From positions 2,461,266 to 2,525,265 of the forward strand of contig NC_085876.1 of the NCBI RefSeq assembly GCF_034702125.1: DNA of 64,000 bases, in the 5' to 3' direction. The notes under the pieces were generated by a model. That model did not search any database, was not told the origin of the DNA, and worked only from the letters and a program-made list of their open reading frames with translations. The position numbers and the translations under genes were made by a program. Shown piece after piece: positions 1-64,000 of this stretch; within the stretch, counting starts at the first letter, position 1; the number at the start of each line of letters is the position of its first letter. This DNA comes from Engraulis encrasicolus. Lineage: Eukaryota; Chordata; Actinopteri; Clupeiformes; Engraulidae.

Positions 1-1
1 N

Positions 2-200
2 GACTTACTGCACAAGTGAAGTGAAGCTAAGATTGTTGACGTAACAGTCAGAACACACCCACAACCCAAGTGATGGTCATTCGATTACACAAAGGCTACG
101 CTTCCCGAAGGAAAATGCAGTGTAATCGAATGACCATCACTTGGGTTGTGGGTGTGTTCTAACGGTTATGCTTAGCTTCACTTCACTTGCGCAGTAAGTC
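2..200. repeat. Diverged palindrome at window edge
   Basis: The outer arms (about 2-31 and 171-200) match with one mismatch as reverse complements. The inner arms (about 51-90 and 120-158) match perfectly over 39 nt. An unpaired block of unequal length separates outer and inner pairing on each side, and the loop is about 30 nt. The right outer arm overlaps the last exon of the SAMD3-like gene. The sequence begins with N, so a fold-back assembly artefact is possible, but the unequal middle blocks argue for an old inverted duplication. Confidence 0.75.
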
Positions 201-282
201 TTGAAGAACTCCGAAGGATCATCCCCAAGATGATGGGCAGTCCCGGAAGACATAGGCATCGGTTGTCTGTTGGCTCAGAGGT
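137..282 (-). pseudogene. SAMD3-like protein, last visible exon (frameshifted)
   Basis: A TTGCAG acceptor lies at 283-285 and the exon joins the previous one in phase 0. The frame opens TSEPTDNRCLCLPGLPIILG and then breaks: at the CCCC run 223-226 one base appears to be missing. In the other frame the text continues DDPSEFFKTYCASEVK, which fits the family's 'LP(V/I)LL.(D/E)DPS.F(F/I)KTC' ending, and then reaches a TGA at 137-139. I infer a 1-nt deletion or a sequencing indel. The region overlaps the palindrome at the window edge, so the true 3' end may lie outside. Confidence 0.55.
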
Positions 283-601
283 CTGCAAGACAGTAGACAC
301 ACAATACAAAACAAGGATACTCACATTTGGGAAACACATTTTAGAAATACCTGTTAATTTCTCGACAACAATCAAAATGAAGTAGTTCAACAGAGAATAA
401 TGTTGCATTTCAGAAAAGAGAACAGAACAAAAGACTAGAAAAATGAGGCATGAGATTAATGGTAAGGACAAAGAGAAAACATAGAATAAAAAAAGTACAG
501 AGGACATCACAGAGACAAAAGAAGAAAATGGCAGAATAGACATGAAGAGGGAAGCAATAGACATGCACAGGACAAAATGTACACATGACAAATTAACTCA
601 C

Positions 602-754
602 CTTTGTTTGGTGTAAAAGCGCAGCCAAAAGCTGACCAGTGAGGCCTTTCTTCTTCCTGAAGAGCTCGACCAGGCTTGCAGAATAGCTGTCCAGCGAACC
701 AAAGAAGCTTTCTCTGAGATTTGTCCCCACCACTCTGCCAAACTCTTGGTACAC
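602..754 (-). CDS. SAMD3-like protein, internal exon
   Basis: This 51-codon exon has a TTTCTTTCAG acceptor on its 5' side and a GTGAGT donor. Both junctions are phase 0 and continue the frame of the exon at 1413-2396. It reads VYQEFGRVVGTNLRESFFGS and continues through LFRKKKGLTGQLL, a pattern I know from multicopy fish proteins annotated as 'sterile alpha motif domain-containing protein 3-like'. No stop or frameshift is present. The biochemical function of this C-terminal region is not established. Confidence 0.7.
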
Positions 755-1412
755 CTGAAAGAAATAAAATATCCACAACCACTGTCAAGTTGTACTTACA
801 TGTCATTTTTCTTATCTGATATGATCACAACAATTATGCAAATGTATTGTAATATGGCTATAGCTTGTATGCAGATATGTGTATCACATGGGGGATGAAA
901 AGCTGCACCTTTGAGACATTTTTTTTCAAATAAAAGGGTAAGTTCCGCTTACTTCATCATGCAGTTGTGTTGCTTACATGAATTGTCAGTACCCGATGGC
1001 ACAGACATTTTTGCTCAGCCGTTTCTGAGATCATAGCCATTCTAATGGGGTGGTCAGATGCTTAAATCTTAAGAAATGTGTCTTATCATACCCCAAATAT
1101 TACATCAAAAGCTGTTTCCATAATGTAATGTTACTGCTGGTTTTGCAAAACTTTTTAGATGGATAATATTGAATTTAAGACCGTTAAAAAAATGTACACA
1201 AACATCTGACCCCATTAATATGGCTAGAATTTCAAACAGTTGAGCAAAAAAAAAAAAAAAAGTCATCATCAAGCAATACAACCGTTTCATGAAATTGGCT
1301 GAACTTACCCGTTAAGTGGTGCCAATGGTACATAGTTTTTTGATGATCAGTCATCAGCATTACAATTAAAAAATGCCATAATATTTCAAGTATTAAAAAC
1401 ACTCTTACTAAC

Positions 1413-2396
1413 CTGACTTTCTGTGAAAAGAGCTGGCCATCTCTGTAACATCAGGTTAATGGCAGGTTTTTCGTTGACCACCTCCTGTCTGCGAAGAGCA
1501 AAGGTCACATCCATCTCCTTCTTCACAAGCAATGCATCCGGTTTTGCTTTCATCATCTCCTGGACCAGCAACTGGCGAGCTCCTTCCAGGTTATGGCCTG
1601 CCATGCCTTCTGGGTAATCAGGAAGGAAATTCAGTTCCCCTTTTTTTGGCCTCTTGAGGTCTTTGCTGGGATGGTCACCATCTGGGGTATGTCTTCCACG
1701 TTTTCCACCATTGACACTGACATCAAGTCGACCCATCTTGCGCAGTTTGGTTCTGTAATTACCTATTTTAAAGTAGATGCTGTTCTTCCATCCTTCCCAG
1801 CCAGATGACCCCTTTTCTTGTAGGCATGGATGTGTTTGCACCAAGGATTTGGCAACAGCTGCACAATCCTCTTTTTGTGGGTAGGCTTTAAATGTGTATA
1901 TGGTCTCAGCCAGTGTTTGGAGGATTTCGTGTTTCAGTTCTTTTGTTACTTTGAGATGGGATCCATCCTTCAAATGTAGTAAGTTACCTTGCCGGAGTCT
2001 ATACTCCACATCCACTGAAAATTTAGGGATTTCGAACGTCTCTGGCCACTGAGAACTTCTCGTCGGAGAGATGATGATGGGCAGTATCTCTGTGTCTGCC
2101 TGGCTGGTAGTGTCACTCCATAATTCTGACTGGTCTGGGACAGGTACTAGGTCAATCACAGGGATGATTTTGATCGTTGGCTTGTGTGGGAGCTCAGAGA
2201 CATCTGTTAAGTTACACAATTCATTGTTAAATTCGGGATCTTGGTATTGTAAGGCGAAGTTGTAACTTGCTGGAAGAGCATCTTTCAACCAGCGAATCAA
2301 CTGTTCAAGTGTATCTGGCTTTGGGGTCATCGTCATCTTTCGTATATCTCCCTCAGTAACAATAACCCGCATGGTTAATTTCTGTGGTTCAGCCAT
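1413..2396 (-). CDS. SAMD3-like/PB1-like protein, 5' coding exon
   Basis: This is an intact 328-codon exon. The start ATG at 2396-2394 is the first Met of the open frame (MAEPQKLTMRVIVTEGDIRK). Residues about 1-80 resemble a PB1-like/ubiquitin-like fold, with a TMRVIV strand and a basic, hydrophobic helix (TLEQLIRWLKDALPAS). Residues 120-250 hold a basic region with KRGRH and KRPKKG, a possible nuclear signal. The 3' part (INLMLQRWPALFTESQ) is the conserved lead into the next exon through a GTTAGT donor at 1412. The gene runs in the same direction as, and downstream of, the zinc-finger/transposase-like gene at 3.3-5.9 kb. The two may be genes of one mobile unit, but that is inference. No SAM domain is visible in this window, so the name reflects family annotation rather than content. 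Confidence 0.65.
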
Positions 2397-2524
2397 CTAC
2401 AGAAAAAAAAAAAAAAGAAAGACAAGTATTTAGATGAAAGTAAATCCAGTTATTATAGATGTGTTAGTTCTTAAGTGTCAATGACAACAGCAAGGAATGG
2501 AGCTTGGTTTTGCTTGCTTTACAT

Positions 2525-2810
2525 CAGGGGTGGGGAACCGCCGACACGGGGGGCCAGATCTGGCCCGCGAGACCATTTTAACTGGCCTGCCAAACGGTAT
2601 ATTTACAGTTTTAAACATATTTATTTACAGTTCTCATTGTATATTTTTGGCCTGCCAAACGGTATATTTACAGTTATAAACATATTTACAGTTATCATTC
2701 ATTGTATATTTTCAATAGAGTAGTCCTGCCCTGCCTTGTTCATGGGGTCTTTAGAGGACTTGAGCCAATTGGAACCGGGCCCTTCATATGAAAATAATTC
2801 CTCACCCCTG
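2525..2810. mobile_element. Non-autonomous hAT element (MITE)
   Basis: Terminal inverted repeats read CAGGGGTGGGGAAC and, as reverse complement of the right end, CAGGGGTGAGGAAT. The flanking 8-bp duplication CTTTACAT is exact (2517-2524 and 2811-2818), as expected for hAT. The interior carries two copies of a roughly 65-bp unit beginning CTGCCAAACGGTATATTTAC (about 2585 and 2653). There is no coding capacity. It sits in the spacer between the two minus-strand genes. Confidence 0.93.
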
Positions 2811-3286
2811 CTTTACATACATAAATGTAAAATAACTGCTACCCACTGGAGCAAAACATTTTCGGGCACGAGTCCTTCCTAAATGCAAACACGCCATCTG
2901 ACATACAACTTTCTGACATAAAATACGCCCAGTAGTAGGCAGTAGACAGCTCAAACAACTTCAAACTATGTTGACCGGTATTATTGAGAATATGTCAAAC
3001 ACTATAAGAAATAGTCCTACATAAAACAACAGCTAAAAACAACAACAATAATACTAATAATACAAAAACAAGTACAAGAGACTTAGAGGGAAATAAGAAA
3101 ATAAAACCATGAAGAATATTATGAGAATACATTTTGAAAAGACCAATTTTATGTAAATCAATATAGCAGACAAAATATTTTATATAAAGTCTTGTCAGAT
3201 GGCTTGTTGGCACTGAGGAATGTCTGGTGGTAACCAAAAACGTTTGGCATTTGTGGGCACCACTTCTCCACTATGCCAACAAGTAT

Positions 3287-5928
3287 TTAGCAAATAACAT
3301 ATCGTCTCAGTGTCACCATAAGCTGACCTTGTACCCTGTAAGATGACAGTGGGAAAACATCATTTAACTCTGACATCCTGACTACACACACTGGGGTGGA
3401 ATCATTATAGTGAAGTTCATAAGATCTTAAATGCTCAGAGTACCATGCTGTCATTTTCAGGCAAACAAATAGGATTTCTGCATTGTCAGCCAGAATCTTT
3501 TCTATCCGGACAAATTCAGGGAGACCTGAACATGAGCCAGAAGACAGCATCATGCCGGGATGATACTTGATACCATCTATACAGACAGAGGATGCATCAA
3601 GCACTGTTCCTTGAGTAATTACTGCCTGAACTTATGGTGGTAAAGTTGACGTTGAAACTGTCTTAACCTTTGACATCTCAACTGATGGTCTGAAAAACGA
3701 GCTACAGTCAAGATTGTAACTGACTGCTTTCTGGTGTTTTGTGGCAAGTGACATGGAAACATTTTTGAAGTTCTGAGTATTGCGAATGGCTCTTTTAAAG
3801 AACTTGTGCTTCCCCTCGAAGCGTATTGTCCAAAACTCTGGTAGTGGACCAAATTTCCTTACAAGCTGAGGATAGTGCTCCACATAATGATGCTTTGGCC
3901 TCAAACGAAATTTTGGGAAAGTAGACTGCAACAAACGCCTGTGCTCAGTTATCTTACAGTCCAAGAAAATCAGTGTCTCTTCTGTATGTCTCGTTGCCAC
4001 AGTTAGCTCAACAATATCTTTAAGGAGCATGAGAATTTCCCAAGCATTCTCACCCTCAGGCACGCAGTGACCAATGAGAAATGGAAGCAGCCTTATGAGA
4101 CACCAGTTCTCATGGGCATTTCCGCCAATGGTGCCTTTGGTGGAAAATCCTTTCCCAATGAGCTGAGGTCGATCCGTTTTGTCAGTAAATGTGTAGTTGA
4201 AGTCCCTGATGGCCTGATTCAGCATGTGCAGTGTGAAATAGTTCTTGCCTATCAAGTCTGTAAGACACAGAGACAACTCAACAGGAACAATTCCTTCTAA
4301 GACATCGTGCATGATGTCAGGAGGGTACCCACTGACCACATGAAAGTGCTCAAGCTTCTCTGTTAATGGGCAAGCTCTTTTCACACCATACATTTGACTA
4401 AGCACTGGGTTCTCCCTCACTTCCTGCACTTGCCTGTCATGGGACACTTTGTCTCGGATTTGAAACGAATCTGACCATACCTCCTGCTGTTGAAGGTCGC
4501 TGCTGCTTGCCATGCAGAATCTGCAGAACTTGTTGGCGGTGAAGCCTTCCAGGAATCCTGCAAGGGAGTGCGCACCAAGATTATCCGCTGCAATATACAA
4601 GACTGTCCCTTTCACACAATCACCCAACTGCTCCACATAAACACCATTTTGCTCTAACAGCATGACATCATAGATCAGAGGTTGAAGAACTTTTTCATAA
4701 CCACATTCTTTGACTATGGATGTATTGCATAATAGAGCAAGCTGAATGGAATTGAGGGTAGACCTATATTTTGCAGGTATGTTAGCAATCAGCCAGTACA
4801 CTGCACACATTTTGTGTTTCAACTTTGATGTCCCTAGAGGATTAGCTATTTCAAAGTCATCGATGTAAAGGCTAAGAGCAACTGTAAACTCATCTTTTGC
4901 AAAAAATGCATTTTCCTTAAAGTGCTGTCCATCTGCATAAGACCTGTATTCTTGTGGGAAATGGACTTTCCCTGACATAGCTTTGTCCAAAACATCAGGA
5001 TTGTTAAGCAACTTCTGCAACATCGGGATAATGGGAACATATGCAAGCCCTTTCCTGCCCTTTTCCACAACGTACTGTATTGGGTTGACCATTGGAAACT
5101 CCCTACGCACATAGGCTTTTTAGCCGTTCCTAAAGGTCCCCCTTGGGAAAAATGTGCTGCCATGCTACTTTCTGACACAACATTGATAACTTCTTTCACA
5201 ACTGATTCATCAATGTCAGTGTAATGTTTCTTTAAAACAGCCCTGACTCTGTTTTGGAGAATTGGCTTTGACAATTCATCAATTTGGAAAAGCTGTTGAA
5301 TCACTTCTTGCACAGAACTCTCTGGTATGTGCAAAACAGCTTGCATCTTTAGCAGAAGAGAAGCTACATTGTGTTCCAGCTGCTGTTCTAGGTCAACAAG
5401 TGCATGCCCACTGGTTACTTCACTGTCCTCAACATGATCATCTGCATCTGACATTTGCTCTTGTTCAACGTCATCCTCTTGGCTTTGAATATAACCACCA
5501 ATGATTTCTGACTTAAACATTGTCCAGTTCTGTTGCCCGTGCATTTCACTCTTGTGAGCTTTGAAAGTGGAGTAAACACTACTTTCAAAGTTACAGTCTT
5601 TAAAAGGGCACCTGATTTTGTGATGTACTTTTAAATGTGCAGAATGCAGGTGAGAGAAAAAGTCACTCTCTGAACAACATGCAATAAAGCCACATGATTG
5701 ACAGCTAAACCTACATTTCACGGCTGGTTGCTGAGCAGAAGTTTTAGCGTGTATGGAGGACAAGTGCACATTCAGTGCATTGAATGATTTAAATGTGCAA
5801 AGACATTCGTCATGCAAACAGGGGATTGGCTCTGTTCTAGCATAGGTTCCATGTTTCAGTCTGTAATGTTTAAATAGTTGTGCTCTTTTCTCACAGCTAA
5901 AACTACAATACTTACACTTCCAAAGCAT
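3287..5928 (-). pseudogene. C2H2 zinc-finger + EnSpm/CACTA-like transposase-type protein, broken
   Basis: The best start is ATG 5928-5926 (MLWKCKYCSFSCEKRAQ), which opens directly on the first finger; the open frame extends further 5' to 6057. Four C2H2-like fingers follow: CKYC...HYRLKH, CLHDEC...HLSSIH, CQSC...HLHSAH and CPFKDC...HKSEMH. An acidic linker comes next (EDDVEQEQMSDADDHVEDSE). The second half contains ADNLGAHSLAGF, FCRFC, PPDIMHDVLEG and RFEGKHKFFKR. I read these as the D, zinc knuckle, D and E landmarks of a CMC/EnSpm-like DDE domain; the family call is from memory. The frame shifts by one base at the T run 5117-5121 (on this strand AAAAAG), after GTAKK and before YVRREFPMV. 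A TAA at 3632-3634 interrupts the same frame; coding sense resumes (VQAVITQGTVLDASS) to the natural stop at 3287. The protein would be about 880 residues. It is either a decayed transposase or a gene hit by assembly errors. Confidence 0.65.
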
Positions 5929-6617
5929 TGTATTTGATTTAATTGGACAAAGTAAGAAAGGTCGTTCACATGGCTTACCAGTTTCTGTAGCAGCCGAAAA
6001 CCAAGGAACAGCCACGCAGTTGATCCAGGAGGGAAGTGGGACTAGCGAGCTAGTCACTGTCGGAGACTGTTTACAGGCGAGGCGGTGCTAATTCAGGCGC
6101 GAACTCGCGCTAGCAGGCTAGTACTAGTATAGTATAGTTAGCTGATGAAAGTTCACCGTCTCACACAAACTCTCTCTCCNTCGTTCCACACCGCCGAACA
6201 GAATTTGTTTTACTAAGAACTGATGGCAACTGTTTGCCGTTAACAAAAAAAAAGTGCCTCCCTCCGCCCCCACTTAACAATACCAAGTGAAATCAGCCAA
6301 CTTAGCTGGACACTTAGCTGAGAAACAAAACGCCAACAGGTGGACAAAACAGTAGCACGTTTTTCCTCCAGTAAAATGAACTCAGTTACAACTAATAACA
6401 ACAGCTCTCGGTCGACGAAAACAATAAACAAACTAAGGAGATAATATGTTTGTGGATACAGCTCTATAATCTTTGCTATCTTCTTTTACAGCTTCTTGGT
6501 CTGACGCGCGTGCAGTTGAAAAGACTGCTGTCTGACTTCATACTCGTGTCGGTAGACTACTAGCTCTACTGTTTAAATGATGCGTGGTCACTGATAGGTC
6601 GATAGAGAGTGCGTTGC
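5929..6617. other. Upstream region of the zinc-finger gene
   Basis: The open frame of the zinc-finger gene extends to 6057 without an obvious better start. A GT at the LSAATETG|KPC region would also allow an upstream exon. There is an ambiguous base at 6180. Nothing else was recognised. Confidence 0.3.
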
Positions 6618-6880
6618 AATATGCGACCTTGCCTCCTCCACTTGCTTCTCGTCATGATGACATCACTGACAACAGCATTATATTTCAATATATTGCAAAA
6701 GCTCAATTGTAGAGTCTTTTTCTCATTTGCAATTGGGATGGTGAATGAAAAACAGTCCCTCAAAAGTTGTTGTTGCTAGGAGGCTGACAGCTGGGAAACT
6801 TTATCGTTTTCTCCACGGAGGAGGGGCCAGGAGCCAGGACGAGGAGACAAGCGCAAGTGGAGGAGGCAAGGTCGCATATT
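6618..6880. repeat. Inverted-repeat element, probable MITE
   Basis: A perfect 28-nt inverted repeat (AATATGCGACCTTGCCTCCT... at 6618-6645, and its complement at 6853-6880) encloses about 207 bp of non-coding sequence. I could not identify target duplications or a superfamily. Confidence 0.65.
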
Positions 6881-7533
6881 AAAACGTACTCAGAAACTTT
6901 TTTTAAATTACGTACCGGTATTTCAACTTCCTCCTCAGTATGCAAACTCAAACTCAGAGACGGGATAAAACATTTGTTGAACCCTTTTGAATTTAAACAT
7001 GCATTTCAAAAATATTAAAATAGTTGTCCTAGTCACGCAACAACCAAGTGGTCGTAAGCATTTCACCACCTAGGCTATATCAAATCTTAATTGTCAAGTC
7101 AGTTGAAATTGTAAAACTCCTTATTGAACTTGAGCAGAAGGTGTGCTGCCTGCAATTTAAGAAATGCAACAGACGCTGTTAACATGAAACACACTGCAGG
7201 CATGCATTCAACTGCCCACATCTGGGTAGAGGCCAGTTGTTGCAGCCTGAAGAAAAAGAGGCGGGGTCATAACCAAAACTTACGACTTTAATCCATTCAA
7301 CTAAAAAATACTCATCTGAACAACTATTTCCTCAAATAAGTTGTCAATACTCAGAATTCTTCAGAAATGCCATCAAACTTATATATTTTAGTGCATTTTA
7401 ATTAGTCTTGGTTAGTACATTTGATGTCTGGGTTAACAGTGTACATTGACTTATCATCTTGTGTTATATTGAGTAATTACAATGAAGTTATAAATCTAGT
7501 TGGTAATACTACACATAATTTGACATTACACAT

Positions 7534-7745
7534 CTTGGGTGCATTGTGGGGACCCCTTATTGGACCAAATGTAGCTGGTTCGAATCCCTCCTGACCTCTC
7601 CCTACATCTCCATCCATGGCTGAAGTGCCCTTGAGCAAGGCACCTAACCCCACATTGCTCCAGGGACTGTAACCAATACCACTTTTGGTAAATGAAAGCG
7701 TCAGCTAAGTGCAATGCATTTTTTAAAAAAATGCAATGAAATGAA
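7534..7745 (+). repeat. tRNA-derived SINE
   Basis: A B-box-like GGTTCGAATCC lies at 7577-7587. It is followed by the well-conserved fish SINE body GTGCCCTTGAGCAAGGCACC and CCCCACATTGCTCC, and a tail with GCGTCAGCTAAGTGCAATGC. The tRNA part is diverged and is not a functional tRNA gene. The family is probably of the HpaI/V-SINE type; the exact name is uncertain. Confidence 0.75.
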
Positions 7746-10650
7746 AATGTAATATTCCATGTCTTTTGATAACATTTGTAAATTAATTTCATGCATCATT
7801 CCATTGTAACAATCATAGGGACACTTTCTCAACTTCCACCTGCACAATATCTTGGACTCACAGGAAGAGATTATCTACATAATTCAAAAGACACCGCACA
7901 CTGCTTACCATTCTTTTTCTTACTTTATTTTGACACACAGGGCAAAATGCGTTGTTAGCTCAGAAAAATGAAGGAAGAAAAAGAACAATAAGCAGTGTGA
8001 AATGTCTTTTGAATTTTGTTCATTGTTCACCTTCTCCTGCCTCACATCAGCACCTGCATTGCTGAGGGCTTGTGCACAAGGACTCTCTTGAACTTAGGTC
8101 ATCAATATAATTTGATGGCCATTGAAAATACATTCTACACATTTATCAATTTGTCATTACTGCCTCAAGTGTCATTACTTTACCTTCTTTACATAAAGGA
8201 AAAGAGAGAAGATTTTACTGGGACTTTAATGTCAGCAGGTGTGACCAATAACAATGTGTACATCATAATTGTAATCATTCAGTCATTAACAATGTAGGAA
8301 GAAGTGAAGAATCTTGTAATAATGTAAGAAATGTCTTATTGGGTAACCAAGATGTCACTATCAAACATCAGAAAGTATTTTAGATAAATAGGGTTTAGGA
8401 CCTTCCGAAATGATTGCTCCGTCATGGCACTAAAACATACAAGTCTGTTGTTGGGACTGGAGTGGAGAGTTTTCGTGGTGGAGTGTTTGTTACACTCAGT
8501 TTATTCTATAGAGGGGTTGTCTCCTTTCCAGCACTCAGTCCATTAGGTCCTTTCAGAAGGTCTGGCGTCTATCTGGAAAATAGAAATGACAATTGTAGTG
8601 TATTATGTATGGCCATTGAACAGGAATGGTAAAGGCCAATCACATGAGTGCACAGTAGGTGATGGCAGTAATGTAACAGAATGTGAAACTCATAAAGAAG
8701 ATTGTCTGCTCTCCAGATACACCGTGATAAGTCAAAAGGTGTTAGTTGAAGGCCACTGGACTTTTTTTAAATAATATTGGACAGGAAAGCAATGGGCATT
8801 TTGCCAGAGTAATACTGGATGGAAAAACCCTTTGAAAAATATCGACACGAAAGTAATTATAATTAATATTATATTAGTATTAGTAACTATTATAATTAGT
8901 ATGAATGGTGTACTGTATGGGAAATACTACAAACGTGGCTCATAACTGTTTTTTCCCCTGAGCCACACATATCCCATGTGTTGCAACGACATTTCAGTTT
9001 TTGCACATAAAATGTGTTCGTGATAACTCGCCTATGGAATACACCCTGGTGTGTTGTTTAGACTTCTAAAACAAATGCAGTGGAGTGTGCCTGATGTGTT
9101 TACCTTTGTGGTAGACCATGCCGGTGTCAAACCGAAGTATTATCCAGACGACCGTCTTCAGGTGGTAGTGTTCGTCTGCGAAGGGCTAGTGAGAAACCGG
9201 GTCAGGAAATGACTGCACAGTAGATACTGATGGCTGGTCAACGGTGGGCTGCTATTCACAGGGGTCGAGTGAGGACGTCATGGAAAGTCCAGCTCTTGAG
9301 TCTTGACCTTCTCCTGTCTTTCTAAATAATAAATAAAGAAGTGTGTCAATACACCAGTATCACTGTAAAACCTACAACTAGTATGACCTGAAGATCAAGC
9401 AATGTAGGCCTACCAGTTATTGGCTAGACAGTCGAATTACGTGCCGTCAGTTTTACTAGCAGTAAAAGTGAAAACCACAGTCGACCTACTCCATGATTTG
9501 GTGCAGGGCTTTGACAGGCTTATCATATGATTGTGATTGTCTTGCCTACTGAAGGACTACTATTTTCCGTGCACAATTTTGTTTGAGACCAAACGTAGCT
9601 TTGATTCATTTGACTATCTGTAGCTGGTAGCATGAACAGCCATATGAAGGCACCGAGAAGAGAGCTAGTTTGAGGCGACACCAAGATTAGCCATTCAAAA
9701 ACTCAAGATACATAATATGTCCTTACCTCTGTTGTCTCCATCAGCAATCGGAACAGCAATGTTTTGTTTCTGACGCTGTCACTTCTGTCCTGCTATTTTG
9801 TTTTGCTGGTAGAAAGAGCTTTGGCGCAAAAGCCGCACACACGTAGCCTCGTATCCAGGAGAGTGTGGCGCGTTCCTTTTCCATCTCAACGCAAAATGCC
9901 ACGGTTTCATAAAGCTTGTCGTTTAGTTTCAGCATCCAGTATATGCGCACATTCAACCCATAGCAAAGTTCTAGCCGAAGAACTGTTAAAAACCGAGAGC
10001 TTCAACGTTTGCTTCTTGTTACTTTATCATGTTGCCGACTGCCGTAGCAGAGCTGGCTGGCTCCTGGCTGTCAGAATGAGCGTCGCAGAAAGATGACGTG
10101 GCACACCTCAGTCAATACAGATTTTTAATTCGTTTACTGAACCCGGGAGATTTAAATATTGAAATGAGGCGGAAACGTAATTGTATCATCCCAATGACCC
10201 TAAATAAAATAAGAAAATACTGTTTATGCGTGTACGACGGATTTAAAGTCTGTGCCCCGCTGACTCCCGTTCTATGGTGGTTTGTGGATATCGCCCAAAC
10301 CCAAAATCTCACGGAAGGCTTCAAATCAAACAAAAGTGACACAGGTGGGTAGCTCAGTGTATGATACACCATAATTAAGGTCCCAAATGCAAAATACCGA
10401 CCTATTCCTTTAAGTGCAGGGTACAGTTGAGGTAAATCAAATATACCTGTGTAACAAGACTCTGATCTAATTCAAAGTGTACGCATAACATAAATGACAG
10501 TCCCAAAACATTTTGTGACCATATCGAAGATTGTGTAATCTCGGTTTATGTTGACATTCGGTTCCTGCCATATCTTTGTCCCATATCGCTTGCCGTAGCC
10601 TCATATAAGCAGATGTACATGTGCATGAGAATTCCTGTGCATATCACTAA
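7746..10650. other. No recognisable gene
   Basis: This is AT-rich non-coding sequence. Short open frames at 9741-10096 and 10098-10372 have no recognisable motif and no matching splice structure. The segment ends at the left TAA duplication of the Harbinger element. Confidence 0.5.
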
Positions 10651-11187
10651 TGCCGTGTCCAGACCAAGAGCAAACTGCGCTACCAGGTAGCTGTGGTAGC
10701 ACAAGAAGCTTCGCTCCTGAATTCGCCTCGGTAGCGCAGTTCCCTCGTGACGTCACATTTGGAATGTTCAGTTTTTAAAGGCCCCGCTGCGTGCAGCACC
10801 CCCGCGAAAAAGAACAAAGAAGGAAAAGATCGACAGGGATTTTTTAATTACACATTGTTATGAAAACATAGGTTTACGCCATGCTACAAATTACATATAA
10901 ATACAGGAGGTGCAAACGAAGAGTTGGAATAGCCGAGGCAGCTATGAAAAAAGGGGAAAAAACTGAATAAAAATCCGAAAAATAGGCATAGGCCTAAATT
11001 CAAAATTAAAAACACGTAATTGCCATGTGCGTGGTTTACTACTGTGCATTCGACACGGCAATTGAAGCAGTGTCTGGATTGAAAGTCTATTGGGACATTG
11101 GCCTAAAGCAATGGGCAAATAACCACGAAAAAAGTAACCAGTTAAAATGTTTTGTTGCAATCTCGCTGACAATTGTACAGCCTTCAC

Positions 11188-11241
11188 ATTGGCTCTTGAG
11201 GTTGTGTCCGGAACAAATGAGATGCTCTCCCGCTATAAAAG
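11188..11241 (+). promoter_or_regulatory. CCAAT/TATA promoter of Harbinger transposase
   Basis: An inverted CCAAT (ATTGG, 11188-11192) lies about 42 nt before a TATA box (TATAAAAG, 11234-11241). The ATG follows 45 nt after the TATA box, so the 5' UTR would be very short. The compact arrangement together with an intronless gene resembles a replication-dependent histone gene promoter; that comparison is inference. Confidence 0.6.
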
Positions 11242-11286
11242 CGTTCCATAAATTTAGTCGCTACCCCATTAATCACCATTCTCAAC

Positions 11287-12498
11287 ATGGAAGACCAGGA
11301 CACCGTTTGTATCATCGGACTGCTGTATTTAGTGCAGCATCTTCAGAGCACTCGACCGAGGAGGAGGAGGAGGATGTGGGTACATGACATCCTGCAGGCT
11401 CTTGAGGAGTTGGGCGAGGGCTACCGGCTTGTGCAGGAGCTGCGGCTGGACGGGGCGGGATTCCAGAGGGCCTTCAGACTGACCGTGGAGCAGTTTGACA
11501 GCTTGCTGTCAAAGGTCGGGCCGCTGATCACCATGCAGCGGACCAACTACCGGAAACCGATACCCCCGGATCAGCGCCTGTACATGTGTCTGCGGTACTT
11601 GGCAACCGGAGACTCCTACCAGAGCATCGCCAACAGCTACCGTGTGGGGAAGAGCACGGTGGCCATGATTGTCAACCAGGTGAACCGGGCGATCTGGGAT
11701 GCCCTCGTCGCCGAGTACATGCCTACTCCGACGGCCGAAGACTGGAAGAACATCGCGGAGGGGTTCCGGCGTCGGTGGGACTTTCCCCAACTGCGTCGGC
11801 TCGATAGACGGCAAGCATGTGGTAATGAAGGCCCCGGAGAAATCCGGTTCTTTGTTTTTTAACCACAAGGGCACCTACTGTATTCCGTTGTCCTGATGGC
11901 TGTGGTGGACCACAAGTATCGCTTCAGAGTGGTGGACGTGGGGTCCTATGGGAGGACCAGTGATGGTGGGGTGCTGTCTAACTCCAAGTTTGGAAAAAAG
12001 TTGCAGAAGGGACAGCTGGACCTACCCGGGGATGCGCCGCTGCCGGGAGCCGCGCACCTGGGACCACAGCCGCATGCGTTCGTGGGTGATGAGGCGTTCC
12101 CGCTGCGCCGCAACCTCATGAGACCATACCCGGGTCACCAGACTGGCAGCCGCAGAACCTTCAACTTCAGGCTGTCCCATGCGAGGTTGGTAGTGGAAAA
12201 CACGTTCGGCATCTTGACGGCCCAGTGGCGTGTTTATAAACACGTCATCGAGCTCAATGCGGAGAATGTGGATGCGCTCGTCAAAGCGACTTGTGTGCCG
12301 CACAATTACCTGCGACGCGACGCCCCTCACGACCCGGCTCTGATGACGGCTGCCACGGATCCAGACGTGGATGCACCTTTGGGCCTCCAGCCCATTTCCA
12401 GGGTTGGCAGTAACAACGCCACTCATGAGGCCATTCGAGTGAGAGAGACCTTCACCTCTTACTTCACCAATGAGGGAGCGGTCACCTGGCAGCCTTAA
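11287..12498 (+). pseudogene. PIF/Harbinger (HARBI1-type) transposase, two frameshifts
   Basis: This is an intronless gene starting MEDQDTVCIIGLLYLVQHLQ, which fits the usual MED(E/Q)D start of fish HARBI1-like transposases. A helix-turn-helix region (LRYLATGDSYQSIANSYRVG) precedes the catalytic DDE_Tnp_4 core. The three acidic residues can be placed in [21 protein letters not shown] and LVVENTFGILTAQWRVY. The frame is broken twice. One extra C in the CCCC run at 11785-11788 comes just before NCVGSIDG. A second break at 11880-11884 is best explained by an extra GTATT, after which MAVVDHKYRFRVVDVG resumes. The total length of about 400 residues is normal, so no large piece is missing. The product would bind and cut the Harbinger ends with the MADF/Myb-type partner. 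As sequenced it is inactive. Confidence 0.88.
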
Positions 12499-12514
12499 CA
12501 CCGGGCACCACAAC

Positions 12515-12553
12515 GGCACTTTTAAGTGCCAAACAAAGGCTCTTTTCAGAGCC
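12515..12553 (+). promoter_or_regulatory. Two tandem histone-type 3' stem-loops
   Basis: The 16-nt hairpin GGCTCTTTTCAGAGCC (12538-12553, followed by ACC and preceded by CAAA) is identical to the canonical replication-dependent histone mRNA stem-loop. A second hairpin, GGCACTTTTAAGTGCC (12515-12530), has the same 6-bp stem and 4-nt loop; its one departure from consensus is compensated in the stem. They begin 17 and 40 nt after the transposase TAA, a typical distance for histone genes. In histone genes SLBP binds this structure and U7 snRNP directs cleavage without polyadenylation. I do not see an unmistakable downstream U7-binding element. Function here is inference. Confidence 0.8.
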
Positions 12554-12599
12554 ACCTAAATGCATTGAAGGCATATTCCATGACACTAATTATCAAAAT

Positions 12600-13236
12600 A
12601 CTTTAGAGTCTTTCAGTAAGGCCTAGGTAGGCTACGGGTTTACGGTTTGGCTGTAGATAAAATTTGTTCGTAGTGCAACATTTGTAGCCTCACGTCAAGT
12701 CCACACATAGATTCTATGGTAAGTCTAAAAAAATGTGTTTAATCTTTTTCCATTCGAGAAGCCACTTAGGATTTTATACATCCAAAGGCTACTATGAACA
12801 CAAACCAAAAATGACCCCTGTACTTTAGGCCTAATATTAGGCAGCCACTTTCACTACTCCTCTGAACAGTTAAGTTTAATTGTATAGGCCTACTGCAAAT
12901 CAGGCATTTTGGTCAACCTGTACACATTTACTTACAGATTAGTTGCGCACATTCATGGCTTCATGGTGCTTTGTGGGAAAATTGTCCAGGTTAGTGTGCA
13001 GAAGTGTTTTGCTAATGCATTAGGGCCTACAGCACTTGCTTAATAACTTTAATTTCATTGAACCACTCCAATTGGCCACTTACAGTGTTTTCCTCTACAC
13101 CAAGGATGTCAAACACAGGCCCGGGGCCTAGTCTGGCCCACAGACTGTGTTTGTGCTGCGAGCATTTCAAATACAGTTGGCCCATGAGTGGCATAACAAG
13201 AGTTGAATCAAATTTGGTGTGTCACATGCTCTATAG
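12600..13236. other. Non-coding interior of Harbinger with hAT-like fragment
   Basis: Nothing coding is seen. At about 13098-13130 the text CAAGGATGTCAAACACAGGC resembles a hAT terminus of the CAGGGGTGTCAAAC type, but I cannot find its other end. Confidence 0.35.
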
Positions 13237-13556
13237 CAGTGGTTCTTTAACCTTTTTTTTCTTTTCTTAAAACACCCCCTTACCTGTGTTGAGGACAAGC
13301 CGTGCACCCCCAACCTTAACTTTTGCACGAGTATGCGAGTATAAGTGATTAATTACAATGACTCTTCCTAGTTGAGACATTAATCAATACTTATATGACT
13401 TTAAATGGTGACCAAAACATGTTTTGATTTGGCCTAATTATAATGTTTGCAAGCAGAATTTTGGTCCCAGCCTCAACACAAACAAAACACCACGCTCCAC
13501 CTGGAATCTCTGGTGCACCCCCAGGGGATGCCCGCTCCCCAGGTTAAGAACCACTG
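13237..13556. mobile_element. Non-autonomous hAT element (MITE)
   Basis: The ends CAGTGGTTCTTTAACC and GGTTAAGAACCACTG are inverted repeats. The 8-bp duplication CTCTATAG is exact on both sides (13229-13236 and 13557-13564). It is non-coding and lies inside the Harbinger element between its two genes. Confidence 0.94.
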
Positions 13557-13593
13557 CTCTATAGGCTAATGTGAAAATATGAGGGCAATCACC

Positions 13594-13997
13594 ATAGAGC
13601 TCGAAAGTGACGTCACTTCCCCCGATTTCATGGGACCTCAACGGCGTTTTTAGCCGAAAATCATAGCATGTAATCCAATGGCGGTATTAAAATGATATTT
13701 CGATCCCCTTCGAGTTGTGCCACGAGCTCCATATATGTTGTTTCTGATATTTTTGCTTAATTTTTCGTATGAACCCCCAAACTTTTTAGAAAGCTGTGTT
13801 TCTTCACATTTTTCATGCCGACGGCCTCGGAACAAAACATTGATACTTCTGCATGAATAATCTTTATCTAGCCTCTTAAACAGCACAGCGCATATCATGA
13901 CTGAGATCAGAAGATATTTACTCTCTACCATGTTGTTAGATGGTCAGCTTAGGTCCCGTGAAACGCGGAACTAAGGGGCGGGACTTTCGAGCTCTAT
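13594..13997. mobile_element. MITE with 15-bp inverted ends
   Basis: ATAGAGCTCGAAAGT at 13594 is matched by its reverse complement ending at 13997. The interior is non-coding with no recognised motif. I see no clear target duplication, so the superfamily is unknown. Confidence 0.65.
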
Positions 13998-14453
13998 GAA
14001 CCAGTGTAACCAGTGTAACGATAATATAGAGTATGACATACTATACAACAGAGTATATATGTAGGGTATAACTACAATCAAGACTGTAAATTAACTCTAA
14101 ATTAACACCTGCCAACCAGGCAAAGACTGAATATTTCGTTTTGGCTGATAGAAAATACCAACTCACTTCTTTGACTCATTAGTGAGTGTGTGTTTGGCTA
14201 TAAGATTAACATCATCTGTCCATTTTGGCTGGTGATCAAAACAGTCAATTTAAAGCCCTGACTACAATAACATGTTAGCAGATTGAATGTTGTGTAACTG
14301 GATGTGTAGGTCATCACATAAGAACAAGAGTTATTTCCAAGTTCAATTTTTTTTATTATTATTATTATTATTGAAAAAAAAAAAACAAGGCAAATGAGGC
14401 ACGCACTCACACACTCACTCACTCAGTCAGTACTGAGTATACTGTGGTCCCTC

Positions 14454-15103
14454 CTAAGCACCTTCGTTCTGCTTGGCCTCATACACCAAACGGTGAAACT
14501 GAAACTTGAGGTCCTGTCTGGTCCTCACAGACAGGGTGCGGAACTCCTCAAGAAGAGATAAAAAAAAAAATAGCTGTCCGCATCATCCTCAACTGGAGGT
14601 GCGGGAGGTGGATGAGCAGGCCTACTAGCAATGGCCTCCATAATCTGCAGCATCCTCTCCCCCACCTCTTCTGGCTCCTGCTCTGGCCGCTGCCTCTTCC
14701 TCTGGCCCTGCCCTGGTCGCTGCTGCTGCTGCTGCTGCTGCTGCTCTGGTCGCTTCTGCCCTTGCTGCTCCTGCGATCCCTGCCCTTGCCTTTGCCCTGG
14801 TCGCTGCTGCTGCTGAGGCTCCTGTGACCCCTGCTCCTGCTCCTGTGTGCCAGGGCCCCTGCTCCCCTTGTCTGGCGCCATTCTCTTCCTCCTCCTCTTC
14901 CTCCTCCTCCTCACTATCCCCTCCCATGTTGGAGGACGTATTGCGGTCCTCCATGAAAGGCACGACAAACGCCATAAGTGGCATGAATCTCCACTTTCTG
15001 ATCACCCCGCCCTCAGCTCCGCTCCTCCTCCTGTCCCTCTCCTTCTTCCTCTCCCTTCTCAGTGTGTCTCTCAACCCCTTCCATTTCTTCTTACACTCCT
15101 CAG
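14454..15103 (-). pseudogene. MADF-BESS Harbinger accessory protein, last exon
   Basis: The exon begins after a TAG acceptor at 15104-15106. With one base from the previous exon it reads AEECKKKWKGLRDTLRRERK, the third-helix signature of a MADF (Myb/SANT-like) DNA-binding domain, and ends that domain at WRFMPLMAFVVPF. An acidic stretch (Glu run, GAG repeats near 14890-14920), a Gln-rich stretch (CTG tract 14711-14742 on the plus strand) and a C-terminal BESS-like motif follow: LLEEFRTLSVRTRQDLKFQF, then HRLVYEAKQNEGA and TAG at 14454-14456. Two frame changes separate these parts: one in or near the GAG tract and one in an 11-nt T run (plus-strand A run 14560-14570). Both are slippage-prone, so they may be assembly errors. 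In Harbinger systems the Myb-like partner carries the transposase to the nucleus and to the ends. Confidence 0.75.
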
Positions 15104-15733
15104 CTACCAAACAGATACAAACAAACAAAAAATGTAGGTCTACAAAATGCAAATGCACACACACACACACACACACACTTCATAAAACAATCATTCCAGG
15201 AGGTAACACGGGGGTGGGGAAGGGGGGCTTGAATAGCCAGGATTTCTTCCTATGAAGTATGTTTACAACCACCTGCTGGAGGAACTTAGTTGAAACTATC
15301 AGGACTACCAAAACGCAGTTTCCTACTCATCGTACATTATGACTACTCATTTATAATTTTCTACCAACATGTTAGACCGTAGGCGATTTTGCTTAAAGGG
15401 GTATGCCACTATTTTGGGGCTTAATACAGTTAAAATTGTTGGCTGGGGTTTATAAAGGTGGTAAAGTGTCTTATTTTTCATGTTAAGCGTTGTCTTGTTT
15501 TAAGACAAGTTAAAAGAGGGAGTATGTCGCTAAGATAGTGAAAGTCAATGCATCCATGTAGCATACATGCTACACGGATCCATTGACTTTCACTAGCTTA
15601 GCGACATACTCCCTCTTTTAACTTGTCTTAAAACAAGACAACGCTTAACATGAAAAATAAGACACTTTACCACCTTTATAAACCCTGGCCAACGATTTTA
15701 ACTGTATTAACCTCTTACCGCAGAGCCCATTAT

Positions 15734-16870
15734 GTCCTATTTTGGAGAGGTTTTTGAGACCATGACTTTAGGATGCTACAGCTTTTGAATAACATTATCC
15801 ACATTGAACTTTGAGGGTTTATTTTGAAGCAGATACTTGGGAGAAGACATCCAGCCAACTCCAGCTTTTTATGAACATCACTAAATCTACATTTCAGATC
15901 ATTATATATAAAAAAAAACATCCGAAAATATGAAAATCGCCTAATTTTTGTTTAGTTTTCAGTGTGTACCTGGATGGTTATTTGAGATGCAGAGTAAAAT
16001 AGTACATTTCCTCAATGCACATGTTGTCAGCAAGTAAAATCCAGAATTTGAAGTAGATCTGTAAAGTTACAGAGGAGTTACATAGCAAATACCACAGGTA
16101 CTAATGGGCGTCTCCAAAAATATATATAAGTTATCCATATGTCCTATTTTGGAGAGGTTTTCAGACCATGACTTTAGGATGCAATAGCTTTTGTTTTACA
16201 TGGTCCACATTGACCAATTAGGGTTTATTTTGAAGCAGACACTTGGGAGAACACATCCAGCCAACTCCAGCTTTTTATTAACTTCATTAAACCTACCTTT
16301 CAGATCATTACATACAACAAAAACATCCGAAAATGTGAAAATCGCCTGTTTTTTTGTTTGTTTTCAGTGTGTACATTGATGGTTATTTGGTATGCACAGT
16401 GAAATACTACATTTCCTCTATGTCCATGTTGTGAGCAAGTGGGATCCAGAATTTGAAGTAGATATGTGAAATTACAGAGGACTTACATAGCCATTTCCAC
16501 AGGTACTAATAGGCGTCTCCAAAAAACATATAAGCTATCCATATGTCCTATTTTGGAGAGGTGTTTAGACCATGAGTTTAGGATGTAATAGCTTTTGTTT
16601 TACATGCTCCACATTGACAATTGAGTTTAAATTGAAGCAGACACATGGGGCAAGACATCCAACCAACTCCAGCTTTTTATTAACTTCATTAAATCTACAT
16701 TTCAGATCATTATATACAACAAAAATGTGAAGATCACCTTTTTTTTAGATTTCAGATTACAGTAAAACACCACAGTTCCTCATTGCACATGTTTTCAGCA
16801 TGTAAAATCCAACACTTGAAGGGCTTTCACTTTCAGATTATTAAAATGACATAGATGGTACATAACAATG
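15734..16870. repeat. Three tandem ~405-bp subterminal units in piggyBac
   Basis: Each unit opens with TGTCCTATTTTGGAGAGG (about 15734, 16140 and 16543). Each carries ACCATGACTTTAGGATG, the AAGCAGA.ACTTGGGAGAAGACATCCA block and AACTCCAGCTTTTTAT. Copies 1 and 2 are close; copy 3 is more diverged and shortened. They are non-coding. Iterated subterminal blocks could be transposase-binding sites. Confidence 0.85.
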
Positions 16871-17197
16871 TCCACAGTACTAATAGGCATCAAAGCACAA
16901 CAATATTACAATTGTGTTTTTGTACCATTATTTCAAATAAACCAATAGTAGGACCTATCATCCCTCATAAACCTGCTTCAGTCTTTGAGGAGGAGTATAA
17001 ACATATTATAAAACAGTCCATACCAGAGCCCCGTTAGCCAGAACGATTGCAAAATTGAAATAAGCAATGTGCTGTTACCCCCTCCTACGACGTGGACGAC
17101 GGGTTGGGTTTTAGGAGGCAAAAACGATGAACGATGAACACACACCCCAGAAAACAGGAACTCCAGAACAGGGGGAACTATTTACAACTATATACAT

Positions 17198-19190
17198 TTA
17201 GTGTGTGCTCTTCTGCTCGTGCCATGTGGTGAAGCAGAGTCTGTCCACAATAATGCACAGTGCAACCTGGCAAGCCTTGCACTTGAACATTGTCTTCATG
17301 CCACAGAGCACACACTTTCTCCTCCCTTGTGTCGCCTTGAGGTGTGGATCAGAGGACAGCTGATCCACAACCGGAACAGGGAGACATTGGCAGGAAGACA
17401 TTGCCTGGGCTTGCGGTGTCTCACCAGTGGCTTCAGCAGACACATCTGCACTGGAAGTCTCTGCTGGTGGGTCGGGCTGTGGCTTGCCGAAGTCAGCCAG
17501 CTCCAGGCACAGAAATTCCCTGAAGGATTTCTGGGTCAGCGGCGTCTCCCCCTGGGCCAGTGCGGTCTCCTTGTGCAGGATGAAGCTGTTCACAACCGCA
17601 ATATCCACAAAGTGGAGGAACAGCTTCATGTACCACCTCCGTGTCTTGTGGGTCACGGTGTAGTACTTGATGAGGGCGTCACTCAAGTCCACTCCTCCCA
17701 TGAACTTGTTGTACGCCTTCACCGGCTCCGGCACAGGGACTTCCCGAATGCTCCACACGGCTGTGTTCCGGTCCTTGACTCGGCGCTTCACGGTCTGCCC
17801 CCCGTAGGCCTTGTGGATGGTGGAACACATCGTGACGTCCCGGCTGTCCCTCCACTTCACGAACAGCAGTGGACCATCCCGAATCCAACGCAGCTCTCCA
17901 CGGGCTGCATTCTTCGGCATGGCATTCCACTGTGTGCGCGGAAACCCGATCCTGTTCTCCCGGATGGTCCCACAGGCGCCATAGTTCATGCCATGGAGGT
18001 GGAGGAACAGCTTTGAGCTGGTGTAAAAGTTGTCCACATACACGTTGTACCCTGTGCCCAGGGACGGGACATGGATCAACTCTACAACAGCATCATAACT
18101 GAGGCCCTGCCCAGATGGTGCCCTTGCCTTCCCCTCATAAATCGAGAAGTGGCACGTATAGCCATTCGAGCTGTCAGCCAAGACAAACAGCTTGAACCCC
18201 CACTTTGTTGGCTTGTCCTTGCTGTACATCTTCATCCCGATCCGGGACTTGGTGCCTACCATCCTCTCATCCACTGAGAGGTTCTGGAGCGGGTGGAAGT
18301 AAGCCCTGCACGCCGTCAGGAGGTCATCATGCAGCGGCCTGAGGCGGCAGAGGCCATCGTGCCCAGGCTGGCCCTTCAGCTGATCATTTGCTGCATCAAC
18401 AGCCGGGTCACTCATGTGAAGGGTTGAGAAGATTACCTCGTATCTGTACCCTGGCATGACGGATGCAGGGAAGGGAAAACTGTGAAGGCGGTCCTTCCTC
18501 CATCCGTCCCGCATCTCTGGCAACTTCATCAATCCCTTGTAGATGACCAATCCGATGAAGCGGTACATCTCCTCCGGCTCTATGTCGACCCACTTCCTCT
18601 TTCGTCCTTGTGCAGCCCTTTTTGCAGCATGGAGATTGGTATGCCTGCACAGGGTCCTAACCACGTCCTTGCTGAAAAACAATAAGAACAGGTCAAGCGG
18701 CCGGTAGTCTACCTGAGGGTCCAGCTGTGGTCCTGGAGGGCGCCTGGGTCGAAATGGCAACGGTGGAGGCTCCACGTCTTCACTCGTTGCATCACGCCAG
18801 AAGTCGGAGTCCTGCGGCGGTGGACCCAGGGATGCACGCTTCGCAGGACGGCTTGGCGTTGAGGCAGGGGCTTGTGAGGTGCGTTTACCACTCGTAGCAC
18901 CACGGCTTGGTGGAGGAGGGCATGGAGTTGGAGCAGAGGCTTTTGAGGGGCGCTTACCACGCCTAGCACCACGACTAACTGGAGGAGGGCATGGAGTTGG
19001 AGCAGGGTGGAGATCACGGCGCCTGCCACTCATGCGCACACTGCTGGCAGCTGGAGGAGTTGGAGAGGCAGCTGGAGGAGTTGGAGAAGCAGCTGGAGGA
19101 GTTGGAGAGGCAGCTGGGTGTGGGGCAGTTGAAGTCCCTTCCAAAGGGTCATCAGATGTGTTCCCATCATCCGAGTCAGATGTCTCCTCA
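17198..19190 (-). CDS. piggyBac transposase, exon 2
   Basis: The acceptor GTTCATACAG (19191-19200) gives phase-2 joining to exon 1 (GAT TT|T GAG GAG ACA). The N-terminal part is acidic, then holds Pro-Ala repeats (AASPTPPAASPTPPAAS) and basic patches (RRGKRPSK). The DDE_Tnp_1_7 core follows with all three catalytic Asp in context: NLSVDERMVG, YNVYVDNFYTS and KFMGGVDLSD. The C-terminal cysteine-rich domain contains CVLCGMKTMFKCKACQVALC and ends near WHEQKSTH, TAA at 17198-17200. There is no frameshift or premature stop. With exon 1 the protein is about 717 residues, within the range of vertebrate piggyBac-derived proteins plus an acidic N-terminus. It should excise and insert the element at TTAA. 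The intact frame contrasts with the broken Harbinger genes around it. Confidence 0.92.
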
Positions 19191-19954
19191 CTGTATGAAC
19201 AAGAGGATACACAACATTAATTATACTTTTATTTAGATGTAACAGTTTTTTTTAAATTACATTTTCATTTACATTACATTTTCAAAAAATTACATTTCAT
19301 TTACCACTACATTACAGTGTATCCTGCAGTGAAACAAAGACAGACTGAAGAATAAATCATGGCTATATATTGACAGTATGAATTGCCATAACATATTGTA
19401 GTAAAGCAGGCTGCAGGACATGGGAGTGCACTGACAATGAATGTGACAGTTCATGCTTTTTTTTTTTTTGCCTCACTGCTAATTGCATGTCAGCTGAATA
19501 AGTTGCCATTATCCATTTAGCTTGGCTACACCAACAAAATGCAAGTTATAGTATATTTATCATTACATTGCAGTTAATCATATAGTTGCAGACATAAGCA
19601 CTTTAGAATAAACTTACAAAGTAATGATAAACAGCATTGCCATTCAATACTGTAAATGGTAAAAGACATGGGAAACACTGACAGTGAACGCATTTTTCTT
19701 TCTGACTGCATGATTTGTGTATGTATTCATGTATGGAATCAATTAAATGTAATAAAATGTATTCTCACTATACTGCTGTCTAATATTCCTGTCAGTGTTT
19801 ATATCTGGTGCGTTTGCAGCGTCTGTACTGCTGGCACAATTACCACATGGGGACAATAAAGTTCTAAACTTTCATTCAGCAGCAGAATTATCACTTTCAT
19901 TATGCAGTGACACAATTATGCCTTTCACGATACAGTGACAAAATGATCACTTAC

Positions 19955-20115
19955 AAATCGAGGACGACATCTATGCCGTCCTCAAACGCCTGAAGCGCTG
20001 AGTCGGTGCTGTCAGCTTCGGACACCGCATCATCCTCTGTCTCATTCCCGCCGTCATCAAAAAGTTGAGCGTGGATTTCGGCCAAAGTATACCGCTTCCT
20101 ACCGCGTCCATCCAT
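19955..20115 (-). CDS. piggyBac transposase, exon 1
   Basis: The ATG at 20115-20113 opens MDGRGRKRYTLAEIHAQLFD and continues acidic (GGNETEDDAVSEADSTDS). A consensus GTAAGT donor (complement of 19949-19954) ends the exon in phase 2, which fits the acceptor at 19190 exactly. The basic start followed by an acidic stretch is common in piggyBac transposases. The reading through GATTTGTAA would stop at the donor, so splicing is required. The intron is 764 nt. Confidence 0.8.
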
Positions 20116-21378
20116 GATGTCTTCACAACACTCGACTCACAGAAAGCACAGACGACTCACACTCACAGGCAACACACACTTTTAGGGAGTACAAACCCGA
20201 AATTGCTGACGAGAAATGCTGCTCTACGATGCGTAAAGCAAGCAGAGTAGGCGGCAACTCCAATGTTGTTGTGACAACCAAAACCATGCGGCAGATACGC
20301 ATGCAGTCAGAAACGTGAGGGATTCACCAATCGGGATGAATGACCAACCTACATTGTCAGAAGAAAGCATACTATTGGCTGGATTAGATGTCACTCAAGT
20401 TTGGGTGAGCGTTTGTGACCTCTCAGCCTATCTTGTCAACTACCAAAATAAAGGTTCACTACGAGACGCGTACAAGAATGCTGTGCTTAGGTGAAACAGA
20501 CGTCTGCCTCTCCGTACACGTTGCTCCATGCCAAAAACTAGCTCTGGAATATTACAGGGGACATCGTCAGCTTTTGATTCATGTGTAACAATAGATGACA
20601 ACTTGAAGAAATGTGGTGAAAACATGTCAGAGAAGATGATGCAGCAAAGTGGATGTACACAAGGCACCATTCTTAGCGTCACATCGATCAAGCAAATAAA
20701 CATCGTTTTGGACTATGGAAGCATACTGGATGGCTTATTGGCACAGTTTGAAGGTTGGTGACTTTATTTGTACCGTTTGTGTGTGGTAAAAATACATTTA
20801 AATGTGTCAACAGAGATCGTTTTTAACACTTAGCAACTTCCTATTCAAATGACTGGGAAATGTTAAGCTAGGTTCTTGCTAACAACTAAAGCCTGTTCTT
20901 GCTAACAACTGCATCAAAGTTGCCCAAATTTGATGGGCACCGAGTTGAAACTATACTAATAACGGGTAGTTGGTCAGTTTGGCTGGAAATTGGTCATAAT
21001 AGAATATAACAACATGCGTCCTGTTGCAACTTGTTTTTTTTTAAAAACTGGGACCGTCGACGGTCCCGGAAGTGGGCGTGGTAGGTTAAGAGGTTAAGCC
21101 CCGAAATAGTGGCATATCCCTTTAATAGCAGATAGACCACAGTAACAAGACACAATGTACCCGTGCGTGTTCTAACATTAAAACAAATTGTTTGTCTAAA
21201 ACAAACAAACAAACTAAACAAAACAAACGATCGCAAATTAACTGCACATTGGATATTTGCTTTCAAGAAATGAGAGTGCATTGACAAAGAACGCACATTG
21301 TGGGTAGACAAAAGCAGGCGGCAAAAACTGCGTGGCGCGAAATTGAAAAATCCTTTAATATCGCAATAACAAACTCAC

Positions 21379-21489
21379 CACTCCACTCCCCCACCACCTC
21401 ACTAACTTTCATCCAGGCGTCCTGTTTCTTGTGCTTCTCCCAGGGGTGATAGCAGTCCGGCGCCGCGCCGGAAATCCGGCGTAGCGTGG
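21379..21489 (-). CDS. MADF-BESS accessory protein, upstream exon
   Basis: The exon has a TTTTTCTACAG acceptor on its 5' side and a GTGAGT donor. It reads TLRRISGAAPDCYHPWEKHK then KQDAWMKVSEVVGEWS, the first half of a MADF domain. Its last base joins the exon at 15103 in phase, giving ...VVGEWS|AEECKKKWKG, exactly the continuous family pattern. The intron of about 6.3 kb consists mostly of the palindromic MITE and piggyBac; without them it would be about 550 nt. The start exon was not found with confidence. Confidence 0.75.
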
Positions 21490-24247
21490 CTGTAGAAAAA
21501 AATAAAATAATAATTTCCCCAAAATTAATAAAATAATAAACTATCGCGTAGGCCTTCATTAATGTATGGTGAAAATAAATGAGCGCGCAACAGCCTGTTG
21601 TAAGAGACGCGAAAGGAACCCAAATGAGCAGCAGCCCATAATTGTATCATCCCGACATCTTAGGCCTACTGAAAAATGTATCAATTTGTTACGTCTTGCT
21701 CTTGAGTCACTCACCACATCACTGGCGGCAGTCTTCTAGTTCTAGTGAAAGGAGAAGTAGATTGGCTGTCAGTATGCACAGTAAAGAGAGTTCTAGGCCC
21801 CTACTGGTTACCCTTCACAGATATTTTCACTGTCGACGGAGGCAAATCCAAAAATGGCATCTCGTTATACTGAAGAAACGGAAGAAAGTACTATAGGCCA
21901 AGTCTAGACCATTTGGATTCCGATAAAAATTAGCAACTATTGTTAGCACAAATCCACATGGCTTGCTAGTTGTGATGGGTGTGTTGAACCGTGTGGATGT
22001 CAGTGGAATACTAGTGAAATTCTGTGATCAAGAAAACGTTTGAAGGTAAGGCCATTTAGTTATTAATTTGCCCACTGTGGCATGTTGGCTTGGGCCCGAA
22101 TGATTTTACCTTGCGCAGGTTACTCCAAAAACCTGACCATAAACGGCTTATTGATGCGCATAAACGGGCTCAGTGAGAGTATATGTTTGAAATAGGTTCG
22201 TCTATTTTCCTCATTTATGTGCGCTAAATGACTGCGCAATGTTGACAAACTTTGATGGAGATGGACGTTCTTTCAAAAAAAGTCTGTATGCTCAAAACGG
22301 TAGGCTATGCTATGCCCGTCATGATACTTTTTTTCTAGGTGTAGTGCGTAAATGTGGTCTGCATTGGAATAGCGGCTAGCATTGCGACATGTCCAAATGA
22401 CAATGGAATGCTTGGATCGCTAATGTTTGGCAAGCCTAGTTAGCCTACACCCCTTGTAGGCTAGTGTGAGCTGAGTTCGTGGATTTTGGTCTACTGTTGA
22501 TTGAGGGATGGTGTTTTGCGTCATTCCTGACAAACCACGTGTCAAACTGATTTCAGGGAGATGTTTATATTAGTTATGCTGACTAAACCAACGCGCTCTG
22601 TGAAAACCCCCAAACAGCCTCGCACAGGTTCACACAGCCTTTCTCTCTCGCGCGCTCCCTGTCGTAGCCCTTCTGCGTAATCGAATCCAGTTATTCCACG
22701 CACGATGCACAGGTTGTATTGTCTGCACGCTCTGGGCTACTTAATCCCTACTCTCGGGCAGGGGGCAATTATCAATATCAGACTCTCATGAACTTCAAAT
22801 ACTTGGCTTGCGTTCATGTGGCCACCACGGTGTCACCTAGACATGCAGTGAATGTTCATCTTATCTTCACGCCCTGTGCTATTTTCATGTAGCTTAATTC
22901 GGTCCTGTCTTTGTTTTTGTTGCTTTCTGTTATCTTTTCAACTCGTACATTGTAATGGGCGTGTGTACACGCGAGTGATTTTCATGTATTTTAATTGACT
23001 ACAACCCAATGCGAAAGTCGCGCAGTAGTCACACAGGCTATATATACTGTCCTGTCCGTAATAACCACTGGTTCTGTCATCCGTGGAGTCGAAATATGCG
23101 ATGTGAACGTGGGCCTGCATGTAGCCAATCATGCGCTTGTGCCCTAAATATCATGTACCGGTAATTAAAGGGCGTTTCCCTACAACGGAAAGGCAGGGGT
23201 TATAGCACAGCCCTTAAACAATCTGTGGTTATAGGTAGACCATGGGGCCACGAGTAGGCTATCTAAACGTATGTCCAGTAGCCTATACAAGTTATATGAG
23301 CAATGTCCCAATGAAAATGAAACTTATCAGCTTGCAGCAAATGTCATGTCATTTAAAAGTATTGCTCAATTAATTGGTAATCACCTCCTCTATTTTGGAC
23401 AGAGTGTAGTTACTGTACTTTGGAGTAGTATTGCCTCCTACTGACCTGTCTTGGTATGGCTGCTACATATGTAGCTTTCAGTTAATTCAATGTGGTAAAA
23501 TATGCACCATGTTTTCAGAAATGCATTCTGGTGTTGAAATGTTGCATTGGTTTTCAATACCCACCTCAATAACTTTAGTGCAACATCACAAGCCTAGAAT
23601 GCATTTCTAACTGCATACGTTGGTATTCGTTTTTACAGCTAGAATTGAACGTGGTGGTCAGTTTCTTTCAGCCAAGTGCTGTAGCCTACCAACAGGGAAA
23701 TGATCTGTGTTTTCGTGAATAACACTATAGAAATAATGCAAAAATGAAAACATTATCTTAAATGTTTGAATAATGTGTTTGAATAATAATAAGGCCTACA
23801 TGCAGTATGTCCCGTCGTCCCCCGGCCCCCCCTCCCCGACCAGGAAAAAAGTTCAGGCTCAGGATTTTTTTTCACTATCACCCCTGTTATCCCTATACGC
23901 AAAACATGTCGGGTCGTACAACAGCGGGTAACCGGACACCGCAGCTATTAATTTTTCAGTGGCCATTGTTGTTTAGAGTAGGAACTAGGAACCAAAGTTT
24001 ACACGTATGTTTCCGCCGACCCCCGGACCCTACAATCTGTGGATGTTCATTGGTTTTCGCCAGTTTTCGCCAGACTGCGTCATAGCTCATTAGCATAGGA
24101 TAAGATGGTTTTTAAACCTTGGAATACGCTCTGGTCGCTCAAGAAGCTTCGCTACTGGCGAATTCGCTTTGGTAGCGCTGGTCGCGTGCCCTCCATAGAG
24201 AAATAATGACTTCCGTCGCTTCGTTCGCTCTTGGTCTGGACACGGCA
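21490..24247. other. Right part of Harbinger, no further exon identified
   Basis: This should contain the first exon of the MADF gene. A short frame at about 21860-21815 (MPFLDLPPSTVKISVK then GTAACC) is phase-compatible with the next exon but does not look like a MADF start. The right terminal region (24110-24247) mirrors the left one. Confidence 0.4.
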
Positions 24248-24324
24248 TAAAGCTGCCACACCGTAGTGCATCATGTGTCACGTCTGTCTCTACCCGCCAC
24301 TGAAAATGCATTGTGTGGTGTCAT

Positions 24325-24488
24325 GGGGAGGGAGACTGATTTGCCTCTCACAAGACAAGCGAAATAGTCGCTAGAATCGGCCAGATTGAGCCTGAAAAGA
24401 CTCTAAGTCGCTAGATGATTTTTTTTGTCGCCAGAGGTGGCCAAAAGTAGCTAAATCTAGCGACAAAGTCGCTAAATTGGCAACACTG
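24325..24488 (-). repeat. hAT-like repeat of the CAGTGTTGCCAATTTAGCG type
   Basis: The sequence ends CTAAATTGGCAACACTG at 24488 and is the reverse complement of the copy at 43769-43918, including the GTCGCCAGAGGTGGCCAAAA block. It lies just outside the right Harbinger end. No second terminus or 8-bp duplication was resolved. Confidence 0.7.
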
Positions 24489-25162
24489 CTAAGAACTTTG
24501 GTCAATCTGCAACCCCACCTTTAAAGACGTAGGGAAACGGCCGTTCCAACTGTCGTCATTCAGAATTCTCCCGAATGGAGCACGACTTAACACGAATTTA
24601 CCCGAGTGAATTAAGTGAATCTGATTGGTTGTTTATCAAGAGGGCGGGATTGTTGTCGCGGAGAAGGTGTGCAAACAAGTTTGATTGTGGCCGGTTTCTC
24701 TTAGCAACGATGACAATGTAAAATAACATTCTGAAAACGAGTAAGCATAGGGCATATTGTTAATCATTATTCAGGGTGGGGGTATGTATATATATATTCA
24801 CACACATGAACAGAGTTGTAAGTAGAATTACATCTGCAAGAGCAATTTTACTTCATTCTTACTCAACTCGGCACACAAAATGATAATTGAAAAGGCTATT
24901 TATTCCTTGCATGTTCACATATGAAAACAAAACTATACATTTTGTTGAATCAACTTACATTGAGCATTACATTACATTACATTGAGTAACATCCACAAGA
25001 CAAAAAAATCTTGATCTTTTGAGGAAGCCTAGGTGTCAAGGTCATAGGTGGTTGTTGTCAGGGTGACCGCCTTAGCAGTAAAGTGCAGGGTAATGTATGA
25101 CATGTATGTATAATGATGTAATTCTTCTTACTACAGTGTTCTGACTAACATTTTCTGTATAG

Positions 25163-25340
25163 GCGTTGGCGACACACTGCTTATCGCATCTTTGTGAAGT
25201 GGTGTTGGGGCTACCTGGGGGCACGCTATCGTGTAGCCATCCCTGCTTGTGTTTTAAGGGCCATCAGAGCTGCCTTCCCTGCACCATCAGATGAAGGCTA
25301 CACTGGTTTTCAGTTGCCTCCAATTCATACAAATTTTCGA
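25163..25340 (+). CDS. P2X7-like C-terminal domain exon
   Basis: After a TTTTCTGTATAG acceptor the frame reads RWRHTAYRIFVKWCWGYLGA, then RYRVAIPACVLRAIRAAFPA and EGYTGFQLP. This matches the pattern of the cytoplasmic 'ballast' domain of P2X7 (R..AY..F..W..G.LG...R..IP.C....IR..FP...G.Y.GF). The domain occurs without the channel in many fish proteins. A GTAAGC donor at 25341 would end the exon; read through, the frame stops at 25407-25409. No upstream exon with the Cys-rich part was found. This is probably a gene fragment. Confidence 0.55.
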
Positions 25341-25816
25341 GTAAGCATGTCTATCAATATCTTCAATGGAAAATCAAGGCTTTTGGAACCTTTGACTCCC
25401 CCTTTTTGAATTTTGGCCACCTTAACTTCACCACAGCCTCCCCATTTGGAACCGTTGAATAGCCCCTGTCTGAGTTCTCATTGTAGTGTAGCGCAGCTAG
25501 TAGAATTCTGCACATTTATTTTAAAAAAAAGTAATAATAATAAAAAAAGTCAAGAATTAAGCTTGGTATTGGGTAGGTATGACTTGTTTCACACAAACAA
25601 ATAGCAGGCATGATGACTCTGTTGCATGCCCTGTGTCTGAGCTGCCAGTCTGGTTACTACCGTTGATGTTTGCCCCGGTGCCATACTGGTACTGATTCTC
25701 TTACCTGCATAGTATTCCCAAGTAGGGGAAATGTTTGCTTTTGGGAGCAAATTGTATTATTAGGCTGTGAAATCCCTCTATGGAGAATGACTGTTACTGG
25801 GGGCTTAGGTGTTCTA

Positions 25817-26419
25817 GGGCCCAATTCGAAACAGGGAAGGGAGCTGTCCTTCCAGTGAGCTAACTGGACATCGAGTCATGAAGTGTGGATCGAAACAAAA
25901 ATTGCTTTATTTCCTCTCTCGGCAGTTGACTGCATTTGTGGGCGTAATGAGAATATTTCGAGGATACATCAGATGCTGACTTCGCTGCCTTGGTACCCAA
26001 CATGCTGTGCGCCACCTCCCTCTCAACCGGAAACCTGAAAAACAAACATGGCTACTACCCAAGCTACTACCTTATCATACTCTTTATTCTGACACTTATG
26101 TATGTAGATATTGAAAATCGAATGCATAAATCAACATTGTAGTATCTAAATATGCTGTCGCTAGATCTATTTATAGCCTATTTCACGATTCCGCCGTCTG
26201 ACGTTCATTCACCGTTCAAATAGCATGGGTAAGCTAAGCGCTAACGTGATGAACGTAACTCCCGCCATAGAATCGCAAGAATCGCCGTAACATCGAATGC
26301 ACAAGGCGGCACACTCGTTAGTGCCGTTCGTAACGGCTGCCTCATCAGCTAACTGATCAGTGACCTGTTTATGTAGGAGGAGAGTCATCGAGTCACTGCC
26401 TCCCGTTTCGAATTCAGCC
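25817..26419. repeat. Candidate MITE with imperfect inverted ends
   Basis: GGGCCCAATTCGAAACAGGG at 25817 corresponds to the complement of CCTCCCGTTTCGAATTCAGC near 26400-26419. The interior shows no coding. I see no convincing target duplication. Confidence 0.5.
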
Positions 26420-28557
26420 TATGTCTTTAAGGAGACGAGGTGACTGCAGGATGTCACACAGTCTCTCAGATGCTTTAGTATCTGTCAAGTATAACAACAA
26501 GCAAATATAATTCAGTAAATGGATGAATATTATCATGTAAATTACAAAATATATTTGACCAGGTTGTTGTGCATTACATGTTTTGAGAAATTACATCGAA
26601 GTAATGACAAAATGGGTCAAAAGTTTTTTGTTGTTTTTTAAAGTTGTAGTTGGACATGTATGCTTACGTGGCTGCAGCCATTCTCTTTCAAGAGGTGGGT
26701 GGGGGCATTTGGGGTACAACTCATTGTTGTGCTGGTGCACATTGTGCATGTGATTGACAATTGATGTCTTGGATGGAAGGTCTTTGCTCCCTCATGAACT
26801 TCCCAATCGATGGGTGGCGATCAGTCACTATGGCTCCAATGTCCAACCCCTCCGACTCAAGAAAATGAAGGCTTCTTTCAAAGCCCTCCCTCTCCATTCT
26901 CTGTCTGTTTCCGACCTCATTACTCTGAAATAATCACATTTATAATGGGCACTCACTGCAATGACTTTAATAACACAATATTTAATAACACATGTCAATA
27001 ATATGATAGCAGCTTACCTGGACTAATTGAATGTCCACAACCTTGTTGCAATCAAGAACCATTGTAGTGTATGAGCCGTACTTACCGCAATGTCCTGGGA
27101 ATAGAGATCAAAACACACAATGATGGTTTGCATGGCAGGATGGAAGAATGTTTTCATCACTGTAAAATCTGTGTCAAGTTCAATTAATTAATAGTGACAA
27201 ACCGGGAGAATCAGCTCGCATGTCGCCTCCTAATGTGATTGGTTTATGGCATTGTTTGGCCAGCTGAATGATCTGCTGCTGCTCTGCCCTCCATTGCCAA
27301 AGAATGGTTGGTTGTAGGAAGAAGCTTTGATGGTGGTTGAATGTGCAGGTACAGATGGATGCCATTCGTAGTGACGACAGTACCTACAAAAACAAATGAA
27401 ACACCACACATAACAATGACTTGTTATTTGAACTTTGCTAAGCACATACAATGAGAATATAGAAGAAGAAGAAAAAAAAGAACACAGAAGAAACCTTGTG
27501 AATCTGAAGGAACGAAGCCCCATTAAAGCAGACTTCCCACTGGTATGTCTCTAATAAAAGGCTGGCTTTGCCACTTGTTGGTTACGACACAGTTGCTGCA
27601 TGTCTGTGTTAAAACAGAAAAAAATATCTATGTATGTGCTAACAAAGATTAAGACTTCCCTTTTTGTGCATACATACATACAATACATACCTGTTTGACC
27701 GATAATAAAGTGCCAATTTCAAAGGTGTCAATTTGGCATGGTCGCATGCAGGTTGGGCAGTTCCTCAGCAGCTGCAAGAGGTTCTCTTCAAACACCATGT
27801 ACTTCCTGCTTTCATACAGTGGAGGAGCACTGGAGATAGCAAAAAAGGGTAGATGAAGCACAGTAACATGGATGGCATAATTCCTAAATGTCGTAATACA
27901 TATACTGCAGTAATAAAAATATCAATACAAGGCCAATCTTAGGGCAAACGGGTACTTCCTAATTGGAGGTCACATGAACACAGTTTTTGTGAATGAATAA
28001 GTTGTGCTGGATACAGGTGACAGACACACACACACTCTACCTCACATTGTCCTGTGAAATTTCAGTGATGCTGGGCTGATAGGTGGAATCCATTGGATCA
28101 GTTGGCTCAATGGAGCCGTGCTCAGCTCCTCCAACTGCACTCTTTTTCTTTTGCCTTTGATTGGTGTTGAGGTCAGCAGCAGCTCAGGGAAGTCGGCCAT
28201 TGAGCAGCCCACAGCCACTGAGTGGCCAGCTGGATGGCACGAGATACCTGAAGTAATAGACCACCACTGTTATAATATGCACATTTAGGCAGTGTAGTGT
28301 AAGTTACTGTAGGACTAAATATGGATCTGGTAATTTAGTTAAGTGTAAATCAAGCGCTATGAGTCATGACTTTTTCACCTTCCATCCAGGTTCAGGAATA
28401 GCTTCTTTCTGACGCACCACATTGAATACCACTAAAATCCAGGTCATTGTAATGCATTGTAACTTAAGTTATTTATTTAGCATTGTAACTACAGATTTTT
28501 GCCATAATGCCTTATATTACAGCATTACAGCAACAAGTAATGCATTACAGTAATTAA

Positions 28558-30749
28558 AGGACCAGTTCAGTCAATTTCAATATGCTGTTGTATTGCTCAC
28601 GCTACCCTTGACTTGACAGGTCCGGTGATGCCACATTTTTCAGCTGAGCCCTTTCCGAGATATGAGCTATTCTAATGGGAACAGTGTTTGTTTACTTTTT
28701 TTTTTTCTTCTACATAGGCATATTCCAAATATTTTCCCAAGAGGTACCGCTGTTTGCTAGTTGTCTGCTGATGTTTTGTAACCTTTTGGATGTTTTTGAG
28801 AATATTTTTTTTTAATGTAAACAAAGCACTGCCCCCATTACAATGACCAAGATTTCGGAAAAGGCTGAAGAAGAGAGAGAGAGAAAAAAACCTCAGGTAC
28901 TGACAAGTCCAGAGTAGTGTGTGGGCATTAGGGCTGTCACGGTGTGAAATTTTAGGCTCACGGTTATTGTGGCCAAAATTACCACGGTTTACGGTATTAT
29001 CGCGGTTTTTTTTTTTTTTTTTTAATGCCGACACTAAAGGCGACATGGTACCGCAAACCTCGAACAAAAACCTTACATTGTGCAATCGTTTATAGCCTAA
29101 TCCTCGTGTAGCCTAATAAACACAGGAACAGTATTTGAAAGCTTAGACCCTGAAGAATGTTTTAGCACTACTTTACAGATATTTGAACATATTGTTTGTG
29201 CGTTATTGTTGTTAATTTATTACAAAATGTCACGTTTCAAATTTCACCCCAAGCCCCCACTTTCACGGCGTCTCCATACCTTTCTATGAGTAGACATCGA
29301 AAACGTGGATAAATCCTAGCATGCATGGTGTCAAAATGCTCCTCTAGCATCCATGGGGTTAGAGCATATGTAGTTTTTTCACTGTATTTCAACCACATGT
29401 GCAACCCGGCTATAACTAAACCAGTTTACTGTGTTACGATCGCAGATTTTTCCCTCCCCTGGTGCTTTTGCATTTTCGAATGGACTACCTCCATATGACC
29501 AACGCCTTTTCACGTGACCCCTTTACAGTTAGTAAACACATATGGCCATGCGCCATGTACCGGTACAGATACTAGATATGTGTTTTTCCCCGAAATAAGA
29601 AAACAGATGGTCACGGTAACTTCAGATATGCGGACTGTGCAAACTCCATACAGTGAATGGGTTGTGCTCTCCCGACAGCACCGCAGTGAACTGCAGGCAT
29701 GGCTCGACTAGTGAGTGGGGACGCAACGCAACCTGTTTACACAGAACCTCTCTAGTGATGAGGCTGTGCACACATGCCTCTGTCTCGCTAGCCAACGTAG
29801 CCTAACGAGTTGACACCGGGCAGCAAGCACGTGAATCATGGCTCTCATATTCTGGGAATGAAAAACATAGGCTCTTCGACACGTATGAAAAATTACCAAA
29901 AACGAGCCAACGAGATGTTTCGGCGAAGCTTGGCATTCCCCAGGAGGCTACCTTGTGTTTAAACTGCTCCAGGCTGCGTCTCCCCACGAGTCCCTCCCAC
30001 TCCCCCTCGCCCTTCTCATCTCTCCTATGCCAGCAAGCCCAGCGCGACTTTCCCAATTCCAAGCAGTTCATAGAGTGGCTTTTTAAAACTGTGTCAAAAA
30101 AACACGTTGTAGGCTAGGCTACTACTGTACAGCAGGCTATGCAACAGTGTGTTATTTATCGGTGTAGCAATTTCAAGTGCCCAGTCTAGCCGCGTTTTGC
30201 ATGCAACCTGAATCACACTGTGCAGAAACTCGCCAGAAGACGTTTGTCGAATGGGAACTTTACAAGCTTATTTGACATCATAAGAGATGATGACCCGTGC
30301 GTGGTCTATGCTTCGAAATGCATATAAGCCTCGTCTTTCTCAGCGCTCATTTTTGGCAGACAGGTAGAGACAAAAAAGAGGTGAAATAATACAAATTCGG
30401 TTTTAGTAATCAACCGCTTACAGTGTTCAAATTGGCTCCTCGGACAAACGTGACCACTATAAGCGGATTCCACTGTTAACATTCTGTACGGTTATAACGG
30501 AGTTATGGAAATGCAGATATTGTCACTCACGTCTCGTCACCGTCAAACTATGTAGGAGTGTCAGGGATGAAAGATATCCCGGTGTAACGGTGTGCGGTAA
30601 GGTAACCCACCGAGATAACACCGTATTTTAAAATTCAGACGGTTATCTTCACCGTCATCATATTTAAGCGCGGTTACCGTGAAAACCGGTAACCGTTACA
30701 GCCCTAGTGGGCATTACAGCTACATGTTGAAATTGACTGAACTGGTCCT
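28558..30749. mobile_element. TTAA-target element carrying a nested hAT
   Basis: The ends AGGACCAGTTCAGTCAATTTC (28558) and GAAATTGACTGAACTGGTCCT (30749) are perfect inverted repeats next to TTAA on both sides (28554-28557 and 30750-30753). Without the nested hAT and its duplication the core is about 406 bp and non-coding. TTAA targets are used by piggyBac and Kolobok. Confidence 0.88.
28929..30706. mobile_element. Non-autonomous hAT element, 1.8 kb
   Basis: The ends TAGGGCTGTCACGGT and (complement of right end) TAGGGCTGTAACGGT are flanked by the exact 8-bp duplication GTGGGCAT (28921-28928 and 30707-30714). Subterminal blocks repeat ACGGT/CGCGGTT on both sides. No transposase frame is present. 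It sits inside the TTAA element 28558-30749. Confidence 0.93.
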
Positions 30750-30949
30750 TTAATTAACTTACTTTTGTAATGCATTACTGCCCAACTCTGCATTTAGGAT
30801 AGAACGAAATATTGTTATTCATGCAATTATACCTTTACTGCGGGCACTGGTTGTTTTTGAAACGGAGCTCCTTGAGGTCTGGATGAAAACGTCCCTTTGA
30901 GTCGGGCTGTACTGACGGGCGACATCTCTGGTCTAAAGATGACAATGGA

Positions 30950-32510
30950 CAGAGATTGGAAATAAACAAGTCACATTCTTTAAGTATGAAACGATATGGC
31001 ATGACGTTTCTGAGCTTATGACAAGGAATTATAATATGTGTGTGTAGTGCTGGCTGGATAAGCGCGCCGGTAGCACAGTTGAAATAGACCTATTAGAAGG
31101 ATCTGTGACTATGTTGTGCTGGGCTCTATCAGGGAACACTTTGCATGGAAAATAACCTAGAACGCCAATCTCAAAACGTTTGTATTACTTAGTCAAACCG
31201 AGGTAATGTCGGTTATGATATTTCGTTGGATGACAGTAAGTAAGGAGACAACTTTTGGCTAAACAAGGCCGACAGGCGGACAACAGATGCGTCCCTCTAT
31301 GCCAGTTCCAACTATGCCATTTTTTCCCCCAAACGCCCCCCTGGCTTCCTCCTAACCTGTCAACGCCCCCTGAGGATGTACTTTTTGTTTATTGGTCATA
31401 TTGCCCATGGAAACTGCAAATAATATGGCAGGCAGCAAAATGGCGAGACATGGCTTTATTTTTTGCAGTTTAGGCTATAATAAGCTTATCATTCTTGGAT
31501 TTGGAAAAGAACCATATGATTTCAAATGTCACATAGATCAAGTAGGCTACATTACAAATTACTAGACATTTATTAGTATCAACCTTTAGTATCACGCCAT
31601 TTCAGCGCATGTGGGAAAGAATGTAAACATCGACAAATAATAAATAAATAAAACCGTTTGGGTCAATCATGCGCTTATGGGTTCACCCTTCAGGTGAATT
31701 ATGCGCTTATTTTTCAATACCAGCTTCACCGTCAAGGCACAAAGCAGTGAGCTTCCGTGCCAGAGTTAACCAAATTCACACGACTGCAAAGCAATTACGA
31801 AAGACGCATTCTCTCCCGTGCTCTCTCTGAGCGCAACGGAAAGCACCTGTGGGGTAGCCCGCCAACGAAAGAACCTCCCTTTGTAGCCTACGAGTTACGA
31901 CACACACCGTATGTCAAATGGCCCAGCTGTCTAGCACCATGTTTCAGAGCGCAGCGCACACTGACTAGGCTACTCACTGAAAAGGCAGAAGTAAACTCGC
32001 TGGGGATATTAAAAGGCAGCCTCCCTTTTTCGTAGGCTACACACAGACGCCTGAACCCGATTTTGTGGACTGGACAAAAGCGGAGGAAATGTGAAATGTT
32101 ATGAAAGGAAAAAAAGTCCACGTTTAGAGGCGCTGCGGGCTGGCGTGGAGCGTTATGCAATGCAAACGCCCTCGATGTGAATGTTATGAAAGGAGAAAAG
32201 CTAACCAAATGTTACAGGTCCCCGTTTAGAGGAAGAGCTGTATGCGCTGCGGGTCGCCTGTCAACTAATGACAGTTCCATGTCGTGGAGCGTTATGCAAT
32301 GCAAACGCCCCTCTATCCGAGCACAGACATCTGTGTCAAAAACTGCCTGCCGACTTCTAAATCGTCATTTCCGCGAGTCTCTGACGAACCAAAATAAAGT
32401 TGCCTCCCATTGTCCAAACGCAAAACAATGCCGAAAATTGAATTGCCCCCTCAGTTATCTCACAATGCAATCAGTCTTGCCGGTTTGGTAACATATCATA
32501 TGGCCTACGT
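30950..32510. other. Non-coding; imperfect 32.1-32.3 kb duplication
   Basis: No gene recognised. Between about 32099 and 32312 two diverged copies carry ATGAAAGGA.AAAA, CGTTTAGAGG, GCGCTGCGGG and GGAGCGTTATGCAATGCAAA. Confidence 0.5.
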
Positions 32511-32515
32511 TTTGG

Positions 32516-32682
32516 CTTGAACGCATTCGCTCCGGTCCAAAATGCCAACTCTGCCGCCTTGTGGCTTGGCTTGCACGCATTCGCTCCGGTCCAAAATGCC
32601 AACTCTGCCGCCTTGTGGCCACAGGAAGGAACAATTGAAGGAATGCGTTTCAGACGGACAATTGAAGGAATGCGTTTCAGAC
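32516..32682. repeat. Two adjacent short tandem duplications
   Basis: A unit of about 52 bp containing GCATTCGCTCCGGTCCAAAA and TGCCAACTCTGCCGCC occurs twice, followed by two copies of the 27-bp unit ACAATTGAAGGAATGCGTTT... Both pairs are nearly identical, so they are recent. Confidence 0.88.
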
Positions 32683-32810
32683 GGACGGACAGACAGACCC
32701 TCTTATAGAGATGCTGGGACGCATCTAAAAAACTAAGCATTACATGGACATAGTAGTTTGGTGACAAAAAACTGCCTTCCAGTAATATATGTATTGAACC
32801 ACTCTAAGAC

Positions 32811-33068
32811 CTGGATGCACTGGTACTAAACAACTATAGGCCCATATCCAATCTACCATTCATGGGTAAAATAATAGAGATAATTGTTTTTAACCAATTA
32901 ACTGCCTTTCTAATGTCTAATAGCTACCTTGATACGTTTCAATCAGGTTTCCGTGCCTACCACAGCACTGAAACAGCTCTTATTAAAGTTATGAATGACA
33001 TAAGATTGAATTCTGATGCTGGCAAATCATCCATCTTGGTGCTACCAGATGGGGCTGATGATTTCTAG
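32811..33068 (+). pseudogene. Non-LTR retrotransposon reverse-transcriptase fragment
   Basis: The frame reads [17 protein letters not shown], then [17 protein letters not shown] and [17 protein letters not shown]. These are the fingers/palm-entry motifs of LINE reverse transcriptases (YRPIS, F..K..E, FQ.GFR...ST..A). The sense ends at about 33045, before the catalytic region, with unrelated sequence and a TAG. The clade is probably L2/Rex-like; this is uncertain. Confidence 0.8.
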
Positions 33069-33552
33069 CCCAAAAAAAGCTCAAAACCTAGCCTAGCAAG
33101 CCAGACCCATACAGCGAAAAGCTGTACCAGGGTCTAGGAGGGCTGGGCGGCAGCGTGGGCGGGATAAACGGTTGTCTACCAAAATGCCTTAGCACTCAAC
33201 GCCACGCAATAGGATGGTGGAACAACCAATCCCCACACACTTCTGTGTAGCGTCACAGCTGTCTTTCAGGACGTACACGCGACACACCCCTTTGTAGGTG
33301 AAGCGGCAACTTCGAGCCGTCATAGCAGTGAATGCGTGTGATGACCACAGCCACAAACAAGTTTCCTAATTAATCGTGTTTTCACTTATACAGTTCAAAA
33401 ATGCCTCGTTTTCAACCACATGACCCTCCTTGATCAACCAGCGAAATGTTGAGCAATTTGGGGCTTGTTAAATGGTTATATTTATGATTGTTGTCAACAT
33501 GGCATGTTCAGTGTTAGCTAGCTAGCTGTATACCCATAACTAATAAACGGCT
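33069..33552. other. Non-coding sequence after the RT fragment
   Basis: It starts with CCTAGCAAGCCAGACCCATA and GCGAAAAGCTGTACCAGGGT, which I know as a frequent fish interspersed repeat. The same motif family may be represented near 43105-43165. There is no gene. Confidence 0.4.
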
Positions 33553-33885
33553 GTATAGCTCTGTGTAATTGATGACAGGTTGGCTAGCCGCTAGCTCGGT
33601 AGACTAGGTGTCATTCCCATCTATTTAGTAAGCGACTTACAGACTGTCAAAGCTCCCAAATGTCTCGTTTTTAATGACATGGATCTTATTAGAATTTGGG
33701 GCAGGCATATAATACAAGGCTGGATACCTAGCTCTGTGGTATTTGACGACAGGTTGGCTAGCCACTAGCTTGGTAGACTAGGTGTCATTCCCATCTATTT
33801 AGTAAGCTACTCAAAGACTTTCAAAGCTCCCAAATGTCTCGTTTTAATGGCATGTGTCTTATTAGAAATTGGGGCAGCAATTTCA
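33553..33885. repeat. Tandem duplication, ~180-bp unit
   Basis: Two copies of GACAGGTTGGCTAGCC..., GGTAGACTAGGTGTCATTCC, CATCTATTTAGTAAGC and CAAAGCTCCCAAATGTCTCG run head to tail with a few substitutions and a small length difference. Non-coding. Confidence 0.85.
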
Positions 33886-34199
33886 TTCTACACCTACAGT
33901 AGTGGTCTGATAATAGCGTGTGACTATCTGGTTCTGTAAAATGCTCAAATTAGCTTACCGAGCTAGTTTAAAACATCAAATGGTAATGTGTTGTGATCTA
34001 TTTGTGTCCGACAAGTTCATGGTGTATTATTACATCAATCCATGTCAGCCACGAAATGTATAATCATCCAGGCTTTTTAAATTAATTTAAGACTTTCGTG
34101 CTGTACGTAGCACGGAGGCCACCATGCTTCTTCTTAGAAGAAAGTTTCCTGTTTACCAGGTAGCCCGGCCCCCCTCGCGATTTGATTGGCCCTGTCATC

Positions 34200-34400
34200 G
34201 GATAACTTTCAGCGAATTCGAGACGATTCGTCTAATGAATTGCTGAGAGGGGACCATTCGAACAAAACGTTGGACCATTCGTAGAAGGCATGGGGCGTTT
34301 CGTGCAGTACCTGCGGATCTTTCGTAGAAGAATTAAGGACGTTACGTTCAACCCATGCAGACCTTTCGTGTAACTGGGCAGACGTTTAGTGTAGTCTGCC
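34200..34400 (+). repeat. Left arm of a distant inverted-repeat pair
   Basis: It contains GAGAGGGGACCATTCGAACA followed by AAACGTTGGACCATT, identical (complement) to the core at about 40160-40215. Outside this 35-nt core the arms are related but diverged (GGATCTTT, TTAAGGAC and CGTTTCGTG-like blocks). It may be one terminus of a large element. Confidence 0.65.
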
Positions 34401-35084
34401 TATTTTATTAGCCTATTATTTTTTATATTTTATCAAACTTGTGTGCCTACCACCACAATGCAATGAAAACAAAAATCGAACCATGTAGAAAGTGTGTGCG
34501 TGCGTCTCTATTTTTTTTATTATTTTTTTTTATTTTAGTTCAGGCTGCTTTTTTATCATTAGGCCTATTTTATAGCCTATTTTATAAATATACTATATCG
34601 TAACGGACTGCCTCTGCCTCCTCCGGAGTGAGAGCGTTACCCCCTGTGCGTTACCCCCTGTGCACTACATGTGCAGCCTATAAAATGGGGTTAATTTCAA
34701 ATGGCGGGTGAGACTGTCAGGAAGCAAGCCGAGAGAGCAAGAGAGAGGGAACCATGAAGTGTGCCGAGAAGATCACCATTCGCAAGAATCGCTAAAGCCA
34801 GACATTGATGTGAGCTGTTCCAAATTGAGACCAAGCGCACAAGTCTGCAAACAAGGATTTTGCAAAAATGCACTACTAAAAATAAGAAAAGATATTCGTT
34901 GTGATGATCTGAGTTATTTCTAATGTGTTGATCACTGATTTGTATTCATTTTGGAAAGGTAACGGCAATCTTATTGCTGCCTTACTGGCGCCCATCTCAT
35001 AACTTAAAACTACAGTCGGTTGCACCGCTACAATATCAACGAAATGTTTTAAAATGTAGGCCTACAACAGTAATGTAAAGGTAA

Positions 35085-35227
35085 GAGATAATTTATTGTC
35101 CACACGTGACTATAAGAAAATATTTTCCTATGGGCGAATAACACCCCAGATGCCGAAGGCGGAGTGCTGTTATTCCGCTTGGAAGGAAATATATTTTCCG
35201 TAGTCACGTGTGGACAATACATTATCC
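35085..35227. repeat. Small hairpin MITE
   Basis: GATAATTTATTGTCCACACG at 35087 pairs with the complement ending near 35227. The 18-nt core ATTGTCCACACGTGACTA is perfect on both arms. The total is about 143 bp and non-coding. Confidence 0.7.
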
Positions 35228-38200
35228 CGCTTATCCCGCCTTTACCAACATTAGAAAGCATACAAAGTTAACCAGTAGTTTATAGTAACAGGTTTATTGC
35301 CATTTTATAGCGTGCACAAAGAAAGATAGTTCGTGGAACGCTCATAATATAAAAAAGAAAGGAGTCGCACACTGGAGCTGAATGCAGAATCAAAAACTAC
35401 TGTAACTGTAAACAAAGCCGAAAAAAGTAAATAAAACCGACAGACAGGGGACAAACATTTCGGGTCTAGCCCATCATCTTCCTTTTCTTCCTTTTCATTA
35501 TACTGCTCTTGGAATTACGCACCGAGCGATACGCTTAGGATATGACATTGGCCGGACGCCACCCCACCATTACGCTCATAACAAGTAACAGAGTTTGGCT
35601 ACTTTCTAACGTGTTACAGCCACATTGCGCTTCAAACTGTTTGCAGGCTGCCTCGTTCACTGCGATATCTACTAAACTCGGGTTCATAACAGGGTCATTT
35701 CTATCTGATCGGCGACAGTATTCCAGATAAAAGTATAGACAACCCAAGCACTGATGTGCGCCCTGACCATCATCATTAGCCTATCATCCTGCTACAGTCT
35801 GAACACTGTGCGCCGAATGGTTGGCTGGAGGAGGCAACGCTAGCCTAAAGAGCAGGCTACTTCACCCTTAAGGAAACTATCAACGGACTCCTCACTTGTT
35901 AAAACAATACTAGTGTTAATGAAAGATGTCACGACAGCGGCCGGCGGACAGTGACAGTTTGCTTTCTTGAAATAACAACACTTGGACAATAGTGTAGACT
36001 TGTGCGCTAAGCGCTGGGGTGGGGCAGGGGCTGCTGAACTGTCTACAAGCTGTCGTGCCGGGACGTAGGCAGTAGGTATCCATTGCGTGCGGCCGGCCGC
36101 TTTGGGAACTGTAGGTAAGTTGCATTTGGGTAGGCTATTGCGCGTGTTATAGTTGAATTAAGTAATCGACGAGCCAACGTCCGGCAGCAGTGACTGAGTG
36201 TGTAACTTAACTTAACTTTTGTAGGCTACTATCGTCCGAGTGTCTCCAGATTGTGATTCATTTATTCAAAGACGATAGCAGTTTACAGACGCTGCTGGCT
36301 GCATGGATATTGTGGGGTTTTTCCCTCCTAATTGTATTTTATGAAATTGTAAAAATAAAACTACCATAACCTTTACTCCTGTTGTCTGTCGTTCCTGAAT
36401 CGTGGTCTATTTCACCTCTTACAATAGTGTCCAGTCCAGTGAATGATCCTGCATCCATGGCTAATTGGATAAAGCATACTAAGTGGACATGAAAGAAATG
36501 CGAAATTAAAACAACAGCGTGTCAATGCAAGCACTTTATTTATTTTTCCGGGGGCATGATTTTGTTGACAAGTACTTTTTTTTAACGACTTTAATGAAGA
36601 TGTCGTGTAGACTGTTTGACGGCCCCTTCCATAGGACAGCATCCATCCATCTCTTCCTCATCTTTACGCGCAACGGTAATAATAACCATTACTTCTCTTG
36701 TAGACGTTGCGCGTAATATTTTATTCATTATGGACTTATTTCAAGCAGCATTCAACTGTCCACTCTGCGTGGCTTTGTTGAAAGGGTTGCCTTTGGGTGG
36801 ATGACTTCCCCTGAACACGGCAGGTCATTTGCATGACAAGACTTCATGCCCATTAGCGAATACTTTAACCCTTCAGGGGTGCCCTGGAAACGGCTGATAA
36901 ATAAATTATGTAGAATGATATAATAGATATTTGACTAAATTGATAAGTTAATGCTGGTCAGTGGAATATTTCATCTGCTATCTACGCACAATAGCCTAAA
37001 GTAAATATAGGTAGCCCCAGTCAGCTGCAACTTCGAACCTAGGTCGTGTGACGTCTCCAAATGTGTTACTTTTCTAAGCTTGTGTATTATCGGATGCGAT
37101 GCCATGTTACGGCTTGTTGGTTTGGGGTGCCTTAATTTTTCATTAATTGAAAGGGTGTCTTGCCTAAAAAAAGGTTGAGAAACACTGCAGGAAACAGTCT
37201 CTGCAACAGGGACAATGACAAAAGGGATGAATTGCTTGAGGAAATCAAAAGGGACAGAGCGAAGTTATGACAACAAATTGACGTGCACCATTATGCAAGG
37301 CTACATGTAGTTATGATGGGTTAACCACTCAGTTACCGTTGCATTAATAATATGTATGATAAAGATGACTTCAGCGCAGGATATCAGAAATAAACAAGAC
37401 AGCGCAGATGGCTTTTAATTTTTAATATGGCCACATTATGCGTCAATACACCAATGCGTATTAGGCTATTTATCATGAAACCTCAAATCGGAAGTAGCCT
37501 TGTACCCAGCACTTTTCAAACCTTACTCGGGTTTATGGTAATTGTCCGGGCCAGCACTTTTGAAATCAAACGGACGCCTTGACTGCATGACATGTCATTT
37601 GCATGATAAGAGCACGGACGATCATGGACATGCGATGGTAGCCTACACACATAGCCACACACGCACACAACACGGTTCAGTTCAACGTTTATTGTCCAGC
37701 AAGCGAGCAGCGCAGTACCAACTGATTTGCTCTGGAATCTCGAAATGAAAACCGACTTTTCTTGGGAAAAGTGTTGCAAGAACATTGAACTCATTTAGTA
37801 GGCCTATCATTGTGCCAAGCGTGTCGCAATATTGTACTGTGGATGTGTGTTGGGGAGGGCATTAACATTAGGCCTATGACAAAACATTATCGGGTAGGAT
37901 TGAGGATAAATCTTACACGTTTCCTTATTAATGGAAAATTAATTCCATGCTAATTCCAAGTATTCAAGAACCTAAACAATATGCAATTGCTCCACAGTTC
38001 AAGGGTTAGGCTATGGATATTGACACCTTTCCTCCGCGATCGCGGATAGCCCCCACCTTTGCGCTTCTCATCTGGCTGTCACGATATGGAACGGGAAGAG
38101 ACAGTTCAAGACAAGCGGCATGACTGCAATTGTCAATACAGTAGCCTAAAAAACTGTTAACTGTTCAGCGGTGTGTAGTCAAATTATCACAGCGGTGGTA

Positions 38201-39185
38201 GATGCTTTTATGAAGACCTGGAGGGCAAAAACCAACAGACACAATTGCTGAGTGTGTATGCAGTATTTGTAACGAATGATTCTCCTGCCAGGATAGCGTT
38301 GGAGAATAACCCATTTACATGTTGAATGTTGAGAGGATGCATTTTGAAAAGTCGAAGACCTATTCACGAGGATATAATAGCTACCTTTCCTTGTCAATGT
38401 TCCATGCACTACAAAATATTCCAGAACCTCATCTGTGATAGGCTAAACACAATTTATCCAACAAGCTTGTGGATAATATTGCCACCTTTCCCCTCTCCTG
38501 CGGTAGCCAGTTGCCTTCTCAGAAGAAGCAATCTGAATCGGAAAGAGAGAGCACTGTTCAAGACCCGCGGCAAGACTGCAATTGTCATCTGGTTCGTGGT
38601 GTCAACCTTCAGCCAAAACGACGACAGACCCTTTTTTTTATAAGATAGACCTACCTTATTCGCAGCAGCCAAAATCAGTCAGACAATAAGTGCTTAACGA
38701 GTGTGCAGGGTAGCGAATGCTCTTCTATCAGGGTAAAGTTTGCAATTGGAGAGGGGTGATTGAAGGGCTAAATTAAGTCCGAAATCAAAATGATAAAAAA
38801 ATACGGTCGATTTATTTACAATACCCTACATGACAGAAAGAAAACGTGTAGGGGGTCAACTGAAAATACCCATAAACTGAGGACTATAGGCAACGTCAAA
38901 GTAAAATACAAACACGACATCAAACAAAGCTTTTTTTTAATGCGGTACACTTCAAACTTCACAAAACCCACTGGTTAACAGCAGGTTTTACGCACACATT
39001 TCGAAGCGGTTAATCACAGATGCTGCTCTCTTCCTTGCTCTCCCTTGCACCTCAACGTACACTGGGTTTAATACACCCTGCAATACTGGCAAACTATTAT
39101 TCAATTACCATTGCATTTGTTCATGCAAAGACCTTTACGCGGCGGAGAGAGAACGCGCTCCTGTGCAGTGTTAACGTAGCGATTT

Positions 39186-39191
<6 letters not shown>

Positions 39192-39238
<47 letters not shown>
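39192..39238. repeat. (CT)n microsatellite
   Basis: This is a pure CT tract of about 46 bp. Confidence 0.98.
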
Positions 39239-39241
<3 letters not shown>

Positions 39242-39457
39242 GTAGCCATGGGCTTAACACAGGTGCATGGGTTCTGTAATGTTTTCAACACTGTTAGGAC
39301 CTATATTGTTTTCTGGCTCATGCGCGAACTATTTGTTGTCATTCAGAATCAGAAACATCAAAGTGTCGGGAGACAGCTTTCTCTTGTTGCTGGTGCTTCG
39401 CATCTAAAAAGTTAACGGAAAGTCAGAAAACTCGCTGCATGACAATGTGCTCAATGG

Positions 39458-40069
39458 TCAATAGCCTACTTCTAGATGCACTATAGTCTACAGCCTAGAC
39501 GCGCGCTGCTCTGATTCAAAGCGAGCACAAGGGTCAATAGCCTACTTCTTGACACATTAAACCGCCCTGCTTTGATTCAAAGCGAGCAGGCTGTGCTTGG
39601 TCCCGCCTCTCTGCCCGCAGATGGGAGTAAAGTAACGGCGTAAAAGTGAAAAAAAAAGCTTCTCAAATATTGTCTAGATAATTGTCAAAAAATGTAAGGG
39701 CGTAAACGTAAATTGTCAAAAAATGTAACGACGTGAAAAAAAAAGCTTCTCAAATATTGTCTAGATATTTTGTCAAAAAATGTAAGGGCGTAAACGTAAA
39801 TTGTCAAAAAATGTAACGACGGAAACGTTAAAAAAACAACAACATAGCCCTACCAGTTAAAATGAGTAAGTACATTTTATTTATAGATTTACATGTTTAA
39901 ATAAACAAAAAACAAAACTTAACAGCTGATTTACATATTTAAATAAACAAAACCCTTAAAATGAGCATTAAAAAAGCTGATTTACATTTCTAATATAGGC
40001 AGGCTGAAGAAAACCCGTTAAAATGAGCATTAAAAAAGCTGATTTACATTTCTAATATAGGCAGACTGA
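39458..40069. repeat. Cluster of short tandem duplications
   Basis: There are three neighbouring head-to-tail pairs. The first is a roughly 70-bp unit with AATAGCCTACTTCT and GATTCAAAGCGAGCA (39458-39590). The second is a roughly 97-bp unit with AAAAGCTTCTCAAATATTGT and TCAAAAAATGTAAGGGCG (39633-39832). The third is a roughly 62-bp unit with AAAATGAGCATTAAAAAAGC (39955-40069). The cluster ends at the right arm of the inverted pair. Confidence 0.88.
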
Positions 40070-40270
40070 AGGGACCTTTAGTTGAAACCTAAGGATCTTT
40101 AGTTCAATTTTAAGGACCTTTCGTTGGCTTTTGCGGTAGACGGACCATCCTCGACTAAAGATCCCCAGCCTTATACTAATGGTCCAACGTTTTGTTCGAA
40201 TGGTCCCCTCTCACCAATTCATTCGACGAAAAGACCTGATACGCTTTCAGCCTCGCAAAACGACCGGGGT
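40070..40270 (-). repeat. Right arm of the distant inverted-repeat pair
   Basis: This is the reverse complement of the 34200-34400 arm; the core CCAACGTTTTGTTCGAATGG is shared without mismatch. The arms enclose about 5.7 kb. Confidence 0.65.
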
Positions 40271-40339
40271 CTGCTAGACTGCCCCCGGGAGCAAATTCAA
40301 TTTGCGGTCGCTAGGGGCGTCTAGAGTTCTAGGCTACTC

Positions 40340-40497
40340 AAAACCCACCTGGAAGCACAAAATCCCGCCCAATTCTATTGATTTCTATGGCAAAAATTGG
40401 GCGGGTTTTTCTGCTAAATGCCATTTTTTCTCACACAAGGCCATCCTAAGTAAAGCAGCCCAATTGGGCGGGAAACAGCCCAATCTGGCAACACTAG
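40340..40497 (-). repeat. Diverged copy of the 41296-41517 hAT MITE
   Basis: It ends CCAATCTGGCAACACTA and contains the same GGGCGGG, ATTGGGC and CCATTTTTTC elements in opposite orientation. The left terminus is not clear. Confidence 0.6.
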
Positions 40498-41142
40498 CCT
40501 CATGTGGTTATTATGTGTTTACAAACGTCTCAATATGTTCCCCATAAATACAGAGTCTGTCCCCAATGTCACACACTGACTTGTAAAGGCAGGCACGTTA
40601 TCTCTTTGGGATACGTAGCCTATGCATCAGTGTTTGAACTTACAAGTGAAATATAAAAAATCAATGTCAATAGTTACCCTGTTTGACGAGGGACCGAAGT
40701 TGTCCTAGCTCGCCAAAACACTCCCTGAAGGCCTTCTCCCCTTTGCCACGTTTTCCCCTGTTGAAAAACAGTATGATTTTCAGCCCCAAGCAATTCAATT
40801 CGTCTAAACTAGCTGCAGAGTGTAATTTCCGCATCAACGGGACAATTCATTCAAAATCACTGAGAAATTGCATCCATTTAAACTAAAATCTTCCGTAACA
40901 TCCATAGTCTTCAGATAGTCAACATTAAAACTGAGACATAAGCCCGAGCGACTGTCGAATTAGGAATATACTTTACACACACCTTGGCGTGGTTAAGAGC
41001 ATGCCAATTACCATTTGTTTTTTTTGTTTTTGTTTTTTTCCAACAGTGTAGTATTTTAATATAAGCTTGAAATAACAGAGTGTACACCAAAAATTCAAGC
41101 AAATGTTCACTTTCATTAAAATATTAAACAAAAAATTATTTA

Positions 41143-42249
41143 CAGTTTTTCTCGACTGCTAACACACATCTCTCGGAATCAGTTCTCGAATTCTCAAAAC
41201 TCTACACACGAATCTCCAAACCCCACACACAACGGGCAAAACTCCTCACCACCTCCGAAAAATGCACGTCTTGTCTGAAACAATGCACTCTCCTCCAGTG
41301 TTGCCAGATTGGGCGGGTGCCCGCCCAATTGGGCTACTTGGGATGAGCGTCGGCGGGCAAAAACAGGAAAAAATGGCCATTTGGTGGGTTTTTTTTAAGC
41401 CATTTTGGGCCCATAGAAGTCAATGTAATTTGTTGAATTTGGGCGGAATTTAGCGCATTTTGGCGGTTTTTGAGAACCTTTTGGGCGGGATTTGGTCAGA
41501 CACATCTGGCAACACTGCTCTCCTCTAAAAAGGTCATTCCGTTCTCAAATGACATACACAAGCTGTCACTTCAATACACTCTTATGTGAACCATTGAACA
41601 CCAATATGCACAAGGCAAAACTCCATACCCAACTTGAAACACAGTAGAAACTTATTTTCTTCAGTGTTCTACTTACTAAAGAGGGTATTTTTCTGTAGTA
41701 AAATACTGAAATGTTGTTTTTAGATTCGGAGTACACAGATGTGTATATATTTTACAAATTTTTCTGACATTTAAAAAATTGCACTAATTTATTGTAAAAT
41801 ATTGGGTAACCACATAAAAGTGATGTCCTGTATAACATATCCTGAAGTTCAAAAACTAAACAAATGTGTTTTTTCCTTGCATCCACCCACCTTTCATCAA
41901 TATGACATGCAATGTGTGTCCCCATGGGGTGACGACCTCAGATTGCAAACCGGTATGAAGAGATTTTGCCCACGCGACGAGGAAGTGAACTCAGCCTGGC
42001 AGTTGATCCCAGTATTTTGAATGACAGTGTGTTCAATGCGACAACAAGGGTCCTTCTTTACGAAAATTGTGTGCAATCCAGAGAATTGTGTGTAGTGGCT
42101 CGAAAAGAGCGCGCCTTAAAACTGAAATGTGAGTGTAAAGAAGGAACTGCATTCAGTGCCCAGCGACATTGGTTAGGGGAGCTGGGAATTGGCCCCGAGA
42201 ATTGTGTGCGAAGCACCAGAAATTGTGTGCAAGCACTCGAGAAAAACTG
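41143..42249. mobile_element. MITE with CAGTTTTTCTCGA ends
   Basis: The left end TA|CAGTTTTTCTCGACTGCT is matched by the complement of the right end (CAGTTTTTCTCGAGTGCT). Flanks are TA and CA, so a Tc1/mariner-like TA target with one mutation is possible. Long subterminal parts with repeated AATTGTGTG/CACACAA blocks are present. The hAT MITE 41296-41517 is nested in it. Non-coding. Confidence 0.65.
41296..41517. mobile_element. Non-autonomous hAT element (MITE), 222 bp
   Basis: The ends CAGTGTTGCCAGAT and ATCTGGCAACACTG are perfect inverted repeats. The 8-bp duplication CTCTCCTC (41288-41295 and 41518-41525) is exact. Confidence 0.94.
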
Positions 42250-43361
42250 CAAAAGGGACACTGTCCTGAAGGGACATGCTGTGAATTGAAACCGGGCTGC
42301 CTATTGCCAATTTTGATTTTTTTCATGAAAGTTTACTGAGTAATAAACTAATATTTTCTAGTATGGCCCAAGCACAGTCATTTTTGCAGCTAAAAATGGC
42401 TATTTTTGGAAATTCAAAATGGCGGACCATGGAGAAGATCCCCCTTTTAATGTAAAAATATACTCTCGGAGTGTTCAGTGTGAAATCACCATTTGTAAAT
42501 GAGGTGAACCTCGTCCACCACGACTCTGAGGACGTTGTCTTGAAACACGTTGGTTCCCAACATGTCTCGCCACTTCTTCTGTAAAAGCCATGCCTCCGGA
42601 CTGCCAAACAGCAATGGCACTGGCCGCTTCTGATATTCGCAGGGTTATCGACGCCCAGTTGCATGGCAATGAGTCCGAAATTGCTTGCCTACTTCACCTG
42701 GTCCTCCATTAGGGCTAACAAGGGCGAAACTCTTACAACTATCGGGTTTTCACAGAGCCCCATCCTTTTTGCTACCAGTGGAACTAATTGGTAGATAACA
42801 CTTTTGCCATAGCCTGTCTGTAAAACGGCAAAAACGTCCTTAAAAATGAATGAGCGTAGAGCCTCTTCCTGCTAACGTTTCCACGAAAATCCCAAGTGTA
42901 ATTCTTCCAAAACTGATGTCAAAGCTGAGTCGAACTAGGGCTGTTCCATAGCCGCTGCCATCTTTCTTGTTGTGTTTTTCTCCCGCGTCGCACAGATCTG
43001 TCGCCACTCCCTCAAAACCCTGCCCGCTTTGATTCAAAACACAGTTCTGCGTTGTGATTGGTTTTCCCAGACTCAGGGAACAGTGTTTAAGATGTTCACT
43101 GATCCGAGGCTAGACCACTCGCAGCCGATGTTGGCGTCGAGCGGGTGGCACTGGTTTACTAGGCTAGGGGGGGTTTATTATATAATATCCCTAATTTACG
43201 GTGCCTTTCCGGTTTGCCTGTTTTACAAATAGCTGAAAATAACACAACTTGGTCATTGTTTATCCTCAATACGTTTGTGCTGCTTTTCAGAGCTTTTGAC
43301 TATCAAAAATGATAAACATTCTCATAGTTTTGGCATACTTCAAAGTGGGGTTGGTCTCACC

Positions 43362-45417
43362 TCTTTTCCGGAAAGTTGACGTCTTGGGCTTCTTCACTTT
43401 CTTCTTAGGCTTTGCTTTACGCTTGGCCTTGGCTTTCCCCTTTCCCTTGTGCTGAACCTCCTCCTCGGAAGCAGAGGAGGACGACGATGAGGAAAAGGAT
43501 GTGTCCTTTTTGCGTCCCGTTTCCTGATGTGTCATGTCCTGTTTGGGTGGCTCTGCAGAGCCCTGCAGAGCTGGAGCAGCTGCACTTTTTTCAAAACTAA
43601 ATATAAGAGGACAAAAAAAGAATTACACTACATTGACAGAAAATGCAAATAAGCCATTTCCTTTGACGGTTTGACATAGAAACATCGTAGTAAAAGTCAC
43701 CAAGGTCCAGTTTTCCCAGATCCTACCAGTAAAAGGTGGGGTATAAATAATGAGCCCACACACACACGCAGTGTTGCCAATTTAGCGACTTTTGGCCACC
43801 TCTGGCGACAAAAAAAATGATCTAGCGACTTAGCGACTTTTCAGGCTCAATCTGGCCGAATCTAGCGAGTATTTCGCTTGTCTTGTGAGAGGCAAATCAG
43901 TATCACTCCCCTTATCTAGTACTATAGTCAGTAGGCAGAGGCAGATAAGTAGCAGCCCAGCACAGCCACAATAAACTGAATTCTAGAGGTGGTTATACAT
44001 GCATCAGTTTGCATTATTTACTTGAAGTAAGCTACCAGTGCAATATATTTACAGAAATATACAGGCCTATATGGGCCTATGTTATTTTGACTTTGTATTT
44101 TTTTCTGACATCTGACAAGAAGTTTATTATTATATATAAATATTTACTATTATAAATATATAATAATAATTTTATTTTCATTTTTTTTAAGTATTTTTGG
44201 GGGGGCTTTTTTGCCTTTATTTTTATAGGACAGTGTGATAGTAGACAGGAAATGGTTGGGAGATAGAGATGGGGCAGGGCAGGGCTCGAACCGGGGTCCC
44301 CGTGGGCAATGTAAGCCCAAATGTGGGGGGCTTAGCGTGCTGCGCCACAGCGCCTCAGAATTTATATTTGATTAAATTTTATTATGAATATTTTTTCTAT
44401 ATATCAGTTGCACATATCGGTTATCAGCCTCCCATTTTTATAAATATCGTTATCTTTATCGGCCCTGAAAAACCATATCGGTCCGGCCCTAGTGTCTGTT
44501 AAAGAAAACAAAAACCATATTCACACAAGATGGTATTGGGTGTGACTAATAATTGACAATGTGTATGTTTTGCAGATTTTTTTTTACTTTTTGCACATTT
44601 GGCATGCATTTTCAGACCAACAAACAAATGTAAACATTAAACAAGGATGAGCAAACATGAAATGCTATTTCTCTGTGATTATTTCGTTTGTTAAGAGAAT
44701 AATGTTATAAACCCTGCACAAGCCTGTGTGAAAAAGTAATTCATTAATGTTTACATTTGGTTATCTGAACATGTTAGGTGTGCCAAAAAAAAAATCAGTA
44801 GGCTAGGGCATCCCTTAAGAATAGGGCTACAATTTTAGTGCGATTGAATTATTAAATAATTGTCTATAATAAGACCAACAACACAATTGCATACCATGTG
44901 GGCAGGACGGACAGATGTCACCTCTTTATTTCTCCTCTCAGCAGCTTTGGCCCTGGATGCACAAACCATCTTATGCACAGCTGGATCGACCATTTCCCAA
45001 GAAAGTATGAACTGGCGATAATTGGGAAATCTACAAAAGGAGACCAGAAAGGTGATAATTTACAAAAAGGCTGCAATTTGACCACAAACTCATTGGGTTG
45101 GTCAACTAATGAACGGGGTATTTGTTTACCTTGTATAGAGTCGGATGCTGGCCTCGGATTGGATGAATCTTTCCAGGACAAATGTATGGCTTATCTTCAA
45201 TTCCATGAATTGCTTTACTAAGACTTCGTTTTTCTCTTACAATTCTTTGATCCTGTCGAGGGCCATATCCACGAATGCAGCCTCTGGTGCTTTAGGGTAA
45301 TCGTGGTCATCAGGTGGTGTGTGTGTGCAGTCCATAGCTTGCTCGTCAGCTGATGGCTCTGGCATGTTTACCTGCACTTTCTCCCAAACATTCACCCTCA
45401 GTGGCAGAATCGTATTA
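43362..45417 (-). CDS. Unrecognised spliced gene, Lys-rich product (candidate exons)
   Basis: Three candidate exons. Around 45132-45417: MPEPSADEQAMDCTHTPPDD then APEAAFVDMALDRIKEL, with a probable 1-2-base break and onward REKRSLSKAIHGIEDKPYIC and IHPIRGQHPTLYK before GTAAAC. Around 44919-45029: FPNYRQFILSWEMVDPAVHK, MVCASRAKAAERRNKE, then GTGACA. Around 43362-43575: GSAEPPKQDMTHQETGRKKD, a Ser run, SASEEEVQHKGKGKAKAKRK and PKKKVKKPKTSTFRKR, then GTGAGA. The last exon is strongly basic and looks like a nuclear, nucleic-acid-binding tail. I do not recognise the family. The phase between the first two exons is not clean. It lies upstream of the RecQ-like pseudogene on the same strand, but no splice link is shown. 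Confidence 0.35.
43769..43918 (+). repeat. hAT-like repeat of the CAGTGTTGCCAATTTAGCG type
   Basis: It begins CAGTGTTGCCAATTTAGCGA and includes CTCTGGCGACAAAAAAAATG and CTTGTGAGAGGCAAATCAG. It is the second copy of the repeat at 24325-24488, in opposite orientation. Confidence 0.72.
44190..44357 (-). repeat. tRNA-derived SINE
   Basis: On the minus strand the head GAGGCGCTGTGGCGCAGCAC is followed by a B box GGTTCGAGCCC (44282-44291 complement). The body, ACCATTTCCTGTCTAC, is the common fish tRNA-SINE pattern, and there is a tail over 44190-44220. Confidence 0.75.
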
Positions 45418-45502
45418 TTATTTCACTGAAACAGTACCGGGAGAGCTCCTCTCTGTAGTCGCCTCTTCCTTAACTCCGTTTTTGGCAGAATTGTTTGCTC
45501 CT

Positions 45503-46272
45503 TTAAAGGCCAACTTCCGATAAAACACAGTTTTACTCACTCCTTTTGAAAATCGGACGGTCACCCCAAGTTAAACTCACTTCCAAGGCTCTCATAGTGG
45601 TGCATCACCTCGCCTGGCTGTGTTTCCCGGTGTTTCCCAATTGACATAAATAATGCAGAGAAACGAGCGAATCACAAAAGCCTTTCTGTGTTGCGTCAGA
45701 TCGAAAGAAGGCGTTGCTCACAACGTTTTATGTTGACGCTTTTTTCTAAAAACATGTTGAGTCATTTTTTTCTGCTTGTTTTTTTTCTGCAAAACAAGCA
45801 ACGTCTGGTGGCCCGAAACCTAGCTTAGCTTAGCTATCAGCTGGTTGCTACTCTCAGATACACACAGAGCTAAAAGCCTCATGCCTACAGCAGCTCGCCT
45901 AGGGGTCGCTGTCGAAAGAGCACAGCCCTGAATGGAGCCTGCACGCCTCCGTTGGCGCCCCTATAGTGCAGTACCACCCGGTGAAGTGGCGACTCTGTTT
46001 CCCATTATAATCTCTCCGAGAACAGGAGGACTGAGCCAATCAGAGACGCATTTCCATGAGAGCAGGAGGAGTGAGCCAATCAGAGACGCATTTCCACGAG
46101 AAACCCGGAACACCCTCTTGTTCTCCACAAGCCACCTTGATAGCTTGCAAAAATGGCTTGAAACAAAGCAACCAGAACGTTTTTTTAAAACGGGACCAAC
46201 GCGTAACACATTCAATAACAATGGGGAACACAGCAAAATTAATGAAATGACGTTGAGAGGACATCTTTAAGA
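45503..46272. repeat. Interspersed repeat starting TTTAAAGGCCAACTTCC
   Basis: The left end TTTAAAGGCCAACTTCCGAT and the body ACACAGTTTTACTCACTCC match a motif I know as frequent in fish. The right limit is unclear; GACATCTTTAAG at 46272 may be the partner TTAA. Inside, a 38-bp unit (GAGCCAATCAGAGACGCATT) is duplicated in tandem at about 46031-46106. Confidence 0.4.
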
Positions 46273-46589
46273 AATGCAGGCTGCAGACCCTCATGTGGGG
46301 TGTGGGGACAAACTTTTTGCGACGGATGTTGACTAGCCATTTCTTTCCTATGTCTAAATCGCTTGGGAACGCGTGACATTATGTCAATGATGCCGAACAC
46401 ATCAGCACACAACAGTGTTCGTGATATTGCTTCTGTTGCTTGCTGAGATGAAAGCCGTCCTTTCTAAGACTCATGTCCAACCTCTTTGGTTAAATTTCCC
46501 GGCGTCTTGTCACTATGGTTCCCTAAACCGGAAATCGGGCACCCGCTTTATCAAACGCGGGAGCGTCATGACATTATGTGCAAAGACCG

Positions 46590-47200
46590 AATTGGAATAG
46601 AGTGGCAGACTAACATGTATTTGTTCAAGTGACTATCATCCTAAGGTGAATCTGGTTTGAATCCTTTGCAGAGCTTGTAGGGTAGTATAAAGTTGTAGGA
46701 GCTCTGGAACATATTCATTCTTTCATTCTCTCTCTCTCTGACACACACACACACTCTCCATGTGTGTGGTGTGTGTCTTCATGTTGAAGTTGAGCTATAA
46801 AACATGCTTACTGATTTAATAATGCTGTGTTGATGTCCATGTACTTACAGTATGATGATTTACCTGCACCCCTGACTTTTGCTGTCCATCTGCGTCCCAT
46901 ACTATGTGAGGCGTGTGTAAATAAATAATCAAACAATAATCCAACTGTAAATGAGTGTCTGTATACTCAGATGAGGTTTTAGAACCGTCTCCATAATGAC
47001 ATCACAAACAATTGACCCTAATGGACCCTAAGTGACCCTATCGGAATAGAGTGGCACACTAACATGTATCTGTTCAAGAGACTATCATCCTAAAGTGATT
47101 CTGGTTTGAATCCTTTGCAGAGCTTATACCACTTGCAGGCTAGTATAAAGTTGTATGAGCTCTGGAACACTGTCTCTCTCTGTCTCTTAGTGCATTCATG
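46590..47200 (+). repeat. Exon-containing tandem unit, degenerate copies
   Basis: Each unit opens GGAATAGAGTGGCA..CTAACA and carries TATCATCCTAAAG(T/G)GA, TTTGAATCCTTTGCAGAGCT and GTTGAAGTTGAGCTATAAAA. It also holds the splice-like CTTACAG|TATGATGATT (exon start 46851). Here the exon is truncated by TAA soon after GAGGCGTGTGTAAAT. A second unit starts about 47041 and is cut by the hAT at 47230. Confidence 0.8.
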
Positions 47201-47229
47201 TGGTCTTCCGAAGTGGATATTATCTAGTT

Positions 47230-47960
47230 CAGGGGTGTCAAACATACGGCCCGCGGGCCGCATACAGCCCGCCAGAGGGTTCTATCCGGCCCGAATGTAA
47301 AAAAAAAAAAAAAAAATTTTGAAATGAAATAACCGAAATGCGCAATTACGGCCCTCGGGGCAAAATCGAGACCTGCATGACATTAACCCAATGGTCCCTC
47401 TGTTACACTGTATATATGTAGTAAAGTGCACATCACACTTCTATTATAAAGAGTGAATTTGTACTGTAACAGGCATTTGATAAAGCTCACATATTATAGA
47501 CCTCATATATAGACATAAAATGTTAATATTCGTATTGTATTGGTATTGGTTGTAATTAAATATAATTATAATAATTAAATATAATTGGATTTGTATTGGT
47601 TCCTATTAAGCTCAAACTGGAAACGGGATGTTAGAATGCGTGAAAATGCAGGAAATTACATATAAGAAATACAAATTTTTATGGGGGAAACCCCCAGACC
47701 CCCTGCCAAAATGAACTGTCCCATATTTAATTCATTGACGGTTGGCAATTCATGAATGAAGTCAAGGACATTTTGCGTAGGATTATCAGTATTGTATTGC
47801 TTTCTACATATTCAACACACTTAAAACGTGATAGTACTGAACACTAATCCTCTGCTTTACGTTTTTTGTTTTTTTTTGCTCTGATGTTCCTAATGCGGCC
47901 CGCTTGAGGTCCACATGGGTTGTATGCGGCCCCCGGACCAAAATGAGTTTGACACCCCTG
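47230..47960. mobile_element. Non-autonomous hAT element, 731 bp
   Basis: The ends CAGGGGTGTCAAACATACGG and AATGAGTTTGACACCCCTG form inverted repeats. The duplication ATCTAGTT is exact (47222-47229 and 47961-47968). GGCCCGCGGGCC and GGCCCCCGG subterminal blocks are typical of this family. Non-coding. Confidence 0.94.
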
Positions 47961-48094
47961 ATCTAGTTGCTAAACTGGTATTTACAAGTGCGTTGCGTTC
48001 ACATGCTTCTTGTTGTTGTTGTTTACACATTAAAGCTGGCGCACCAGATTAAGACTCAGGCCTGTTTTTTAGCTAAAACGATTATAGACTAGAT

Positions 48095-48423
48095 CAGTGG
48101 TTCTCAACTGGAACAGTCTTGGGACCCACCATTTTCCACTCTCATTAGGTCGCGACCCAATTTTTTTAGCGTTCAATTCTCAAAATGTAACCAAGACTCG
48201 AATGACTGGTTGCACGCTCGCTATCTATCTTGCATAAACATTCAGATTGTATCTATGACGACAGATGACACTGAGTTCACTAGCCTATCAAAATAAAAGT
48301 TGTAAATTGTTGAATTGTTGTAAATTGTGAATTTCATTTTTTTTGACACCAAGGCCCCGCAACCCACCCATGACCCCTCCGCGACCCACTTTTGGGTCGC
48401 GACCCACCAGTTGAGAAACACTA
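48095..48423. mobile_element. Non-autonomous hAT element (MITE), 329 bp
   Basis: The ends CAGTGGTTCTCAACTGG and CCAGTTGAGAAACACTA are inverted with two mismatches. The duplication GACTAGAT is exact (48087-48094 and 48424-48431). Confidence 0.92.
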
Positions 48424-48613
48424 GACTAGATGTTCATCGGCTACAGCAGGAAAATGAGTTATTCAAAGTGAAAAGGTAAAAAAAAATGCTGACTTTCCAA
48501 ACCATCACACGGTCTTAAAGCCAGTTTTTTTTTTTTGGGGGGGGGGGGGTTTCGAATTATTTGTCAGTTTCCATGGTGAGAGTAGAGCCAACTCATTGGA
48601 CTCACTTTTACAG

Positions 48614-49121
48614 GGAATTGTCGATGATCAGGGAAGGTTCTTGGACATTTTTGCCGGGCCACCTGATAGAGTGCATGATGCGCGAATGCTGAAACTTTCG
48701 CCATTACTTAAACAGAAAACAGTACTACTCTGTGCTTTTACAGGGAATTGTCGATGATCAGGGAAGATTCTTGGACATTTTTGCCGGGCCACCTGATAGA
48801 GTGCATGATGCTTTCGCCATTTTTGCCGCTTATGCACAGAAGCTCGGAGAGTACACACTCCTTGGGGACGGTGCGTACTATGGCAACACATTCCCCTTCA
48901 TTGTCACACCTAAAAGGGATAATGGGGCATTGGGGGAGGGTGACCTGCGCCAAAATGGCATTATTTGCAGAGGGAGGGTGGTGGTGGAGCAGGCGTTTGG
49001 CCGCTTAAAGTGCAAATGGAGGCGCCTCCGTGATCTACAAAATTGTTGTGTGGACATAATTGTGAAGAACATTGTTGCTGCATGTGTACTTCACAACTGT
49101 GAAGAGGATGATAACGAATGA
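48614..49121 (+). pseudogene. Harbinger transposase, C-terminal exon with internal duplication
   Basis: After a CTTTTACAG acceptor (48741-48743) the frame reads GIVDDQGRFLDIFAGPPDRV, HDAFAIFAAYAQKLGEY, TLLGDGAYYGNTFPFIVTP and VVVEQAFGRLKCKWRRLRDL, ending at TGA 49121. It carries the second Asp (GDGAYY) and the Glu (VVVEQAFG) of the DDE_Tnp_4 core; the part with the first Asp is absent. The first about 80 bp of the exon with its acceptor are also present 130 bp upstream (48614-48690), where the text continues HDARMLKLSPLLKQ, likely the original order. The downstream copy lacks 13 bp (GCGAATGCTGAAA). Probably decayed. Confidence 0.8.
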
Positions 49122-52100
49122 GAGAGGAAAGGAGAAAAAGTCAAATGACAATGGAGCAGTTGCTCATTTATTATTTTAAAAAAATCTCCACAATAAATAC
49201 CATGTAATATATACGTTTTTCTAAACACATTTTTTTAATAATATATAATATAAGATATATAATAATGTAATATTTTTTCTTTAACATTTTTGATGAGTAG
49301 TGTTTATTTATTTTCAATAAACTGAATTATCAATTATTTATAAAATTGAAGTGTGTGGATTGTTATTATATAATTCTAAGTAAATTAATTATAATTAAAT
49401 GAAATGATTAAACACATTACATTAAAAATGCACACTCACAACAAAAAAACGTAATGTTGTTCCTGTGCATTCCGCAGTGTAACTGTCTATTGGGCTGTAA
49501 GATAAGAAGGGCTGTAAGAAGAATATCTAAGATAAGGGATCACTCGGGTATCGGGTCGCTAGGTTCACAGGAGGACTGCAGTAGAAAATACTGGTTAGTA
49601 TATTTATGCCTCTACCACCCACGACAACAGATTTTGGTTATAATAAAAAAAAAAGACTGTATTATTATTGGACGGAGAGGGTATTAGGAATTCATACTAA
49701 TATGTATAGTAAAAACCTGGATGTCTTGTACAACCTTCAATAAACCTTTTCAATGTTGTATGGAGCGAATGGAGTACTATGGAGTGTTAAAAAAAAAACA
49801 AGATATGTAGTAGTAATGTAGAGATGAGGTGTATGTGTGGGGTGAAGGAGATGTAGTGTTGCTAAAGTGATATCAAACCATCAGCTATAATGGACCAAAG
49901 TGTGAGTCTGTAAGATATCCTCAACTATGCTGTCCACGACAGGTCACTAATTCTAATGCAAAACAACTGGATGATGGTAGTGTAGTGAATGTTGTGTAGT
50001 GAATGTTGAGCAGTGTCATATGAATGTGGTGAAAGGTGAATGCTGTGGTATGTCAAATGAAAGTATAACCGAGGGGCAAGGCCAGGAGCAGTTTTACATT
50101 TTAAATGGTCAAAGTTTCTTACTTCAAAACAAGACTACGCCACCCTGGGAGAATATTAGGAACTGCAGCCCAGGGACTCCACAAGAACCACAGGTTTAAT
50201 CCCCACACAAGTTCTATTGCATTTAAAGAGTAGACGTGGATTCCGTAACAAAAATATATTAATTGACAATTCACATTTAGACATTAAAATCAGTTGGATG
50301 TTCCCCCATCACACACCCACCCCCCCACACACACTCACTCACTCGCTTGCTCATGACCATGCACAGGCCCACACACACACTGATGTACACAAGTCTGGGT
50401 ACTAAGATGTCCAACCCAGGGCAGGTGCAAATATGCAGTCAGCAAACATTATTAACAATACCCAGTCTGAGGAATGTTCAACAAATGCAGTTTACAAACT
50501 GTACAATGGCCTCATTCATGAGGGAAAATACATGCAGCATGTTGATTGTGAATCACACTGTGGATGAGCACCACAAACAGAAGGTGTAGGACTAAGAACT
50601 AAAATAAACAAACACACAAACACCAACAAAATAAAAGAAAATACATGGTTAACTGCAAATGTATTCCACTGACTAAGTTTGCAGTCAAGGAGTTGCTGCT
50701 GATGTAGAGGCTAGTAGGCCGTGCTCTCACCACGATACATTTCACAAGACGCTCACTCATTCAGTCTACAGCACTCACGCACACATGTATTTCTCACATT
50801 TACTGAACGCGGTCACAGGCAGGCGTCACAAAAGGTTCGCTGAGTTATGTGTATTTGATGTTGAGCTATCACAAGTGTCTGTGTGTCAATATCAGTATGT
50901 CATCAGTGTGTCATAACCAAATAAATGATCAAACAATCAAAATATCAATATATATTAAATGTACAATATATCAAAATACCAGGTGTATATCAATATTCTG
51001 TCCTGGCATTTTTCCTTGCATGCTTGACAGATAGCGAACAAGAATCAAAACTCAAGGCAGGATCCCAGTTGAGAGCTTTACTGAAATCTTCTTAAGGTCT
51101 TAATTACATTGCAAAACTGTAACAGAATGAAACATATAGGGTACAAAATTAGGCTTACACAAATAAATTGAATGCAACATGTTAAAATCTATGTTACAGG
51201 GTGTTAAAAGAGATGACTATTTTCTTTCACAGGAATTAAGTCAAGTAAGTAGGCACTGTATGTCTTCACTTATTAGGTTATCACAAGATGAGGTAAGGTA
51301 AATCAAGTGTGAATGGCGAACTTTAACATGAAATATCTTTGTCAATAAGGACTAAACACATGTAAGTAAACAAGCAAGTGTTTAAAAATACAATAACTAG
51401 AAAAATGTATACGTGAAATGCAAGACATAAACTAAGGCAAAATAAAGCTTAACAGGAGCTGACGGTAGGGACACATACACGCGAATTTGCGAACTTTGCC
51501 ATTAATTCCTATGAGAGAGGCGAAGGCAAGCGATGGCAAGCGAAAGCAAGCGAACAGGAGCGAAGCGAAGCGAAATTATTAAAGAAAGTTTAATGTTATG
51601 CAAATGAGGAGCGAATTCGCCTGCCACGGCCCAATCAAATTAGCAACATAACTGTTCCATTCCATTTGATTCGCCGCGACGACCTGATGACGGTTGGATT
51701 TCGCCTCTCTTCGCTTCGCCTGGCTTCGCCTCCTATGTGTCCCTACCGTGAGAGGCTTGACAATATAGCTAAGCACCGTTGCTAACGATCGTCGATTAGC
51801 ATATTAACACCTTTAATAGCGATCTCACAAGAACTACATTTTAGCGTTTTCAAGACTACTTTCCACATTACTATGTCCTTAAACAACTTTTACAAAGGTG
51901 TACTTACTGATAGTTCCACTCTGTTGAATCAAGTAAGGTCAGCAGAAGCATAGCAACAGGTCGAAAGAACAGGAAGTAGATTTTGTAAACAACAGGAAAT
52001 AATAAATGATAGACGCAGTACCCAATGTTAACACCAGGGGGAACATTTACACTCAATAACTGACAGGACAGCACAATCAAAAACCAAGGTGTATCTTAAG

Positions 52101-52984
52101 AACACAAACTAGCTTAAACCCTGACCTAGTGTGTTGTATCCAACAACCCCAAAATAAAACAAAAAGTCCTCTGAGCTCAGGGAAAAAAAGGAAACAAAAT
52201 CAAAAGAAGAAATCGTCCGTTGAGGGGAAAAAAGTAATGTTCAGTCCTTCGATTCAGAAATACCGTATTGTGGAAGTTGCCTTAAGGCGAAGAAACGAGC
52301 CGCACAACTTCTCACATTAAGACTTTGTGAGTCGCGTTTAATAACTTAATGTAACTGACTAAAAACATGGCGCCGCGCATGACAGAAAAGCCGGCAATAT
52401 GAAACGTCATCGGAATACTTAAAGGGACCGCAACAATAACAGGTATCGCACAACAGTGAAGATGACGGACCACACAACATAACATTTAACAGAACATATA
52501 GTAAGTGAATTATGTCATTGGTGAGAGCACCACAGTATGTCCATGACCGTTGTTGACGGTTCAGTGTCTGGTCCTTGGTCGGCAACAGTCTCTGGGGAAA
52601 GGGGGAGTAGAGCTAACGGGCAGCGATGGCGTCAACGCAGCGGGCTCACAGACGATGGACGGCAGGGCACAGGCAGGCACCGGCACTCGGGAAGGGGGGA
52701 AAAAACAGCCTGCGCAACCGTGGACAAGCGATTAGGAATTTAATTTCACTTCTTCACTTCAACGTAACGAATGCCTATCTTCCATAAGAACGCGGGGGGG
52801 GCTAAGAGAGTGCCTACAAACTAATAAGAATCAGTGTGTAAGTGTGGTGCTCTTAATAATCAGCGTGTAAATGTGGTGCAAAGATTCATGGGGGTTACAG
52901 CAGCATTTGTCGAAACATTGGTTGCTCTAATTTGGTCCATGACTTCGTTGTGGCGACGTGCTGCCAGTTCACACAAGGTCTTTA
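49122..52984. other. Interior between transposase fragment and Myb-like gene, no gene
   Basis: AT-rich. Short frames without motifs. It contains the MITE 51463-51748. The text at about 51020-52450 has the feel of another interspersed repeat, but I cannot delimit it. Confidence 0.4.
51463..51748. mobile_element. MITE, Harbinger-like (3-bp target)
   Basis: The ends CGGTAGGGACACATA and TATGTGTCCCTACCG are perfect inverted repeats flanked by TGA on both sides (51460-51462 and 51749-51751). Iterated GCGAAGC/AAGCGA motifs occur on both arms. The 286-bp length is typical of a MITE. Confidence 0.82.
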
Positions 52985-53520
52985 TTACCTCTGACATGCC
53001 TTCCTCCCCACCACGCTTTCTTTTACGGGCACTGGGTGGGTGTGAGGTTGGTGTTCCCTCAGAACTGGTGAGGGGAGGAGAGGAGAGGGGTTGCCTCGTA
53101 GGTTTAATGGCTCCTGCCGCCTGATCACAACTCCATTTGCAGTGCCCACGATGGGGAAATCTATACCGTGACTTCCCCCCAGATGTTCCCCCATGTCCTT
53201 GAAGAACTGGAACTTAGTTGGCGCCTTCCCGTTCGAGGAGTTGTTATCCACTGCCTTCTTATAGCTCTCCTCCAGTGTGGTCCACTTCCTGGCAACCCTC
53301 TCGACTTTGAAACGTTTAAATTGCGTAGTGAGTTCTTCAGCCATCTCCTTCCACAGAAACCTTTTCTTCCCCATTGCCATCCTCACCCGTTGTTTAGCTC
53401 CTTCAGAGTGGTCGGGAGATCTGCCTCGTCTTAAAGCAGGTGGTCCCTCATCAGGTCAATTAGGAAAAGGGTGTGCTCCCTGGTGAAGATGTTATTCAGG
53501 GGCATCTCTTCAGCAGCACT
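52985..53520 (-). pseudogene. Myb/SANT-like Harbinger accessory protein
   Basis: An exon after a TTTCTAG acceptor reads NNIFTREHTLFLIDLMRDHL, a stop (TAA), then DEADLPTTLKELNNG. A one-base shift near 53387 follows, then MAMGKKRFLWKEMAEELTTQ, FKRFKVERVARKWTTLEESY and KKAVDNNSSNGKAPTKFQFF. This is the trihelix Myb/SANT pattern (W..L...Y, with K.FFK after it) of the second protein of Harbinger elements. It faces the transposase fragment at 48.6-49.1 kb, the same convergent layout as in the first Harbinger element, so both may be remains of one 5-kb unit. Confidence 0.7.
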
Positions 53521-53546
53521 CTAGAAATAAGACAGGCATGCACACA

Positions 53547-53752
53547 CAGATCATAAAGCGGTCACTTTTTTTTAGCAGCACGCAGGTTTGTAATGCAACC
53601 ACAGGTCGCTGAATGTACTTAACTATTGCAGTAAAAATAATGTAACATGTACACACAGATCATAAAGCGGTCATTTTTTTTAGCAGCACGCAGGTTTGTA
53701 ATGCAACCACAGGTCGCTGAATGTACTTAACTATTGCAGTAAAAATAATGTT
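53547..53752. repeat. Tandem duplication, ~103-bp unit
   Basis: Two nearly identical copies of ACACACAGATCATAAAGCGG ... AGCAGCACGCAGGTTTGTAA ... CTTAACTATTGCAGTAAAAA. Confidence 0.93.
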
Positions 53753-53784
53753 ACATGTACATGTAAGCTCTACAATAGTCGTGG

Positions 53785-54385
53785 CGGGGTCAGCCCAATG
53801 TTCCCACGGCCCATTGGTCCCACAGCCCATTGGTCCCACATTGCTAAGACTTTTGTGTTTTTTCAAAATTAGGCCCAATGGTCCCACAGCCCATTGGTCC
53901 CACATCACTAAGATTTTTTAATTTAATTTTAGGTCCGTTGGTCCCACAGTCCATTGGTCCCACATCACAAACAGTTCAATGGGCTGTGGGACCAAGGGAC
54001 CCACTAGTTTGACGCCCTCTCTGTACTTCACATGGTAATCAAACATTTCAAACAAGCGATTTAAGGTTAGTGTTAGGTTTAGGGTTAAGGTTAAGGTTAG
54101 GGTAAGGGTTAGGTTTAGGGTCGTATGACGTAAGCGGTAAGTACCGAAAGGGCGTCGAACTAGTGAGTCCCGTGGGACCAATGGGCCTAAAAATTCAAAT
54201 AAAAAAGCAATGTGGGACCAATGGGCTGTGGGAACAATGGACTGTGGGACCAATGGGCCTAAATAATGAAAAAAAGTCTTAGTGACGTGGGACCAATGGG
54301 TTGTGGGACCAATGGGCTGTGGGACCAGTGGGCCGTGGGACCAGTGGGCTGTGGGACCAATGGGGCATGGGAACATAGGTACGCT
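53785..54385. repeat. Fold-back minisatellite (GGCCCATTGGTCCCACAGC)n
   Basis: The left half repeats CCCACAGCCCATTGGTCC. The right half repeats its complement (GGGACCAATGGGCTGTGGG), making a large inverted structure. The centre carries a second inverted pair, CACTAGTTTGACGCCCT (about 54001) and AGGGCGTCGAACTAGTG (about 54148). Confidence 0.9.
54065..54121. repeat. Telomere-like GGTTAG/GGGTTA tract in the fold-back loop
   Basis: About 57 bp of imperfect GGTTAG, GGTTTAGGG and GGGTTAAGG units lie between the inner inverted arms. This resembles degenerate interstitial telomeric repeat rather than a chromosome end. Confidence 0.75.
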
Positions 54386-54434
54386 CCCGTGGTGGCATAG
54401 CTGTTACAATATTGTGTGGCTGTTACAACTTATT

Positions 54435-54635
54435 TCAAGTTTGTAATTCTATACATGTAACAAATAAATCCAGGTAATCACCATTCGTAGGGCTGACCAG
54501 CTGTACGACTGTCCTGTAGTCCTCCGTGTACAGCGTGCTTTCCTCTTCACGCTGGTACAGTTGACTGACAGGTTTGGTCATCTCGTCCCAGTAGGCCATT
54601 CCGCCACTGATGGCAAATTTTCGTTTTAAGTACAT
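54435..54635 (-). CDS. Unrecognised short open frame, possible exon
   Basis: The frame reads MYLKRKFAISGGMAYWDEMT then KPVSQLYQREEESTLYTEDY and RTVVQLVSPTNG. A GTGATT donor is possible after PTNG. The composition looks protein-like, but I recognise no domain and no partner exon. Other readings are possible. Confidence 0.2.
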   Translation of the reverse strand: MYLKRKFAISGGMAYWDEMTKPVSQLYQREEESTLYTEDYRTVVQLVSPTNGDYLDLFVTCIELQT

Positions 54636-54639
54636 TCAG

Positions 54640-56989
54640 TAACAGCTCATCAACTGTGCTGTGGTGTTACGTGATGAACTCTTAATGTCATATTATTCTG
54701 TTCCCTTCAAAGTGTTTCTTCTTGAACTAGGAATGAACAGTCAGCTAAACACCTCTTGAAGAAGATACGAGCAGCCGTGCTCATTTATTGCTCCATTAAA
54801 GATGGTGTGAAACTAAAGAGAAATAGAAAAGACAAAACAGTTGAACATTGCCGTAGTTACTGAGCTCGGACATAGTATCTAACCGTGAACAACATTGCAG
54901 GTTACTTACAAAGTCACAAATCTTTAGGCTACTCATTACATATTTTCTTTCAAATCATGTACGGTACTTTTAAAAAGTCACTTACAGACTTATGCTTTCT
55001 GTAGGATTTAAATTGTGCCACGGAGGGCGATCATAGTCATGTCTTTAGCTTCGTGAATGAATGAACTGTCTGTCAACTGTCAAACTGTAAACAGAACGTT
55101 CACGAGGAAAGTTTCACGTCAACTTCCTGGTGACGTCAATACCAGCCCTTCTGTTGTTAAATAGATAATGTATTTAATGAATCTTACTGTATCTAAGTAT
55201 CAGTTTATGTTAATTATATGAACTCATTGGGATCATCTTTAAAATAACCATTTAAATTGTCAAAATTAATTAAGCAAAAACAGGCCCGGAAGGAGCAGGG
55301 CAGTGATGATGTGCATATCAGGCACGCGAACTGTACTTCCTTACATTTTTAACCGTGATTCCCAACACCAGTCTTGACTGAGGCGAGTGAAAATAGGCTA
55401 CACTGGTTATTTGTTCACCTTTATAGCACTAGATAAGTTATTAACGTCTCCAATTAACTTGCCGGTTCCGGCTGCCAACCCCTCCAAAAGTATTCTAGCT
55501 CCCCCTGACAGTTTATATTAAAAAGAATATCAAGAAGAAATTAATTTGTCAAAGAACAAAACAGCACAATAGCATGGAAATACATAAAATAAAAACAAAT
55601 ACGTCTAAATATGGAATTGTACCGTTACAGTTTGCTAGTTAGCAATAGTGTCTGGATGGGTAAACAAACCGTAACAACATGTATTTTAATATGACACAGA
55701 GTTCTAAAGTATCTATCTAATCATTCAAGAAAGTTCTATCGGTGTCTCTGTGACCTGCGTAACTCCCGCAGAACAGCACCAAAACATCTCAAACTTGGAA
55801 GGTGACTTGGCAGTGGTACCGTGGATTGCAACGCAAAGTTTCACGCTGTTTGGACATAAAATAATGAAGATATGAACATTTTCATGGAATCAGCAGTCCA
55901 CCCAACATTGAAGCCGCTGGCAGGAACCTTACCTCTTTTGCGCCACGTCACAATGCCAAAGACAGCAGTTTTGTTAAAACCAGAATGAAACTGGACAGGG
56001 TGTGATGACGTCACGTCCCAGCGAGTATAAAAGGTCCTGCTGCACCGGTCCATCTAATAGGTCTGTGAGCATCACAAACCTCTGATGGCGTACCCGACGC
56101 TTTTTAGATTTATGTTTGATTTCGCTATTCAGTTTACATGCATTGCGCTTAGTAACAAACAGCATCAACCACTGATAGAAACAGCCACGGGGAGAACTGA
56201 TCTTTCCGGATTTAGAATCAGTTGCGAGTAGGACTGGCCAAAATGGGCTGGCCTATGTCATCACAAGTCTAACGCGAGTCCCTTTCGAGATTTTTGATAG
56301 CAAGTCTAAATTTAGACCGAGAGACAGACAGACAGACAGGTTGTGCCTTCAAAATGTGAAAATACAAATAGGCCTACGAATTCACCTCAGATTCCACTGA
56401 AACATATTGGTGCCTAATGGTGGTTAGTCAAGAGATTTGCTACAATTATTTTATGTAAGGTCTGAGAAAAAAAATCTATCTACGGTATCTATCTGTCTAG
56501 GCCTATCTATCTATCTATCTATCTATCTGGTAGAAAATTATAGCTTACATGAAAAAATAACAGTTAGGCTACTTATGCAACATGTCTTCATGTCTTTGAA
56601 GGAGCACATTAGGACAGCACAGGGAAGCCCCCAGTTTTTACACAGGCCTAAATTACAAAACACAACCCGGGTAAATAGGCCCAACGGGCTCTGCACTAGT
56701 TGTATTTTAATTGTTAAAGACACAAAATTGTGTAGACACAAAAAACTACCCACTTGTTTCAGTAAAAAAAAAAAAAGATTTAGTAGCAAACACCGCTTAC
56801 CGTCGTTACATTGTATCGCACTGCTTGACACCATCTTGAAAATGTTGTATACGTCATCATCTCGTCAACTCGTGTGTCAAAAAATTCTACGAGTTGTCCA
56901 GTGGAAAATACCAGAAGCGGTGGCGTTCATGTGTGCTTTCCATGTCAGCATTTGGTATTTATGATAAAAACAAGACCACATGAATGCAC
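54640..56989. other. No gene recognised
   Basis: Mostly AT-rich non-coding. The open frame at 56437-56964 has no motif. A short (ATCT)n tract lies near 56505-56528. Confidence 0.45.
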
Positions 56990-57096
56990 TATCTCTCTCT
57001 GTCCGTGTGTGTGTGTGTGTGTTCATGCTGAAGTTGAGCTACAAAACCTATGCTTACCGGTGTGATAATGCTGTGTTGATGTTCATGTACTTGCAG

Positions 57097-57239
57097 TATG
57101 ATGATTGGCCTGCACCCCTGACTTTTGCTGTCCATCTGAGTCCCATACTATGTGAGGCGTGTGGAAATGTCCAGGAGGAAACAATAATCCAACTGTACTC
57201 TTCAGTGTCCTGCTGCTAAATGAGTGTCTGTAAACTCAG
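57097..57239 (+). pseudogene. Repeated exon, copy with frameshift
   Basis: TTGCAG acceptor and GTAAGG donor. The text reads YDDWPAPLTFAVHLSPILCE ACGN and then loses frame (143 nt instead of 138) and meets TAA. It is homologous to the intact exon at 57575. Confidence 0.55.
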
Positions 57240-57574
57240 GTAAGGTTTTAGAACCATCTCCATAATGACATCACAAACAAGTGACCATAATGAAAAAGAT
57301 TGGCAGACATCACAGACAAGTGACCCTATTGGAATAGAATGGCAGACTAACATGTATCTGTTCAAGAAACTATCATCCTAAAGTGAATCTGGTTTGAATC
57401 CTTTGCAGAGATTATACCACTTGCAGGGTAGTAAAAAGTTGTAGGAGCTCTGGAACATTGTTTATTGTCTCTCTCTCTGTGTCTGTGTGTGTGTGCGTCT
57501 TTATGTTGAAGTTGAGCTATAAAACCTATGCTTACTGATGAGATAATGCTGTGTTGATGATCATGTACTTACAG

Positions 57575-57712
57575 TATGATGATTGGCCTGCACCACTGAC
57601 TTTTGCTGTCCATCTGAGTACCATACTATGTGAGGCGTGTGTAAATGGAGGAAACAGTACTCCAACTGTACTCTTCAGTGACCTGCTGCTAAATGAATGT
57701 CTGTATACTCAG
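57575..57712 (+). CDS. Repeated exon, intact copy (unknown protein)
   Basis: The exon is exactly 46 codons with a TACTTACAG acceptor and a GTGAGG donor, phase 0 on both sides, so it can be added or skipped without breaking frame. It reads YDDWPAPLTFAVHLSTILCE, ACVNGGNSTPTVLFSDLLLN and ECLYTQ. I do not recognise the family. The surrounding units are repeated in tandem, so it may be one of several exons of a larger gene whose other parts lie outside, or a gene fragment amplified with its introns. Confidence 0.4.
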
Positions 57713-57832
57713 GTGAGGTTTAAGAACCATCTCCATAATGACATCACAAACAAGTGACCCTAATGGAATAGAGTGGCAGACATCACAGACAAGTCACCCT
57801 ATTGGAATAGAGTGGCAGACTAACATGTACTG

Positions 57833-59064
57833 CCGTGGTCTCCAATTAACTTTTCCCAAGGGCCAAATAATGTAGAGCAAGCGAGGCCGCGGGCCAGACC
57901 AGACCAGAAAAAATATCCTCCAAATTTAGAATACTACAGTAAGCAGGCTAAAATGCAAAGAAAATGATATCACAAATACACAAAAACAGTGCAGGGGAGG
58001 AGAATTGTCCACATGTAACAGAGGGCAGAGTGCCCTAACTGCATAACTGAGCACTCAAGACTCTTCTGGTTGAACAGAGGGAAACGCGCTCACCTTGCGT
58101 GCAGATTACGGGCTGTCGGGGAGATGAGGTGGGCCATTAGGAATATTAAACCCTATTCTGCCTACGTATGTTTCCTGGACATTTCTGAAATTCGGGTTAG
58201 GGGTAGGGTGGGACAAGTTAGCCTACTGTTCTAAGATGCTCGCGTGACGCGTTGCTCTCAGATAAATTACCTCGCATACGACACTTCCTTACTACAGATA
58301 CGGTCAGCCAGACCTTGAATATTACGAGTGCAAGACAAAGCAAAGCTGATATAACAAAGACATACAATAGAAGCAAAGGAGAATCCTTTACATCTGCAAA
58401 CAGAAGAGAGTTGAGAAAACTCAGATGACTCGGCTTAAAAAACTGTGCGCTTCGCGCCTCATGACTCTCCAGGTTTAATAGAAAGGGCGCGGCTCACCAC
58501 GGCGCGCAGGCTGCACCCAGGCAACGTTGCCCTTCAGGAATACTCAGCAAATCTTCTACCTGGCTCTATATTTCCAAGACATTTTTAAGGAACTGGTTTA
58601 GTTTTTGTCCTCCGTTCTTTTGGTCGTGACTGTTCTCTGGAGCTTGAGTTGCGTTAACGTCTCACATGTAGGTTACCTTGCATAAATGATACTTCGGGAT
58701 AATTGGCATCCAAACTTAAAATAAATGTGAGTAAACAAAGGGCAAAATGTATCTGGCCTCATAAATACATAAAAATAGGGAAGGAGAGAACTGTCCTCAT
58801 TTTCAACCAGAAGAGAGGAGAGTGCTTCGACACCGCACAATTGTGAATGGTGTGATGTCCGAGGTCGAGGCAATGATAAATAACGGCTAGTCTAGATGTC
58901 TAGCAGACAACAGATGTGCCCTTCACCATTTTCCCTCATTGTCAATGTCTGTCATGAAACTGTTAGCATAAGATTTAACTATATGTGAATGCTTAGGAGA
59001 GATCACTGACGTTTTTGTGATCGCAAATCGTGCATGGCCACAAATAGGCAGTTGGGGACCAGTG
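57833..59064. mobile_element. hAT-like element, 1.2 kb, inserted in an exon unit
   Basis: The ends CCGTGGTCTCCAATTAAC and GCAGTTGGGGACCAGTG are imperfect inverted repeats. Both flanks continue the same tandem unit (ACTAACATGTA before, TATCTGTTCAAGAG after), so the insertion is clear. An exact 8-bp duplication is not evident. No transposase. Confidence 0.7.
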
Positions 59065-59172
59065 ATACTGTATCTGTTCAAGAGACTATCATCCAAGGTG
59101 AATCTGGTTTAAATCCTTTGCAGGGCTTATACCACTTGTAGGGTAGTATGAAGTTGTAGAAGCTCTGGAACA

Positions 59173-59174
<2 letters not shown>

Positions 59175-59254
<80 letters not shown>
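59175..59254. repeat. (GTCT)n(CT)n microsatellite
   Basis: A CTGT run is followed by a pure CT run. Confidence 0.97.
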
Positions 59255-59257
<3 letters not shown>

Positions 59258-59637
59258 ACAACGCCAGTCTTTTCACACCAACAGCTGGGTGGCTGGCAGT
59301 GTCTTGCAAGTCAAGCACAAGTGTATGTCTACCGCCCCCACACCATGGACACTGTGTGTAAACCAGCATTAGTTGAAGAAACACACATTATTATAGATTA
59401 GTGGAAGATCTTCACTGTACACAGCACTGTAGACTCAGATAAGCTCCCTGGACAGAGAAGAATCCCACTCCAGATCTTCAAATGAGGTGAGAATTCTCAG
59501 GTGGAGACACATTCAGTGAGTGCACCAAGACGAGCTCATCAGGTGAAGAAGAGATCAGTACACTGTAAACTAGTGTTTCTCAATGTGGGTGCTGCCAGCC
59601 CGTGGGGGCGATAGAGAACTGTTGGGGGCAGAGCCAT

Positions 59638-59646
59638 ATATAAAGA
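59638..59646 (+). promoter_or_regulatory. TATA-like element upstream of THAP exon
   Basis: TATATAAAG occurs about 160 nt before the THAP start codon. The distance suits a short 5' UTR. The assignment is tentative. Confidence 0.35.
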
Positions 59647-59806
59647 GAGTCTGGTCAACTATGGGTTCGAACGTTCGAGCTATTTTGATTGGTTCTGGGC
59701 TGGTCACATGTTTTATGGACGCCATTTTCGTTCCCCACACTCCCATTAATGAGCATCATCAGATATAAAAAATAACGCTTCACTATAATATTATTACATT
59801 ATTATT

Positions 59807-59998
59807 ATGACAAACTGTTGTGCATATGGCTGTTGTGCATATGGCTGTAGGGGAAAAAAAAACAGAAAAAAACAGCATCGTTTCACTCGTGACAGAAAAG
59901 GAGGATTTGGGACATACACGGATATAAACTCCCCTTTATGGAATATAAAGGTCAGAATTAATAACCGGAAAGCAGGAGATTTCTCCGTGTTGTGTGAG
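59807..59998 (+). CDS. THAP-domain protein, first exon
   Basis: The frame starts MTNCCAYGCCAYGCRGKKNR, then KKQHRFTRDR, PLWNIKVRINNRKAGDFSVL and CE before a GTAAAT donor. THAP zinc fingers have C-x2-4-C, a central Trp and a C-x2-H; the exon ends exactly before the expected H (usual text CSEHF). A 15-bp duplication repeats CAYGC, which changes the Cys spacing and might spoil zinc binding. Downstream exons were not found before 62 kb. THAP domains are typical of P-like and Kolobok transposases and of their domesticated relatives. Confidence 0.6.
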
Positions 59999-60120
59999 GT
60001 AAATGTATTTTTCCCCCTTCGACTTTACTTTACTTTTGAAAGAAATAGTCATGATGATGGCATGCTCTCAAAAACTCCTGTCTGCACTTTGAAAACGAAT
60101 GAAGTTAGGTTTCTGTCATA

Positions 60121-61125
60121 ACTTGAAATTAGCTTGTCAAATCTTAATTGCCACCTCTAAGTATGCTATACTGTGAAAACATAACTTTGCCCACTAAGTT
60201 ATTATTTCTGTCTCGCTAATAAGGTCCTTTCCCCCTGCGATTTAAAGTCACGTCCAGTCTCATACTATGAATATCCAGACTCATCCTACGAGCATCCAGA
60301 CTCATCCTACAGTTGTACTGTCTGCAATCGCGTTAATGCACGGCTGAGGACATTGTTATTATATACAGTATAACTACTGAATCTCGACACAACGTGAAAC
60401 TTTGGCGCAAGTATCACCAGGGTCCCTGTACATGAACTTGACCATTGTTGTGAATATTATTTCTGTACATTACTTAAATATCTACTTTGACGTTGGCCCT
60501 ACCTAGGCAACAACAACACGGAAGTAACGCATGAATGCACTGCTGAGCACATCAAAACTATGCTGACAAAACCCTCTTTTAAGCAAACCCCTTCTATACG
60601 AACAAACTTGTTAACGTTTGGTCTATGAAGCCTTATTTGTATTTTAAATCAAGCGATTTTGACGGTATGCTGCTGTATAGGGTTACACTGTACACTGAAA
60701 GAAAATATTCGTTGGATCTACATGATTTTAATGTGTACATCGGTCCCACACAATCCAATTGTGTAAGGTCAACATGATTTCTTCCCCTATTTTTATTGTG
60801 TAAGGTTTAAGTGATTTTATCACCTTAAACGGAGGTGATTGGATCACCTCAACCTAACACAACTTATTGATGTTCCAGCATCATAAAAATGTGTTGGAAC
60901 AATGTGATTTTTTTAAATAGTCACAAAATGTTTTTTTCACCTAAATCAGAGGTGATGAAATCACTTTAATCCTAAACAATTAATTGGTATTCCATTAACG
61001 AGAAAATATGTTGGAAAAACACAAAACTTTGACATAGTTTGAAAGTATGTTTTTCATGTTTATTGAAGGTGATGGAATCATGCATACAGCTACATTTCAG
61101 TAACATGATTCTTTAGTCTCAATCC

Positions 61126-61156
<31 letters not shown>

Positions 61157-62239
61157 AACATGGTAAACATATTAGGTCTAGGCTATACAAATGCATTGCA
61201 GATCACAATTTTGTAAATGTATTGACTTTCACTGTACGCATGTAAAATGCACACAGATATACAAAACATAAGGACAGTCACAAATAACTGCTACTCTTAC
61301 ACCAATCAACGAGCAGGAAATACAACGAGCAGAGTCTGTGAACAAAAAGAAAGTCCAATTCGCTTTAAAGGTGCACTGTGTATTATTTTCAGTAGTTTAT
61401 TTTTGAGATTTCATGTTGCCCATGCACAAATGTTGCATTTTTCATGAATATTTACCACCAAACTTTAAGTTGTCGTTATGACTGGGGAAATTGCTCTTTC
61501 CATACATGAAAGGGGGAGGAGGAAAGAGAGGAATCTTCTCCACTGGCTGCCATTTTGAATTTCTAGAAATACAGATTTTTAGTAAACTTACTGAACTTTG
61601 GTCATACTAACACATTTTCGTTTATTACTAAGTAAATATTCATGAAAAGGACAAAGTTGGTAATAGGCAGCACCGTTTCAATGTGCAGCATAGTTGCCTA
61701 CTCTGGTCACCATCCTACACAGTGCACCTTTAAGAAAATGATTTGTTTGGTTGCTGTGAAAAAGTGCTCTCTGGCTGGATTAGCATTCATGTGAACACAT
61801 CGGACACAAATAAAATTCACTCTACATACAGTTCTTTTAGCTCATTGACTAAGTGCATTAGTCCACACTAGTAGGTGTGCGTGTGTGCATTCATGCGCGT
61901 ATACTGTATGCATGTGCACGTGCATCTGGCAGTCCACCATTCATTTGGTTGTCCTCTTTGGTGACCACATTTGTGTCATTACCCAGTCTTATTTAAGTCT
62001 AATCTTGGTATTTTGTTTGTCTTTAGTTTGGGTCAAAATCAACACAGTATGTACAAAACATATGCACACTCAAGTGCTATTCTTAAACCAGCAAGGAGCT
62101 GGAAGTGCATACAAGCAAATAGATCTCTAGAAAAAAGGTACATTTCACTTAAACATTTCACAGTTTTTTAGTTGCTGAAAAAAAAAGAGTCCTTTCCGAT
62201 TGGGTGTCACGTGTGTGACAGACATACACTAAAACTGAC
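60121..62239. other. No gene; degenerate repeats and a poly-C/poly-A tract
   Basis: Between about 60730 and 61050 two diverged units of about 120 bp share AGGTGAT..(A/T)ATCAC, ATGTGTTGGAA and TTAAATAGTCAC-like text. A C run followed by an A run is at 61128-61158. The TTAA MITE 61369-61729 follows. Confidence 0.5.
61369..61729. mobile_element. TTAA-target MITE, 361 bp
   Basis: The ends AGGTGCACTGTGTA and TACACAGTGCACCT are perfect inverted repeats flanked by TTAA (61365-61368 and 61730-61733). Non-coding; Kolobok or piggyBac derivative. Confidence 0.9.
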
Positions 62240-62570
62240 AATGTCCTAAGGGTGGGATGCCCAATCTTCTGTCAGAGCAGATTCCAATAGTGATGTCTTC
62301 ATTTGCTTCGTCTACGGCAACTTCATCCATGACCTATTCAACACAGACAAAAGTAAATAAACACAAATTAACCAAGCCATTTGAATTAACAAATAAATCA
62401 ACATTAAGCTGGGCAGTAGGTTACTGCGAAGTCCAAAGCATGTCCTCTGTTTCACTGTCAAGATTCTCAGTTCTAATTCTGATGTGGGACCTGGATGATG
62501 ATTTAACGCTGGTGTGAATTGTCCTGAGGTCGTCAAATACCAGAGCCAAAGATGTGTAGTTGCCTTCATT
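62240..62570 (-). CDS. Two candidate exons of an unrecognised protein
   Basis: The first, about 62419-62570, reads NEGNYTSLALVFDDLRTIHT, SVKSSSRSHIRIRTENLDSE and TEDMLWTSQ. The second, 62240-62333 after a TGAATAG acceptor, reads VMDEVAVDEANEDITIGICS and DRRLGIPPLG. The acceptor of the first lies in CCCTGCAG, the terminus of the repeat at 62573, so that repeat may supply the splice site. No family recognised. Confidence 0.25.
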
Positions 62571-62572
62571 CT

Positions 62573-62700
62573 GCAGGGATGTCAAACTCAAACCCAGGGC
62601 CAATTGTGACCCATGAAGTAATTTTATGTGGCCTGCAAGATCATTGCATAGCATGACAAGACTTTGACATGAAACTTGGTGAGTCACAGGAATACCAGTG
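62573..62700 (+). repeat. hAT-like terminus, truncated
   Basis: It starts CAGGGATGTCAAACTCAAAC and continues CCAGGGCCAATTGTGACCC and GTGGCCTGCAAGATCATT, a common fish hAT MITE motif. The right terminus was not found. Confidence 0.55.
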
Positions 62701-63721
62701 GGCCCAGGCCAATGAAAAAGTTCACTCTCATATGGAACAACACCCCAGGTCTACTGTGTCCTTCGCTGGGATCTACAAGGAGCTTGTAGTAGACAACCAG
62801 TGATGCCAATCCTCTGTTTAAGGTGTTTCAGAGCACAGAGATGTAAGGATCAGTTCGTCTCAATTAAGAGAACAAGTTTCATTATGCATATACAGGTACG
62901 GTATATACTGTTCCTTGCGAGGAGACTTTGAAGGAAAAGTCTACTGCATTTCTCTGCTCTCTGATCTGAGATGAATTGAGAACCTCTCTGGCGTTTGTGC
63001 ATGCGTGCAGTAATATGGCATGCAGGGCTTGTCTGTCAAGGGGCTGAAATAATAAGTTCTTATAGTTTTCCCCATCTCAATAAGTTTCCCTGATAACTTA
63101 AGATGATTAAAAATAAAACGTGCAATATTCTAGGCATACATACAATGGACAATATAATGAAATGCGTAACACAGCTGGTGCACTCTGTCGACTCTGATTT
63201 CTAACCCCCCCCCCCAAAAGTGAAAAACATGTGTCAACAAAGTGCTCTCAGATATTATATCCTTCATTGTAGTGCTCATTTTGTTTCTACATAGAAGATA
63301 TTAATATTTCTTTTTGTTTAGCTGCACATGCATTGTGTAGTAAGTGTATTGGAATAAGGAAAGCGTGGGATAGCTTGCTCACTTTCAACTGAAGCTTCTC
63401 AATGTCATGTTGAGCATAGCACAATGCATACAAACTAACTAGTGTCACACTCCACACTGAGCGTGGGAACACCAGGGAGGTAGTCATCAACACTTCTCAG
63501 ATGAGATCATCTCGTCTCAGATAACTCAAATTCTAGTACTAAGCAATAATCTAATATTCACTGGTCAGAGTACGACAAAATTTAAATATAAAAATTCGAG
63601 AAGCAGCTCCTTATATCACTGGAATATTTAGTCACCCCCTTTCAGGTAACAGCTAATTTAAAGCAGGAGTCAAGTTGTTAAGGTGCACTGGGTAGGGTTG
63701 TGGCCAAAGTGAATGCTTTAC
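62701..63721. other. No gene recognised
   Basis: Non-coding sequence with a poly-C run near 63206. Nothing further. Confidence 0.45.
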
Positions 63722-64000
63722 CTTGTGGACTTGGAACAGTGCAGGCCATTGCAGTGGGACTGTGGGGATTCTTTTCAATTCAGCACTGATCTGAAAAGAC
63801 ATAAAGAGCCCAAAGGATTTAACAATCAAATCATTAACATTAGGAGAAAGCCACACACACATTCAAGAAAGGAGATAAAACGCTGTAATTCACAAAAAAA
63901 CATTAAAGACAATCCGAATTGAATGTCTGACCTTGCGAACTTTAAACAGTGCAGGCCACTGTGCCAGAAGTCCTCAGAAATGGTGCATCTTGTACAACTT
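63722..64000 (-). pseudogene. Tandem pair of 'WPALF' exon fragments, SAMD3-like
   Basis: Two exon-like pieces end at splice donors: AELKRIPTVPLQWPALFQVH then K|GTAAAG (exon end 63722), and LAQWPALFKVRK|GTCAGA (exon end 63932). They resemble the RWPALFTESQ| exon end of the SAMD3-like gene at 1413, placed just before the same kind of donor. The outer copy has an in-frame stop shortly upstream. The window ends inside it. Confidence 0.4.

Follow-up and report, generated by a model that had tools for sequence, protein, structure and literature searches.

Does a mobile element in this DNA end its transposase mRNA in the way that replication-dependent histone genes end theirs? In histone mRNA, SLBP sits on a hairpin and U7 snRNP on a downstream element, the transcript is cut a few bases past the hairpin, and the product serves without a poly(A) tail and is broken down once replication is over. 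A reading made from the letters of the window alone (the window being the whole 64-kb stretch of DNA analysed) had claimed an exact histone hairpin shortly after the stop codon of a Harbinger transposase gene, together with a second hairpin of the same geometry 23 nt upstream. Based on comparison of the window with the remainder of the host genome and with proteins from other fishes, we propose, with a probability of about nine in ten, that in a clade of teleost PIF/Harbinger transposons the transposase gene has a histone-type 3′ end with all its parts, and that the pre-mRNA is most likely cut via SLBP and U7 and receives no poly(A).

Two histone-type hairpins follow the transposase gene

The relevant features of the window, with position and strand, are as follows:

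10648–10671 (+): 5′ terminus of the element, made up of TAA and the terminal inverted repeat TGCCGTGTCCAGACCAAGAGC (from 10651)
11234–11239 (+): TATAAA box, 53 nt upstream of the ATG
11287–12498 (+): PIF/Harbinger transposase gene, without introns, broken in the window copy (open stretches 11287–11862 and 11896–12498)
12515–12530 (+): first hairpin, GGCACTTTTAAGTGCC, 16 nt 3′ of the stop codon; pair 4–13 changed from T-A to A-T, pairing retained
12538–12553 (+): second hairpin, GGCTCTTTTCAGAGCC, the canonical histone stem-loop and probably the one used in processing
12554–12558 (+): ACCTA flank; cleavage predicted at about its end, by analogy with histone mRNAs
12565–12580 (+): putative histone downstream element, TTGAAGGCATATTCCA; duplex with the 5′ end of host U7 of −17.2 kcal/mol, 0 of 1000 shuffles as good
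14525–15176 (−): convergent second ORF region of the element, tentatively MADF/Myb-like by eye; AATAAA at 14357 (−), 167 nt after its stop; no histone hairpin
24227–24246 (−): end, in inverted orientation, of a related copy that is probably non-autonomous; TAA follows on the + strand

Both claimed hairpins are present. The second matches the canonical histone stem-loop exactly, is separated from the TAA stop (12496–12498) by 39 nt, and is the sole match to these letters in the 64 kb at two mismatches or fewer, where shuffles lead one to expect 0.02. It lies inside a match to the Rfam Histone3 model (RF00032; 12533–12577) scoring 34.4 bits against a cut-off of 34. The first hairpin starts 23 nt before the second, start to start, and shares its geometry, the two differing in one compensated pair and one loop base; alone it scored 19.4 bits against the Histone3 model, below the cut-off, in a match clipped at the 3′ end by the stretch supplied. 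As the histone consensus we took a 6-bp stem and 4-nt loop reading GGYYYUUUUMARRRCC followed by an ACC flank, ACC 3′ of the stem being the histone consensus in the Rfam model. This was found in the window and in 20 of the 43 readable loci described below, and the first hairpin of the window departs from it at its one compensated pair. A scan for the histone pattern on both strands of the 64 kb returned these two hairpins only. The stretch 12499–12560, which holds both, folds better than 200 of 200 shuffles; with 40 more bases added, 3 of 200 shuffles fold as well, and for 12533–12577 one of 200 does. The possibility of a histone cluster in the window was rejected, given that the hairpin is the only Rfam match there at gathering scores and that no histone ORF was recognised among the ORFs listed.

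The gene upstream is a Harbinger transposase, as had been stated: 11896–12498 matches Pfam DDE_Tnp_4 with 80.5 bits, 11287–11862 matches HTH_Tnp_4 below that family's cut-off, and the counterpart at locus L012 matches DDE_Tnp_4 with 109.5 bits. The closest protein among the matches listed came from Coilia grayii, at 66% identity. The gene had also been called intronless, and this agrees with its intact counterparts, which are single uninterrupted frames of 399 aa (L012) and 395 aa (L015), the window copy itself being broken. A CCAAT/TATA promoter had been claimed as well, and here one half stood: TATAAA occurs in both subfamilies, lying at −41 in the second. ATTGG, the inverted CCAAT, occurs at −99, −190 and −198 in the window, and neither ATTGG nor CCAAT was found within 260 nt in the second subfamily, so the CCAAT part is not conserved. 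A histone-like promoter is weakly supported.

Concerning the element as a whole, the repeat TGCCGTGTCCAGACCAAGAGC recurs, inverted, at 24227–24243 and at both ends of a complete copy on contig C7, which is 8508 bp long, has matching terminal repeats with TAA on both sides, and encloses a 399-aa single frame and the hairpins. No 3′ end could be found for the element in the window itself. For the L012 counterpart of the second ORF, Pfam yields only a sub-threshold BESS motif. Inside the Harbinger copy, two short stretches bounded by inverted repeats (13229–13564 and 13593–13998) are probably nested non-autonomous elements.

The window holds further elements. An uninterrupted 648-aa piggyBac-type transposase ORF lies at 17198–19144 (−) (Pfam DDE_Tnp_1_7, 256.5 bits), and a fragment of a different DDE_Tnp_4 transposase, with no histone-pattern hairpin nearby, at 48732–49121 (+). 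Two overlapping long ORFs at 3632–6057 (−) comprise one with a sub-threshold Plavaka transposase match and one that is zinc-finger-like by eye; a 336-aa ORF at 1386–2396 (−) has no Pfam match. A near-perfect inverted repeat at 15421–15710, with 144-nt arms that are 96% complementary and 2 nt apart, is perhaps a fold-back element.

The hairpins are retained in diverged copies

A search of the 1.43-Gb host assembly with a 201-base query gave nine matches including the window, one of them short and left out. Three copies at 94–99% identity have both hairpins unchanged, in a copy at 83% they are lost, and three at 70–72% carry two canonical-type hairpins in tandem (with one loop T in L009). L012 and L015, copies of the two subfamilies, were compared. 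Their transposases are 67% identical over 393 residues, fourfold sites agree at 57 of 139 positions and, past the second hairpin, 33 of the next 100 nt are identical; in contrast, the second hairpin is identical at 16 of 16 positions and the first at 13 of 16, the three differences amounting to one compensated pair and one loop base. Likewise, between L013 and L016 the second hairpin is identical at 15 of 16 positions and the downstream DNA at 27 of 89. Conservation of the hairpins against diverged fourfold sites and downstream DNA points to selection on them as RNA structure outside the coding sequence. Further compensated variants were found in L048 (GGCCCTTTTCAGGGCC) and in L040–L042 (GGCCCTTATAAGGGCC), and tandem hairpins 22–23 nt apart occur in three lineages, namely the window subfamily, the second subfamily and L040–L042. 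Of seven further stretches searched, five exceeded the Rfam Histone3 cut-off and two (L013, L017) fell below it. Absence from other Harbinger copies, on which the sequence-only reading had staked its claim, was not what we saw: near copies and divergent Harbinger lineages alike keep the hairpin at the same position.

Distribution among Harbinger lineages and other fishes

A protein search of the host genome, in which 150 matches were scored of 241 candidates, led to 50 inspected loci (30 and then 20 more). Their hairpin scores were bimodal, with 20–22 of 22 in 20 loci and 16 or less in 30. Seven of the 50 stopped short of the transposase C-terminus and were left out; among the 43 readable loci, a hairpin follows directly on the C-terminus in 20 and is absent from 23, one copy being counted twice among the latter (L035 and L053) and L024 being the window itself. 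At all 20 loci the hairpin is in sense orientation and after the transposase stop, the last hairpin being located 25–54 nt after the C-terminal protein match, and the lineages that bear it extend down to about 50% protein identity.

A tree was computed from 47 loci and five public proteins, three of the 50 loci with fewer than 170 aligned residues being omitted, including the hairpin-bearing L042 and L048. All 22 hairpin-bearing rows, four of them from other fishes, fall within one clade of 28 rows (support 98/92), and the hairpin label requires 3 changes on the tree compared with 16.9 for shuffled labels. The six hairpin-less rows of this clade (L029, L034, L035, L037, L053 and, going by its protein tail alone, P0091) look like later losses. 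The tree fits a single old acquisition of the hairpin inside Harbinger followed by a few losses.

In other fishes, where only proteins were compared, four of 196 homologues continue past the usual stop in a frame-shifted tail that takes in the translated hairpin; they come from Pogonophryne albipinna, Siganus canaliculatus, Semicossyphus pulcher and the eel Synaphobranchus kaupii. Two tails are in one frame (GSFKSH, GSFQSH) and two in another (ALLRAT), from which we infer that both frames together force GGCTCTTTTAAGAGCCACCC. A further 163 of the 196 stop at the normal place and are uninformative on the hairpin either way. The control for these tails is blunt, given that a short peptide may coincide with conserved residues of the transposase (5 of 3000 shuffled motifs match at least four of the 196 proteins, and random hairpin motifs up to 118), and the weight of the four matches is in their position after the usual stop. 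A protein search with the tail alone returned only its query.

Two scans of viral contigs revealed no relatives. The sole hit of the viral pattern scan, a hairpin in contig L001, was rejected as a chance match inside a large ORF. A genome-contig match, L010, was set aside as a probable eukaryotic contaminant; the contig ends at the transposase C-terminus and is therefore silent on the hairpin.

A downstream element complementary to host U7 snRNA

Most lineages share another conserved stretch, identical or similar to AAAAGCAATATTCC, 15–17 nt downstream of the hairpins. Its tight form, AAAAG[CT], is present in 6 of 9 lineages; a looser form is shared by 8 of 9, all except the window subfamily. 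In 22 control windows the tight and loose motifs occurred in at most one and two lineages, and in 2000 shuffles in at most two and three. The motif was chosen after inspection of the data but before the host U7 was fetched. Three U7 loci in the host genome exceed the Rfam cut-off, and the host U7 snRNA reads GGAATATTGCTTTT, the exact complement of the AAAAGCAATATTCC-like element; the best locus, L074, reads ATTGGAATATTGCTTTTAAG before its Sm site. The strongest duplex, in L041, reaches −20.1 kcal/mol with 15 contiguous pairs, and the pairing in the window, which includes a bulge and G-U pairs, is less perfect than in other lineages. Compared with shuffles, pairing came out at 0.020 or better in 8 of 9 lineages, and still at 0.046 or better in 8 of 9 with the other two U7 loci, P values that are overstated because the Harbinger loci are related. 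L048 gave no U7 pairing signal (0.27 against shuffles). Complementarity to the 5′ end of human U7 gave no signal; the host U7 differs from it. C7 bears a group of several neighbouring U7-like snRNA copies (L075, L076) whose 5′ ends are unlike that of the C5 copy L074.

The U7-pairing element lies 11–17 nt beyond the hairpin. Its spacing from the second hairpin is that of histone genes, which makes this hairpin the one likely to direct processing; the first would then be retained within the mRNA. Over the 150 nt after the C-terminus, the best U7 duplex has a median of −15.9 kcal/mol in the 20 hairpin-bearing loci versus −8.5 in the 23 hairpin-less ones. One hairpin-less lineage (L049, L051, L054, L060) reaches −15.3 kcal/mol in a stretch about 74 nt after the transposase, which may be chance or a relic.

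Comparison with the host's own histone 3′ ends had been suggested by the sequence-only reading. Six histone-type ends, three of them assigned by their proteins, pair with U7 at −9.3 to −12.7 kcal/mol, all at 0.032 or better; with U7 locus L075 the histone ends attain −14.9, close to the top transposon value for that locus (−14.7). One H2B-like protein, named by eye, is encoded by both L079 and L081 (Pfam Histone above cut-off for L079), and L080 encodes an H4-like one, likewise by eye (below cut-off). A genome-wide Histone3 search, which scored 75 of 190,631 candidates and is no census, placed 72 on C1, where three places were confirmed as histone genes, one on C1785 and two in Harbinger copies. 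These two, L038 and L036, score 43.3 bits and rank 25th and 26th of the 75, within the range of the presumed histone genes.

Poly(A) signals near the transposase gene

AATAAA or ATTAAA occurs within 110 nt of the C-terminal match in 14 of 23 hairpin-less versus 3 of 20 hairpin-bearing loci. The three exceptions are one lineage (L032, L050, L063), in which the U7-binding element itself spells AATAAA, and the other 17 have no such signal within that distance. In the Harbinger lineage L045, L046 and L047, the transposase frame is broken by an intron-like stretch and no histone hairpin occurs within 420 nt of the match; in L045 and L046 a poly(A) signal lies 51 nt past the match. The convergent second ORF is followed by AATAAA or ATTAAA within 600 nt in three of five copies examined, L012 and L014 having none, and its strand shows no histone-pattern hairpin in eight stretches. 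On the transposase gene, then, the histone end seems to stand in for a poly(A) signal.

Discussion

The claim of a histone-type 3′ end on a transposon is supported by the conserved position of the hairpins, the diverged background in which they persist, and a downstream element complementary to host U7. Both cis elements are present, conserved and spaced much as in histone genes, and the downstream one is complementary to U7 genes of the same genome. Based on what is known of histone mRNA, SLBP would bind the stem-loop of the transposase pre-mRNA, U7 snRNP would base-pair with the downstream element, and cleavage a few bases after the hairpin would leave a transposase mRNA without poly(A). If the resemblance extends to behaviour, the transposase would be made mainly during DNA replication and its mRNA destroyed when replication stops. 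The likeness to the replication-dependent histone mRNA end (RF00032, SLBP, U7 snRNP) comprises the stem-loop letters, the ACC flank and a similarly spaced U7-complementary element; both genes are intronless, with a short distance from the stop codon and, in most transposon lineages, no nearby poly(A) signal. The transposon differs in that its gene is the transposase of a mobile element scattered over chromosomes, in having two tandem hairpins in three lineages, and in a U7 pairing that in some lineages exceeds that of the six host histone-type ends (with L074).

How far such an end would govern the mRNA, and to what benefit, can be read in other ways. The hairpin could be a back-up, most transposase mRNA being polyadenylated further downstream and the hairpin modulating stability or acting in some cells. 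ATTAAA or AATAAA does lie 365–371 nt past the second hairpin in L014–L016 and 869 nt past it in L012, and some H2B genes also yield polyadenylated mRNAs (PMC3661734); however, three of seven copies, the window included, have no such signal in 900 nt downstream, and hairpin-less relatives have it much nearer, so that we consider a mere back-up role unlikely. A possibility to be taken somewhat more seriously, although we do not favour it, is that the histone-type end is used for a benefit other than S-phase timing, an intronless poly(A)-free mRNA being exported and translated in oocytes, testis or early embryos, tissues in which histone mRNAs receive special handling, or escaping poly(A)-linked control. 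Nothing speaks directly against this, and both benefits can coexist. The hairpin-bearing transposases that we read through have no intron, and the intron-bearing L045–L047 have no hairpin within 420 nt of the match; testis-biased expression was reported in medaka for Harbinger elements (PMC9179366), which may or may not carry the hairpin.

Whether the signal does anything at all is a separate matter. That a histone 3′ UTR was captured once and carried along without function is very improbable in view of the compensated changes and conservation across subfamilies, the wide distribution, and the U7 pairing in 8 of 9 lineages, even though capture is the simplest source of hairpin and U7 site together and both have disappeared from some copies. 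The signal may plausibly have been taken from a histone gene, and the captured-UTR alternative raised by the sequence-only reading concerns origin, not use. A hairpin is also a palindrome in DNA and might act there, for example as a transposase binding site, or have arisen by chance. We give practically no credence to either, as consensus, loop and flank are strand-specific, the hairpin is in sense after the stop in 20 loci, the opposite strand of eight copies lacks it, and only 0.02 were expected in the window.

Previously described teleost PIF/Harbinger transposons (PMC9179366) share with these elements the DDE_Tnp_4 transposase, a second ORF, terminal inverted repeats and a 3-bp target duplication. 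As for such a 3′ end, the terms 'stem-loop', 'untranslated' and 'polyadenylation' have 0 occurrences in the main text of that paper. Transposons with multicopy RNA genes as targets, Dada among them (PMC3706591), are likewise DNA transposons linked to multicopy host genes; they are tied to these genes by where they insert, whereas the Harbinger elements carry an RNA-processing signal. A literature search, mostly of papers available without subscription, found no description of a histone-type 3′ end on a transposon.

Descriptions of the histone 3′ end normally concern histone mRNAs, and a mobile element using it makes the cell-cycle coupling of eukaryotic cut-and-paste transposons testable by simple mutations. 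If our reading is true, poly(A)-selected RNA-seq misses these transposase mRNAs. The U7 sites of the transposons also offer an independent record of the joint change of U7 and its targets. Going further, we lean, with considerably more reserve, towards the view that a teleost-wide Harbinger clade ties its transposase to DNA replication and keeps re-fitting its U7 site to the host U7, the fit in some lineages being closer than that of host histone genes. Transposition would on this view be licensed in S phase, the time at which cut-and-paste can increase copy number.
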